Shown: piece by piece, positions 1-46,162 of the stretch
Layout of the letters: every line of letters begins with the position of its first letter
Numbering within the stretch: the stretch's first letter is position 1
Origin: Verrucomicrobiota bacterium
Lineage (GTDB): Bacteria > Verrucomicrobiota > Verrucomicrobiia > Limisphaerales > JACDHS01
Reading direction: 5' to 3'
Assembly: GCA_013820875.1 (NCBI GenBank)
Contig: JACDHS010000022.1
Coordinates: forward strand, 1 to 46,162
Length of the DNA: 46,162 nt
The notes under the pieces: generated by a model
What the model was told of the DNA's origin: nothing
The model's input: only the letters and a program-made list of their open reading frames with translations
Database searches by the model: none
Position numbers and translations under genes: made by a program

Positions 1-279
1 GATTTGGAACCGCCTTGTCGCCGCGCCAATGTCAAGCACTTACCAGATTTTCCCCATTAAACGCTAATTTCTTCAGGCCGACTTATATAAACCTATTTTC
101 AGACAGGCTCTAAGGATGAATTATCTGCTGCACGAAAACACGATGTGCACCGTCTTTTCGCAGAAGCGCGTAAACGACAGAAACGTTCAGACCATCGTGT
201 AGTTCAGAAAGTCAAGTGACGTCCAAGTATTCCGTGAGGCGAAGGCTCAACTCTTCGATACGTTCACGAGCGGCATTCG
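1..279. other. Left edge: no complete gene, possible gene tail
   Basis: No complete gene is visible. On the + strand an open frame runs from 91 to a TGA at 217-219; its last part (residues KDELSAARKHDVHRLF onward) is basic and helix-forming and could be the C-terminal tail of a gene lost to rearrangement. It has no start codon, is preceded by a TAA at 88-90, and I do not recognise it. Given the broken defence-type gene that follows, a decayed remnant is plausible but unproven. Confidence 0.25.
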
Positions 280-837
280 ATGAGCCAGTCCATTACCAAT
301 GATTCCTCACCCCAAGCCAAGATAGCGTTGTTTCGCTCACTATTTCGTGGACGAGACGATGTTTATCCGCGGCGTTTCGTGAGCCGGAAGACTGGGAAAG
401 CAGGCTACTCTCCAGCCTGCGGCAATGAGTGGGTTCCCGGTGTTTGCGAGAAGCCGCGAATCAAATGTTCTGATTGCCCGAATCGACGATTCCTGCCAGT
501 CACAGATGAAGTGGTTCGCTGGCATCTTTCCGGGCAGGATGCTCACGGTCAGGATTTTGTGATGGGAATCTACCCCATGCTCCTGGACGAAACCTGTTTC
601 TTTCTTGCCGTGGATTTTCTCTGTGAGAAATCTGGTGCCGTGATCGAACTCGATGGTGCTCAGCACCTGGCTGACGCCGATGCCTACCGGCGTGATCGGC
701 GAAAGGATGCCTTGTTGCAGCAAAATGGATATTTCGTCCTGCGCTTCCTCACGGAAGACGCAGGCAAACACCTCGACCACGTCCTGGATACAATCGTGGC
801 CGCGCTGGTCCACAGGGAAAACAATCGAAGGCACTGA
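280..837 (+). CDS. Hybrid protein: TOTE-type primase N-terminus joined to DUF559 nuclease C-terminus
   Basis: 185 residues. Residues about 14-113 match the start of the archaeo-eukaryotic primase domain of TOTE conflict systems: ALFRSLFRGRDDVY, GYSPACGNEW, KPRIKCSDCPNR and LLDETCFFLAVDF. Full TOTE proteins run for many hundreds of residues and continue from AVDF into the second Asp of the catalytic D-x-D. Here residues 111-185 switch to a DUF559 (Vsr-like, PD-(D/E)XK type) C-terminal half: VDFLCEKSGAVIELDGAQH, then a Tyr/Arg helix and GYFVLRF. The switch falls at VDF, a triplet found in both families, so the fusion looks like recombination at a shared short motif. The primase active site and the first DUF559 elements are both missing. 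The frame is open and has an ATG, so a stable product is possible, but a dead chimeric remnant is as likely. rapA begins 23 bp downstream on the same strand. Confidence 0.7.
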   Translation: MSQSITNDSSPQAKIALFRSLFRGRDDVYPRRFVSRKTGKAGYSPACGNEWVPGVCEKPRIKCSDCPNRRFLPVTDEVVRWHLSGQDAHGQDFVMGIYPMLLDETCFFLAVDFLCEKSGAVIELDGAQHLADADAYRRDRRKDALLQQNGYFVLRFLTEDAGKHLDHVLDTIVAALVHRENNRRH

Positions 838-860
838 TTATTACAAACACCTATTAACAG

Positions 861-3710
861 ATGGTAAATTATTTTCAAACAGGTCAACGCTGGGTTAGTG
901 AGAGCGAGCCGGAACTCGGGTTGGGTTCGGTGCAGCAGGTCACTGGGCGGACGGTCACGATTGCCTTTGGGGCAAGCAATGAAAAGCGGGAGTATGCTCG
1001 CGATAATGCGCCTCTCCGGCGGGTTCGATTTCGTGTTGGGGACACCATCAAGAACCATGCGAATGTGGCGCTGGCGGTTCAATCGGTTAGTGAACGGGAC
1101 GGGCTGATTTTTTATCGCGGTGATGGAACGGAATTATGCGAAACAGACCTGAGCGACGCGATCAGCTTTAACAAGCCGGAGGAACGGTTGTTCGCAGGGC
1201 AGGTGGATGAACCGGCGGCTTTTGATCTTCGGCTTCAGGCGCTTAAACAACAGCATCGCCGTCGCAAGTCCAGCGTGCGCGGGTTTGTGGGTGGCCGCAT
1301 TGATCTCATTCCTCATCAACTTTTTATTTCCTCAGAAGTGGCTGGGCGACTTGTGCCGCGTGTTTTGCTGGCGGACGAAGTGGGCCTCGGGAAAACGATT
1401 GAGGCATGTCTGATTTTGCATCGGCTGATCCTGACCGGGCGTGTGCAACGGGCGTTGATCCTGGTGCCGGAATCGCTCGTGCATCAGTGGTTCGTGGAGT
1501 TGTTGCGACGGTTCAATCTTTGGTTCCACATTTTCGATGAAGAAAGATGCCAGGCCATCGAAACGGCGAATCCTGAAACAAATCCCTTCCTGGACGATCA
1601 ATTCGTGCTCTGCAGCATCGGCGTTTTCACAAAAAACGAACAACGACTGAAACAAGCGATTGGGGCCGGTTGGGATATTCTCGTGGTGGACGAAGCGCAT
1701 CATCTCGGTTGGTCGCCTGAAGCGGTCAGTCCGGAATACGCGATCGTCGAGGCGCTCGGGAAAACAACGGCGGGTCTCCTGCTCCTCACTGCGACACCCG
1801 AACAACTCGGCATGGCGAGTCACTTTGCGCGATTGCGATTGCTGGATCCAAGTCGATTCCACGACTTGAATGAATTCATCAATGAAGCGGAGCATTACCG
1901 GGATGTTGCGGTCATTACGGATAAACTTTTCAACAATAAGATCGCCGCTGAGGATGCCCTCGTTCTCTCCCGTATTCTTGGGGATAAAGAAGAGAGCCTT
2001 CGTGTTAAACTTCAGAAAGTTTCCCAGGGCGACGATGCCACTCGCGACGAGTTGATCAAGGCGTTGCTCGATCAACATGGCACCGGGCGCGTGATGTTTC
2101 GTAACACCCGTTCCACCATCAGCGGTTTTCCGAAACGAAACGCGCAACTGCATTCCCTGTCCACTCCCAAAGAAGGGGAAACGTTGTTTCAAAATCTGGC
2201 GGAAGAATTTGCCGCTGATTCCAACGCCGCTGCTGCTGAAGATTTTGATCCGGAGTTCAAAGACGATCCGCGCATCGTCTGGCTGGCTGACTTACTTCGA
2301 AGTCTCGGCATTGAAAAAGTCCTGTTGATTTGCCGGACACAAAGCAAAGTCGAGGAGATCGATGGGGCGCTCAGGAGGCAGATCAATGTAAAAGTGGCGG
2401 TGTTCCATGAAGGTCTTCCGCTGGTGCAGCGGGATCGCAATGCGGCCTGGTTCGCCGACGACGATGGCGCTCGCCTTTTGATCTGTTCAGAGATCGGTAG
2501 TGAAGGTCGCAACTTCCAATTTGCGCATCACCTTGTCCTGTTCGATCTGCCGCTTGATCCCGAATTGCTTGAACAACGCATTGGCCGACTCGACCGCATC
2601 GGGCAGACTTCAGAGATTCAAGTGCATGTGCCGTTTGTCACTGGCAGTTCGCAGGAAGTGTTGGCGCGCTGGTATCATGAGGGCTTGAACTCGTTCCAGA
2701 AAAATCTTCTCGGCGGTCGCAAACTACTGGAGCAGTTCGGCGGACGCGTGCATGACCTCGCGCAGGATTTTCATGAGACGGAAGAAACCTCCCGACCGGA
2801 ACTGGATCGTTTGATCGCCGAAACAGAAGTCGCGCGCAAAGAGCTGACCATCCAACTGGAACAAGGCCGGGACCGTTTGTTGGAAATGAATTCGTTTCGT
2901 TCCGATGTCGCCTCCAAAGTGGTGCAGGAGATTCGCGCGGAAGATAAAGATCTATCGCTCGATCAATTCATGCTCGCGGTGTTTGATCATCACTCCATCC
3001 ACGTCGAGGAACTCGCTCCCCGCACTTATTATCTCGGCTCGGCCGGAGTGTTCGCCGATACGTTCCCCGGTCTGCCGGCGGAAGGAGTCACTGTTACTGC
3101 CGATCGCCAGCGCGCCCTTTCTCGTGAGACGGTGCAATTCCTCACCTGGGATCATCCGCTGGTCACTGGCGCCCTCGATCTCCTGTTTGGTTCAGAGAAA
3201 GGGAACAGCGGTTTTGCCGTCTGGTCAGACGATAAGGTCGCCGGTTTATATCTTGAAACCGTTTACGTTCTCGAATGCATTGCTCCGCCACACTTGCATG
3301 TGGACCGCTTTTTACCGCCCACTCCTTTGCGCGTCCTGGTGGATCATCGTGGCAATGACACGAGTGCTGCCATCGGCATCGAAATGCTCACACGCCACCT
3401 GAAACCTGGCGAACCCTACGCACTCCTGGATCGCCCCGAATTGCGCGAAGATTTGCTTCCGCTCCTGATTGAAAAAGCGGAAGAGATCGCGAGTAATCAG
3501 ATGCCGCGGATCGTGGCTGAAGCGCGTAAAGAAATGAGCGCGCAACTGGGCCACGAGATCACCCGGTTGAAAGAATTGCAAAAGGTGAACCGCAGTGTGC
3601 GCCCGGAAGAAATCGAATTGCTGGTTCAACAGCACGCGTCATTGGAGCAGCATTTGAGTAACGCCCGCCTGAGACTCGATGCGATTCGATTGATTCAGCG
3701 GGGTGGTTGA
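861..3710 (+). CDS. rapA: RNA polymerase-associated SNF2 ATPase RapA (HepA)
   Basis: 949 residues, close to the 968 of E. coli RapA. RapA binds core RNA polymerase and uses ATP to release and recycle enzyme stalled after transcription. The N-terminal Tudor-like region (GQRWVSESEPELGLGSV, residues 8-24, and RLFAGQ near 109) is the RapA hallmark and separates it from other SNF2 helicases such as DISARM DrmD. Walker A is ADEVGLGKT (171-179), the DEAH box is DEAH (277-280), motif III is LTATPEQLG (309-317), and motif VI is QRIGRLDRIGQ near 573. The C-terminal RapA_C region, including LRVLVDHRGND, is present. The ATG at 861 gives the standard start. It stands alone on its strand. Its neighbour is a broken conflict-system gene, but nothing in the sequence ties the two functionally. 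Confidence 0.93.
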   Translation: MVNYFQTGQRWVSESEPELGLGSVQQVTGRTVTIAFGASNEKREYARDNAPLRRVRFRVGDTIKNHANVALAVQSVSERDGLIFYRGDGTELCETDLSDAISFNKPEERLFAGQVDEPAAFDLRLQALKQQHRRRKSSVRGFVGGRIDLIPHQLFISSEVAGRLVPRVLLADEVGLGKTIEACLILHRLILTGRVQRALILVPESLVHQWFVELLRRFNLWFHIFDEERCQAIETANPETNPFLDDQFVLCSIGVFTKNEQRLKQAIGAGWDILVVDEAHHLGWSPEAVSPEYAIVEALGKTTAGLLLLTATPEQLGMASHFARLRLLDPSRFHDLNEFINEAEHYRDVAVITDKLFNNKIAAEDALVLSRILGDKEESLRVKLQKVSQGDDATRDELIKALLDQHGTGRVMFRNTRSTISGFPKRNAQLHSLSTPKEGETLFQNLAEEFAADSNAAAAEDFDPEFKDDPRIVWLADLLRSLGIEKVLLICRTQSKVEEIDGALRRQINVKVAVFHEGLPLVQRDRNAAWFADDDGARLLICSEIGSEGRNFQFAHHLVLFDLPLDPELLEQRIGRLDRIGQTSEIQVHVPFVTGSSQEVLARWYHEGLNSFQKNLLGGRKLLEQFGGRVHDLAQDFHETEETSRPELDRLIAETEVARKELTIQLEQGRDRLLEMNSFRSDVASKVVQEIRAEDKDLSLDQFMLAVFDHHSIHVEELAPRTYYLGSAGVFADTFPGLPAEGVTVTADRQRALSRETVQFLTWDHPLVTGALDLLFGSEKGNSGFAVWSDDKVAGLYLETVYVLECIAPPHLHVDRFLPPTPLRVLVDHRGNDTSAAIGIEMLTRHLKPGEPYALLDRPELREDLLPLLIEKAEEIASNQMPRIVAEARKEMSAQLGHEITRLKELQKVNRSVRPEEIELLVQQHASLEQHLSNARLRLDAIRLIQRGG

Positions 3711-3852
3711 ACCTAAAAAAACAAAGGGTGTGATCGGAAAGCGGATGAAATAGGTGCGCGCTTGTGCGCAAAGCATTGGCCACATGAGACCTTCCAGAGA
3801 CGCCGAATGGAGCCATTTTTACCGTTACCAGCGAGGGCTGGAGTGCCTGCCG

Positions 3853-4623
3853 TTAAGCTTGCATTCGCGCCGCTCCGAGAAACGTGACAAGCTCCCAACC
3901 AAAAAAGCGCGGAACAAAACCGGCTTTTTGATTTTCCTGCTCTCGTTTCAAAGTGTTGGCACACCCTTCATCGGTAGGCGCATTTTTGCAGACATATTGC
4001 CTGGTCGCATCCAGGAAGTGAGCGTGCCGGTCAGCCGTGGTAAGGAAGAGTTTGTTATAGCATTGAGCAAACGGGGCCAGCCTTCCCTGGTTCCGCATTT
4101 CGAAATAACGGCAGGTTCCCTCAATTGCGCCGGGTGTTGAACGGTTAAATGCATCATCGACCGCAATAATTCCTCCGGGGGCGATCAGTTCCGCGGCAAG
4201 TGATATGTCGTTCAACAGGTTATCCGCCTCGTGCCCCGCATCCACGCTGATGAAGCCAATCGGTTCTGGAATGTGCTTCAGTACTTCACCCCGTTGCAGA
4301 ACCATCGTGTCGGCATGAACAATGGAAAGCCGATCAGTATCCCCGCAGGCCTCCCGAATGTTCCTGAAAATAATCTCTTGCGGAATGTTCAGATCGCCGG
4401 CTCCGATGAAGGCATCGAATCCGACAACGCGACTGTTGTAATCGGCGGTTAAGTGATAGAGCAGAGCCAGGTATTTCCCGTGATAAACCCCAAATTCGAC
4501 GACGTTGCCAATTCGTTCAGATTTAAAGAGGCAGGCTGTGAATTCCGCAGCCGAAGGAGAGAGCCAACCCTCGATGCCTTTTAACTTTTGAGAGAACGCA
4601 TCGGTTAAAACATTGTTCGCCAT
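3853..4623 (-). CDS. TylF/MycF-like SAM-dependent methyltransferase (copy A)
   Basis: 256 residues. Class I Rossmann methyltransferase: motif I is VEFGVYHGK (42-50) and the acidic ribose-binding position is in VVGFDAF (66-72). Two Asp-rich sites, ISVDAGHE (125-132) and IAVDDAFN (153-160), resemble the metal-binding Asp residues of TylF/MycF sugar O-methyltransferases. A sugar or glycan hydroxyl is therefore the likely substrate, but this is inferred. It is closely similar along its whole length to the gene at 5551-6300, with an unrelated methyltransferase between them, all on the same strand. The C-terminus carries a short extra tail (GAARMQA) absent from the other copy. Start ATG at 4623; no better start is visible. 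Confidence 0.8.
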   Translation of the reverse strand: MANNVLTDAFSQKLKGIEGWLSPSAAEFTACLFKSERIGNVVEFGVYHGKYLALLYHLTADYNSRVVGFDAFIGAGDLNIPQEIIFRNIREACGDTDRLSIVHADTMVLQRGEVLKHIPEPIGFISVDAGHEADNLLNDISLAAELIAPGGIIAVDDAFNRSTPGAIEGTCRYFEMRNQGRLAPFAQCYNKLFLTTADRHAHFLDATRQYVCKNAPTDEGCANTLKREQENQKAGFVPRFFGWELVTFLGAARMQA

Positions 4624-4684
4624 GGCGTTCGATGTTTAGGCAATTCGAGCACCTGTCGAGAATAAATGACGGGGCTTGGGCGTT

Positions 4685-5500
4685 TTAAACCTTCTGAAAC
4701 AAAACAACGATCTGTTCGGTTTTAAGAGTCTTCTTGCTGTAGATCCGCTTCAAGGCTGGTCCCGGCTCTGCCTCGCATTCGGTGCGATGCTGCCGAACAA
4801 TTCGAAAGTTATGTCGTTTGAACAGATCAAGAATGTCATCGGCAGTGACTTTATTGAGCGTCTGAAAGCAGCTCCAGACAGCTTCTTTATAACTTTGGAA
4901 TTGGGCTTCGCCGCGAACACTGATCAATTGCCCTGCGGCATTGGTTTCTTTTGCCATCATTACGTGATGCTGGAGCAGGTTCGTCTGAACGGAGAGATGT
5001 GCCCATGGCTCGGGTGCCAGTTCAAACAAGTGCCCCCCCTCCGCAGAATAATAGAGCGGTGAAATTTGCAGGAAAACATAACCGCCATCCCGAAGAACGT
5101 TGCGGAGGTCCGAAACTACAGCGTCGAGGTAATCCTGCGAAACATGTTCGAATACTGACCAGGTGAAGATGCAATCGGCTCGAAAACGTTCCGCCAGTTT
5201 TACGTTAGGTTGGATCAGGTGGAATTCGAGATTCTCAGGCAATGCTTCCAAGCCAATCTGTGTCCTAACCATTCCTGAGAGGACGTTGAACTCCGGCGTA
5301 ATTTCCACTCCGATTACTCGTTTGGGCTGGAGTTTAAGGCTCATTCCAAAAGCCATCACCCCATCACCGCAGCCGAAATCGAGAATGGTGGATTCCGTAA
5401 AGTTAATTTTCCCCTTCAGCCATGAACGAAAAATATCAACGCATACAATGAATTTTTTTTCGAAGACCTTATTCGTCATTGGTCCTTCCGACCATCCCAT
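4685..5500 (-). CDS. SAM-dependent methyltransferase (class I), between duplicate methyltransferases
   Basis: About 271 residues from the ATG at 5500; a further ATG at 5479 (MTNKVFEKKF) is also possible, and a TTG at 5575 would overlap the upstream gene. Motif I is ILDFGCGDGVMA (39-50), followed by VIGVEITPEF and an ADCIFTWSVFEHVSQDYL stretch typical of Methyltransf_11/25 enzymes that act on small molecules, lipids or sugars. The frame closes with a basic C-terminal segment. It lies between the two TylF-like copies and is probably co-transcribed with them. The substrate is unknown; a shared role in modifying a surface glycan is a context-based guess. Confidence 0.75.
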   Translation of the reverse strand: MGWSEGPMTNKVFEKKFIVCVDIFRSWLKGKINFTESTILDFGCGDGVMAFGMSLKLQPKRVIGVEITPEFNVLSGMVRTQIGLEALPENLEFHLIQPNVKLAERFRADCIFTWSVFEHVSQDYLDAVVSDLRNVLRDGGYVFLQISPLYYSAEGGHLFELAPEPWAHLSVQTNLLQHHVMMAKETNAAGQLISVRGEAQFQSYKEAVWSCFQTLNKVTADDILDLFKRHNFRIVRQHRTECEAEPGPALKRIYSKKTLKTEQIVVLFQKV

Positions 5501-5550
5501 AGGTGTTTTTGTGTTGGCAACAATAGCCGGAGCGGGTCTGTCTAAATTGT

Positions 5551-6300
5551 TCACAGGAACGGCACAATTTCCCAACCGAAAAATCGAGGTACAAACCTAA
5601 CATTTTTATTTTCCTGCTCGCGCTTCAAAGTCCGAGCACATTTTTCGTCGGTAGCAGCATTCTCGCAAACATATTGCTTGGTCAAATCCAGGAAGTGAGT
5701 GTGCCTGTCCGCAGTGGTCAGGAATAGCTTGTTGTAGCATTGAGCAAAAGGGGCAAGCCGTCCCTGATTTTTTTGCTGGAAATATTGGCAGGTGCCTTCA
5801 ATTGCGCCAGGTGTTGAGTGGTTGAAGGCATCATCCACCGCGATAATTCCGCCCGGTTTGATCAACTCTGCAGCGAGATTTATGTCGTTCAATAAGTTAA
5901 TGGCCTCATGACCTGCATCCACGCTGATAAAACCAATCGGTTCTGGAACATGCTTCAGCACATCGCTGCGTTGCAGAACCATCGTGTCTGCATGAACAAT
6001 TGAAAGCCGATCAGCGTTTCCGCAGGCCGCACGAATGTTCCTAAAAATGATATCTTGGGGGATCTGTAGATCATCAGCTCCTATGAACGCATCGAATCCC
6101 GCTACGCGACTGTCGTAATCTGCAGTCAATTCATAGAGCACAGCCAGATACTTTCCGTGATAAACCCCAAATTCAACAACGTTGCCAATTCGTTCAGATT
6201 TAAGAAGGTAGCCTGTGAATTCTGCTGCCAATGGAGCCAGCCAACCGTTAATGCTATTTAGCTTCTGAGCAAACGCATCCGTCACAAATGTAGTCGCCAT
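5551..6300 (-). CDS. TylF/MycF-like SAM-dependent methyltransferase (copy B)
   Basis: 249 residues, clearly a paralogue of the gene at 3853-4623. The two share motif I (VEFGVYHGK), the FISVDAGHEA and AVDDAF metal/active-site segments, the SIVHADTMVLQR stretch, and the C-terminal FVPRFFGWE. Differences are scattered single residues, so this is a duplication that has had time to diverge without losing function. As first gene of the leftward set, its promoter should lie in 6301-6570, a stretch where I see no clear promoter. Start ATG at 6300. Confidence 0.8.
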   Translation of the reverse strand: MATTFVTDAFAQKLNSINGWLAPLAAEFTGYLLKSERIGNVVEFGVYHGKYLAVLYELTADYDSRVAGFDAFIGADDLQIPQDIIFRNIRAACGNADRLSIVHADTMVLQRSDVLKHVPEPIGFISVDAGHEAINLLNDINLAAELIKPGGIIAVDDAFNHSTPGAIEGTCQYFQQKNQGRLAPFAQCYNKLFLTTADRHTHFLDLTKQYVCENAATDEKCARTLKREQENKNVRFVPRFFGWEIVPFL

Positions 6301-6570
6301 TCCCTTTTGATGTTTGGCGAATTCGTGAATCTGTCCAGAAGAAAAAGTCTGAACTTAAAGTAATCCAGATCGCGAAGACAAAATCCAGAGTGCCCGATTC
6401 TGAAGCCTCATTCGTTGCGAACACTTCGCCCGCCATGCGCCAAAGCAGCGGTTTACAGGAGGGCAGGAGGGGATTGTAATGGGGCGCATCTTGACACATT
6501 CACTTGGACTGAGGCTTGGGATGCCGGGGTGGGCCCAAGGATTGAGACGGAGTTCTATGCATAATTTCGT

Positions 6571-7084
6571 ATGCTTTTGGCGGAGACGCCACTAGGTGTC
6601 GGCAACCAACGGATTCGATGTCCAATAGGCTGGTCGAAATCATGTGTTGCTGCTGGATTTAAAGCTGAGTGGAATAACCGCGCTCATTACCTGGAAGTTA
6701 ATTTGTGGCGGACTGATAACTATGATGACGTCACCACGAACTGGAACTTTGACCCGTCACCCCCCTGGATGGCCTGGGTACGATGACGCAAGTGGAGTTT
6801 ACGACAAGCGGGCGTATTTTACTCCGACGGATTTGGTCTACTATTCAGGCTCCAAGCTTGAGGAAATCCCGGGGATGTTTCCTGGCGATGCTCAACCGAC
6901 ATTAACTGGTAGTCTGCAATCTTATTCCATTCCTATCTCTCGATTGTTTCGGCACACAGTCTGGAGCGACTATCCCGCGTCTTGGGATGACATTCGCATT
7001 ACTGGGTTCTACATTGTTGTAGAAGTTTGGGGTGCTGGCCGATGTTCTATCGCATTCGACCGCTATCGTTTTAATGGCTTTTAA
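6571..7084 (+). pseudogene. Frameshifted gene fragment, probable C-terminal part of a secreted protein
   Basis: Two overlapping frames read as one protein if a single C is removed. The first frame (from 6571) carries AEWNNRAHYLEVNLWRTDNYD and FDPSPPW, then stops at 6784-6786. The second continues as GWPGYDDASGVYDKRAY, LEEIPGMFPGD, and WDDIRITGFYIVVEVWGAG, ending at 7084. The join is a run of six Cs at 6760-6765; with five Cs the frame reads ...FDPSPPGWPGYDDASG without a break. The protein looks like an extracellular beta-rich domain of unknown role. No signal peptide is seen and the true N-terminus may be lost. This may be a real pseudogene, slippage at a homopolymer, or a sequencing error. 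Confidence 0.6.
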
Positions 7085-7087
7085 TCT

Positions 7088-7108
7088 TTGCAGGGCGATC
7101 GCCTGCAA
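7088..7108. terminator. Strong hairpin between convergent genes
   Basis: TTGCA and TGCAA arms flank the perfect palindrome GGCGATCGCC with a one-base bulge. It sits between the rightward fragment at 6571-7084 and the leftward gene ending at 7134, where a two-way terminator would be expected, but there is no clear T run. It contains the octamer GCGATCGC, known as HIP1 in cyanobacteria; that is probably coincidence here. Confidence 0.4.
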
Positions 7109-7133
7109 TCCTGTCATTCAACTTTGCCAAAGA

Positions 7134-8525
7134 TTATTTCCGTTGCGCAGTTAACTCCCGCAGGTTGATGCTCGAACCGATTCTGCTTTCGGCCTTATTG
7201 ATGTTTTCGAATCTTTCCGCAACAAGCTTCCGCATGTCGTCATCTTTGGTGGGGACATCGAGACCGATTCCCGTGCGCATGGCGTCCAGGATATTCTGGT
7301 AACTGATGTTTTCCAGCGGGCGACCGGGATCGTACGCCACTTCTTCCTTCTCCCCATTTTTCACTTCGACCATCAACCGGGTCTCGAGCAGTGGCTCGAC
7401 AGTCTTTGCCACCAGGCGCGTCGGGATGGAGAGTTGTTCTGAGATTTCCAAAGTGGTGGGGGGCGGTTCCCCATTTGTAAATCGTTCGGCAACCATCGTC
7501 ATAATCCGCAAAGCGACAAATTCGCGACCGCGTTCATTGATGTTCTCAGCCTGCTTTTCCTGAAAATAAGCTCGGCGGTTCTGGAAGGCGTAGGCCACCT
7601 GGGCTCCCAGCAACAGGATGATCCATGAAAAATAGAGTCCCACCAGGAACACCGGCACCGAGCCAAGACTGCCGTAGATCTCAAAGTTGCGAGCCACTTG
7701 CCCGAAGTAGATCATGCTGAATTTGTTGTTCAGGTAGAGCAACAGGCCGCCGGTAAATCCGCCCACCAAAGCAGCGCGCCATTCTACTTTGGTATTTGGC
7801 ATCAAGCGATAGATGGTGGTCAAAATAATGGTGAAAACGATCAAGGGAACAAACTCGGAAATGAAGGCGCTGAGGACTTCCGCGCCCGGCACCCATTGGG
7901 TCACCTGCACTTGTTGTTTGGCGCTCAAGGTAATTGCCGCCAGGAGAAGGAGGGGCCCCAAAGTAATCACCGCCCAATATTGAATGATGCGTGAAAGCCA
8001 GGTTCGACCTCGTTTAATTCCCCAAATGTCGTTCAAAGTATTTTCCACTGAACTCAACAGGGAGATCGCAATGAAAATCAGGATGACAGTGGCAGCAGCG
8101 CCGAGTCTCCCGCTCTGGACGTTTGTGATGGAAGCTTTGATGGTGTCAGTCACCTGCCTGCGATTGGTCTCGCCTTCTTTGACTTCCAGATCGAGTTGAG
8201 GCGCGAATCTTCTGACGCTGGTGTCGATCAATTGCTCGATTTGTTCGGCAACCTGTTCCTGGCCTTGTTCAGTTTTGAGCAATCCGGTGGCGATACTGAT
8301 GGCGACCGCAAGCATTGGAACGAGTGCCAGGAGGGTGGCATAAGTGAGGGCGGCGGCGCGTGTCGGCAGGCGGTTGTGAACAAAGCTTCTCCAGACAAAA
8401 GCCCAGAAGCGCACAATCTTTTCATCGGCGGTTGCAGTTTCCTCGCTATCGCCGGACCACCGGTCGTTTATGCCGGAGAACATTTCTCTCTGAAGCTTCT
8501 TGAGCCTGGATAAAAATTTGCCCAT
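7134..8525 (-). CDS. YihY/BrkB family inner membrane protein
   Basis: About 463 residues from the ATG at 8525; a GTG at 8531 adds two. Once called ribonuclease BN, this family is now regarded as membrane proteins of uncertain function, perhaps transport. The family signature is FVWRSFVHNRLPTRAAALTYATLLALVPMLAVA (two short blocks near residues 45-78), and about six membrane segments follow, including the WGIKRGRTWL motif near the third. The C-terminal ~130 residues after the last membrane segment (from FQNRRAYFQEK) form a cytoplasmic winged-helix-like extension with EISEQLSIPTRLV, which could act as a DNA- or protein-binding module. It has no close partner on its strand; upstream lies a short 7-bp repeat. 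Confidence 0.85.
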   Translation of the reverse strand: MGKFLSRLKKLQREMFSGINDRWSGDSEETATADEKIVRFWAFVWRSFVHNRLPTRAAALTYATLLALVPMLAVAISIATGLLKTEQGQEQVAEQIEQLIDTSVRRFAPQLDLEVKEGETNRRQVTDTIKASITNVQSGRLGAAATVILIFIAISLLSSVENTLNDIWGIKRGRTWLSRIIQYWAVITLGPLLLLAAITLSAKQQVQVTQWVPGAEVLSAFISEFVPLIVFTIILTTIYRLMPNTKVEWRAALVGGFTGGLLLYLNNKFSMIYFGQVARNFEIYGSLGSVPVFLVGLYFSWIILLLGAQVAYAFQNRRAYFQEKQAENINERGREFVALRIMTMVAERFTNGEPPPTTLEISEQLSIPTRLVAKTVEPLLETRLMVEVKNGEKEEVAYDPGRPLENISYQNILDAMRTGIGLDVPTKDDDMRKLVAERFENINKAESRIGSSINLRELTAQRK

Positions 8526-8580
8526 AGGCACAAGGAACCTAAGCTGGAGTGAGCAAAGTGGAAACTTAATTCCGAAGGGC

Positions 8581-8608
8581 GCTGGATGCTGGATGCTGGA
8601 TTCTGGAT
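8581..8608. repeat. Short tandem repeat, 7-bp unit
   Basis: Three exact copies of GCTGGAT followed by a fourth imperfect one (TCTGGAT), in the gap upstream of the YihY gene. Such heptamer runs can change length by slippage. No regulatory role is evident. Confidence 0.6.
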
Positions 8609-8685
8609 TTTTGCCAGCATCACTCCATCACCTTTCCTTCCTGCCCCCTCTGGAAGAAACTGTGTGACGGCTCTACGTTTAGGGC

Positions 8686-8892
8686 ATGGAGACGTTAACA
8701 CGCATCAACAAGAATGATTGGGTTCGGTTTCAGGTTCCAGACAGGCGCGTGCTGGAGGGTTTTGTCCAGGAGATTTCACACGACGAAACCCGCGTTCGAA
8801 TCGGCAAGAGTCCGGATTCATCAGAAAACGAATGGCACACGTTGTCTGACATTCGCGTAATCAAGACGCAGCCGTTGATGGCAACGGTGTGA
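8686..8892 (+). CDS. Small hypothetical protein, 68 residues
   Basis: An isolated short frame starting with ATG at 8686. The product (METLTRINKNDWVRFQVPD..., with VLEGFVQEISHDETRVRIG) alternates short hydrophobic and charged stretches as in a small beta-barrel/SH3-like or KOW-like fold. It has no membrane segment, signal peptide or cysteine. I do not recognise a family. It is likely real because its composition is protein-like and no longer frame competes on the other strand. A hairpin at 8956-8975 follows it. Confidence 0.5.
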   Translation: METLTRINKNDWVRFQVPDRRVLEGFVQEISHDETRVRIGKSPDSSENEWHTLSDIRVIKTQPLMATV

Positions 8893-8955
8893 CAGGAATG
8901 GGTGAGTTGCATGGTTGAATTGTGAATAGTTGCATGACCCCGTGGCGCCAATGTC

Positions 8956-8975
8956 CTGCCGACACCTGTCGGCAG
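8956..8975. terminator. Perfect hairpin between convergent genes
   Basis: CTGCCGACA-cc-TGTCGGCAG, a perfect 9-bp stem with a 2-base loop, between the rightward gene ending at 8892 and the leftward gene ending at 9000. No T run follows, so it could be a repetitive extragenic palindrome rather than an intrinsic terminator. Confidence 0.45.
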
Positions 8976-8999
8976 AAACTGAACACTGAATACTGTCCC

Positions 9000-9623
9000 C
9001 TACCGACCCACTGCTTTCTTCTCCTTACCGGGTTCAGCACCAGCAGCTTCCCGTTTGGTTTTAATGGGCGCGACCCATTTGTAGATGGTTGCGGGCTCTT
9101 CAACGGCCTCGACCGGTTCGACTCCTTCCATATCGAAAGAGTGGGAGACAATGCGCGTGCCAGGTTTCAGTTTCTGAAGTTGTGGAATGAGTTTAACATT
9201 CAGGCTCGGCAGGAGATATAGCGTCACAACGTCCGCATCTTTCAAATCGAGTTCGAAGATGTCGGCTTGCCGGATTTCTACCAGGTGGCCGACATTATTC
9301 TTTTTAACATTCTCCCGCGATTCGGCGATTCGCTTGGGATCGATGTCCACACCGATGGCGCGGATGCCATACTTCTTGGCGGCAGTCACCACGATGCGCC
9401 CATCGCCGCAGCCGAGATCGTAGAGGAGATCGCCTTTTTTGATTTCGGCCATTTCAAGCATTTTATCCACCGCCTCCTGGGGCGTGGGGACAAATATGAC
9501 ATCCGGACGGCGCGCGGGAGCTTGTTGGGGCGCCTTGGCAGCTGTGATTAGTTCCTGGGCCTGGAGCGGCGGAGGGAGAATCGTCGCCAGTGCGAGAGAT
9601 GAGCAGAGCAATAAACGTTTCAT
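9000..9623 (-). CDS. Exported-looking class I SAM methyltransferase
   Basis: 207 residues from the ATG at 9623. An in-frame extension further upstream lies inside the permease gene and is not credible. Residues 1-23 form a clear signal peptide (MKRLLLCSSLALATILPPPLQAQ, cut after AQA or nearby). Then comes a methyltransferase core: YDLGCGDGRIVVTAAKK (68-84, motif I), AIGVDIDP (89-96, acidic loop), IRQADIFELDLKDADV and VVTLYLLPSLN. The core is complete, yet SAM is normally cytoplasmic, so the signal peptide is odd. Similar proteins occur in environmental genomes, but I know of no established substrate. It starts 7 bp after the permease stop, so the two are surely co-transcribed. Confidence 0.8.
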   Translation of the reverse strand: MKRLLLCSSLALATILPPPLQAQELITAAKAPQQAPARRPDVIFVPTPQEAVDKMLEMAEIKKGDLLYDLGCGDGRIVVTAAKKYGIRAIGVDIDPKRIAESRENVKKNNVGHLVEIRQADIFELDLKDADVVTLYLLPSLNVKLIPQLQKLKPGTRIVSHSFDMEGVEPVEAVEEPATIYKWVAPIKTKREAAGAEPGKEKKAVGR

Positions 9624-9630
9624 AATGTTT

Positions 9631-11079
9631 CTAAGTAATTTTGTTACCTTGTGTTTGCGTTTTGGGCGCCCAGACCTGTCCGGGCACTTTGCCGAGGGAA
9701 CGTGTCGAAAAGAGGTAAAGAACGAACCCAAGGAAAAGCGGCGCCGCGCCGAGCCAGGTGAGTTTCCCGGCGTAATTGGCGGCGGAATAAAGCATGTAAA
9801 CGCAGGTCGCACAGAAGACCAGCGGCAAGACCGGATAGAGCGGCACGGAGAACGGCCGCTCAATATTCCTGTCTTTGGCGCGTAAAATGAAAAGCGAAAT
9901 CCCCGTCAGTAAAAAGAACAGCCAGAACACCGGCGCCGTGCAGCGCAAAAGCATTTCGAAGGCGCTATAACCACTGAAGTTCAGGGCGGTCGCTCCTGCG
10001 GTGACAAAAAACAAGTTGATCGTGCCCTGACCTATTTGGGTGCCGACGAGTGTGATCATCGCCAGGGTGATCACCCCCTGCGTGGCGAGAGAAGTGACCG
10101 GTGAATTGCGCTTCTGATTCCAACGCGCGAGTTTGCTGAACATCCTGAAATCTTCACCGAGCGTTGAGTAGATGCGCGCGCCCGTGTAGATCAACCCATT
10201 GACCGCGCCCAGCGCAGAGACCATCACCAACAGCGACATGGCACGCGCACCGAATACCCCCAGTGGTTGCGCCAGCACGTCGGCAGCAATGGCTGTCGAG
10301 TTACGCGCGCTTTCGAAACCAACTGCCGCGAGGTAGGCCCAATTCACAAGGACGTAGATGGCTGCGAGAGCCGCTGTGCCGAGGATCAATGCGCGAGGGA
10401 TGTTGCGTCGTTTGTTTTTTACTTCGGCAGCAACATAAGCGGCATCGTTCCATCCGCCGTAGGTATAAAGCACCAGCACCATGGCCAGACCAATTGAGCC
10501 AGTTCCGCCAATCAGTTTGCCGGTAGTCAGCACGGTGGTTTCGGGTTTCGCCCAAAAGAATCCGGCGAAAAGAATGCCAAGCAACCCGAGAACCTTTATC
10601 ACCGTCAAAATGTTCTGGGCTCGTTTGCCGAACATTGCCCCCGCCATGTTGGTGGCCGATAAGATCACGACGACTGCAAACGCGTAGAAAAACATCGAGT
10701 GGGAACCGATGTTCCAGAGTTGGGATGCGTAATTGGCAAAGATGTAAGCCATCATGCCGATGCTGCCGGTCATGATGACTGCCAGTTGTGCCCAGCCAAA
10801 AAGGAACCCGGCCCACGATCCGAATGCCCTGCTCAAATAGACATAATCACCACCGGACCTCGGGTAAGTGCTGGCAAGTTCCGCATAACAAAGCGCGCCG
10901 ATTAACGAGAGTGCGCCGCCCAACACCCAGACGCCCAGCGCCATGACAGGACTCCCTACATTCGAGAACACCATCGGCGCCGTCTCGTAAATACCAGCGC
11001 CAATCACAATTCCGATAATGATGCTGACGGTGTCCCATAGACTGAGATGTCCATCCGAGGTTTGCGTATCCTGCGCCAT
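9631..11079 (-). CDS. APC superfamily amino acid permease
   Basis: 482 residues from the ATG at 11079; a TTG sits just before it. About twelve membrane segments. The first helix carries IIGIVIGAGIYETAP, the APC substrate-binding GxGI-type break, and YAELASTYPRSGGDYVYLSRAFG follows helices 2-3, as in the LAT/APC transporters. The substrate is probably an amino acid or related amine; the exact one cannot be read. It is the first gene of a two-gene operon with the methyltransferase at 9000-9623. It diverges from the ABC ATPase gene at 11251, with promoters for both expected in the ~170 bp between. Confidence 0.88.
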   Translation of the reverse strand: MAQDTQTSDGHLSLWDTVSIIIGIVIGAGIYETAPMVFSNVGSPVMALGVWVLGGALSLIGALCYAELASTYPRSGGDYVYLSRAFGSWAGFLFGWAQLAVIMTGSIGMMAYIFANYASQLWNIGSHSMFFYAFAVVVILSATNMAGAMFGKRAQNILTVIKVLGLLGILFAGFFWAKPETTVLTTGKLIGGTGSIGLAMVLVLYTYGGWNDAAYVAAEVKNKRRNIPRALILGTAALAAIYVLVNWAYLAAVGFESARNSTAIAADVLAQPLGVFGARAMSLLVMVSALGAVNGLIYTGARIYSTLGEDFRMFSKLARWNQKRNSPVTSLATQGVITLAMITLVGTQIGQGTINLFFVTAGATALNFSGYSAFEMLLRCTAPVFWLFFLLTGISLFILRAKDRNIERPFSVPLYPVLPLVFCATCVYMLYSAANYAGKLTWLGAAPLFLGFVLYLFSTRSLGKVPGQVWAPKTQTQGNKIT

Positions 11080-11250
11080 CAATTCCTTTCAGACCTCCTG
11101 CACGAAGATGGGTTACGCTAAACCACGACATCGGAGCTTCCAGTCGTAAGAGGGCGGTTAAAGAAGTCAGCAATCTGCTGTGGATCCATCGGGGATTTCG
11201 TGTAAGGGCTTGTGTGCCGAAACGCTCTGGGGCAAAACTGTTCCGATTCA

Positions 11251-12744
11251 ATGCGCCATTTGAATTTTCAAAACATCACGAAACGTTTCCCCGGCGTCCT
11301 CGCGCTGGATAATGTGAGTTTTGCGATTGAGCGCGGATCCTGCCATGCGTTGATCGGGGAAAACGGCGCGGGCAAGAGCACGTTGGGAAAAATCCTTGCC
11401 GGTGTTTACACGCCCGATGCCGGTTCCATTTTTCTCGACGAGAAAGAGATTCATCCGACCAATCCGTTGACGGCACGAAAACTTGGCATCGCCATGGTTC
11501 ACCAGGAGTTGGCGTTTTGCCCGAATCTTTCTGTCGCAGAGAATCTTTGCCTGGGTGATTTGCCGCGGCAGTTTGGTTGGTTGAATCGAGGCAGGATGAA
11601 AGCGCAGGCTCGCGACATGCTTGATGAAATTGGCGCGCAGATCAGTGTGGATGAACCGATTGGGAATCTTTCCACCGGCCAGGAGCAGATGGTGCAGATT
11701 GCCGCCGCGCTTGGCGTCCACGCCAAAATCATTGTCATGGACGAGCCGACCAGTTCCCTCTCTGCCGGGGAAAGCGAACAGCTCTTCGCACTGCTGAAGG
11801 ATTTGAAACAACGCGGCATCACCGTGATCTACGTTTCGCATCGTATGGAGGAGATTTTTCAACTCTGCGATTCCATCACCGTGCTGCGCGATGGAAAACA
11901 TGTGGCGACGGAAAAGATTTCGGAGACCAATCCCGAACGCCTAATCCACCAGATGGTTGGTCGCGAAGTGATTTTCCAAAAACCGAAACACATCGAAAAA
12001 GAACCCGGGCGTGAACTGTTGAAGGTGGAAAACCTTTCCTCACCCGGAAAGTTCGACAATGTGAGTTTCATCCTGCGTGCGGGCGAAGTCCTCGGGTTGG
12101 CCGGGCTAATTGGAGCCGGTCGCAGCGAAGTGGCCCAGGCCATCTTCGGATTGGATAAAAACGTGAGCGGTAAAATCGTCGTTCATGGCAAGGAGCTTCC
12201 TCTGGGAAACATCAACGCAAGTCTCGGTGCGGGAATTGGTTTGTTGCCGGAGGATCGTAAAAGAATGGCCCTCGTTCTTTCGATGAACTGCCGCGAGAAC
12301 ACATCACTTGCGACACTCGACCGATTGAGCCGATTCGGTTTTATGACCCGACGCGTCGAAAAGTCGCTCGCCCAAAAATATGCCGACCGCTTGCGGGTGA
12401 AGACCCCTTCGCTCGAAACCATGATTGCCGGATTAAGCGGCGGCAATCAGCAGAAGATCGCCCTCGCCAAATGGCTCGCCCGCGAATGCGACATCCTGAT
12501 TGTGGACGAACCCACCCGTGGAGTAGATGTCGGGGCAAAGGCAGAGATTCACGCCTTACTCGATGAACTCGCCTGCAACGGCCTCGCCATTCTCGTGATC
12601 TCCTCCGAACTACCCGAAGTCATGAATCTCTCCCGCCGCATCATTGTCCTGCGTGAAGGCAAGGTGATGGGAGAGCTTCGTCGGGATGAATTTTCGCAAC
12701 CGACTTTGATGCGTTTGATGGCTGGGTTGACTCCAACTCATTGA
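11251..12744 (+). CDS. RbsA/MglA-type double ATPase of a sugar ABC importer
   Basis: About 497 residues from the ATG at 11251 (MRHLNFQNITKRFPGV); an earlier in-frame start at 11212 lacks family support. Two nucleotide-binding domains in one chain, as in ribose/galactose/xylose importers. The first has Walker A GENGAGKST (36-44), signature LSTGQEQM and Walker B VMDEPTSSLS. The second has the degenerate GLIGAGRSE loop typical of RbsA, signature LSGGNQQK and Walker B VDEPTRGVDVG. No matching permease or periplasmic binding protein lies in the window, so this is an orphan ATPase or its partners are elsewhere. The substrate cannot be named. Confidence 0.9.
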   Translation: MRHLNFQNITKRFPGVLALDNVSFAIERGSCHALIGENGAGKSTLGKILAGVYTPDAGSIFLDEKEIHPTNPLTARKLGIAMVHQELAFCPNLSVAENLCLGDLPRQFGWLNRGRMKAQARDMLDEIGAQISVDEPIGNLSTGQEQMVQIAAALGVHAKIIVMDEPTSSLSAGESEQLFALLKDLKQRGITVIYVSHRMEEIFQLCDSITVLRDGKHVATEKISETNPERLIHQMVGREVIFQKPKHIEKEPGRELLKVENLSSPGKFDNVSFILRAGEVLGLAGLIGAGRSEVAQAIFGLDKNVSGKIVVHGKELPLGNINASLGAGIGLLPEDRKRMALVLSMNCRENTSLATLDRLSRFGFMTRRVEKSLAQKYADRLRVKTPSLETMIAGLSGGNQQKIALAKWLARECDILIVDEPTRGVDVGAKAEIHALLDELACNGLAILVISSELPEVMNLSRRIIVLREGKVMGELRRDEFSQPTLMRLMAGLTPTH

Positions 12745-12818
12745 TTCGGGTTGCTTGACAGTTCACGCCGTTTGAAAAATTTTACAGTCTTGTTGATTAC
12801 AATTCTCAAAGGAAAATG

Positions 12819-14534
12819 ATGCCAGAACGTAAGGCTAAGCCCCAATCGAAACCTTGTTGCGGCTTGTGCGGCAGCAGGGAGAAGCTCACCCGAACACCAT
12901 GTTGTGGAAATTGGATTTGCGATGATGCAGACCAATACGTTGCGTTTTCCTTCGCGCGGAATAGTTGTTACACCAATCATTCCAAGTTCACGATCTGTTC
13001 CGGTCATCATCACGAGAAGCACGAGGGGCGCTGGCAGGATTGTTCGAAGTGCAAGGAGGGGCAGCCTTTGGAGATGTACGTTTATCTCGCCACTAACGAA
13101 TATAATTTCGAGAAACTGGAGAATCCGCCGGCCTTTGAACCAACTCAATGCAATCGATGCGGGGTTCGGGTGCGCCTGGCGTATGACGGGTATACTTTAA
13201 AAGGTGACGAGATCATCTGTGCGTCTTGCAGCGCCTCGGAAATGCCTGGGACTCGCGAATTTATGGAGGGTCTGGTTGATGACCAAACAAGCGAACGACC
13301 CGCAACGGAATACCCTGTCGGAACACTCGCTTATTATGGGCCGACGAACCGCCTCGCCACGAAGCTCGTTGCGTCGATAATAAAACGACCGGATGCCGGT
13401 CCGGATCCTTTGCATCGCTGGATTACGCAAGTGGGTGACATCCGTGACGACAAGTCGATTACTCAGCAAGTCTCCGCATTTTACCGCAGGCATCGTGTGA
13501 AGGAGATTGCTTCGCTGCATCGCATCATGGGTTGCCCACACGAAGAGGGGAAAGATTACCCGGAAGGCGAAGAATGTCCGCACTGCCCCTTCTGGAAGAA
13601 TCGAGACCGGTTAACACATGATTTATTACCGGAGGGAGGGATGTCACCAGCCGAAATAGTCACCGAACTATCGGAGGCTAGTCCGAAGCGGCAACCAATT
13701 GAAGCGCTGACGGCTGCAGAAACGTATCGGGAAGAACTGGTTCCCGTCCTTCTCCGAGCACTGGAACGCGGTGTTGAGCAGCCAAAAGGGACGCCAACAG
13801 GTGAGGCTATGTTGTTCAGCTATGCCACGTATCTCCTCGCAAAGTGGCGCGAACCACGGGCTTACCCGCTATTTATCCGATGGCTTTCACTCCCGGGAGA
13901 AGAGGCATACGACCTGGGTGGTGACGCGGTTTCCGAAGATGGCCCCGTGCTTCTGGCGAGTGTTTGTGGCGGCGACATCGAACCGATCAAGGAACTCATT
14001 TTGAACCGCCAGGCCAACGAGTATTGTCGTGCCAAGGGGATCGAAGCACTTTGTGTCCTCGTCGCCTGGAAGGAACTGCCGCACCAAACGGTCAGCGATT
14101 ATTTTCTCTGGCTGGCCAGGGAAGGTTTGGAACGTGAGCCCAGCTATGCGTGGGATGCGTTGGCTAATTGCAGTGCAGACATTGAGGCCATTGACGTTTT
14201 TCCAGAGATCCACCGCGCTTATGACGAAGAGCTGGCTTCTCCATCAGTGATGACCCTGGAAGAACTTGACGCTGTGAGAGATGGCCCGCGCGGAAAAATG
14301 CTGTCTTCATTCCGCGAATTACATCGACCGATTCATGACGTGGCAAAAGCAACAGCATGGTGGCAGTGTTTTGCGAATGACCAACTCAGAACATTCGAAA
14401 CTGATGCCTCGAAGGAAAAATACAAAAGCATGACGACCCCCGAACCGATCCGCGCCACACCAAAAGTGGGTCGCAACGAACCTTGCCCCTGCGGGAGTGG
14501 AAAGAAGTATAAAAAATGTTGCGGAGCCAATTGA
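12819..14534 (+). CDS. Zinc-ribbon protein with C-terminal SEC-C motif
   Basis: 571 residues. Two ATGs stand side by side at 12816 and 12819; the second is better spaced from the AAAGGA at 12808-12813. The N-terminus is a cysteine-rich block: CCGLCG...CCGNWICDD, then [21 protein letters not shown] and CNRCG...IICASC, i.e. several zinc-binding knuckles. The middle (about 270-520) is helical and HEAT-like in appearance. The C-terminus is a textbook SEC-C zinc site: [24 protein letters not shown] motifs mark proteins that dock to SecB/ribosome-associated partners, and many of unknown function. The next gene starts 22 bp later on the same strand, so the pair is probably an operon. Function unknown. 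Confidence 0.8.
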
Positions 14535-14556
14535 AAATTCAACGCATAGAATAACA

Positions 14557-15405
14557 ATGAACACGAATGAAGATTCTCCTTTTAAGAACGTGATTGTTAA
14601 CAGTGTGCAGGAAATGGTCGATGCATTGCGCAATGCGGATTGGAACGATCCGACGGGCGCCATACGGCTTCGAACCGATCTGACGATGGATGACATCGGA
14701 GACGTGGCGTTTTTCATCAACACACGAGTGTTTCTTCAGGCTTTAGCGGAAGACGACGGCACCGCTGCCACCGCCACTGGAAATCTGAATCGCGCTTTCG
14801 TTGCAAAGATCTTCGACCGGTTGGTTTTGTCGGAGCGGTATCGCGAAATGACTCGCAGGGTATGCAGGGTGATTAATGAACAGGATTGTTGGAATTTGCA
14901 CCTCGTACGGATCGTGAGTGGAATTGCGGGGTTGGTGGAACTCCGAAAGAAGCGTTTTCAACTGACGGCCAGCGGACGAAAACTGCTTTCGGTCGATCAG
15001 GCTGCAACACTCTATCGCACTCTGTTTATAACCTATTTCACCAAATTCGATTGGTATTACGATTTTCCTTTTCGTAAGGCCGTATGGATCCAGCCAACGA
15101 TGGCCGCCACTCTCTGGCGCATGGATTTCATCCTCAAGAATTGGTGCAACATTCTCGGCCTGGCGCGCAAGGTGTTACTTCCGCGCGTTTACGAAAACCT
15201 TCGGGAGGCAATGACCCATGAAACTGATACCGAGGAATGGATTTTTTGCAGTATTGCGCTCGAACCGCTGCTTAAGTTTGGACTGATTGAAAAATCCAAG
15301 GGCGAGGATTCGGTGGGTTCCGAGAAAGACAACGCAGTGCGCATTACACCTTTGTGGAAGCGCTTCATCGCTTTCGCAGTAGAACCCGATCTTTCAAACA
15401 ACTGA
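14557..15405 (+). CDS. Hypothetical protein paired with the SEC-C protein
   Basis: 282 residues from the ATG at 14557 (MNTNEDSPFKN); an earlier in-frame start at 14497 would overlap the SEC-C gene by 38 bp and is less likely. No signal peptide or zinc motif. The central part (RIVSGIAGLVELRKKRFQLTASGRKLL) looks like a winged-helix unit, and an aromatic stretch (LFITYFTKFDWYYDFPF) follows. I faintly recall similar regions near pRiA4b ORF-3-type proteins, but cannot assign a family. Likely co-transcribed with the upstream SEC-C gene. Its stop lies 10 bp from the convergent stop at 15416. Confidence 0.7.
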   Translation: MNTNEDSPFKNVIVNSVQEMVDALRNADWNDPTGAIRLRTDLTMDDIGDVAFFINTRVFLQALAEDDGTAATATGNLNRAFVAKIFDRLVLSERYREMTRRVCRVINEQDCWNLHLVRIVSGIAGLVELRKKRFQLTASGRKLLSVDQAATLYRTLFITYFTKFDWYYDFPFRKAVWIQPTMAATLWRMDFILKNWCNILGLARKVLLPRVYENLREAMTHETDTEEWIFCSIALEPLLKFGLIEKSKGEDSVGSEKDNAVRITPLWKRFIAFAVEPDLSNN

Positions 15406-15415
15406 CCGAACGCAC

Positions 15416-16444
15416 TTACTGCTTTTCAGGAATACCATATCCAGGATGCGTTCCAACGATCTCCGACCAGAGTTGGCGGAGGTCGATGTCGCGTTTTAAT
15501 TGGCGGCTCACCCATTCGACTTTGATGTTATCACTTTCCTCGTTGAAACGGATTCCCCATACCGGATCGAAGGCTTCGGTGGATAGCGAGTAACGCATGT
15601 CGCCAAGGACAGTTTCGTCGAACGGTGAACGGGCGACCCATCCGTCGGAGAACCAGGCGAAACGATCGAAGCCACGAAACTGTTCGTTGCCACGTCTTTC
15701 GAGCGGGGTGAGATCGGCGGCAGTGATCAGCGGGAGAGATGTCCCTTCCCGGTAGGTGCTGGAACCAAAGAGTCCCACCCGGATGCGATCACTGTAGAGC
15801 TGTCCGTCCTCCAGGTACAACGAGCGCCAGACCATCAGGTTGGCGAGTGTCGGCATGACTTCGCTGCGTTCTATTTTGTGCCCGCGTTGCGCTGCGAGTT
15901 CCGCCTGGAAACTGGCCGCACGGGAGCGTTGCCCGGCACCCAGTGACAGGTAGGCTGCGCAAAAGATCAATCCAGCGGCGACAAATTTCCTACTCTGCTT
16001 GATGAGTCCAATGAATAAAGCTATCCCCAGCGGAATGGTAAACATCGGATCCACTACCGAAACAAAATCCCAGCCGAATCGCTCCCGGGTAAATGGCCAA
16101 AACAATTGGGTGCCATAGGTTGTGCTCGCATCCAGCAAGCAATGCGAGAGGTAGGCCGGAAAGGCACAGAGCCAAAACGTTTTCCACTGTTCTCGGAATC
16201 GCTTCTGAAGAATCCAGGGAAGCGCCACGATGAATGCCCCGAGGAAGGCGAACGGTATGGAATGGGTAAACCCGCGGTGATACTCGACGTATAGGAGAAC
16301 GTCTTCCTTGCTGGAAACAAAATTATCTATGTCAGGTGCGATGCCGGCAAGAAATCCAACCATCGCCGCACGGCGTCCGAGTTTCCTGCCAAACAGCGCG
16401 TAGGAAGTGGCCGCGCCAAGTAATGCATGAGTGACTGGATCCAT
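15416..16444 (-). CDS. YdjM-like membrane-bound metal-dependent hydrolase (DUF457)
   Basis: 342 residues. The family signature is spread over the first half: MDPVTHALLGAATSYALFG, GFLAGIAPDIDNF (32-44), EYHRGFTHSIPFAF and SHCLLDASTTYGTQLFWPF. The His/Asp residues in DPVTH, PDID, HRGFTHS and SHCLLD are the expected metal ligands. Four to five membrane helices are followed by a soluble C-terminal region of about 150 residues, longer than in E. coli YdjM. The physiological substrate is unknown; relatives were linked to the SOS response in E. coli. It is a single-gene unit. Confidence 0.85.
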   Translation of the reverse strand: MDPVTHALLGAATSYALFGRKLGRRAAMVGFLAGIAPDIDNFVSSKEDVLLYVEYHRGFTHSIPFAFLGAFIVALPWILQKRFREQWKTFWLCAFPAYLSHCLLDASTTYGTQLFWPFTRERFGWDFVSVVDPMFTIPLGIALFIGLIKQSRKFVAAGLIFCAAYLSLGAGQRSRAASFQAELAAQRGHKIERSEVMPTLANLMVWRSLYLEDGQLYSDRIRVGLFGSSTYREGTSLPLITAADLTPLERRGNEQFRGFDRFAWFSDGWVARSPFDETVLGDMRYSLSTEAFDPVWGIRFNEESDNIKVEWVSRQLKRDIDLRQLWSEIVGTHPGYGIPEKQ

Positions 16445-16529
16445 TTATCTTCGAAACTAAATTGAATTCACAGAGATAGCGTCGGTTAAAAACTGTCCGA
16501 ACCGATTCCTAATTTCCCTCTTTTGCCGG

Positions 16530-16550
16530 GGACAGGCAAGATGCCTGTCC
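16530..16550. repeat. REP-like palindrome
   Basis: GGACAGGCA-aga-TGCCTGTCC, a perfect 9-bp stem with a 3-base loop, about 50 bp beyond the end of cysA and upstream of the DUF457 gene. It could end transcription of the cys operon (leftward) or be one of the palindromic repeats common in this DNA. Confidence 0.55.
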
Positions 16551-16598
16551 TACTTTATTCGACTTTCGCCGCGCTGTGTCTCGTTGGGGAATCATGCG

Positions 16599-17702
16599 TC
16601 AAATCCCTTCGGCAATGTGAGCCGGCATATCGTAGGAGGTCGCCACTTCCTGGGTCAGAGGTTCATCTTCCCTGGAGAGAATCCGGTAGTTGCGGATCTG
16701 GACGGAAACGCACATTCCATCTTGCAATCCCATTTTGGAGTAATCCTCTTTGCTGATCCGGGAGCGCACCACGAGTCCGCTGGGCAGGACGATTTCCAGG
16801 CGCAACATAACCCCGAGAAAATAAGTATGCTTCAGCACCGCTTGATAACCGTATTGCGTCAGGTCGGGTGAGACTTGAACGGCATAGGGGCGGAAGCCGA
16901 TCTTCATTTTCTTGCCTTCGGGAACCCCGTGAGCGGGGAAGGCCAATTCATTTAAACGCGCCATGCCGTTGCGCACTTCCAGTTCGAGGATATTCATCAC
17001 ACCGATAAAACGGGCGACGAATTCATTCACTGGTTGTTCATAGACTTCGCGCGGCGTGCCGATCTGCTCCAGGTTCCCGCGAGAGAAAATGACGATACGA
17101 TCCGAAACCTCCATCGCTTCTTCCTGGTCGTGCGTCACGAAGAGCGTTGTCACCTTCAAATCATGATGCAGATGCACCAGCCATTGGCGCAATTCCTGGC
17201 GGATCTTGGCATCCACCGCGCCGAACGGTTCGTCGAGCAAGAGGACGTCCGGCTTGGGCGCAAGCGCGCGGGCGATGGCGACACGTTGACGTTGCCCGCC
17301 GGAAAGCTGATGGGGATAACGATTTGCCAAACCTTCCAGTTCCAGCAGTTTCAATAATTCAATAACGCGCGCTTCGATCTCCGGCTTCTTCCACTTTTTA
17401 ATCTTCAACCCAAACGCAATGTTCTTGAACACAGTCATGCTTTTGAACAACGCGTAGTTCTGGAAAACGAAACCGATGTTTCGTTTCTGCACCGGGATGT
17501 CATTCACCCGGACACCACGAATGAAGATATCGCCATCGGTCGGCATTTCGAGCCCGCCGATCATGCGGAGCACCGTCGTCTTGCCGCCACCGCTTGGCCC
17601 GAGCAGCGCCACGAGTTCGCCGTCGTTCACGGAGAAATTGATGTCGTGCACGGCGGAAACTTCGCCGAATCTTTTGCTTACGTTTTTTAGTTCAATGCTC
17701 AT
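16599..17702 (-). CDS. cysA: Sulfate/thiosulfate ABC importer ATPase CysA
   Basis: 367 residues. Hydrolyses ATP to drive sulfate uptake through CysT/CysW. Walker A GPSGGGKTT (35-43), Q-loop in FVFQNYALF, signature LSGGQRQRVAIARAL (133-147), Walker B LLLDEPFGAVD (154-164), and the switch His in FVTHDQEEA. The C-terminal third holds a TOBE/CysA-type regulatory region (FVARFIGVMNILE and after). Its ATG overlaps the cysW stop by 4 bp (ATGA), so translation is coupled. It is the last gene of the operon, ending near the 16530 hairpin. The complete sulfate set around it supports the sulfate assignment over other anions. Confidence 0.93.
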   Translation of the reverse strand: MSIELKNVSKRFGEVSAVHDINFSVNDGELVALLGPSGGGKTTVLRMIGGLEMPTDGDIFIRGVRVNDIPVQKRNIGFVFQNYALFKSMTVFKNIAFGLKIKKWKKPEIEARVIELLKLLELEGLANRYPHQLSGGQRQRVAIARALAPKPDVLLLDEPFGAVDAKIRQELRQWLVHLHHDLKVTTLFVTHDQEEAMEVSDRIVIFSRGNLEQIGTPREVYEQPVNEFVARFIGVMNILELEVRNGMARLNELAFPAHGVPEGKKMKIGFRPYAVQVSPDLTQYGYQAVLKHTYFLGVMLRLEIVLPSGLVVRSRISKEDYSKMGLQDGMCVSVQIRNYRILSREDEPLTQEVATSYDMPAHIAEGI

Positions 17703-18643
17703 TTCGGGCTGTGCGCGGGCAAATCGCGCGCGAAATTTTTACCGGGTTCACCGACGACTTCCCGCGCCAATTGTTGTCCCTGGTGCTCGTCACGTTCCGT
17801 CTTCCATTCCAGGTAAGTCTTGATGCCAAGCGTCACCAGGGCGAGGAGCGCCAGCAAACTGGCCACCGCAAACGGCGCGGCCGGATCAAATTCGTTGTAA
17901 AGTTTTTCTACTCGCAACGGCACCGTGTCGGTCAATCCGGTGATGTGGCCTGACACCACCGAGACCGCCCCGAATTCACCCATCGCGCGGGCGTTGCAAA
18001 GAATCACCCCGTAGAGCAATCCCCATTTGATCGAAGGCAACGTGACATACCAAAAGGTTTGCCAGCCGGAAGCCCCCATCGTCATGGCCGCCTGTTCCTG
18101 GTCGGAACCTTCCGCCTGCATCGCCGGAATCAATTCACGAGCCACGAATGGGAAGGTCACAAAGATCGTTGCGAGCACGATGCCCGGGACGGCGAAAATG
18201 ATTTTTATTCCCAGGTGATCCAGCAACGGCCCGAACAGTCCATTCACACCGAACAACAAAATAAACATCAAACCGGAAACGACCGGTGAAATGGAGAACG
18301 GCAGGTCGATGAAGGTGAGCAACAACGACTTTCCGCGAAACTCAAATTTCGCAATCGCCCAGGAAGCGGCGACGCCGAAAATGACATTCGCCGGGACACT
18401 GATGGCCGCCACCAGCAACGTCAGTTTGATGGCAGAAATGGTGTCGGGATCCGCCAACACTTTGAAATAATGCACCCAGCCTTTCGAGAAGGCCTGCACG
18501 AAAACGTTGATCAACGGCAGAAACAAAAAGACCACCGCGAACAATCCGGCGATGCCGATGAGCGACCACTTCACCCAGCCCGGCTCTTGCGTGCTGCGTT
18601 GCGATGAACTTGTCCGTTCGCGTTGTTTTTTCGGAAGGTTCAT
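17699..18643 (-). CDS. cysW: Sulfate ABC importer membrane subunit CysW
   Basis: 314 residues, six membrane segments. The ABC permease EAA loop is present as EGSDQEQAAMTMGASGWQTFWYVTLPSI, the cytoplasmic loop that meets CysA. The N-terminus has a longer basic cytoplasmic extension (MNLPKKQRERTSSSQRSTQE) than usual for CysW, and the C-terminus carries a charged tail. It overlaps cysT by 4 bp upstream and cysA by 4 bp downstream (both ATGA), so the three are one translationally linked unit. It pairs with CysT to form the channel. Confidence 0.92.
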   Translation of the reverse strand: MNLPKKQRERTSSSQRSTQEPGWVKWSLIGIAGLFAVVFLFLPLINVFVQAFSKGWVHYFKVLADPDTISAIKLTLLVAAISVPANVIFGVAASWAIAKFEFRGKSLLLTFIDLPFSISPVVSGLMFILLFGVNGLFGPLLDHLGIKIIFAVPGIVLATIFVTFPFVARELIPAMQAEGSDQEQAAMTMGASGWQTFWYVTLPSIKWGLLYGVILCNARAMGEFGAVSVVSGHITGLTDTVPLRVEKLYNEFDPAAPFAVASLLALLALVTLGIKTYLEWKTERDEHQGQQLAREVVGEPGKNFARDLPAHSPK

Positions 18644-19467
18644 TGTCGTTCAAAGCGTGCCGCCCAATGTTCCAGGCAGTTGATCGCGGCCAGGACGATG
18701 AAGGAAAAAACGAGCAGCACCATCGCCAGAGCAATGGCCCCCACGTAATCGTATTGTTCCAGACGCATGACGATCAGTTGCGGTGCGATCTCCGTTTGGA
18801 ACGGGATATTGCCGGAGATAAAAACAATGGAACCGTATTCCCCCAGCGCCCGCGCGAAGGAAAGGGCGAAGCCGGTCATGATGGTCGGAAACAGTGTGGG
18901 AAAAATCACCTGTAGAAAGGTTCGCAACCGACTGGACCCCAACGAGGCGGCGGCTTCTTCAACCCCGCGGTCGAAGCTTTCCAGGACCGGTTGCAATGTG
19001 CGCACGGCAAACGGCATTCCCACGAACGTCAAAGCGATGATCACGCCAAGCTGGGTGAAAGCGCCCCTGATTCCGAGCGGGACAAGAAATTGTCCCAGCC
19101 AACCGTTCGCTGCGAACATGCTGGCAAGGGTCAAACCGGCGACCGCTGTCGGGAGGGCGAATGGAAAATCAATCAGCCCATCAATAAAGCGTCGGCCGGG
19201 AAAACGGTAGCGAACCAACACCCACGCCAGCAACGTCCCGAAAGTCGCATTCAGGAGTGCGGCAATAAACGAAGCGCCGAGACTCAGCTTGTAAGCGGAC
19301 ATCGCACGTTCATTGGTCGCGACTTCCCAGAATTCACTCCAGGAAATATCGAGCAAGGCGAGGAACAGCGCGGCAATCGGGAGCAGCACGATGATCGTCA
19401 GATAGAAGATCGTAAACCCAAGCGTCAGGTTTAAACCGGGCAATGGATTGAATCGTGCGGTGCGCAT
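18640..19467 (-). CDS. cysT: Sulfate ABC importer membrane subunit CysT (CysU)
   Basis: 275 residues, six membrane segments. The motif GFTIFYLTIIVLLPIAALF marks the first helix, and the EAA loop reads SFDRGVEEAAASLGSSRLRTFLQVIFP. It matches the CysT/CysU subunit, which forms a heterodimer with CysW. Start ATG at 19467. It is separated from the upstream sbp gene by 332 bp filled mostly by a composite hairpin element (19489-19757), an unusual gap inside an otherwise overlapping operon. Confidence 0.92.
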   Translation of the reverse strand: MRTARFNPLPGLNLTLGFTIFYLTIIVLLPIAALFLALLDISWSEFWEVATNERAMSAYKLSLGASFIAALLNATFGTLLAWVLVRYRFPGRRFIDGLIDFPFALPTAVAGLTLASMFAANGWLGQFLVPLGIRGAFTQLGVIIALTFVGMPFAVRTLQPVLESFDRGVEEAAASLGSSRLRTFLQVIFPTLFPTIMTGFALSFARALGEYGSIVFISGNIPFQTEIAPQLIVMRLEQYDYVGAIALAMVLLVFSFIVLAAINCLEHWAARFERQ

Positions 19468-19488
19468 GGGTCAGGAAACAAATACACG

Positions 19489-19757
19489 AATCCCAAAGGG
19501 ATTCCGCAACAAAGCCCAGGGTTGCCCCGATCTGATCGGGGCTACCCTGGGGATCGTGCGAAAGATGGCGTCAACCCCAACGGGGTTGCGTAATGTTTTC
19601 AGCACCTTGCCAGCGGCGCGTTGATATCCAGTTGTTGGCAGCGTTGACCACAGAAAGGTTACGCAACCCCGTTGGGGTTGTGAAACGCCTGCCACTTTTC
19701 CCAGGGTAGCTCGTGCCTCGCAACCCTGGGCTTTGTTACGCAATCCCTTTGGGATTG
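19489..19757. repeat. Composite inverted hairpin element, copy 1 (inside the sulfate operon)
   Basis: A 269-bp mirror-ordered set of six hairpins. Left half: AATCCC-AAA-GGGATT (19489-19503), then a CCCAGGGT/ACCCTGGG stem (19515-19551) with GCCCCGATC-T-GATCGGGGC inside, then CAACCCC-AAC-GGGGTTG (19572-19588). Right half in reverse order: CAACCCC-GTT-GGGGTTG (19664-19680), CCCAGGGT...ACCCTGGG (19700-19730), and CAATCCC-TTT-GGGATTG (19741-19757). The two halves are inverted copies of each other around a non-repeated ~75-bp core. A second copy lies at 45909-46162. No coding content. It resembles a palindromic extragenic repeat or a non-autonomous mobile unit. Confidence 0.8.
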
Positions 19758-19799
19758 GGTGATGAAAAGTTGCACTTTGGATATTCATTGTTCCATTTC

Positions 19800-20849
19800 C
19801 TACCGGCGACTCCGTGAAATCTGGTCGAACAATGCGCGTTCCGCGAAATGGGTTTTATTGATGTTTTCCCAGGTCCCGAAGACTTCTTCCGCTGTGAACA
19901 TTTCGAGCTCGGGAAATTCGCTTTTGTATTTCTCGGCGACGACCGGATCACGCGGACGGAAATAATGGCGCGCGGCAATCTCTTGTCCGGCGGGAGTATA
20001 AAGAAGTTCGAGGTAGGCTTCGGCGGCTTTGCGGGTGCCCCGTTTGTCCGCCACTTTGTCCACCACCGAAACGGGCGGCTCGGCAAGAATGCTGACCGAT
20101 GGATAAACGATCTCAAAGTTCCCCTGGCCGAGCTCCCGAATTGCCAATAGCGCTTCGTTCTCCCACGCGATCAGGACATCACCAAATCCACGCTGAATGA
20201 AAGTCGTCATGGAACCACGCGCACCCGCATCCAGAATGGGAACGCGCCGGTAAAGTTGTTCAATGAACTGCCGCGCCTGCTTTTCGTCACCGCCGTGCTT
20301 TCTTAACGCAAACCCATAAGCCGCCAAATAATTCCATTTCGCGCCACCGGAAGTTTTGGGATTCGGAGTGATCACGCTGACTCCGGGCTTCACGAGGTCG
20401 TCCCATTCTTTGATCTGCTTCGGGTTGCCCCGTTTCACCAGGAAAACAATCGTCGAAGTGTAGGGCGAACTATTGTGAGGCAAACGCGCCTGCCAATCGC
20501 GCGGAACCAGTCCACGCTTCTCATGAATGGCATCAATGTCCGTGGCAATGGCCAGGCTGACGACATCCGCCTCCAACCCATCAATCACCGCCCGAGCCTG
20601 TTTCCCAGAACCGCCGTGAGATTGTTTGATGGTTACCTCTTGCCCGGTTTGCTTTTTCCAATGCGGAATGAACAGGCTATTGATCTCCTGGTAAAATTCG
20701 CGGGTCGGATCGTAGGAAACATTGAGCAGGGTAATCTTTTGCTGTGAAAACGTGGGTAAAACCACGAAAAGGAAGGCAATCGCCACCAAAGCATTGCAGC
20801 ACGCCCGTGTGAGGCGGCAGCGTAACGATTCGACTAAGACACATTGCAT
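19800..20849 (-). CDS. sbp: Periplasmic sulfate-binding protein
   Basis: 349 residues from the ATG at 20849; a TTG directly upstream could add one. A signal peptide covers about residues 1-36 ([16 protein letters not shown]). The mature part matches Sbp/Cys[60 protein letters not shown] and [17 protein letters not shown]. The [13 protein letters not shown] segment holds the residues that bind sulfate by main-chain and Trp contacts in the family. It delivers sulfate to CysT/CysW. Upstream, palindromes cover the likely promoter (20860-20909); downstream, a 332-bp gap with hairpins leads to cysT. Confidence 0.92.
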
Positions 20850-20859
20850 CAACGCGGCG

Positions 20860-20909
20860 GAGATTAGAGGTAATCTCTACTGTGTCAATAGAGATTGTGG
20901 AGTTACTCC
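20860..20909 (-). promoter_or_regulatory. Putative sbp promoter with overlapping palindromic operators
   Basis: Read leftward, TTGACA (20883-20888) is a perfect -35 and TAATCT (20861-20866) a weak -10 at 16-bp spacing, which would place the start only a few bases before the sbp ATG. Three dyads overlap here: AATCTCTA-N9-TAGAGATT (20872-20896) centred on the -35; GAGATTA-N4-TAATCTC (20860-20877) over the -10; and GGAGT-T-ACTCC (20899-20909) upstream. An Rrf2 regulator gene lies 330 bp away on the opposite strand, so repression by it is a reasonable inference. The near-leaderless transcript is uncertain. Confidence 0.5.
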
Positions 20910-21018
20910 TCAATCGGGAGCCATGTGATTCAAAACTTTAACGAACGGATGGGCACATACTGGGGGATTTTATGGCCGGGGGTTTGAAACGAATTTCACG
21001 AATTTTCACGCATGGAAC

Positions 21019-21117
21019 GCCGCATTTATGCGGCAGCAAACGCTAGAAGCAACCGATAGCTCCAGAATAATCTGGCGCGTCTGGAGCAGATTCACGTTCC
21101 TGCCGGATGAATCCGGC
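21019..21117. repeat. Three palindromes at 42- and 41-bp spacing upstream of rrf2
   Basis: GCCGCAT-TT-ATGCGGC (21019-21034), CCAGA-ATAA-TCTGG (21062-21075) and GCCGGAT-GA-ATCCGGC (21102-21117). Their centres are 42 and 41 bp apart, i.e. four helical turns, so all face one side of the DNA. Their sequences differ, but the spacing equals that of the array at 21856-22326. They lie in the long leader or upstream region of the Rrf2 gene; the rest of 20910-21240 shows no gene. Confidence 0.65.
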
Positions 21118-21240
21118 GTTCCGTTGTGCGTTGGAACTTTTTTGGCCCCCCCCCTACTTGGTTGCGGCTCTTTTCCCCGGCTTAATCTCTCTTCCAGGTT
21201 AATCTTGACTGCTGCGCTGGAGATTCTACTTTCGCCGGAG

Positions 21241-21702
21241 ATGAAACTGTCGCAACGGGGTGAATACGCGCTTCGAGCCTTACTGGTGCTCGGGCTGCAT
21301 CACGGGGAAAGCGTGGTTTCCATCCAGACCATCTCCGAAGAGCAGAATATCCCGAAAAAATTCCTCGAACAAATCCTCAACGACTTGAAAAGGACCGGGG
21401 CCATCGAGAGTAAGCGCGGCATTGCCGGTGGCTATCGCCTGGCACGTGCGCCGCAGGAAATCACGCTCGCCTCGATCATCCGCCATGTGGAAGGGGCTTT
21501 GGCTCCAGTCAGTTGCGTGAGTGAACGGTTTTACGAGAAATGCACCTGCCCGGACGAAACCCGCTGTGCCATCCGCAATGTCATGAAGGAAGTGCGTGAA
21601 GCCGTAGTTAAAATCATGGAGAAGGTGTCCGTCGCCGATCTGTGTGAACGCTCGAGAAAGTTGAAGATCGAACCGGCCAGTGCCCTGGATTATTTCATCT
21701 AA
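21241..21702 (+). CDS. Rrf2 family transcriptional regulator
   Basis: 153 residues from the ATG at 21241 (MKLSQRGEYALRALL); the longer frame from 21028 lacks family support and crosses the palindromes. The N-terminal winged helix (about 1-65) carries ISEEQNIPKKFLEQILNDLKRTG and the RGIAGGYRLAR wing. Four cysteines (92, 101, 103, 109) lie in the SCVSERFYEKCTCPDETRC loop where IscR-type Rrf2 proteins bind an Fe-S cluster, though the spacing differs from IscR (92, 98, 104). It is divergent from sbp-cysTWA, so control of sulfur uptake, as CymR does in Bacillus, is a sensible inference. Regulation by Fe-S status is possible but unproven. Confidence 0.85.
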   Translation: MKLSQRGEYALRALLVLGLHHGESVVSIQTISEEQNIPKKFLEQILNDLKRTGAIESKRGIAGGYRLARAPQEITLASIIRHVEGALAPVSCVSERFYEKCTCPDETRCAIRNVMKEVREAVVKIMEKVSVADLCERSRKLKIEPASALDYFI

Positions 21703-21805
21703 TCGACTCGCGGTCCGGTTTGGGGGCAGTGTCAAAGATGCGTCAGGGTGGACCTCACATCAATTGCCCCTTAAGTAGCAAATAAACCGAAAAAAACCCA
21801 TTCCA

Positions 21806-22326
21806 GACGTCAAAACGGGAGAAAAGGTGGGAATTGTTGGGGTTTTGACGTCGATGTAAGACTTACGGAGGCGTCAAAATTAGTTTTGGCCACCCATGTA
21901 AGTCTTCCCGAGGCGTCTAAACTGTTTTTGGCGTCTCGGGAAGTCTTACAACGGGGTCTAAACCGGTTTTGGCGTCCTTGTAAGACTTACAACGAGGCCA
22001 AAACTAATTTTGACCACCCATGTAAGTCTTCCCGAGACGTCTAAAATGTTTTTGGTGCCTCGGGAAGTCTTACAACGACGTCAAAACTCGTAAAATCCAC
22101 TCGGGAAGAGTTACATCGATGCCCAAAATTGTTTTAGACCATCGATGTAAGACTTACATGGGCCGTCAAAAACGTTTTGGGCGGTCTCTGTAACTCTTAC
22201 ATCGCCCCCCATTTCTGTGTTTGGCCATCGATGTAAGTCTTACAACGACGTCCTTTTCGTGGCAGACCACTCGGGAAATGTTACAACGATGCTCTGTTTC
22301 GGTTTGGCCGCCGATGTAACTCTTAC
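21806..22326. repeat. Helically phased palindrome array (12 x 11 bp, 41-43 bp apart)
   Basis: Twelve copies of a degenerate palindrome, consensus G(T/G)AAG-N-CTT(A/C)C, begin at 21856, 21898, 21939, 21980, 22022, 22063, 22104, 22147, 22190, 22233, 22274 and 22316. The steps are 42, 41, 41, 42, 41, 41, 43, 43, 43, 41 and 42 bp, about four helical turns each. Midway between most neighbours sits a second palindrome of the form CAAAA-N-TTTTG, for example AAACCGGTTT centred at 21964.5 and AAAACGTTTT centred at 22173.5. The first two 124-bp blocks (from 21856 and from 21980) repeat each other as three-step units. The left flank is a perfect inverted repeat, GACGTCAAAAC (21806-21816) with GTTTTGACGTC (21842-21852). 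No open frame makes sense across it. Confidence 0.9.
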
Positions 22327-22888
22327 AACGACCGTCCGCACCGGAAAATCCAGGAGGTGGAAACCGCCGCGAGCGTCCCCAAAGGGAAGGGGACATTTGC
22401 GGTCTCACCCTGACGGTTGCAATCGTTCACCCACGAGAAGAATTCATCCCGATTGGACAAACCGCTAGCGGTTCAGGAACGAGGATCTTCGCTTAACCCA
22501 GGTAACAGCGCATCCCCATCGGCAGTCGCGTCAGCGACGACCCGCTTTGTAGCCGTGGAATTTATTCCACGATTTTGGCCAGTCATGTAACTGCGTCGCT
22601 ACCCCCTTCGTGGTAGACAATGTGACGAGCCTCAAATTCTCGACGTTAAACAGACTTTAGCTTGCCTCGGGTTGCGACGGGGATGCTGTTGATCCGGACC
22701 TGCCATCAAATCGCCTTGTTTGATAAGCGATTATTAGTATGATCGCGCCGCTCCGCATGGCGAAACCCAACAACAAATTCAAAAAAGATTTCTCCAATTC
22801 TGGACTATCTTCGAAGCTTGCTGACACAATGCCCACGTCCTCTGACAGCAACTATCCTCAAGACCCGATTCTCCAAGCTCTTGTTCTT
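22327..22888. other. Non-coding stretch with scattered palindromes
   Basis: No supportable gene. It holds GTCCCC...GGGGAC near 22376, the perfect palindrome AACCGCTAGCGGTT (22460-22473), GTCGC-N4-GCGAC (22525-22538) and CGTGGAAT-TT-ATTCCACG (22554-22571). These do not keep the 42-bp phase of the array to the left. From about 22740 the sequence looks coding-like and leads into an hsdR-like remnant. Confidence 0.6.
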
Positions 22889-23043
22889 AATGAGCAAGGC
22901 ATCGAGGAAGGATTCATTGGAAAGCTGCGCAATCTTAAATACACGACCGACCCGATATCTGCGACCGCGCTTCCTTGGAGAAAAACTTTCGACAAATTTG
23001 AAACGATCAATGGCGGTTCGTCTCACCGGCCGCAGCCTCTCCG
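22889..23043 (+). pseudogene. Decayed N-terminal fragment of a type I restriction subunit (HsdR)
   Basis: Three reading frames together spell the conserved start of HsdR. Frame one gives NEQGIEEGFIGKLRNLKYT (22889-22945). Frame three gives DRPDICDRASLEKNFRQ (22945-22995). Frame one resumes with KFETING (from 22994), and a further shift leads to VRLTG. Known HsdR N-termini read like IEKLRDLKYxYRPDIRDRAxLEKNFRxKFExLNRVxLT, so the order and spacing fit. At least two frameshifts are needed, one in an A run near 22994, and nothing of the nuclease or motor domains follows. This is a relic. It adjoins an intact methyltransferase/HNH pair, suggesting replacement of one defence system by another. Confidence 0.55.
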
Positions 23044-23238
23044 ACGACTACACCGACACCGCGACGCGCATGAGCGCGAATCCCCAACCGCAAAGCGACT
23101 CGGCGGGTCTTTTGCGAAGTGAAAGACAACCCATCGTCAGCACCATCCAAAACCTTGGCATCACTCAAGCGAAAAACAAACACACCACTGCCGAACGTGA
23201 CTTCCGCAACCGCCGCCAGCATAATCTCTCCTCATAAA

Positions 23239-24387
23239 ATGAAAGCTGCAGTCTATTTTGAAACCAAGCTCGGCCGAATCTATAACGGCGACTCTCTCGA
23301 CCTCATGAGAGAGCGTTTCGCTGACGCTTCAGTGGATCTGATAATGACAAGTCCACCCTTTGGGCTTGTTCGCAAGAAGTCGTATGGGAACGTCCAATCC
23401 GAGGAATATGTCGCTTGGTTCAAGCAGTTCGGGCACGAGTTCAAACGGATACTAAAAGACAACGGCTCGCTCGTGATTGATATCGGCGGAGCGTGGATGC
23501 CGGGCCAGCCAACCCGGTCACTATATCAATACGAACTTCTAATTATGCTCTGCAAGGAGATTGGATTCCATTTAGCACAGGAGTTCTTTTGGTGGAACCC
23601 GGCCCGCTTACCTACGCCCGCCGAATGGGTGACGGTGCGGCGCGTTCGATGCAAGGATGCGATAAACTGCCTGTGGTGGTTGTCCCCCACGCCTTGGCCG
23701 AAGGCTAGTAATCGTCGGGTTCTTGCGGCCTACAGTGACTCAATGCACCAGCTCTTGCGCAATGGGTATAATCCGAAACTACGGCCCAGCGGGCACGACA
23801 TCAGCGATAAGTTTGGCATCAATAACGGAGGTTCTATTCCACCGAACTTGCTCGCTTTTCCGAACACGGAGAGCAATTCGCACTACTTGAAATATTGCAC
23901 GGAATACCAACTCACCCCGCACCCAGCTCGGTTCCCCAGCGCCCTGCCAGAGTTCTTCATTCGAATGCTGACGAATAAGGGTGATTTCGTCTTTGACCCA
24001 TTTGGCGGCAGTTGTGTTACCGGCGAAACGGCGGAGCGGATGGCAAGAAAGTGGGCGTGTTGTGACCTCGACGAGGGATACGTTAAAGGAGCGAAGGGGC
24101 GCTTTCTCCGCTCTCAAGCTGACATCGGGTCGACAAGAGGCGCCAAGGCCGAAACATACAGCGTTCCCAATCCACTCACTGAGCCATGCGATGATTCCGA
24201 GGAGCTTTCTGTTGACGGCGGCAAGGTGCGTGCGGCAAAACGCAAGGCAATCGGGAATGGCCTTCACACGCCTCGGATAGCCAGCCCGATGCGTGGAGAC
24301 GAAGATCTCCGACGTCGAAAAGCCCTGCCCACTGAGCAAATGCGGCTGTTGGAAGAACCCATGAAATACAAAGCCAAACGCAAATAG
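23239..24387 (+). CDS. DNA methyltransferase, beta class (N4-cytosine or N6-adenine)
   Basis: 382 residues from the ATG at 23239 (MKAAVYFETKLGRIYNGDSL); an in-frame ATG at 23119 would add 40 low-complexity residues through decayed sequence. Catalytic motif IV TSPPFGLV (37-44) precedes the SAM-binding motif I DPFGGSCVTGE (about 251-261), the order of beta-class enzymes. A TSPPF form is common in N4-cytosine enzymes but does not exclude N6-adenine. A target-recognition region lies between the two, with YQLTPHPARFPSALPEFF before motif I. The C-terminal ~80 residues are a variable basic tail. The HNH nuclease gene starts 3 bp after its stop, making this the protective half of a type II-like restriction-modification pair. 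Confidence 0.85.
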   Translation: MKAAVYFETKLGRIYNGDSLDLMRERFADASVDLIMTSPPFGLVRKKSYGNVQSEEYVAWFKQFGHEFKRILKDNGSLVIDIGGAWMPGQPTRSLYQYELLIMLCKEIGFHLAQEFFWWNPARLPTPAEWVTVRRVRCKDAINCLWWLSPTPWPKASNRRVLAAYSDSMHQLLRNGYNPKLRPSGHDISDKFGINNGGSIPPNLLAFPNTESNSHYLKYCTEYQLTPHPARFPSALPEFFIRMLTNKGDFVFDPFGGSCVTGETAERMARKWACCDLDEGYVKGAKGRFLRSQADIGSTRGAKAETYSVPNPLTEPCDDSEELSVDGGKVRAAKRKAIGNGLHTPRIASPMRGDEDLRRRKALPTEQMRLLEEPMKYKAKRK

Positions 24388-24390
24388 CTT

Positions 24391-25416
24391 ATGCCTGCTC
24401 TTAGTGACCATCGTCTTCGTGCCGTTTTACTTAGCGCACTTCCGGGTGCCACAGTCATTACGGACTTGGGCCATACAAAGCCGATGATCCTCTCACTTCC
24501 AAACTCGGAGCCATTTCGGATATACCTCTGGACTACGACCCCGGACGCTTCGGCGCAAGGACGACCTGCTGGAGAACACAAGGCACAGATAATCTTACCT
24601 GGAACAGTTCGCGGAAGCACGCAACGTCTCAATTTGGAAGGGATGCCGACTGCGCTCCTCGGATACAGTCCGCTGTTCAGTGTTTTTACAGCTTGGGATG
24701 CCAGCCTTCATTTCGAAAGTGGCTACAGTAAGAACCTTCAGTTCAGGGAGGAGCTTCTGGAAGCCTGTCTGGTCAGTGGTTGGGCGGTAGGCGATCTGCG
24801 GCGAACCGATAACGGACCTGAAGTCCGAGTGGCTGTTCACCCGTTGCACTTGCCACGCTATTTGCTGGCGATGGCAGAAGCTGACTCCCGCCACCTTCGA
24901 GGTGAGGAGCGTCGCCAATTCTTTATTTCGTGCCGACCGCCAATAACGGTCGGAGTAGAGCAACCGGCCGCAGAAACAGAAATTGCGCCTGTGGGACCGA
25001 GAGGCCGAGTCACCGCGACCAGACTCAGCCGATCGGGAACTTTCGGTCCAAGTGTTCTCGCTGAGTTTGGGCAGACATGCGCCATCTGTCAGACTCAACT
25101 CCGAATTGTCGAAGGTGCGCACATCATTCCAATTCACGACGACCGATGCCGGGATGAGGTTTGGAATGGTATCTGCCTTTGCCGTAACCACCACCGCCTA
25201 TTCGACCTTCGAATTGTGCGGTTGAACTCAGACGGTGTGGTTGGAGTTGAGACCGATGATATCAACTATCTTCGAGGCTTGGGCGTTCTTGGAGGTTTTG
25301 AAAACGTAATTCAACCTTTCATCGGGCATACCATTCGGCTCCCGAATTTCTTTAGTCGTGACGCCAGATTAAGGAGCAGGTTTCAAAGCGCGCTTGCGAC
25401 AATGGCGGCAGGCTAG
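24391..25416 (+). CDS. HNH-type restriction endonuclease
   Basis: 341 residues. The C-terminal third contains an HNH fold: CAIC (230-233) as first zinc knuckle, AHIIPIHDD (the catalytic His region, about 243-251), WNGICLCRNHHRLFD with the Asn/His pair. Such HNH_2-type domains are the nuclease part of several type II restriction enzymes. The N-terminal ~190 residues, with RIYLWTTTPD, ALLGYSPLFSVFTAWD and VRVAVHPLHLPRYLL, probably recognise DNA; I cannot name that domain with certainty. It starts 3 bp after the methyltransferase, so the two are a coupled operon. The TAG stop at 25414-25416 is followed in the same frame by a DUF3024-like segment. Confidence 0.82.
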   Translation: MPALSDHRLRAVLLSALPGATVITDLGHTKPMILSLPNSEPFRIYLWTTTPDASAQGRPAGEHKAQIILPGTVRGSTQRLNLEGMPTALLGYSPLFSVFTAWDASLHFESGYSKNLQFREELLEACLVSGWAVGDLRRTDNGPEVRVAVHPLHLPRYLLAMAEADSRHLRGEERRQFFISCRPPITVGVEQPAAETEIAPVGPRGRVTATRLSRSGTFGPSVLAEFGQTCAICQTQLRIVEGAHIIPIHDDRCRDEVWNGICLCRNHHRLFDLRIVRLNSDGVVGVETDDINYLRGLGVLGGFENVIQPFIGHTIRLPNFFSRDARLRSRFQSALATMAAG

Positions 25417-25698
25417 AGAAAGGAGCACTGCCCTGCACAAGATCATCTCGGACCGTCGGAGTTCGATGACCGAACGATTGAGTTGTTCATGGTGCGACCG
25501 GCGTTTAATCGTCCCGGCGAACAGGTTGAAGAACCCATCGCCAAGGTTCAACACATGCCTCGCCTTCGTGTTTGGCGACTGTTTTGGAAGCGGGCAGATG
25601 GCAATTGGCATCGCTACAAACCTTGTCCGGAAACAGTAACACTTCGTGAAGCCCTCCGCGTGATTGATGAAGATGCCAATTGTTGTTTCTTCGGCTGA
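25417..25698 (+). pseudogene. DUF3024 C-terminal segment, in frame behind the HNH stop codon
   Basis: The frame stays open from the codon after the HNH gene's TAG to a TGA at 25696-25698. From about 25459 it matches the end of the DUF3024 family: FDDRTIELFMVRPAF, EEPIAKVQHM, RVWRLFWKRADGNWHRYKP, TLREALRVIDEDANCCFFG. The first ~35 residues expected of a full DUF3024 protein (about 110-120) are missing, replaced by the HNH end. It could be a truncated relic, a small protein begun at TTG 25483 or ATG 25489, or a C-terminal extension reached by amber readthrough. The remaining 25699-25892 shows no gene; a promoter for the next gene probably lies there. Confidence 0.6.
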
Positions 25699-25892
25699 AC
25701 TCTTCCCGACTGGAACGACGCGCCGGAGTCCTCAATCGGCGCAAACAACGTGGGCATCTCATTTGGATGGCGCGTAAAAGTGGGTGCGGGACTCTCGCCA
25801 GGTCTTGGACGAGAACGCCCTGCGGTCAACGACTCTATTATAGCCGGTTCCGCCTTGACTCTTTGGGGGGTACTTCCACTTTAACTCCCGAT

Positions 25893-26993
25893 ATGATTAT
25901 CGGCGTCCCGAAAGAAATTAAGCACCAGGAATTTCGTGTTGCTCTCCTCCCCTCCGCTGCCTACCAACTGATCAAACGTGGTCACCGTGTCCTCGTTGAG
26001 CGCGACGCCGGCACCAGCATCGGATATCCGGATTCCGATTATGAGAAGGCTGGCGCTGAAATTATTTCAGAACACAAAGCAATTTTCGAAGCGGCTGATC
26101 TCATCGTCAAAGTCAAGGAACCGCAGGAATCTGAACTGCCGCTCTTGCGCAAAGGTCAGATGCTCTTCACCTACCTGCACCTCGCGGCGAACAAGGGAAT
26201 GACAGAAGATCTCGCAAAATGTGGTGTGACCGCAATCGCCTACGAAACCATCGAAGTGAATCGCCGCCTGCCGCTCCTCGAACCGATGAGCGAAATCGCA
26301 GGGCGCATGTCGGTCCTGGTCGGCGGTTATTTCCTCGCCAAACATAACAAAGGCAACGGGGTTCTGCTCGGTGGTGTTCCGGGAGTTTTGCCCGGCCGCG
26401 TGGTGGTGCTCGGCGGTGGCGCATCGGGGATCAATGCCGCCCGCATGGCGCAAGGGCTTGGCGCCGATGTTGTCATTTTGGAAGTGGATCTGGAACGGAT
26501 GCGTTTCCTGGATATCACACTTCACACCGCCCACACGCTCTTCTCCAGTGAAGCGCATCTCATGGAACTTCTGCCCACTGTGGACCTGTTGATCGGTGCG
26601 GTGTTGGTGCCAGGCGCCAAAGCGCCGAAACTTATCAGCCGCGAAATGTTGCGTCACATGCGCCCCGGCAGCGTGCTGGTGGACATCGCGATTGACCAGG
26701 GCGGTTGCGCGGAGACTTCCCGTCCCACGACGCACGAAAACCCGACTTACATCGAAGAAGGTGTGACCCATTATTGTGTCGCCAACATGCCCGGCGCCTA
26801 CGCCCGCACAGCGACCCAGGCGCTCACGAATGTCACCTATCGCTATGTCGAAATGCTCGCTGATCTCGGCTTGAAAGAGGCCTGCCAACGGCAACCCGCC
26901 ATGCTCGGCGGCATCAACGTGATGGACGGGAAAGTCACACACAAAGCCGTGGCCGACGCGCATGGATTGCCATACGTGGCGCCCACGTTTTAA
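25893..26993 (+). CDS. ald: Alanine dehydrogenase
   Basis: 366 residues from the ATG at 25893 ([18 protein letters not shown]); the longer frame from 25680 is not family-like. Catalyses the reversible NAD-dependent conversion of L-alanine to pyruvate and ammonia. Key residues sit at the family positions: Arg15, Lys75 (IVKVKEPQ) and His96 (YLHLAA). The NAD site reads [16 protein letters not shown] near 169-184. Further signatures are [19 protein letters not shown] and the C-terminal [16 protein letters not shown]. Length matches the usual 360-375. It is a single-gene unit reading rightward, with the sialidase gene 54 bp downstream. Confidence 0.95.
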
Positions 26994-27047
26994 TTCCACT
27001 TACAAGCGAAGGCCCGCACCGGGTTATCGGCAGTCTGAAACATTGAA

Positions 27048-28253
27048 ATGCTTAAATCACATTTAGATATGACTCGTCTTCTACTTTCGCTGCTCGCGGC
27101 ATCATTCATTTTTAAAATCGAAATCTCTGCAGCGGAGAAAATTCCGGCCGCGTCTGCTCCCGCAGTCATGAGCAGTAACATTGTGAAAACGGTGATCCGC
27201 AGGCAGGGAGATGATGGCGTCCATACGTATCGCATTCCCGGCCTTGCCACTACAAAGGCTGGCTCGTTGATCGCGGTCTTTGATATTCGCCATGAGAATA
27301 CGCGCGATTTGCCGGGCGACGTCGATGTCGGGATGCGCCGCAGCACCGATCTTGGAGTCACATGGGAACCGATGCAGGTGATCCTGGATTATCCCAGAGA
27401 CAAACCGGAATCGATGGGCAACGGTGTCGGCGATCCATGTGTTCTGGCGGATCTCCAGACCGGTTCGATCTTTGTGGCGGGACTTTGGTCCATGGGAAAT
27501 CGCGGTTGGGGCGGTTCCGGGCCGGGCATGTCCCCCGAGGAAACCGGCCAGTTCGTTCTCACGCGCAGCGACGACGACGGACGCACCTGGTCGGGGCCGA
27601 TCAACATCACCTCGCAGGTGAAGCGTCCGGAATGGCGGTTGTGTTTTCAAGGTCCGGGACGCGGCATCCAGTTGCGCGACGGCACATTGGTGATGCCGGC
27701 CCAGTTCAAGGATGCGCAGGATGTTCCGCACTCATTTTTTATCTATAGCGAAGACCACGGGAAACTATGGAAACCCTCGCCGCCCGCCGTTACCGGGACG
27801 AATCTCTGGACCACCGAGGCGCAGGTCGCTGAGTTGGCGAATGGCGATATTCTCATCACAATGCGGAACCATGATCCGCGAAAAGAACGTGCCTGGGCGA
27901 CGTTCAAGCGCAACTCTGACACAGGCAAACTGGATGGTGGCAAATGGTCGCCCACAAGCTTCGCCCTCGACGATCCGCAATGCATGGGGGCGCTCGTCAG
28001 TTACCGGTCGGACTCAGGTGAAGACCTCGTGCTGTTTGCCAATCCAGCTTCCAAAACCAGGCGTCAGCGCATGACGGTTTATGCAAGCCGCGACAACGGC
28101 AAGACCTGGCCTGTCTCCAAGCTTATTGACACGCGCACGAGCGCCTACTCCTGCCTGACCATTCTGCCCGACAACAGCATTGGTCTGCTCTATGAAACCG
28201 GCGAGAAAAACGCCGCCGAAAGCCTGATATTCGCCCGGTTCACTCTCCCGTAA
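27048..28253 (+). CDS. Exported exo-alpha-sialidase (GH33)
   Basis: 401 residues; the start may be ATG 27048 or ATG 27069, both giving a signal peptide (TRLLLSLLAASFIFKIEISAA). Cleaves terminal sialic acids from glycans. The YRIP motif (61-64) supplies the first triad Arg. Four Asp boxes are present: STDLGVTW (99-106), SDDDGRTW (174-181), SEDHGKLW (234-241) and SRDNGKTW (347-354). Glu257 in TTEAQ and Tyr367 in SAYSCL fit the catalytic Glu/Tyr pair. A six-bladed propeller is expected. The epimerase gene follows after 3 bp, so the two form an operon for sialic acid release and early use. No sialic acid lyase is in the window. Confidence 0.9.
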   Translation: MLKSHLDMTRLLLSLLAASFIFKIEISAAEKIPAASAPAVMSSNIVKTVIRRQGDDGVHTYRIPGLATTKAGSLIAVFDIRHENTRDLPGDVDVGMRRSTDLGVTWEPMQVILDYPRDKPESMGNGVGDPCVLADLQTGSIFVAGLWSMGNRGWGGSGPGMSPEETGQFVLTRSDDDGRTWSGPINITSQVKRPEWRLCFQGPGRGIQLRDGTLVMPAQFKDAQDVPHSFFIYSEDHGKLWKPSPPAVTGTNLWTTEAQVAELANGDILITMRNHDPRKERAWATFKRNSDTGKLDGGKWSPTSFALDDPQCMGALVSYRSDSGEDLVLFANPASKTRRQRMTVYASRDNGKTWPVSKLIDTRTSAYSCLTILPDNSIGLLYETGEKNAAESLIFARFTLP

Positions 28254-28256
28254 AAC

Positions 28257-29456
28257 GTGAACACTGAGAGACTTGAACAACTGACCCGCACCTATCGTGA
28301 GACGCTGTTGAACGATGTCATCCCGTTTTGGTTGCGGCACGGAATCGATCGTGAACACGGCGGAATCATCAGCGCGCTGGATCGGGATGGTTCCATTCTC
28401 GACACAGACAAGTCGGTGTGGGTCCAGGGCCGGTCGGGTTGGATGTTCGGCACACTTTACAACACGGTGGAACGCCGTCCGGAATGGCTGGAAGCGGCGC
28501 GTTCCTGCATCGAATTCCTGCGACAACACTGCTTTGCGCCCGAGGGCAAGATGTACTTCAGTGTAAGCCGCGAGGGCAATCCGCTGCGCATGCGGCGTTA
28601 CGTTTACAGCGAAGCATTTGCCGCGATTGCCAATGCCGCTTACGCGAAAGCCACCGGCGAAGCGCGCGCTGCCGAAGATGCCGAAAAGATTTTTGCCACT
28701 TACCTGCGCTACTCGTTCACTCCGGATGTGATGGCGCAAAAGTTCGAGCCGACGCGTCCCATGAAAGGAATCGGCCCGCACATGATTGGCATCGTCACGG
28801 CGCAGGAATTGCGGGCCAACCTTGGCGACGTAACCATTGCCGGGCGCACCTGCACCGAATGGATTGACCGGAGCATCGCTGAAATTGAACGTGATTTCCT
28901 GAAGCCCGAGCACGCGGTGCTTATGGAGAATGTTGGGCTCAACGGCGAGATCATCGACCACTTTGATGGCCGCACCCTGAACCCGGGCCATGCGATTGAA
29001 TGCGCGTGGTTTATCATGCGGGAAGGTAAATTACGCAATGATGCGCGGCTCATCCGGCTCGGTTGCACGATCCTTGACTGGATGTGGCAACTGGGATGGG
29101 ACGAAGAATTTGGTGGCCTGTTCTACTTCCGCGACCTGCGCGGTTTGCCAGTGCAGGAATACTGGCATGACATGAAATTCTGGTGGCCGCATAATGAAGC
29201 CACCATTGCGACACTGCTCGCATGGCAACTGACCGGCGACGCGAGGTATTCGCGCTGGCACCAAATGGTTCACGACTGGAGTTTTCAGCACTTTGCTGAT
29301 CCGCAGTCTGGCGAATGGTTCGGCTACCTGCACCGCGACGGATCCCCTTCCGTCCGACTCAAGGGCAACCAGTGGAAAGGCCCGTTTCATCTGCCCCGCA
29401 TGCTATTGACCTGCTGGAACCTGTGTGAAGAGTTGCAGTCTCCGGCTACAAAGTAA
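28257..29456 (+). CDS. N-acylglucosamine 2-epimerase family protein
   Basis: 399 residues from the GTG at 28257, 3 bp after the sialidase stop. Members interconvert N-acetylglucosamine and N-acetylmannosamine or related sugars in an (alpha/alpha)6 barrel. Visible signatures: WVQGRSGWMFGTLYN (55-69), RMRRYVYSEAFA (111-122), NPGHAIECAWF (242-252, with His245), WWPHNEA near 300 and FHLPRMLLTCW near 383, whose two His residues are the expected acid/base pair. With the sialidase it suggests conversion of sialic acid-derived ManNAc to GlcNAc; cellobiose epimerase or another sugar isomerase cannot be ruled out. It overlaps the convergent egtD gene by 11 bp at the 3' end. Confidence 0.88.
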   Translation: MNTERLEQLTRTYRETLLNDVIPFWLRHGIDREHGGIISALDRDGSILDTDKSVWVQGRSGWMFGTLYNTVERRPEWLEAARSCIEFLRQHCFAPEGKMYFSVSREGNPLRMRRYVYSEAFAAIANAAYAKATGEARAAEDAEKIFATYLRYSFTPDVMAQKFEPTRPMKGIGPHMIGIVTAQELRANLGDVTIAGRTCTEWIDRSIAEIERDFLKPEHAVLMENVGLNGEIIDHFDGRTLNPGHAIECAWFIMREGKLRNDARLIRLGCTILDWMWQLGWDEEFGGLFYFRDLRGLPVQEYWHDMKFWWPHNEATIATLLAWQLTGDARYSRWHQMVHDWSFQHFADPQSGEWFGYLHRDGSPSVRLKGNQWKGPFHLPRMLLTCWNLCEELQSPATK

Positions 29457-30414
29457 GGTAATGAACGCTGAACCAATGGCGGGGATCCGTCCAGGTTTTC
29501 ACCCGTTGCCAACCGGCTGTTGCTGCTAGTTGGCAGAAAGTTTCCACACCGTATTTGTAGGAATACTCGGTTGTAATGTGTTCGTTTTCTGCGAACTGAA
29601 TTTCTTCACCTGCAATGCGCACCCGTTGGGAACAGTTGCTGACAAGGTGCATTTCGATTCGGCTTTCTGTCTCGTTAAACACCGCGCAATGTTGGAATTG
29701 TTTGATCCGAAAATCCGCGCCTGCTTCCCGGTTGGCGCGGCGCAGCAGATTCAGGTTGAAAGCCGCCGTGATCCCTTTGGAATCATTGTAAGCGGGTTCC
29801 AGCAGTCGCCGATCTTTTACAAGATCGACTCCGATCAGGAAGCCATCGCCCGAGCGGCAATTGGAGGCAATCCGTTGCAGAAAAGCGCGGGCTTCGTCGG
29901 GTGTGAAATTCCCTATGGTGGATCCTGGAAAGAAAATCATTGTCCGTTCGGGTTCACTGGATGGAGTGGGCAACCTCAATGAAGCGGTGTAGTCATCGCA
30001 CACCGGCAAAATTTCCAGGTGGGGATAATCCTGCGCCAACCGTTTCACGGCGTTCATTAAATGTGGATGCGAAATATCGATCGGCACGTAAGCGGCTGGT
30101 TTTTCCAAATGATCGAGCAGCAATCGCGTCTTGCTGCTGTTGCCACTGCCCAATTCCACCAGGAGACACCCCGGTCCGCAGAGCGGCACGATCTCGGGAA
30201 TGGCATTCCGGAGAATCCTTTCTTCCGTCCGGGTGGGATAATACTCCTTGAGTTCACAAATCTGGTCGAACAATTGCGAGCCGCATTCATCGTAGAAAAA
30301 CTTGCATGGCAACGCCTTTGGTTGTTGCTTCAAGCCGTGAAGAAATTCCTGCGCCAGGGTCTTCGCATCTGTGGCGGCGGCAGGCGCCAACTCGCTGTAA
30401 ACAGATGAACTCAT
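29446..30414 (-). CDS. egtD: L-histidine N-alpha-methyltransferase EgtD
   Basis: 322 residues from the ATG at 30414; this ATG overlaps the egtB stop (ATGA), so the two are translationally coupled. Transfers three methyl groups from SAM to histidine, giving hercynine, the first step of ergothioneine synthesis. Signatures: KFFYDECGSQLFDQI (38-52), YYPTRTE (58-64), SAM loop LVELGSGNSSKT (85-96), FFPGSTIGNFTPDEA, VDLVKDRRLLEPAYND and ITTEYSYKY. Length is normal. It is the second gene of the egtB-egtD pair. No egtA, egtC or egtE is seen nearby. Confidence 0.93.
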   Translation of the reverse strand: MSSSVYSELAPAAATDAKTLAQEFLHGLKQQPKALPCKFFYDECGSQLFDQICELKEYYPTRTEERILRNAIPEIVPLCGPGCLLVELGSGNSSKTRLLLDHLEKPAAYVPIDISHPHLMNAVKRLAQDYPHLEILPVCDDYTASLRLPTPSSEPERTMIFFPGSTIGNFTPDEARAFLQRIASNCRSGDGFLIGVDLVKDRRLLEPAYNDSKGITAAFNLNLLRRANREAGADFRIKQFQHCAVFNETESRIEMHLVSNCSQRVRIAGEEIQFAENEHITTEYSYKYGVETFCQLAATAGWQRVKTWTDPRHWFSVHYLTL

Positions 30415-31649
30415 GACATTCCCTTCGCAAGGCGGATTCCACTGAACGGCCATCGTTTATCCGGCGCAAAGAAATTGCGATAGGTTCGCCGGATGTGCAT
30501 TTGTGAAGTGGCACAGCATCCGCCGCGCAACACATATTGGTTGCACATGAATTTGCCATTGTATTCGCCCAGCGCACCCGTCGGCGGATCGTAGTTCGGA
30601 TATGGCGCGTAGGAACTGCTCGTCCATTCCCAAAGGTCACCAAACATTTGGGTCAGTTGATGCGACGGAATCTTTGTTGATGGGGCAGGGTGATACAGTT
30701 CGTGTTCCACGAAATTGCCAATCAACGGTGCAGTGGCCGATGCCGCTTCCCATTCCGCTTCCGTAGGCAAACGCACTTGGGCCCATCGCGCAAAAGCATC
30801 CGCTTCGAAGTAACTGATGTGGCAGACCGGTTCGGCAGGATTGATCCGGCGCAACCCCGACAAGGTGAACGCGTGCCAGTCTCCATCGGGCTTTTCCCAA
30901 TAGAGCGGGGCGTTCCAATTCTGCTCATTCAGATGCAACCAACCCAGCGAGAGCCAAAGTTCCGGACGTTCGTAGCCGCCGTCTTCCATGAAGGCGAGAT
31001 ACTCGCCATTGGTGATGAGCCGTGAGGCAAGTTGGAACGGTTCAAGAAAAACGCGGTGACGCGGTTTTTCGTTATCGAAGCAAAATTCCGTGCCGTCATT
31101 TCCCATCGTGTAAACCCCCTCAGGAAAATCAATCCAGTGCAGGGGAGAGGTTCGCGTTTCTTCACGCTCCCTGCGTTGCCGATAAACCGGGTAAATCGGG
31201 TTCTGCGCGAAGACATGTTTAATGTCCATCAGCAGCAGTTCCTGGTGTTGCTGTTCGTGATGCAAGCCGAGTTCAATGATCGGCTCGAACTCCTGCCATT
31301 GCCGGTCCGTGACCGTTTCAAAAAACTGCATCATCCGGTCATCCGTCTGGGCGCGATAGAGGTAAGTCTCTTTCACCGTCGGACGAGAAATGAACCCACG
31401 CTTCGGACGGCAATGCATCGGCCCGACCGTGTTGTAATAGGAATTGAAGAGAAAAGCGTAATGAGGATTGCCGCGGTAACCGGGTAACCCCTTTTCGAGC
31501 ACGAACGTTTCAAAGAACCAGCTCGTATGGGCCAGGTGCCATTTCGTCGGGCTGACATCCGCCATGGATTGAACCACGTAATCTTCAATCTCGAGTGGTT
31601 CAGAAAGCCTTTCACTCAGCGCCCGAACCATGCGATAACGCGCAGCCAT
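30411..31649 (-). CDS. egtB: Ergothioneine sulfoxide synthase EgtB
   Basis: 412 residues from the ATG at 31649 (MAARYRMVRAL); an in-frame TTG at 31775 would add 42 residues not typical of the family. A non-haem iron enzyme that joins hercynine to a thiol donor (cysteine or gamma-glutamylcysteine) and makes a sulfoxide. The N-terminal DinB-like domain has the three iron ligands: His41 in LAHTSWFFE and His131/His135 in HHEQQHQE. The C-terminal FGE-sulfatase (formylglycine-generating-like) domain shows VRLPTEAEWEAA, GDLWEWTSSSY, VLRGGCCATS and RRTYRNFF. With no egtA/egtC nearby, direct use of cysteine is plausible, as reported for some bacterial EgtBs. First gene of the operon. Confidence 0.93.
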   Translation of the reverse strand: MAARYRMVRALSERLSEPLEIEDYVVQSMADVSPTKWHLAHTSWFFETFVLEKGLPGYRGNPHYAFLFNSYYNTVGPMHCRPKRGFISRPTVKETYLYRAQTDDRMMQFFETVTDRQWQEFEPIIELGLHHEQQHQELLLMDIKHVFAQNPIYPVYRQRREREETRTSPLHWIDFPEGVYTMGNDGTEFCFDNEKPRHRVFLEPFQLASRLITNGEYLAFMEDGGYERPELWLSLGWLHLNEQNWNAPLYWEKPDGDWHAFTLSGLRRINPAEPVCHISYFEADAFARWAQVRLPTEAEWEAASATAPLIGNFVEHELYHPAPSTKIPSHQLTQMFGDLWEWTSSSYAPYPNYDPPTGALGEYNGKFMCNQYVLRGGCCATSQMHIRRTYRNFFAPDKRWPFSGIRLAKGMS

Positions 31650-31839
31650 GGTTTGTATATCCCCGCGGATCGACTCATCCGAAGACAGAGCTATGGCATG
31701 TTTCCGCAGTCCCGCCTCTCGCTGATTCCGGTTCTCTAATTCCGCTGGCAACACGTGGAAACCTCTTGTGGGCAAAACCGAAATTCAATCGGGGCAGAAC
31801 CTGAATTCTCGCGGATATCCCGCTGCTGCAGATCGTAGA

Positions 31840-32379
31840 TCAATCACTGAGACCGCGACGGTTTAGAAACCTGGCGGAGTTAGTCACTGTCCAGCGACTC
31901 TTTTTATCCTCTCGCACGAGCGACACCCAGGAAATTTCAAGAATGCGACAGGTCGAAGAGGTTGAGACGAGGAAACTTTCGAAGCTTGAGGCTGTCGGAT
32001 TGCGTTCAAGAAAAGAAAAGGAAAGCGTCTCACAGTTTCGCAGAAGAGTATCACTGTCGGTTCTGGTTTTGCGAACGAGCGATTTGCCCAGTGGATCGTG
32101 AATCAATTCGACGTCATCACCATTCACATTCAACGAAATGTTGCTTGGACTCAGGTAGAAAAAGCTGTCCGCCTCTCGAAAGTCTCGAGCGACTCTCTGC
32201 AACGAATGTCGATCGGTCGAATTGACACTGGTAAAGCTCACAATTGCAGTCGAGTTTCGCGAGAACTGAAACAGGAAACCGGCGAGGGCTGTCCCACAGA
32301 GCGCGGCGATGGCCATGCCCACGAGCAACTCCGGCAAAGTAAAAGCCGCGCCCCTATAACGAGTCCGATGAAAATCCAT
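31840..32379 (-). CDS. GspJ/PilW-like pseudopilin
   Basis: 179 residues from the ATG at 32379; the frame extends upstream inside the previous gene without family support. Prepilin-type leader: RYRGAA-FTLPELLVGMAIAAL, with Glu at +5 of the mature chain but Ala instead of the usual Gly at -1. One hydrophobic helix follows, then a beta-rich soluble domain. Position after a GspI-like gene and the WVSLVRE...RRGLSD end suit a minor pseudopilin of J type in a type II secretion or type IV pilus-like system. It overlaps the upstream pilin gene by 26 bp. Last gene of a four-gene operon. Confidence 0.7.
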   Translation of the reverse strand: MDFHRTRYRGAAFTLPELLVGMAIAALCGTALAGFLFQFSRNSTAIVSFTSVNSTDRHSLQRVARDFREADSFFYLSPSNISLNVNGDDVELIHDPLGKSLVRKTRTDSDTLLRNCETLSFSFLERNPTASSFESFLVSTSSTCRILEISWVSLVREDKKSRWTVTNSARFLNRRGLSD

Positions 32380-32776
32380 ATGGCGATATGTAAGTTTGTG
32401 ACCTGAGACTGCGTTCCCGTTGGCCAGATTGCCACGAAACGCTGACGGTGACTTCCAGCAGTTCATCCTGGTACAAGCCGGACGCAGGGACTGGATTGAC
32501 CTCTATCAATCCTGAATAAACCACCCCGTTGGTAACGTAAAACGGTTTTGGCACAGGAAACATGGCAAGGATCTGCCCCCAACTGTGGCTGCGCACAGTT
32601 TCGAGTTTCGTCTCGATGAGTTCGGCAGCATCCATGGCATCACGGCTCCAACCTGCCATCCTGCCCGCCAGAATCATCGCTCCGATGAACGAAAGGCAGA
32701 GCATGGAAACCAATGCAATCGCGATGACGTTTTCGACCAAAGTAAACCCGGTATTTTTCCCTGTTCTTAGTCTCAT
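32354..32776 (-). CDS. GspI/PilV-like pseudopilin
   Basis: 140 residues. Classic leader: MRLRTGKNTG then FTLVENVIAIALVSMLCLSF, with Gly at -1 and Glu at +5, cut by the prepilin peptidase. The rest is a short globular domain (AAELIETKLETVRSHSWG and ISPYGF). Size and gene order (L, M, I, J) fit the GspI/PilV minor pseudopilin. It starts 8 bp after the GspM-like gene and overlaps the J-like gene, so all four are one operon. Confidence 0.78.
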   Translation of the reverse strand: MRLRTGKNTGFTLVENVIAIALVSMLCLSFIGAMILAGRMAGWSRDAMDAAELIETKLETVRSHSWGQILAMFPVPKPFYVTNGVVYSGLIEVNPVPASGLYQDELLEVTVSVSWQSGQRERSLRSQTYISPYGFSSDSL

Positions 32777-32784
32777 TCAGCACC

Positions 32785-33333
32785 TCAGCTCTCGGATTCA
32801 TGACCTAATCTCATCACCGCCATCAGTGAAAAAGAGAAGTTCACCTGCTCTCCACTGAACGAGAAATGCAGCGCCCGCACACGGGCAAACGGAAGGTCGC
32901 TTTCCACTTTTTGCAAGACCTGCAACAACTCATCCAGGCGACCCGACCCGCGTACGTCAAACGTCCCACAGCAATAATTAGGAGAGAGCGGCGCCTGTGT
33001 CCCATCGAATTCCGGGGGACTGACTGTCAACGCCAGGCTCGGCACCGCTCCGCGCACCACCCGGCTGACCCAGACGTAACCCTCATCGGCTGCTGGAATG
33101 CGTTTTTCGTATTCCGCCAGCAACGCCATGTTTTCGACAGTGGACTTCTGTTGATCGAGCAACGTGACCTCCGTCTGTTTTGCCTTGGTAATGGCGACCG
33201 CCGTTGCGGAAATCCGTTTTTGCAAGCGCAGGTGGCGCTTGGATTGATGCGTCAGAAACATGACGATCAATAAAACGGCTCCGACGAGCAGAAGAAATTT
33301 TCTTGCGAGATGACTCTTAAAAAATGTCTTCAT
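32785..33333 (-). CDS. GspM/PilO-like inner membrane assembly protein
   Basis: 182 residues. A short cytoplasmic start, one membrane helix (FLLLVGAVLLIVMFLTH, about 13-29), a coiled-coil stretch (RLQKRISATAVAITKAKQTEV), then a periplasmic ferredoxin-like domain with RGSGRLDELLQVLQKVESDLPFARV. This topology is that of GspM/PilO, which link the inner-membrane platform of type II secretion and type IV pili. Its ATG overlaps the stop of the larger upstream gene (ATGA), and the product probably pairs with it. Confidence 0.72.
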   Translation of the reverse strand: MKTFFKSHLARKFLLLVGAVLLIVMFLTHQSKRHLRLQKRISATAVAITKAKQTEVTLLDQQKSTVENMALLAEYEKRIPAADEGYVWVSRVVRGAVPSLALTVSPPEFDGTQAPLSPNYCCGTFDVRGSGRLDELLQVLQKVESDLPFARVRALHFSFSGEQVNFSFSLMAVMRLGHESES

Positions 33334-34913
33334 AACGTTTTATCCTGAAGCGGATATTCAACGGTGAACAATGTGGCTGGCGAGACGGTGTCAACGATTT
33401 CAATGTTGTTTAAAACGCGCGCCGGCTTTTTCTTGTGCAGCAAAGGTCTGATGTAGCCGTTCGCTTTCACGGCGTTCATAAAATTTTCAAGCGCGCCAAT
33501 GCCAGCGACATTCCTGGCTTCGACAATCATTGAGCCGCTATTCTGCCACCGCCGCTTTTCTGCTGAATGGGTCTCGAACGGATTTTTATCCGGCGGAATC
33601 AGCGTGTCGGAAATTCTGACTTGTGAAAGTGAGACGCCATCTACGTTTAGACTGCGGATCTGGGCGACAACCCCGGGCCAAAATGTGCGCGATGAACGGA
33701 AGGCGTCGAGTTCTGCCAGCCGTTTTTCAGGAGAACCATCGGCGCTTTGGAACTTCTCCAATCGTTGCTCCTGCTTCTTTAGTTTGGCTTCCAGTTGCGC
33801 AAATTGCCTTTCTGAATTTGAATTGAGATACCAGAGATACCCGCTGGCCAACAAGGCAAGGCAGGCAGCGATCTTCAATGGGCGTCCAAACAGCCGTTCA
33901 GAGGTTTCCACTACCTGCTCGAAGACCGAAATCTCCTTGTTCTGGGCATCCGGCTGGGAACAGTCCGCCACGATCAACATGGCTCCAACCAGCGAATTAA
34001 ACTGGGTTCCGTCCGATAAAATGTTTTCGCGTGTTTCCGGTCCGGTTTCCACCGTGATTTTGCGCAAAGCATTCCACGTGCGGGCGTAGGAGCCGTTTTC
34101 TTTTAATTCGTTTGCCAGCAATTCCGCTCCTGCTCCATCGACCGAGACGAACAAGCAACGCGCCTGGATTCTGAAATGGGAAAGGGTGCCAGCAAGATAG
34201 GTTTTGATGTCATCCCGCAACCTTGACGTGCCGCGCACCTGGCCATCGCGATGGCAAATCCAGATCCCATTCTGCAAGAGAGCCAGGGAATAGCGCGAAT
34301 GGCTGAAGTGCAATAAACCGACCGTTTCCTTTTCGAGTGCTGTACCGCCGAATAGCTGGAAAGCCCGGATGACACATGCTTGCTGAAACAGGACTTGTTT
34401 CAGCTTCCACCCGACGGCTTCCACCTGCGCCTTCATTTCGTCGAGCCATTTCTTTTTCGTGGCTGAAAGCACTGCGCTGCGCTCCTGGAAAGTTGCGGCG
34501 GTCAATTCCTTTTCATTCACGTGAGGAACGCTGAGCGGGGTGACCGTCCAAAAGTAAGTCGCAAGATCAATCCTTTCTGTTTTGGCCACTGCCTGGCGCA
34601 AATGTTCGTGAATCGTCTTTTCGGTCGTGAGTGGCACATTCTGGACAAATCGCACGCTGACCGATGGATCAATGATCAGCACGACTTCGCCCGAGCCCGA
34701 AAATCTTGCGAGAAAGTCCTGCACAACGTTAGGGATCAATTTGATCTCACCGTCAGCCTCACAAAGCCACGGCTCTTCCAGCCAGAGCCCGGTAGCTATC
34801 TGGGCTGGGCCGCTGATGATTCCCTGAAGGGCTTTGGTTTGCCGTAACCCAACTTCGATAAGCAGAACATGCCGTTCCTTGTTCCTGTGAAAATTGCGGG
34901 ATTTCCCTGTCAT
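33330..34913 (-). CDS. GspL-like fused PilM/PilN protein
   Basis: 527 residues. Residues 1-340 form an actin-like cytoplasmic domain similar to PilM/GspL (HVLLIEVGLRQTKALQG, EVVLIIDPSVSVRFVQ, NSLVGAMLI). A membrane helix (IAACLALLASGYLWYLN, about 352-368) follows, then a coiled coil (QFAQLEAKLKKQEQRLEKF) and a periplasmic domain with IRSLNVDGVSLSQVRI, as in PilN. In many pilus systems PilM and PilN are separate; here they are one chain as in GspL of type II secretion. It starts the operon L-M-I-J. The promoter should be within 34914-35073. GspE, GspF and the secretin are not in the window. Confidence 0.72.
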   Translation of the reverse strand: MTGKSRNFHRNKERHVLLIEVGLRQTKALQGIISGPAQIATGLWLEEPWLCEADGEIKLIPNVVQDFLARFSGSGEVVLIIDPSVSVRFVQNVPLTTEKTIHEHLRQAVAKTERIDLATYFWTVTPLSVPHVNEKELTAATFQERSAVLSATKKKWLDEMKAQVEAVGWKLKQVLFQQACVIRAFQLFGGTALEKETVGLLHFSHSRYSLALLQNGIWICHRDGQVRGTSRLRDDIKTYLAGTLSHFRIQARCLFVSVDGAGAELLANELKENGSYARTWNALRKITVETGPETRENILSDGTQFNSLVGAMLIVADCSQPDAQNKEISVFEQVVETSERLFGRPLKIAACLALLASGYLWYLNSNSERQFAQLEAKLKKQEQRLEKFQSADGSPEKRLAELDAFRSSRTFWPGVVAQIRSLNVDGVSLSQVRISDTLIPPDKNPFETHSAEKRRWQNSGSMIVEARNVAGIGALENFMNAVKANGYIRPLLHKKKPARVLNNIEIVDTVSPATLFTVEYPLQDKTL

Positions 34914-35073
34914 ATATATCCTCGGTGAACCGAGTCAGCAGCTTAGACGAAGCGGAGAATCTGCCTATCCGGAGGCGGGCGTTTCATAAGATAAGTTTTT
35001 CCATCAAATTATCCCTGTAACGCAGGATTCGCCCCGTTCGTCAAAGGAGGGGAAGCGATAACAAAATAAAATT

Positions 35074-35649
35074 ATGAAACTTAAACTGAGTTACCTCCTG
35101 GCGGCTGCGGCGATTTCGACAGCCATAGGGGCTCATGCCCAGGACAACAAACCGGAGCGCCCCTCCCGCGAAGAAGTGCGTGAGAAATTCAAAACCATGA
35201 CTCCAGAAGAGCGTGAGAAGCAAATCAAGGAATGGCGCGAAAAACAGGGAACAGGCGGTCCTCAATCGGATCAACGGCGTCCGGATATGGAAACCGCAAT
35301 GAAGCAACTCGGCCTCAAACCTGAAGAAATGCGCAATCTTTCTCCTGAGGAACGTCGCACGAAAACGAACGAAGCGGTGGATAAAAAGCTCGCCGAATTG
35401 AACAAGAAAAAGGCGGCCAAGACCATCACTGAAGAGGAGAGCAAATTTCTGGAACGCCTTGAAGCACGCAAAAAGTTTGGGCAGGACAGAGAAGGCGCCC
35501 CGGGTAAGGAAGGCGCACCAGGCCAGGCTCTAAAAGAGGGCAGACCGGGAAGAGACGCTAAACCTTCGAAAGATGGCACTCCTGCCAAACCTGGCCCAGA
35601 GCAGAGACGATCCGGGGAAAAGGGCAGCGATAAGCCTTCCAAGAAATAA
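35074..35649 (+). CDS. Secreted Lys/Glu/Arg-rich protein with collagen-like tail
   Basis: 191 residues. A signal peptide (MKLKLSYLLAAAAISTAIGAHA) is followed by a highly charged helical region with two PEER/TPEEREK-type segments (TMTPEEREKQIKEWREK and LSPEERRTKTNEAV). The C-terminal 55 residues are rich in Gly, Pro and Lys with short G-x-x triplets (REGAPGKEGAPGQ), collagen-like but too short for a firm call. I know no function. Its neighbours on the same strand are an ECF sigma factor and envelope sensors, so it may belong to an envelope-stress set, but a strong terminator (35668-35695) separates them. Confidence 0.7.
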   Translation: MKLKLSYLLAAAAISTAIGAHAQDNKPERPSREEVREKFKTMTPEEREKQIKEWREKQGTGGPQSDQRRPDMETAMKQLGLKPEEMRNLSPEERRTKTNEAVDKKLAELNKKKAAKTITEEESKFLERLEARKKFGQDREGAPGKEGAPGQALKEGRPGRDAKPSKDGTPAKPGPEQRRSGEKGSDKPSKK

Positions 35650-35667
35650 TCGAGACTCGGTTTTCAC

Positions 35668-35695
35668 AAGCCACTGCTCTAACGGGCAGTGGCTT
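35668..35695 (+). terminator. Intrinsic terminator
   Basis: AAGCCACTGC and GCAGTGGCTT form a perfect 10-bp stem with an 8-base loop, followed by TTCTGCTTTC, a modest T-rich tail. It ends transcription of the 35074-35649 gene before the sigma factor gene at 35740. Confidence 0.8.
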
Positions 35696-35739
35696 TCTGC
35701 TTTCGTCGCAGAAATGTGTTTGCCACTATTGCCAGACCA

Positions 35740-36315
35740 ATGGAACCCAGCGATTCGGAACTGATTGCCGCCGTCTTGAAGGGCGACAGTGCTAGTTTTG
35801 AACCGCTCATAGCAAAGTATCAGCCACGAGTCTTCGCGACCGCCCGCCGTTATGCCCGCCGTGAAAGTGAGGTCGAGGACATCGTCCAGGAAGTATTCCT
35901 CAAAGCCTTTCAAAAGCTGAGCAGTTTCCGTGGGGAAGCTCCGTTTGAACATTGGCTCATGCGTCTGGCGGTGCGGACCTGTTACGATTTTCTGCGCGGC
36001 CATCAGCGCAACCGCGAAAAGCCGTTTGCAGAATTAAGCGAACCGGAAACCGATTGGCTGGAACGTTTTGTTGCCGAGCCGGATAGTGCGAGCGAACATG
36101 CCGATGCTGCCCGTCAGCTCATCAACAAAGTCATGGAAAAGCTTTCCCCAGCCAACCAACTCGTTATCACTTTGCTGGAAATTGAAGATCGTTCGGTGAA
36201 AGAGATTTCAAAGCTAACCGGCTGGTCCGTGCCGCTGGTCAAAGTGCGGGCATTTCGGGCCAGGGCAGAAATGAAGAAAATCCTTTCGAAAATGTCGCAG
36301 GAAAAGTACCTGTAA
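35740..36315 (+). CDS. ECF-type RNA polymerase sigma factor
   Basis: 191 residues from the ATG at 35740 (MEPSDSELIAAVLKGD); an earlier frame start at 35689 overlaps the terminator region. Sigma region 2 spans about 18-85 (FEPLIAKYQPRVFATARRYAR, DIVQEVFLKAFQKL, FEHWLMRLAVRTCYDFLR). Region 4 spans about 125-180 (LSPANQLVITLLEIEDRSVKEISKLTGWSVPLVKVRAFRAR), a helix-turn-helix reading -35 elements. It is followed by a tiny membrane protein and an anchored helical sensor, a set arranged like CnrH-CnrY-CnrX of metal-resistant Cupriavidus. Target promoters cannot be read from the window. Confidence 0.92.
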   Translation: MEPSDSELIAAVLKGDSASFEPLIAKYQPRVFATARRYARRESEVEDIVQEVFLKAFQKLSSFRGEAPFEHWLMRLAVRTCYDFLRGHQRNREKPFAELSEPETDWLERFVAEPDSASEHADAARQLINKVMEKLSPANQLVITLLEIEDRSVKEISKLTGWSVPLVKVRAFRARAEMKKILSKMSQEKYL

Positions 36316-36352
36316 CCCCGTTTTAAAAGCTCACGTCTGAAATCATGACCTT

Positions 36353-36649
36353 ATGGATCTAACGAAACTCCAAGATAAATTGATTGCAGCGGCTCGCAGC
36401 CGCCCTCCTGGCGATCAAGTGCCATACGCTTTTGAGAAACGCGTGATGGCCAACCTGCGCCAGCCTTTGGCTGACGCCTGGAGTTCATGGGGCTCTGCTC
36501 TATGGCGCGCGGCTTTTTCCTGTGTCGTTGCCATGCTTTTGGTGATGGCCTGGTCCCAGGCTTCCACCAGAACTTCCGCTGATCTTTCACAGGCATTCGA
36601 AAAAACCGTTCTCGCGGCTGCAGATCATTTTGATGAGGATTTGCAGTGA
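36353..36649 (+). CDS. Small single-pass membrane protein, putative anti-sigma factor
   Basis: 98 residues, one membrane segment (LWRAAFSCVVAMLLVMAW, about 50-67). The N-terminal ~48 residues are cytoplasmic and contain VPYAFEKRVMANLR, similar in size and layout to the short sigma-binding arm of CnrY-type anti-sigma factors, which lack the usual zinc-binding anti-sigma fold. The outer part is short and acidic. It lies 37 bp behind the ECF sigma gene and its stop overlaps the GTG of the next gene (GTGA), so the two are coupled. Anti-sigma function is inferred from context and size. Confidence 0.65.
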   Translation: MDLTKLQDKLIAAARSRPPGDQVPYAFEKRVMANLRQPLADAWSSWGSALWRAAFSCVVAMLLVMAWSQASTRTSADLSQAFEKTVLAAADHFDEDLQ

Positions 36650-37134
36650 ACCGATGGAAAGTCATTCTTGCCACTTTAGTCATCTTTGCCTCGGGAGTGG
36701 CAACCGGCCTGTTTCTCTCTGAAAAAGAACCTGGATTCGAGCCTGCTGCCGCTGCTGCTCCGCGTGTTTTGACCCCCGGCGCTCCTCCTCCTGCCTCATG
36801 GCAGGTATATCAGAAAGATTTTCTGCGCCGCCTGAACAATGAAGTCACTCTTGCTCCAGAACAACGTGAGCGTGTTGCTGCCGCCCTCAAAGAAAGCCAG
36901 GAACGCACCAAAGCGATTCGCGACAAGATTGCTCCCGAACTTCGCGAAGAAGTAAAACGAGTCCGCGAACAAATCCGCTCTGAGCTGACTCCTGAACAGC
37001 AGGCGAAATTCGATGAAGCCATGAAGAAGCCTGCCCCGCGCAAAGATAAAGAGGACAAACCCGACGAAGAAAAACGTCGTCGTCCCTTGAAAAATATTTC
37101 CAAAGGCGAGGAAAGCAGCCAACCTGCGTCTTAG
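36646..37134 (+). CDS. CnrX/Spy-like anchored periplasmic sensor
   Basis: 162 residues from the GTG at 36646. An N-terminal anchor (VILATLVIFASGVATGLFL) is followed by a Pro/Ala linker and a long antiparallel helical hairpin: VTLAPEQRERVAAALKESQERTKAIRDKI and LREEVKRVREQIRSELTPEQQAKFDEAM. This is the Metal_resist/Spy (CpxP, CnrX, ZraP) pattern. The periplasmic part has no His or Cys, so the metal ligands of CnrX are absent and it may sense misfolded proteins or another envelope signal. A very charged C-terminal tail (KDKEDKPDEEKRRR) ends the protein. Overlaps the putative anti-sigma gene, supporting a three-part signalling set. Confidence 0.75.
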   Translation: MNRWKVILATLVIFASGVATGLFLSEKEPGFEPAAAAAPRVLTPGAPPPASWQVYQKDFLRRLNNEVTLAPEQRERVAAALKESQERTKAIRDKIAPELREEVKRVREQIRSELTPEQQAKFDEAMKKPAPRKDKEDKPDEEKRRRPLKNISKGEESSQPAS

Positions 37135-37143
37135 GAATAAATC

Positions 37144-38172
37144 ATGAAAGTTGTCCGTTCGCTGCTCGTTCTTGCGTTTGCATTCACCACCGTTTCAACC
37201 TTCGCATGGGATTACGAAGGTCATCGCTGGGTCAACCAACTCGCCCTGCAATCGCTTCCGAAGGATTTTCCGTCCTTCGTTCGAACCCCGGAAGCCGCTG
37301 AACGTATTGCGTTTCTTTCAGGTGAACCCGATCGCTGGCGCAACTCGCCCGACCTTCCCTTGAAGCATTGCAATGCTCCCGACCATTTCTTCGATCTGGA
37401 ATACGTTAAAGATCACGGCATCGACATCGAAAGCCTTACTCATTTCCGTTACGAATTCGTCGCGCAACTGGCTGCCGGACGCGCCAAACATTCCGATAAA
37501 GTAGAAGCGGTGGATCCCGCGAAAAATAGCGATCGCACCCGCGAGTTGATCGGTTTTCTGCCCTGGACGATTACCGAATACTACGGAAAGTTGAAATCTG
37601 GCTTTTCATACCTGCAAGCGTTCGAAGAAGCGGGGACTCCGGAGGAAATCACCAATGCCCAGCAAAACATCATCTATGTCATGGGGGTGATGGGACACTT
37701 TCTGGGTGACGCCGCCCAACCGCTTCATAGCACCAAACATTTCAACGGCTGGGTGGGAGAGAATCCGAAAGGTTATTCCACCCGAAAAACATTTCACTCA
37801 TGGATTGATGGCGGGTTCATCGGACGTTCCGGAATTCAGTACGCCGATCTCTCACCCAGGATCAAGACGGCGCAGATGGTCTGGCCCGGCGACCCGAAGG
37901 CAAAGCATCCTGATGTGTTTCCCGAAACGATGGCCTTCTTTATTAAGCAGCACAAAATGGTCGAGCCACTCTACATCCTCGAAAAAAATAACAAGTTGGA
38001 CGGCAAGAACCCGAGTGACGAAGGCCGCGAATTTATTATCAACCAAATTGTCGCTGGCGGTCAAATGCTCGGGAACCTCTGGTATTCCGCCTGGCAGCAG
38101 GCCACGCCTGACACTTACCTGCGCGCCAGGCTTCTCGATCGTCAGACCAAGCAAGCCGACGGAAAGAAGTAA
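37144..38172 (+). CDS. Secreted S1/P1-type zinc nuclease
   Basis: 342 residues. The signal peptide ends at TFA, leaving mature Trp22, Asp, Tyr, Glu, Gly, His27; P1 nucleases use the mature N-terminal Trp and His6 as zinc ligands, and the spacing matches exactly. Other ligands fit the family: Asp in PDRWR, His in DHFFDLE, the HFLGDAAQPLH block (His, Asp at +4, His at +10) and HSWID. The enzyme should cut single-stranded nucleic acid and remove 3'-phosphates. It begins 9 bp after the sensor gene, so it may be co-expressed with the sigma-factor set. It stops 6 bp before a convergent gene. Confidence 0.88.
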   Translation: MKVVRSLLVLAFAFTTVSTFAWDYEGHRWVNQLALQSLPKDFPSFVRTPEAAERIAFLSGEPDRWRNSPDLPLKHCNAPDHFFDLEYVKDHGIDIESLTHFRYEFVAQLAAGRAKHSDKVEAVDPAKNSDRTRELIGFLPWTITEYYGKLKSGFSYLQAFEEAGTPEEITNAQQNIIYVMGVMGHFLGDAAQPLHSTKHFNGWVGENPKGYSTRKTFHSWIDGGFIGRSGIQYADLSPRIKTAQMVWPGDPKAKHPDVFPETMAFFIKQHKMVEPLYILEKNNKLDGKNPSDEGREFIINQIVAGGQMLGNLWYSAWQQATPDTYLRARLLDRQTKQADGKK

Positions 38173-38178
38173 GCCGTT

Positions 38179-38955
38179 TCAGCCATTGTTGATCCGGCGA
38201 AAATTGCCGCACTCCGACTGGGTGGTGACACGTTTCACCTGCGCGAGCTTGCGGGCTTCGTAATCGGTTTTATAGAAGCGCTCAAACCAAACGCCGCTTT
38301 CCAGGCGCACGCGCTCCAGGCTGAATGCCGCACGTTTCAACGCTCCGAGAAAGCCGCCGACCGAAATTTCAGAATTCAGGTAAATGCGGGCGCGGACCAA
38401 CTCGAATTCCGAGTCATCAATCCAAAGGGTGCCAGTCGCCTGGTTCATCACTCGTTCCTTCAGGTCGGACGCAGGCAATCTCTTTTTCCTCGGTTGAAAG
38501 GAAATTTCATAGACGGAACGGCCATTGGCGGTGGTGTGGCTGAGAAGAGAGAAGGTGTATTTCCCAACAAGTTCCGGTGTCAGCAAATCCAGATAATCTT
38601 TCCGTTTGTTGGGCTTGCGGTTTTCCAACTCGGCCAGATCGTTCTCTTCAATTTCAACAGGGTCCGAAACATCGACTCTCCCGGTGTTGAAATAATCGCC
38701 GTTCCGAAAGATGATCTGGTCCGATTTGTGTTTGCGCTCTTTGACCTGGCCCTGGCTATCGCGTTCCTCACGCACGGTTGTCTTCGTAAACGCATACGTG
38801 TCTTGCTCGCAATGCTTGTTCTTGGTCCGTTCCACCGCCTTGGCGATGATCTCGTTTGCAGTAAACTGGCCAGGGTTGACAGCAACCGCGTTGGAAACCA
38901 GGCAAAGCATGGCCAGTATTAAACTGGCCCGGACAAAACAGAAAACCTCCTTCAT
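38179..38955 (-). CDS. Exported LolA/RseB-like lipid-binding-fold protein
   Basis: 258 residues from the ATG at 38955 (MKEVFCFVRASLILAM), giving a signal peptide ending near NAVA; a longer start at 38976 is possible. The middle (LVGKYTFSLLSHTTANGRSVYEISFQPRKK) and the segment ATGTLWIDDSEFELVRARIYLN resemble outer membrane lipoprotein-sorting/RseB-like folds that bind lipid or fatty acyl chains. A charged early part (TTVREERDSQGQVKERKHKSD) follows the signal peptide. Family placement is by pattern only. Transcribed opposite to its neighbours. Confidence 0.65.
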   Translation of the reverse strand: MKEVFCFVRASLILAMLCLVSNAVAVNPGQFTANEIIAKAVERTKNKHCEQDTYAFTKTTVREERDSQGQVKERKHKSDQIIFRNGDYFNTGRVDVSDPVEIEENDLAELENRKPNKRKDYLDLLTPELVGKYTFSLLSHTTANGRSVYEISFQPRKKRLPASDLKERVMNQATGTLWIDDSEFELVRARIYLNSEISVGGFLGALKRAAFSLERVRLESGVWFERFYKTDYEARKLAQVKRVTTQSECGNFRRINNG

Positions 38956-39109
38956 GAGCGGTCGAAGGTGCCACACTTTTGGCTCACTGCAAGGGCTCGC
39001 CTTCTTTAACCACTAATAAACATACCGTTTTGATCAACCCTCGCCCGACTCCAAAACGACGCTACTTTTGTAATTCCCAAAGGATGAAGAATAGCTTACT
39101 ACCTCACTT

Positions 39110-40324
39110 ATGAATTCGAAGCCGCTGCTCGTTCTGTCGGTCATTGCCAACCTCGCCCTGCTCGGTGCAGTAGGGTATTTCGCCAAAAATCGACCTGCGC
39201 CCGGGGTGGAGATTGCCATTCAGGAAACCACGCAACCCAACTCACCAACCACCGTGCAGACACCCGGCAAACGCGTCATCACGGTGACCAATAATACAGA
39301 AACGCAGTTTGATTGGCGCGCTGTGGAGTCGGTGGATTACAAGGAATACATTGCCAACCTCCGCTCCGTCGGTTGCCCGGAAGAAACCATTCGCGACATT
39401 ATCGTCGCCGACGTCAATAAGATGTTCGAATCACGCCGGAAAGCATTGGGGGGAGGAAAGTCCGAGTTCTGGAAAACTGGCAACATGTTCGCGGCAATGG
39501 TCGATGAAGAAGCCGTCAAGAAAAAGCAGGAATTAACCAAAGAGAAGAAAGCGCTGATTAAAGAACTGCTTGGCATCGAAGTTGATGAACCGGTGGATAT
39601 CGCCGCCATGTCGAATCCGCTCACCACGATGCTCGACTTTTTGCCTGAAGACAAACAGGCGAAAATTTCCGAGATGATGCAGAGCTTTCAGGCCAAAGCG
39701 ATGAAGTCTTTTGGCAGCGGCGGAGCGCCAGATGCCGAGGATTTTAAAGCGATGCAGAAGGTGCAGAAAGAATTCGATGTTGAACTCGCCAAGGTACTGA
39801 GCCCGCAGGAATACGAAGATTATCAACTGCGCCTCTCGCAAACTTCCATGATGATGCGCATGCAACTCGGATCATTCGACCCGAATGAACAGGAGTTTCG
39901 GGACATTTTTAAAATCCGCAAAAGTTTCGATGATGAATACGGTTTGTACGGAATGGCTGCTCTGAGCAAGGAAGAGCGCGACCAAAAAGCCGCTGCCGAA
40001 AAGGCTATGAAGGAACAGGTCAAAGCACTGCTCGGGGACGCGCGCTATGAAGATTACACGCGTGCACAGGATTATAAATACCAGAGCATTGTGAAACTCG
40101 CGGATCGCAACGGCCTTGGGCGCGAAACGGCTAACCAGGTTTACGACATGGACAAGCTCTCCCAGGAAGAAATCCGCAAACTGCGCGAGGATTCCGCGCT
40201 CGATAAAGCCAGGCGGGATGAACTCATCAAAGCCATCAAGGACGAGACGCAAATCAGCATCCGGAATGTCCTCGGCGAAAAAGCCTACGAATCCTACACC
40301 AACAACCCGCATTCAAGGTTTTAA
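39110..40324 (+). CDS. Membrane-anchored helical protein with conserved YIANLRSVGCPEETI motif
   Basis: 404 residues. One N-terminal membrane helix (LLVLSVIANLALLGAVGYFA), a Pro/Thr linker, then DWRAVESVDYKEYIANLR and SVGCPEETIRDIIVADVNKMF at about 67-104, a motif I recognise as recurring in secreted or anchored Verrucomicrobiota proteins. The remainder is a long, highly charged helical region (KKQELTKEKKALIKELLG, KEERDQKAAAEKAMKEQVKALLG). A single Cys lies in the motif. Function unknown. Reads rightward with no close partner. Confidence 0.75.
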   Translation: MNSKPLLVLSVIANLALLGAVGYFAKNRPAPGVEIAIQETTQPNSPTTVQTPGKRVITVTNNTETQFDWRAVESVDYKEYIANLRSVGCPEETIRDIIVADVNKMFESRRKALGGGKSEFWKTGNMFAAMVDEEAVKKKQELTKEKKALIKELLGIEVDEPVDIAAMSNPLTTMLDFLPEDKQAKISEMMQSFQAKAMKSFGSGGAPDAEDFKAMQKVQKEFDVELAKVLSPQEYEDYQLRLSQTSMMMRMQLGSFDPNEQEFRDIFKIRKSFDDEYGLYGMAALSKEERDQKAAAEKAMKEQVKALLGDARYEDYTRAQDYKYQSIVKLADRNGLGRETANQVYDMDKLSQEEIRKLREDSALDKARRDELIKAIKDETQISIRNVLGEKAYESYTNNPHSRF

Positions 40325-40354
40325 CCAGCAGGATTGAAACGGAAGCTCGCCTTT

Positions 40355-41350
40355 TCATGGAAAAATATTTGTGCGGGCTGACGTTTGCTGCGCTTCATAG
40401 ATCGGCACGAGGTAATGTTGCACGAAGTCCAGGCCGGGCAGGTCGAGCTTTACCTCAAGCTCCCAAAACACAGGGAGATTTGCATGCAAATGGGTCGGAG
40501 GCAGGTCGCCGGGAATTTCGAAGCGCAGCTCAATTTGTTCTGAAAACGTAAAGTTTCGGGGCTCATCGAAATGCCACCTCCCACTCCAGATTTCTTCGTG
40601 GACCATACTTCGCGTACGATTCTTCCCCCGTCCGCGTTGTTCGTAATATTCTTTCACGCAACGCAGTGTGAAGCTGCCTTTGTTGACTCGCGCAATCCCG
40701 TGCGCTGCTTGCCAACGGATATCCACCGGTTCGGATAGCCGATAGGGGAACTGAACAAAATGAATTCGCGAATCCCCAAACTTCAATGCCCGGCCAAATA
40801 GAACGCAGGTATATCCAACGAAAAGTATGAGGAGGATGTCAAACAAGCCAACGATCGCTTTCACCATGAAAGGTCCACCCTTGATGAAAGCCCACCAGTT
40901 GAACATCGAGAGGAAGACGGCGAGAAAGAGAACACCCATGATGGATTTCACAACGGGCGCCCAGCGTGACGGTGTGTGTCCGCGCGGATCCCACTTGTGA
41001 TCCTGCAACGCCTGTTCGCCCGGATACAACCGTGCTGCTTCGCGCGCGTGGCGGGCGCTGACATTTTGCCGCCAGAGCAGGCTCCAGATCATCATTCCAC
41101 CAAAAGAGAACACGACACCGGTGACGGCGAGGACCCAATGAGGCGCATGGACCGTTTTGGGATCGACTACAATAACCTTCGTTCCAATCAGTATGATCAC
41201 ACAGCCAACCGCAAAAAATACCGCCGCAAACAGAAAGAGGATGGGCGTTGGTAAACCACTCTGCGAGCCGCGTTGCTGAAGTTGACCTGACAGTCGCCGG
41301 GTTTCGTTGGAAGTCGTGTATTGTCCGAGGTTCATACGGGAGAATTGCAT
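40355..41350 (-). CDS. Hypothetical membrane protein, DUF3592-like layout
   Basis: 331 residues; ATG at 41350, with another ATG at 41335. Four or more membrane segments: LFLFAAVFFAVGCVIILIG, WVLAVTGVVFSFGGMMIWSLLW, IMGVLFLAVFLSMFNWW and IVGLFDILLILFVGYTCVLF. A cytoplasmic stretch between segments 2 and 3 includes ARLYPGEQALQDHKWDP. The C-terminal ~130 residues are a soluble beta-rich domain (RLSEPVDIRWQAAHGI, FTFSEQIELRFEIPGDLPPTHLHAN). The alternation of membrane pairs and beta domain recalls DUF3592 proteins; no function is known. Confidence 0.65.
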   Translation of the reverse strand: MQFSRMNLGQYTTSNETRRLSGQLQQRGSQSGLPTPILFLFAAVFFAVGCVIILIGTKVIVVDPKTVHAPHWVLAVTGVVFSFGGMMIWSLLWRQNVSARHAREAARLYPGEQALQDHKWDPRGHTPSRWAPVVKSIMGVLFLAVFLSMFNWWAFIKGGPFMVKAIVGLFDILLILFVGYTCVLFGRALKFGDSRIHFVQFPYRLSEPVDIRWQAAHGIARVNKGSFTLRCVKEYYEQRGRGKNRTRSMVHEEIWSGRWHFDEPRNFTFSEQIELRFEIPGDLPPTHLHANLPVFWELEVKLDLPGLDFVQHYLVPIYEAQQTSARTNIFP

Positions 41351-41511
41351 TCATCTACCCTGTTTGCAGATTACAAAACAACTTTGATTTTCCAATCTGC
41401 TAATAGACACGGATGGGGATTTTTATGATCCAGGGTTTGACGCGAATTTCAGAATTAACACGAATTGGAAATGGGCATTTGGAAGTGGCGCGAATTCACT
41501 GCTCGCCCTTC

Positions 41512-42393
41512 CTACCTCACCTCTGCTGCGGTCGTGATGGCTTTGGCCAGGTCTTCCGCGGACCAGAGATTATTATCGAATTGCTTGAAGATGCGTCCCT
41601 TGGAATCCAGCACCACCGTGCGCAAGTTATGGGAGAAACCGCCGGCTTCACGGCTGAACCTGAAATCCAGCCGGGGACCGATCTCAGCCAATACCTCGGG
41701 GGCAATCGCCGCGAATAACCAACGGTCATTGTTCCCGCTGCGGTAGAGGTTTCCGTAACCTTTCAAGACCGCGGGCTTATCGAATTCCGCGTCGAAAGAG
41801 ATGGAAAGAAACTGCCAGTTGGTTGCGCCGGATTTGTTTTGCAGGAGGATTTCGCGGGCGCTCAGAAAATGTTTGTTCATGCGCGGGCAATAATCGGGCA
41901 GGGGACAACGGGAGAATATAAACGTGAACGCCACTGCATTGCCGCGAAAGTCGGAGAGCCTGGTCTGCTTTCCGTTTTCATCGAGTAATTCGACATCCGG
42001 CATGGCATCGCCGGGTCCAAGTTCGGAAAGATGCGATTGTGCGGGAGCGGCAACCGGTGCGTTCGTTTCTTTAGACACCCCAATGCGGCGGATCTGGTCT
42101 ATGTAATGATCGTCCGCATTCACCACGAGATTGAAGGTAATCAGATCCCCTTCGGAAATCGTCTTTAATTCGCTGGTGTTTTTGACCGTCAATTCCATCG
42201 TCATCTTCGGCATGTAACCCGGAATCTCTTCGTGCCGCACGACGAGTGTTTTGCCGTCCGCCGGTTTTTCACGCACGAGCCCTCGTGTGGGAAAGGAACG
42301 AACTGCGTTTGTGGACGCAAGATTGGTTTGAGCATCGGATGGCGCAGGCAATGCGAGCAATAGCAACAGGACGAAAACAAATGGGAGCTTCAT
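41512..42393 (-). CDS. SCO1/SenC protein with N-terminal CusF-like domain
   Basis: 293 residues. Signal peptide 1-21, then a CusF-like copper-binding domain (36-105: RGLVREKPADGKTLVVRHEEIPGYMPKMTMEL) with His54 and Met residues suited to Cu(I). A SCO/thioredoxin-fold domain follows, with Cys163 and Cys169 (SRCPLPDYC) and His255 in GGFSHNLRTVVLD as copper ligands. SCO proteins deliver copper to or reduce the CuA site of cytochrome oxidase. The CPLPxxC spacing (five residues) is longer than the usual CxxxC of SCO. Its ATG overlaps the stop of the second SCO gene (ATGA), so they are coupled. Confidence 0.88.
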   Translation of the reverse strand: MKLPFVFVLLLLLALPAPSDAQTNLASTNAVRSFPTRGLVREKPADGKTLVVRHEEIPGYMPKMTMELTVKNTSELKTISEGDLITFNLVVNADDHYIDQIRRIGVSKETNAPVAAPAQSHLSELGPGDAMPDVELLDENGKQTRLSDFRGNAVAFTFIFSRCPLPDYCPRMNKHFLSAREILLQNKSGATNWQFLSISFDAEFDKPAVLKGYGNLYRSGNNDRWLFAAIAPEVLAEIGPRLDFRFSREAGGFSHNLRTVVLDSKGRIFKQFDNNLWSAEDLAKAITTAAEVR

Positions 42394-43046
42394 AGAGACG
42401 ATTGGCTTCGAATTTCGTTGATGCTATCCACGATGGATTTCGGAGCACCCGATTGCAATCCGTTGAAGTAGCGTCGCACACGTCCCGTTTTATCGACCAA
42501 CGCGATTTTATCCACGCCGACGAATCCACCGGAAAATTGCTGGTAAACCACATTCGTATCGCGGCGCAGGAAACTGGATTCAATTAAATCGAAGACAGGT
42601 TGTTTGTCGCCAGTCAGGAACAGCCAGCGGTTGGCATCCGCGCCGAAACGATCGGCAAATTTGACAAGCGCAGGAGGCGTGTCCGAGCGAGGGTCGATGG
42701 TGAGCGAAAGCAACAGGACATCCTGATCGTTTGCGACCAGGCGCTGCACTTCAGCCATTCGTTTGTTCACCTGTTCGCAGGAAATGGAACAGCCGGTGTG
42801 AATGAAATTGACGACCAGGAATTTGTTGGAAACCGATTCACGCGACACTTCCGCACCGGAACGTTCCGTGAGAACAAATGGTTGCAACTCCCGTTTGATC
42901 TCCGGTTCGTCCGCCAGGGATGAGGCATGAGGATGCGAATGCGAATGGCGCAGAATCAAAAAGATGCCGGCGAAGATCAACACCGACAGCACGGTGACGG
43001 CTCCGATAAAAATGGTTACATCCTTTTGTGGGCGTTCTGCAGACAT
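42390..43046 (-). CDS. SCO1/SenC protein lacking the copper-ligand His
   Basis: 218 residues from the ATG at 43046; a further ATG at 43121 would overlap the upstream gene by 68 bp. An N-terminal anchor (VTIFIGAVTVLSVLIFAGIFLI) is followed by a His-rich patch (RHSHSHPH, 33-40), then the thioredoxin-like domain. CxxxC is Cys86-SIS-Cys90. Where its neighbour has GGFSHNLRTVVLD, this protein has GGFVGVDKIALVD, so the third copper ligand His is Gly. It may have a redox role instead, or bind copper through the His patch. Sits between the HMA protein and the CusF-SCO gene. Confidence 0.85.
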   Translation of the reverse strand: MSAERPQKDVTIFIGAVTVLSVLIFAGIFLILRHSHSHPHASSLADEPEIKRELQPFVLTERSGAEVSRESVSNKFLVVNFIHTGCSISCEQVNKRMAEVQRLVANDQDVLLLSLTIDPRSDTPPALVKFADRFGADANRWLFLTGDKQPVFDLIESSFLRRDTNVVYQQFSGGFVGVDKIALVDKTGRVRRYFNGLQSGAPKSIVDSINEIRSQSSL

Positions 43047-43053
43047 GGATCGT

Positions 43054-43383
43054 TCAGGGCTTAGGTTTGGCTGTGTAACCGGCCTCTTCGATCGTTTTGA
43101 CGAGTGTCTTGGTTGAGACACGATTCGTATCGATCGCGACTACCGCCAGTTTGTTGGTAAGAGTCACCTTTACAGAAACGACTCCAGGCACACGTCGCAG
43201 TTCGGAAGTCACCCCTTTGACACATCCTTCGCAAGTCATGCCGGTGATTTCCAGACGGTTGGTGCTGTTGGCGGATGGTTTCGGCGCGGTCCTGGGCGCC
43301 GCCGATGCGATTCCGCTGACGGTAAAAAGGAGAACGGCGACGAGCACTCGAATCATGCGCCACTTTACAAGATGTTTGATCAT
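43054..43383 (-). CDS. Exported heavy-metal-associated (HMA) domain protein
   Basis: 109 residues; ATG 43383, or ATG 43356 to shorten it by nine. A signal peptide (VLVAVLLFTVSGIASA) leads to a single HMA domain with GMTCEGC (Cys51, Cys54) and a closing LVKTIEEAGYTA. Most HMA chaperones are cytoplasmic; an exported one resembles MerP of mercury operons. Next to two SCO proteins, periplasmic copper carriage is the natural inference. It begins the SCO set and ends 7 bp before the second SCO start. Confidence 0.85.
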   Translation of the reverse strand: MIKHLVKWRMIRVLVAVLLFTVSGIASAAPRTAPKPSANSTNRLEITGMTCEGCVKGVTSELRRVPGVVSVKVTLTNKLAVVAIDTNRVSTKTLVKTIEEAGYTAKPKP

Positions 43384-43503
43384 CGTCAGGTGTAAATTGC
43401 CTCATGCCTTGGGTTTGGCAACTATGGTCGCCCGGGCGGTAATCGGGCTGCACACAGCCAAAAACCGATCGCGGCCAATGCGATGATTTAAGACCCTCTC
43501 CGG

Positions 43504-44277
43504 TTACATCTCAAACAGCACGATCTCCGGCCGACAACAGAAACGGACATTCAATGCGAACCAACCGACGCCGGAACTGACATAGAGCGGGCCGGCTTCC
43601 GTTTTGAACATGCCCAGATCATACTTGCCGGTTCCCCAGGGCAGGACGAGCGCTCCGTAACCGGGCACACGCACCTGGCCTCCGTGAGTGTGGCCAGCGA
43701 GGACGACATCGAAGCGATGCGGTTCCAGCTTCTCCACCCACTCGGGATAATGGATCAACATGATGTTCTTCGTTTGCGGATCGGGAACGATGCTGGGCGG
43801 GTTCATGGTTGCGGCACCGTTGATGGTCACATTCCCGTCTTTGGTTTTCGCCTGCCCATCCATCAACCAGGCGCCCCCGGTAGATGCGAATGCCTCTGCG
43901 ATTTCATCGAACTCAACATGTGCCCAGTAATCGTGATTGCCGGGGCATCCATAGAGTGGTGCGCGGATTTTCTTTAGAAGCTCCAGCGATTCAACGAGAA
44001 ACTTAGCCTCTTCAATCAAGTCGCCAGTGAAACAGACAAAATCCGGAGCCAGTTTGTTAATCTCGTTCACCACCTTTTCAAAATAGGCCCGGTCTCCCTT
44101 GTGATGAATATCCGTGAGGTGAACGAACCGATGCCGTGGCGGGTTTCTGGTGAGCCGGATTCTGCGAACGTTCAGCCAATCCGGCTCAATCCAGATGGAA
44201 TCAGCGACCGCAGCCGCCGGTGTCCCGACCAATGCGGAAAAAACAAACTGACGTCTGGTTAAGAGCTTTCGTTTCAT
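43504..44277 (-). CDS. Tat-exported metallophosphoesterase
   Basis: 257 residues. The N-terminus has a twin-arginine signal (LTRRQFVFSALVG, 6-18). Calcineurin-like motifs in order: LTDIHH (54-59), FTGDLIEE (83-90), PGNHDYW near 111, IHYPE and GHTHGGQ near 196. These bind two metals and hydrolyse phosphoesters; YkuE/LpxH-like relatives act on phospholipids or nucleotides, but the substrate is not certain. Its ATG overlaps the stop of the frameshifted gene upstream (ATGA). About 120 bp without a gene separates it from the HMA gene. Confidence 0.88.
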   Translation of the reverse strand: MKRKLLTRRQFVFSALVGTPAAAVADSIWIEPDWLNVRRIRLTRNPPRHRFVHLTDIHHKGDRAYFEKVVNEINKLAPDFVCFTGDLIEEAKFLVESLELLKKIRAPLYGCPGNHDYWAHVEFDEIAEAFASTGGAWLMDGQAKTKDGNVTINGAATMNPPSIVPDPQTKNIMLIHYPEWVEKLEPHRFDVVLAGHTHGGQVRVPGYGALVLPWGTGKYDLGMFKTEAGPLYVSSGVGWFALNVRFCCRPEIVLFEM

Positions 44278-44872
44278 CGCCTCGGTGCTTCAATCACTTC
44301 AATCTTGATCGGCGCAGAAGCAAGTCGGTTCGTTAGACCGAAGAAGCCAAAAACAGCCGACACCTCGTTCTTCTCTTCACCAAAAGGTTCCGGACTCCAG
44401 GAAGAGACTTGCTGACCAATTGCCAAACCAGCCCCGCTGAACTGCACCAAATACCGGCCCGTGTTCGTGATCGTGTAATGTTTGCTGAGATCCATGCGGT
44501 CGGCAATGATCGCCGATGCCCCCGGCGCCACGTGCCCTTTGCCCACCCCGATTTGAGCGGGAGTTTGAGTGAAAAGCAACGGTTGCCCCTGCTCGTTGAG
44601 GACAGTCAGAGGCGAATGCGCCACGCCTGAATCCATGAAATGCACCATTGTCTGCCCCATGTTCTCCAACCCCGCCGGTGGTGGTTACAGAGCGTCCATC
44701 TTTAGTAGTGAAAGTGAACGGGTGGACATATCGGATTTCAAGATCCCTACTCGCCTCGATCCACGATTGTGCTGCGGGGTTGCTCATTGGGCTAACGACA
44801 AGCTGATCGATGATGAGTAGCGCGCCAAGAAAATACCATTTGAAACAAAGATGCGACCGCGCTCCTCGTCAT
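44274..44872 (-). pseudogene. Frameshifted membrane-linked gene of unknown family
   Basis: Two overlapping frames join into one protein when a single G is removed from GGCGGGGTTGG near 44675. The first gives WYFLGALLIIDQLVVSPM (a membrane helix), AAQSWIEASRDLEIRYVHPF and TTKDGRSVTTTGG. The second gives ENMGQTMVHFMDSGVAHSPL, LLFTQTPAQIGVGKGH, a TITNTGRYLVQFSG segment and the C-terminal SAPIKIEVIEAPRR. The only ATG upstream of the helix (44872) is in a third frame, so a second shift is likely. The two fragments may be expressed if the shift is a sequencing error. It overlaps the phosphoesterase gene by 4 bp. Confidence 0.6.
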
Positions 44873-44907
44873 TCGATCCAGCGATTGGTTCGGTGTCGTA
44901 AATACTC

Positions 44908-45267
44908 TCATACAAACTTCACAAATCTCCGAATCCTATCTCGCAGCAGCCACAAGAACAGAAACGCTGCGGATGCGGTCACGAGGAATCCCTGCACAAT
45001 GGCCAGCAGACTGTCCGGAGAAAGCCAAACGTGCGCCACCAGAATCGGAAACGTGGCAGCCATCGTAGCGATGTCGCTACGAATCCGCCACGCCACTGTC
45101 AGAAGGAGCAACCAGAAAATCCCTAAAGCACCGCTCCAAGCAATGTAGCTCAACGGAGATTGCAACCAGATGGCTGGCAAGAGCGCGAGGACAACCAGAA
45201 TGCCGAAACAGTGGGGCGCGTGCTCGAAAATCCCCTCTCTCGTTTCTCTTTCACGCTGGGTGCTCAT
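44908..45267 (-). CDS. Small four-helix membrane protein
   Basis: 119 residues from the ATG at 45267. Four membrane segments: CFGILVVLALLPAIWL, LSYIAWSGALGIFWLLLLTVAW, ATMAATFPILVAHVWL and LAIVQGFLVTASAAFLFLWLL, with a basic end (RDRIRRFVKFV). No family is recognised. It heads the leftward set that leads to the SCO genes, but 36 bp and a broken gene follow, so co-transcription is uncertain. Confidence 0.6.
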   Translation of the reverse strand: MSTQRERETREGIFEHAPHCFGILVVLALLPAIWLQSPLSYIAWSGALGIFWLLLLTVAWRIRSDIATMAATFPILVAHVWLSPDSLLAIVQGFLVTASAAFLFLWLLRDRIRRFVKFV

Positions 45268-45383
45268 AGACGTGGAATTGTCACCGAACGCCAGCGTGAG
45301 CCACCGCCGGCCTGTGACTCAAGATCAAAACAGAAAGCGCAACCGGCGGTTGGCTCGACGCTCTGGTTCGGCACATTCATGCT

Positions 45384-45614
45384 TCAATAAAGGCTCCGAT
45401 CGTCCGGATCCTTCTTCGTTGGTGTAATCTCTCGCCAAGAGCGACGCTTTTCGGTTGAAACGGAAATCTTCGGAAGACGAATACATCCATCCGACTTGCG
45501 TGGCAGCTTCATGTGAGCAACGCCATCTCTGACCGCCACTGAAGGTCTACGAAAACGGCTGAATATGCGAGCGAGCGCAGCAATCAATCTTCCGACATAG
45601 TGTGACGTGTTCAT
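45384..45614 (-). CDS. Possible small basic protein
   Basis: 76 residues from the ATG at 45614 (MNTSHYVGRLIAALARIFSRF). Rich in Arg and Lys with no recognised motif, signal or membrane segment. It may be a real small gene or a chance frame in a gene-poor stretch; the basic N-terminal amphipathic segment is the only protein-like sign. Confidence 0.3.
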   Translation of the reverse strand: MNTSHYVGRLIAALARIFSRFRRPSVAVRDGVAHMKLPRKSDGCIRLPKISVSTEKRRSWREITPTKKDPDDRSLY

Positions 45615-45763
45615 GATGCCGAACCATATGATTCACAGGCAGATTTGCCCTGATAACATGATATTAGACCGGGTTTTCGGGCTGGATTGCCCGATTGGCT
45701 TAAGTGGCTGACTGGCCCAGGAATCATTAACCGAACCTGAATTAATTAGAATGGAAGTCAAGC

Positions 45764-45887
45764 CAACAGCGTAGCTGTTGAAACAGTTGTTAGCGCAGAT
45801 TAAGACGGCTCCGACAGCAATTTTGAGTCTCCAAAATGTTTTGGAAGACTGAAATCGCCGATTTTAACGCTCCAGAATAGTTTGGAG
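45764..45887. repeat. Phased palindromes near the right end
   Basis: CAACAGC-GTA-GCTGTTG (45764-45780), CCAAAA-TG-TTTTGG (45831-45844), AAATC-GCC-GATTT (45852-45864) and CTCCA...TTTGGAG, imperfect (45870-45887). The last three have centres at 45837.5, 45858 and 45878.5, exactly 20.5 bp apart, the half-step of the array at 21856-22326. The rest of 45615-45908 shows no gene. Confidence 0.65.
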
Positions 45888-45908
45888 GACCTCCATCGCG
45901 CCTTGCCC

Positions 45909-46162
45909 AAACCCCAAAGGGGTTTCGAAACAAAGCCCAGGGTTGCGAGGCACGAGCTACCCTGGGTTGTGCGTTAAGAAAAGCTCACAACCCCAACGGG
46001 GTTGCGTAAACATTTTGCCAGGAAATATGTCGTCTCACTGCCTTGATCGTCCACAACGGGTTAATCTCGGCCTTGAAGCGGCAATTTTACGCAACCCCGT
46101 TGGGGTTGAAACGGGTGTCGTATCGTTTACCCAGGGTAGCTCGTGCCTCGCAACCCTGGGCT
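45909..46162. repeat. Composite inverted hairpin element, copy 2 (cut by window end)
   Basis: Same plan as the element at 19489-19757: AAACCCC-AAA-GGGGTTT (45909-45925), CCCAGGGT...ACCCTGGG (45936-45966), CAACCCC-AAC-GGGGTTG (45988-46004), then in reverse CAACCCC-GTT-GGGGTTG (46092-46108) and CCCAGGGT...ACCCTGGG (46130-46160). The final outer hairpin is beyond the window. The loop inside the CCCAGGG stem (GCGAGGCACGAGC) equals that of the right half of copy 1, and the core between the inner hairpins differs from copy 1. Confidence 0.8.

Follow-up and report, generated by a model that had tools for sequence, protein, structure and literature searches.

The window analysed here, which is the whole 46,162-nucleotide stretch of contig JACDHS010000022.1 of a Verrucomicrobiota bacterium, contains a run of short palindromes repeated at an almost constant step, and this raises the question of what such an array is and what sets its spacing. 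A preliminary description had reported twelve 11-bp palindromes with a mean step of about 41.8 bp, all facing the same side of the helix and with a spacing suggestive of selection, and had proposed as possible roles a scaffold for a dimeric DNA-binding protein, a partition or nucleoid-anchoring site, or a hairpin-rich RNA. Dyad cores were indeed found at all twelve starts, and the mean step, 41.82 bp, is as claimed (successive steps of 42, 41, 41, 42, 41, 41, 43, 43, 43, 41 and 42 bp). The 11-bp pattern written for the cores is exact in only eight of the twelve, the four others (22104, 22190, 22274 and 22316) having one or two mismatched positions, at offsets -1 and/or +1. The second, A/T-type palindrome said to lie about midway was also recovered in most of the gaps between cores. 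The features of the window are the following:

21742..22520, + strand: complete element, dispersed and non-coding (12-unit array with a module on each side), delimited from aligned copies
21742..21855, + strand: left module (leader), common to 10 copies
21856..22326, + strand: array of 12 dyad units, step 41–43 bp
21856..21866: dyad core 1, GTAAGACTTAC
21898..21908: dyad core 2, GTAAGTCTTCC
21939..21949: dyad core 3, GGAAGTCTTAC
21980..21990: dyad core 4, GTAAGACTTAC
22022..22032: dyad core 5, GTAAGTCTTCC
22063..22073: dyad core 6, GGAAGTCTTAC
22104..22114: dyad core 7, GGAAGAGTTAC
22147..22157: dyad core 8, GTAAGACTTAC
22190..22200: dyad core 9, GTAACTCTTAC
22233..22243: dyad core 10, GTAAGTCTTAC
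22274..22284: dyad core 11, GGAAATGTTAC
22316..22326: dyad core 12, GTAACTCTTAC
21876..22178: A/T-centred dyads of CAAAA..TTTTG type, about midway between cores 1–9, weaker past 22180
22327..22520, + strand: right module (tail), conserved across aligned copies
45820..45899: second small array, two 41-bp units of the family found on contig C137 (TCCAAAATAGTTTGGA..), unrelated in sequence to the first array

The TRF scores of the array (148–363 with default settings), its fold z-scores and the existence of five full copies with near-identical step series together place it far beyond chance. No plausible gene runs across it, since only short frames of 80–83 aa overlap its end, and steps of 41–43 bp do not maintain a reading frame. 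It is not a CRISPR either, as the entire 41–43 bp unit repeats and the unique spacers that separate CRISPR repeats are absent. The array lies between a gene encoding an Rrf2-family regulator and a DNA methylase/HNH gene pair. This pair, which adjoins the element (23119–25416), consists of an N6/N4 DNA methylase gene followed by an MTaX1/HNH gene and is likely a restriction-modification pair.

The array is the middle part of an element of about 780 bp that is dispersed in its own genome. Searching the 5.7 Mb of the draft (239 contigs) revealed at least 13 copies, counting that of the window; the 12 or more others are 74–90% identical, and aligned copies are found on contigs C40, C145, C92, C140, C191 and C20, among others. 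Five of them, that of the window and four elsewhere in the genome, have the full 12 units and a near-identical step series. The copies are cut at differing points and lie in unrelated contexts, beside genes as diverse as those for Rrf2, DNA methylase, HNH, recA, ResB, PEP hydrolase, LON-like and Ig-like proteins, among others. No terminal inverted repeat is visible at the aligned ends, which differ between copies, and no closely related genome with an unoccupied site was found. DNA similarity searches of 57 other genomes of the order, and of plasmids, recovered no copy of the element. RAYT transposases were considered as possible movers and rejected, the unit being found at none of the loci of the seven Y1_Tnp matches in the genome.

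Other repeats occur in the same surroundings. RAYT-type transposase genes are present in this genome, which bears GTAG-tagged REP-like palindromes; one of these (GTAGCCGTGGAATTTATTCCACG) lies at 22548–22574 of the window, with similar copies on contigs C140, C54 and C209. A separate dispersed repeat of about 30 bp (CCGGTTTGGGGGCAGTGTCAAGATGCG, 21705–21742) abuts the left end of the element, is solitary at other loci and could represent a mobile-element end. Three further dispersed repeats of the window (19488–19756, 44785–44887 and 45910–46018) are shared with other contigs, and eleven 276-bp tandem repeats, probably coding, lie beside one array copy (locus L050, 5964–9008).

The right module provides a link to other arrays. 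Its last 66 bp (22454–22519) also terminate, on contig C137, an array that is unrelated in sequence. As this unrelated array also has a 41-bp unit, the sampling of contigs was widened to examine the pitch, using 58 other contigs (833 kb, about 15% of the draft genome) and retaining arrays with a TRF score of at least 100, at least 2.5 copies and a period of at least 15 bp. Among the 48 arrays obtained, 45 have a period of 41–43 bp (20 at 41, 18 at 42 and 7 at 43), the three exceptions having periods of 24, 36 and 96 bp; if periods from 25 to 60 bp were equally frequent, the binomial probability of 45 arrays within 3 bp would be about 4e-45. A lag scan that does not use TRF gave the same pitch. 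The 48 arrays belong to about 28 unrelated sequence families, some of these unlike families having common abutting flanks, and no k-mer is common to all families, which display only a mild enrichment in A-tracts and CGGAA. Array density is about 50–54 per Mb; this value is somewhat inflated because contig ends preferentially lie within arrays (some ten of the sampled arrays touch or lie close to a contig end). We estimate that the genome probably carries 200–300 arrays, belonging to dozens of sequence families. A triple-pentamer probe (CGGAA x3), run over 320 genomes of the order, gave 197 matches at lags 41–43 in this genome versus 1 at lags 46–48. The pitch is thus a property of the genome and not of the sequence of the window array.

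These data bear directly on whether the arrays are ordinary VNTRs or REP/BIME repeats whose pitch is nothing special. Single arrays do resemble known minisatellite-bearing elements, and bacteria commonly have dispersed repeats, most of them intergenic. However, unit length should vary freely across families of plain minisatellites, and this is contradicted by the period distribution (and by that of the sister genome, given below) and by the ratio of probe matches to those at the control lags. Furthermore, none of the five arrays detected in 400 kb of a complete genome from another family of the order has a period of 41–43 bp. Ordinary repeats are therefore an improbable explanation.

The pitch is shared with the nearest relative. 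Of the 320 genomes of the order, just two yielded arrays with a two-unit sequence model, namely this genome and the one other member of its family. In this sister genome, nine of 11 tandem arrays fall at 41–43 bp, all nine at exactly 41, and the CGGAA probe gave 180 matches at lags 41–43 versus 1 at lags 46–48. The window-type unit of the sister genus is exactly 41 bp long, with the core GTAAGCGTTAC and a different mid-unit dyad, and its unit CGCCGTAAGCGTTACAACGGCG has the same bases as the window family at the offsets that are constrained (see below). Two more arrays of the sister genus (L168, 1395–1770, and L167, 1470–1815) carry the same linker (CGATAAATGATCCGTGATCG) as the others but quite different palindromic cores, and one unit of the second core type lies at the end of an array of the first type (L142, about 3040–3070).

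Beyond this family, the probe reveals a weaker and sporadic preference for the same lags. Matches at lags 41–43 versus 46–48 number 42 versus 0 in genome G313, 25 versus 1 in G017, 23 versus 1 in G236, 19 versus 0 in G246 and 17 versus 0 in G087, all from other families, and up to 10 versus 0 in members of family f26. Most of the 320 genomes have no preference, and G070 has the opposite one, with eight matches at lags 46–48 that come from a 23-bp repeat. A search for homologous arrays with the 11-mer pattern among 84,980 genomes was unproductive: its 12 matches are unrelated tandem repeats and provide no evidence, because the pattern itself fixes the spacing. They include 41–43 bp tandem arrays with GTAAG-type cores (L059, 5680–6273; L057; L064; L066; L068) in records of Filimonas, Ligilactobacillus, Saprospiraceae and Chitinophagaceae, for which the spacing-fixed pattern gives no evidence of kinship. 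A 41-bp palindromic tandem repeat for which the search pattern did not select was also seen in a Nostocaceae record (L065, 5676–5776). Viral contigs gave 9 pattern matches versus 5 for the reversed control, and these correspond to coding repeats or phage operator-like pairs.

The spacing is therefore shared between arrays, and the next question is whether it is maintained within them. The preliminary description had suggested that spacing is selected and would be more conserved than sequence. Within arrays this is not supported, as indels per substitution amount to 0.06–0.08, a ratio no lower than that of the flanking modules. The pitch common to unrelated arrays is a stronger form of the same claim. 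Since indels are not under-represented within arrays, the pitch was apparently set when the arrays were made.

The sequence of the units is constrained in a dyad-symmetric way. In nine copies of the window family, counting both sides of the dyad, only 4 of 72 columns at offsets 2, 3 and 5 are variable versus 20.3 expected, a value reached in none of 20,000 permutations; offset 9 is nearly fixed, and offsets 4, 6–8, 10 and 11 vary freely. An array that diverged long ago (C109) has changed at 2 of 58 constrained positions versus 59 of 176 others (P=7e-7). Conservation is also mirrored about the consensus dyad in 22 arrays from both genomes (mean r 0.25 versus 0.005, P=2e-4). No compensatory change was found at offsets 1–9 in the window family, where pairing at variable pairs is 0.54 at offset 4 and 0.62 at offset 1, and only one of 18 diverged arrays covaries at P<0.05. 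Half-site constraint, mirrored conservation and lack of covariation argue for a site bound by a dimeric protein rather than for an RNA hairpin, so that the dimeric scaffold is the best supported of the roles initially proposed.

Arrays of RNA hairpins, acting as structured non-coding RNAs or mRNA tails, would account for the very stable folds that are indeed predicted (z of -13 and -11 on the two strands), and weak covariation is present in the single sister array L168 (P about 0.02–0.1). However, both strands fold alike, as does any palindrome, the pairs that vary are uncompensated and no Rfam family attains its threshold. A hairpin-rich RNA thus appears very improbable.

The history of these changes is less simple. 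Changes shared by copies affect none of the 96 columns at offsets 2, 3, 5 and 9 versus 83 of 388 elsewhere (P=2e-9), whereas changes private to one copy, counted in the nine closest copies of that of the window, affect 7 of 96 constrained sites versus 46 of 388 others (P=0.27); the two patterns differ at P=0.001. Such a contrast would be expected if the sites mattered mainly in the lineages that founded further copies, and exchange of units between copies could contribute to it. As private changes strike constrained sites about as often as others, the data do not demonstrate that every copy is functional today.

The explanation that we tentatively prefer, and to which we give slightly less than an even chance, is that the arrays belong to non-autonomous elements carrying series of dimer sites and that a protein–DNA complex sets their pitch. 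The array would form the central part of a repeat element that is dispersed, non-coding and not autonomous, with a left and a right module around the tandem dyad units, and each unit would carry a dyad site of about 19–25 bp (C...G.AA...TT.C...G) read in trans by a putative dimeric DNA-binding protein. The common pitch of 41–43 bp would reflect the size of the repeating protein–DNA complex, about four turns, and not a sequence motif, and this ruler would apply at the moment when an array is made or extended. The element, its copies, the pitch common to unrelated families and the dyad-symmetric constraint free of covariation are observed directly; that a protein is involved, that it is dimeric, that it makes or uses the arrays and that geometry sets the pitch are inferences.

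The main rival also invokes a ruler and places it in the copying process: the arrays would be neutral minisatellites produced with a built-in measure of 41–43 nt, the dyads being a by-product or an aid to slippage devoid of any binding function. A replication or single-strand-binding complex could set the limit of slippage or template switching; alternatively, the fixed length could be duplicated by a nuclease or transposase. It accounts well for a pitch common to unrelated sequences in which indels are not selected against and for the absence of a significant dyad in about half of the arrays. Clear dyad symmetry reaches significance in no more than 25/46 and 3/11 arrays, which also weighs against the preferred explanation. 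It does not predict half-site conservation that is dyad-symmetric within and between arrays and lacks the covariation expected from template switching between arms, nor the recurrence of the same constrained bases in a second genus. We consider this copying process unlikely on balance, albeit a much more serious contender than the other alternatives.

The same-side arrangement fits the 41.8-bp mean of the window array; it fails for the exact 41-bp step of the sister genome and for the 43-bp arrays of the genome studied here. Indeed, at 10.5 bp per turn, a 41-bp step rotates each unit by about -34 degrees, and strict helical phasing is therefore broken in the sister genus.

The genes that surround the arrays were also considered. 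None recurs beside them in a convincing or consistently linked way; a sensor-kinase cluster found near 7 arrays versus 2.3 expected is likely generic. A role as centromere or nucleoid-anchoring array, like sopC of plasmid F, is suggested by the anatomy of the window array (12 units of 41–43 bp with one dyad each). However, the neighbouring genes give no support to a partition site, as parA and parB are missing from the surroundings of the window copy and of the other copies sampled, and at least 13 dispersed copies plus dozens of other families are not what a single site would be. This role has very little probability.

Bacterial tandem repeats are usually regarded as isolated accidents with arbitrary unit lengths. 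One unit length across dozens of unrelated families would imply a physical ruler, i.e. that some protein–DNA particle, about four turns in size, is responsible for making, spreading or packaging the arrays. We give an even chance to the arrays being an undescribed class of bacterial satellite DNA. Genomes would carry hundreds of short arrays in dozens of unrelated families, all with a unit close to four turns in length, and a putative dyad-binding machinery with a measure of about 42 bp would produce these arrays, read them or do both. Such DNA would be most pronounced in one family of the order and occur sporadically elsewhere. The pitch would offer a direct handle on the protein, through binding to a synthetic array or through genes that co-occur with the 41–43 bp peak across the order. 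No description of fixed-pitch arrays across unrelated bacterial families was found in the open-access literature.

Three known bacterial systems resemble parts of what is described here. BrickBuilt, a minisatellite-bearing MITE of Porphyromonas gingivalis, has 19 copies in one genome, versus at least 13 here, and the same plan of leader, tandem units and tail in intergenic copies (PMC4596501); the element described here likewise has a leader and a tail around a spacer-free array and many intergenic copies. The BrickBuilt unit is, however, 23 bp long and devoid of a dyad plan, its ends are small inverted repeats that were not seen here, and it is a single family, without any genome-wide pitch across unrelated ones (PMC4596501). 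In sopC, the centromere of plasmid F, a 43-bp unit is repeated twelve times in tandem, and every unit has a short inverted repeat to which a ParB dimer binds; the window array closely approaches this arrangement. The sopC centromere is nevertheless one site per plasmid beside sopAB, whereas the present arrays are dispersed, belong to many families and have no adjoining par genes (PMC9178275). A single element thus resembles BrickBuilt and a single array sopC, and each fails on what defines these systems. REP/BIME sequences of the GTAG and CGTC superfamilies are also palindromes that are dispersed, lie mostly outside genes and often alternate in orientation; their hallmark is a 20–40 bp palindrome, one end of which bears an unpaired tag, GTAG or CGTC (PMC3733652). 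The arrays differ from them in being longer, in their fixed pitch, in having no link with RAYT and in units that are unrelated between families (PMC3733652); the unit lacks the GTAG tag, and the CGTC that stands beside the A/T dyad in many units is not followed by a stem of 8–9 bp with a loop of 4–5 nt. From none of these three systems would one expect dozens of unrelated families to have the same unit length. Such a situation is known from the nucleosome-length satellites of eukaryotes, in which many unrelated tandem families have one unit length that derives from a protein–DNA particle (PMC8122249). The comparison is an analogy alone, as those satellites are eukaryotic and the arrays described here are bacterial, short and built on a unit of about 42 bp, with a particle that is only putative (PMC8122249). 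If such a particle does set their pitch, these arrays would be the bacterial counterpart of satellite DNA with nucleosome-length units.
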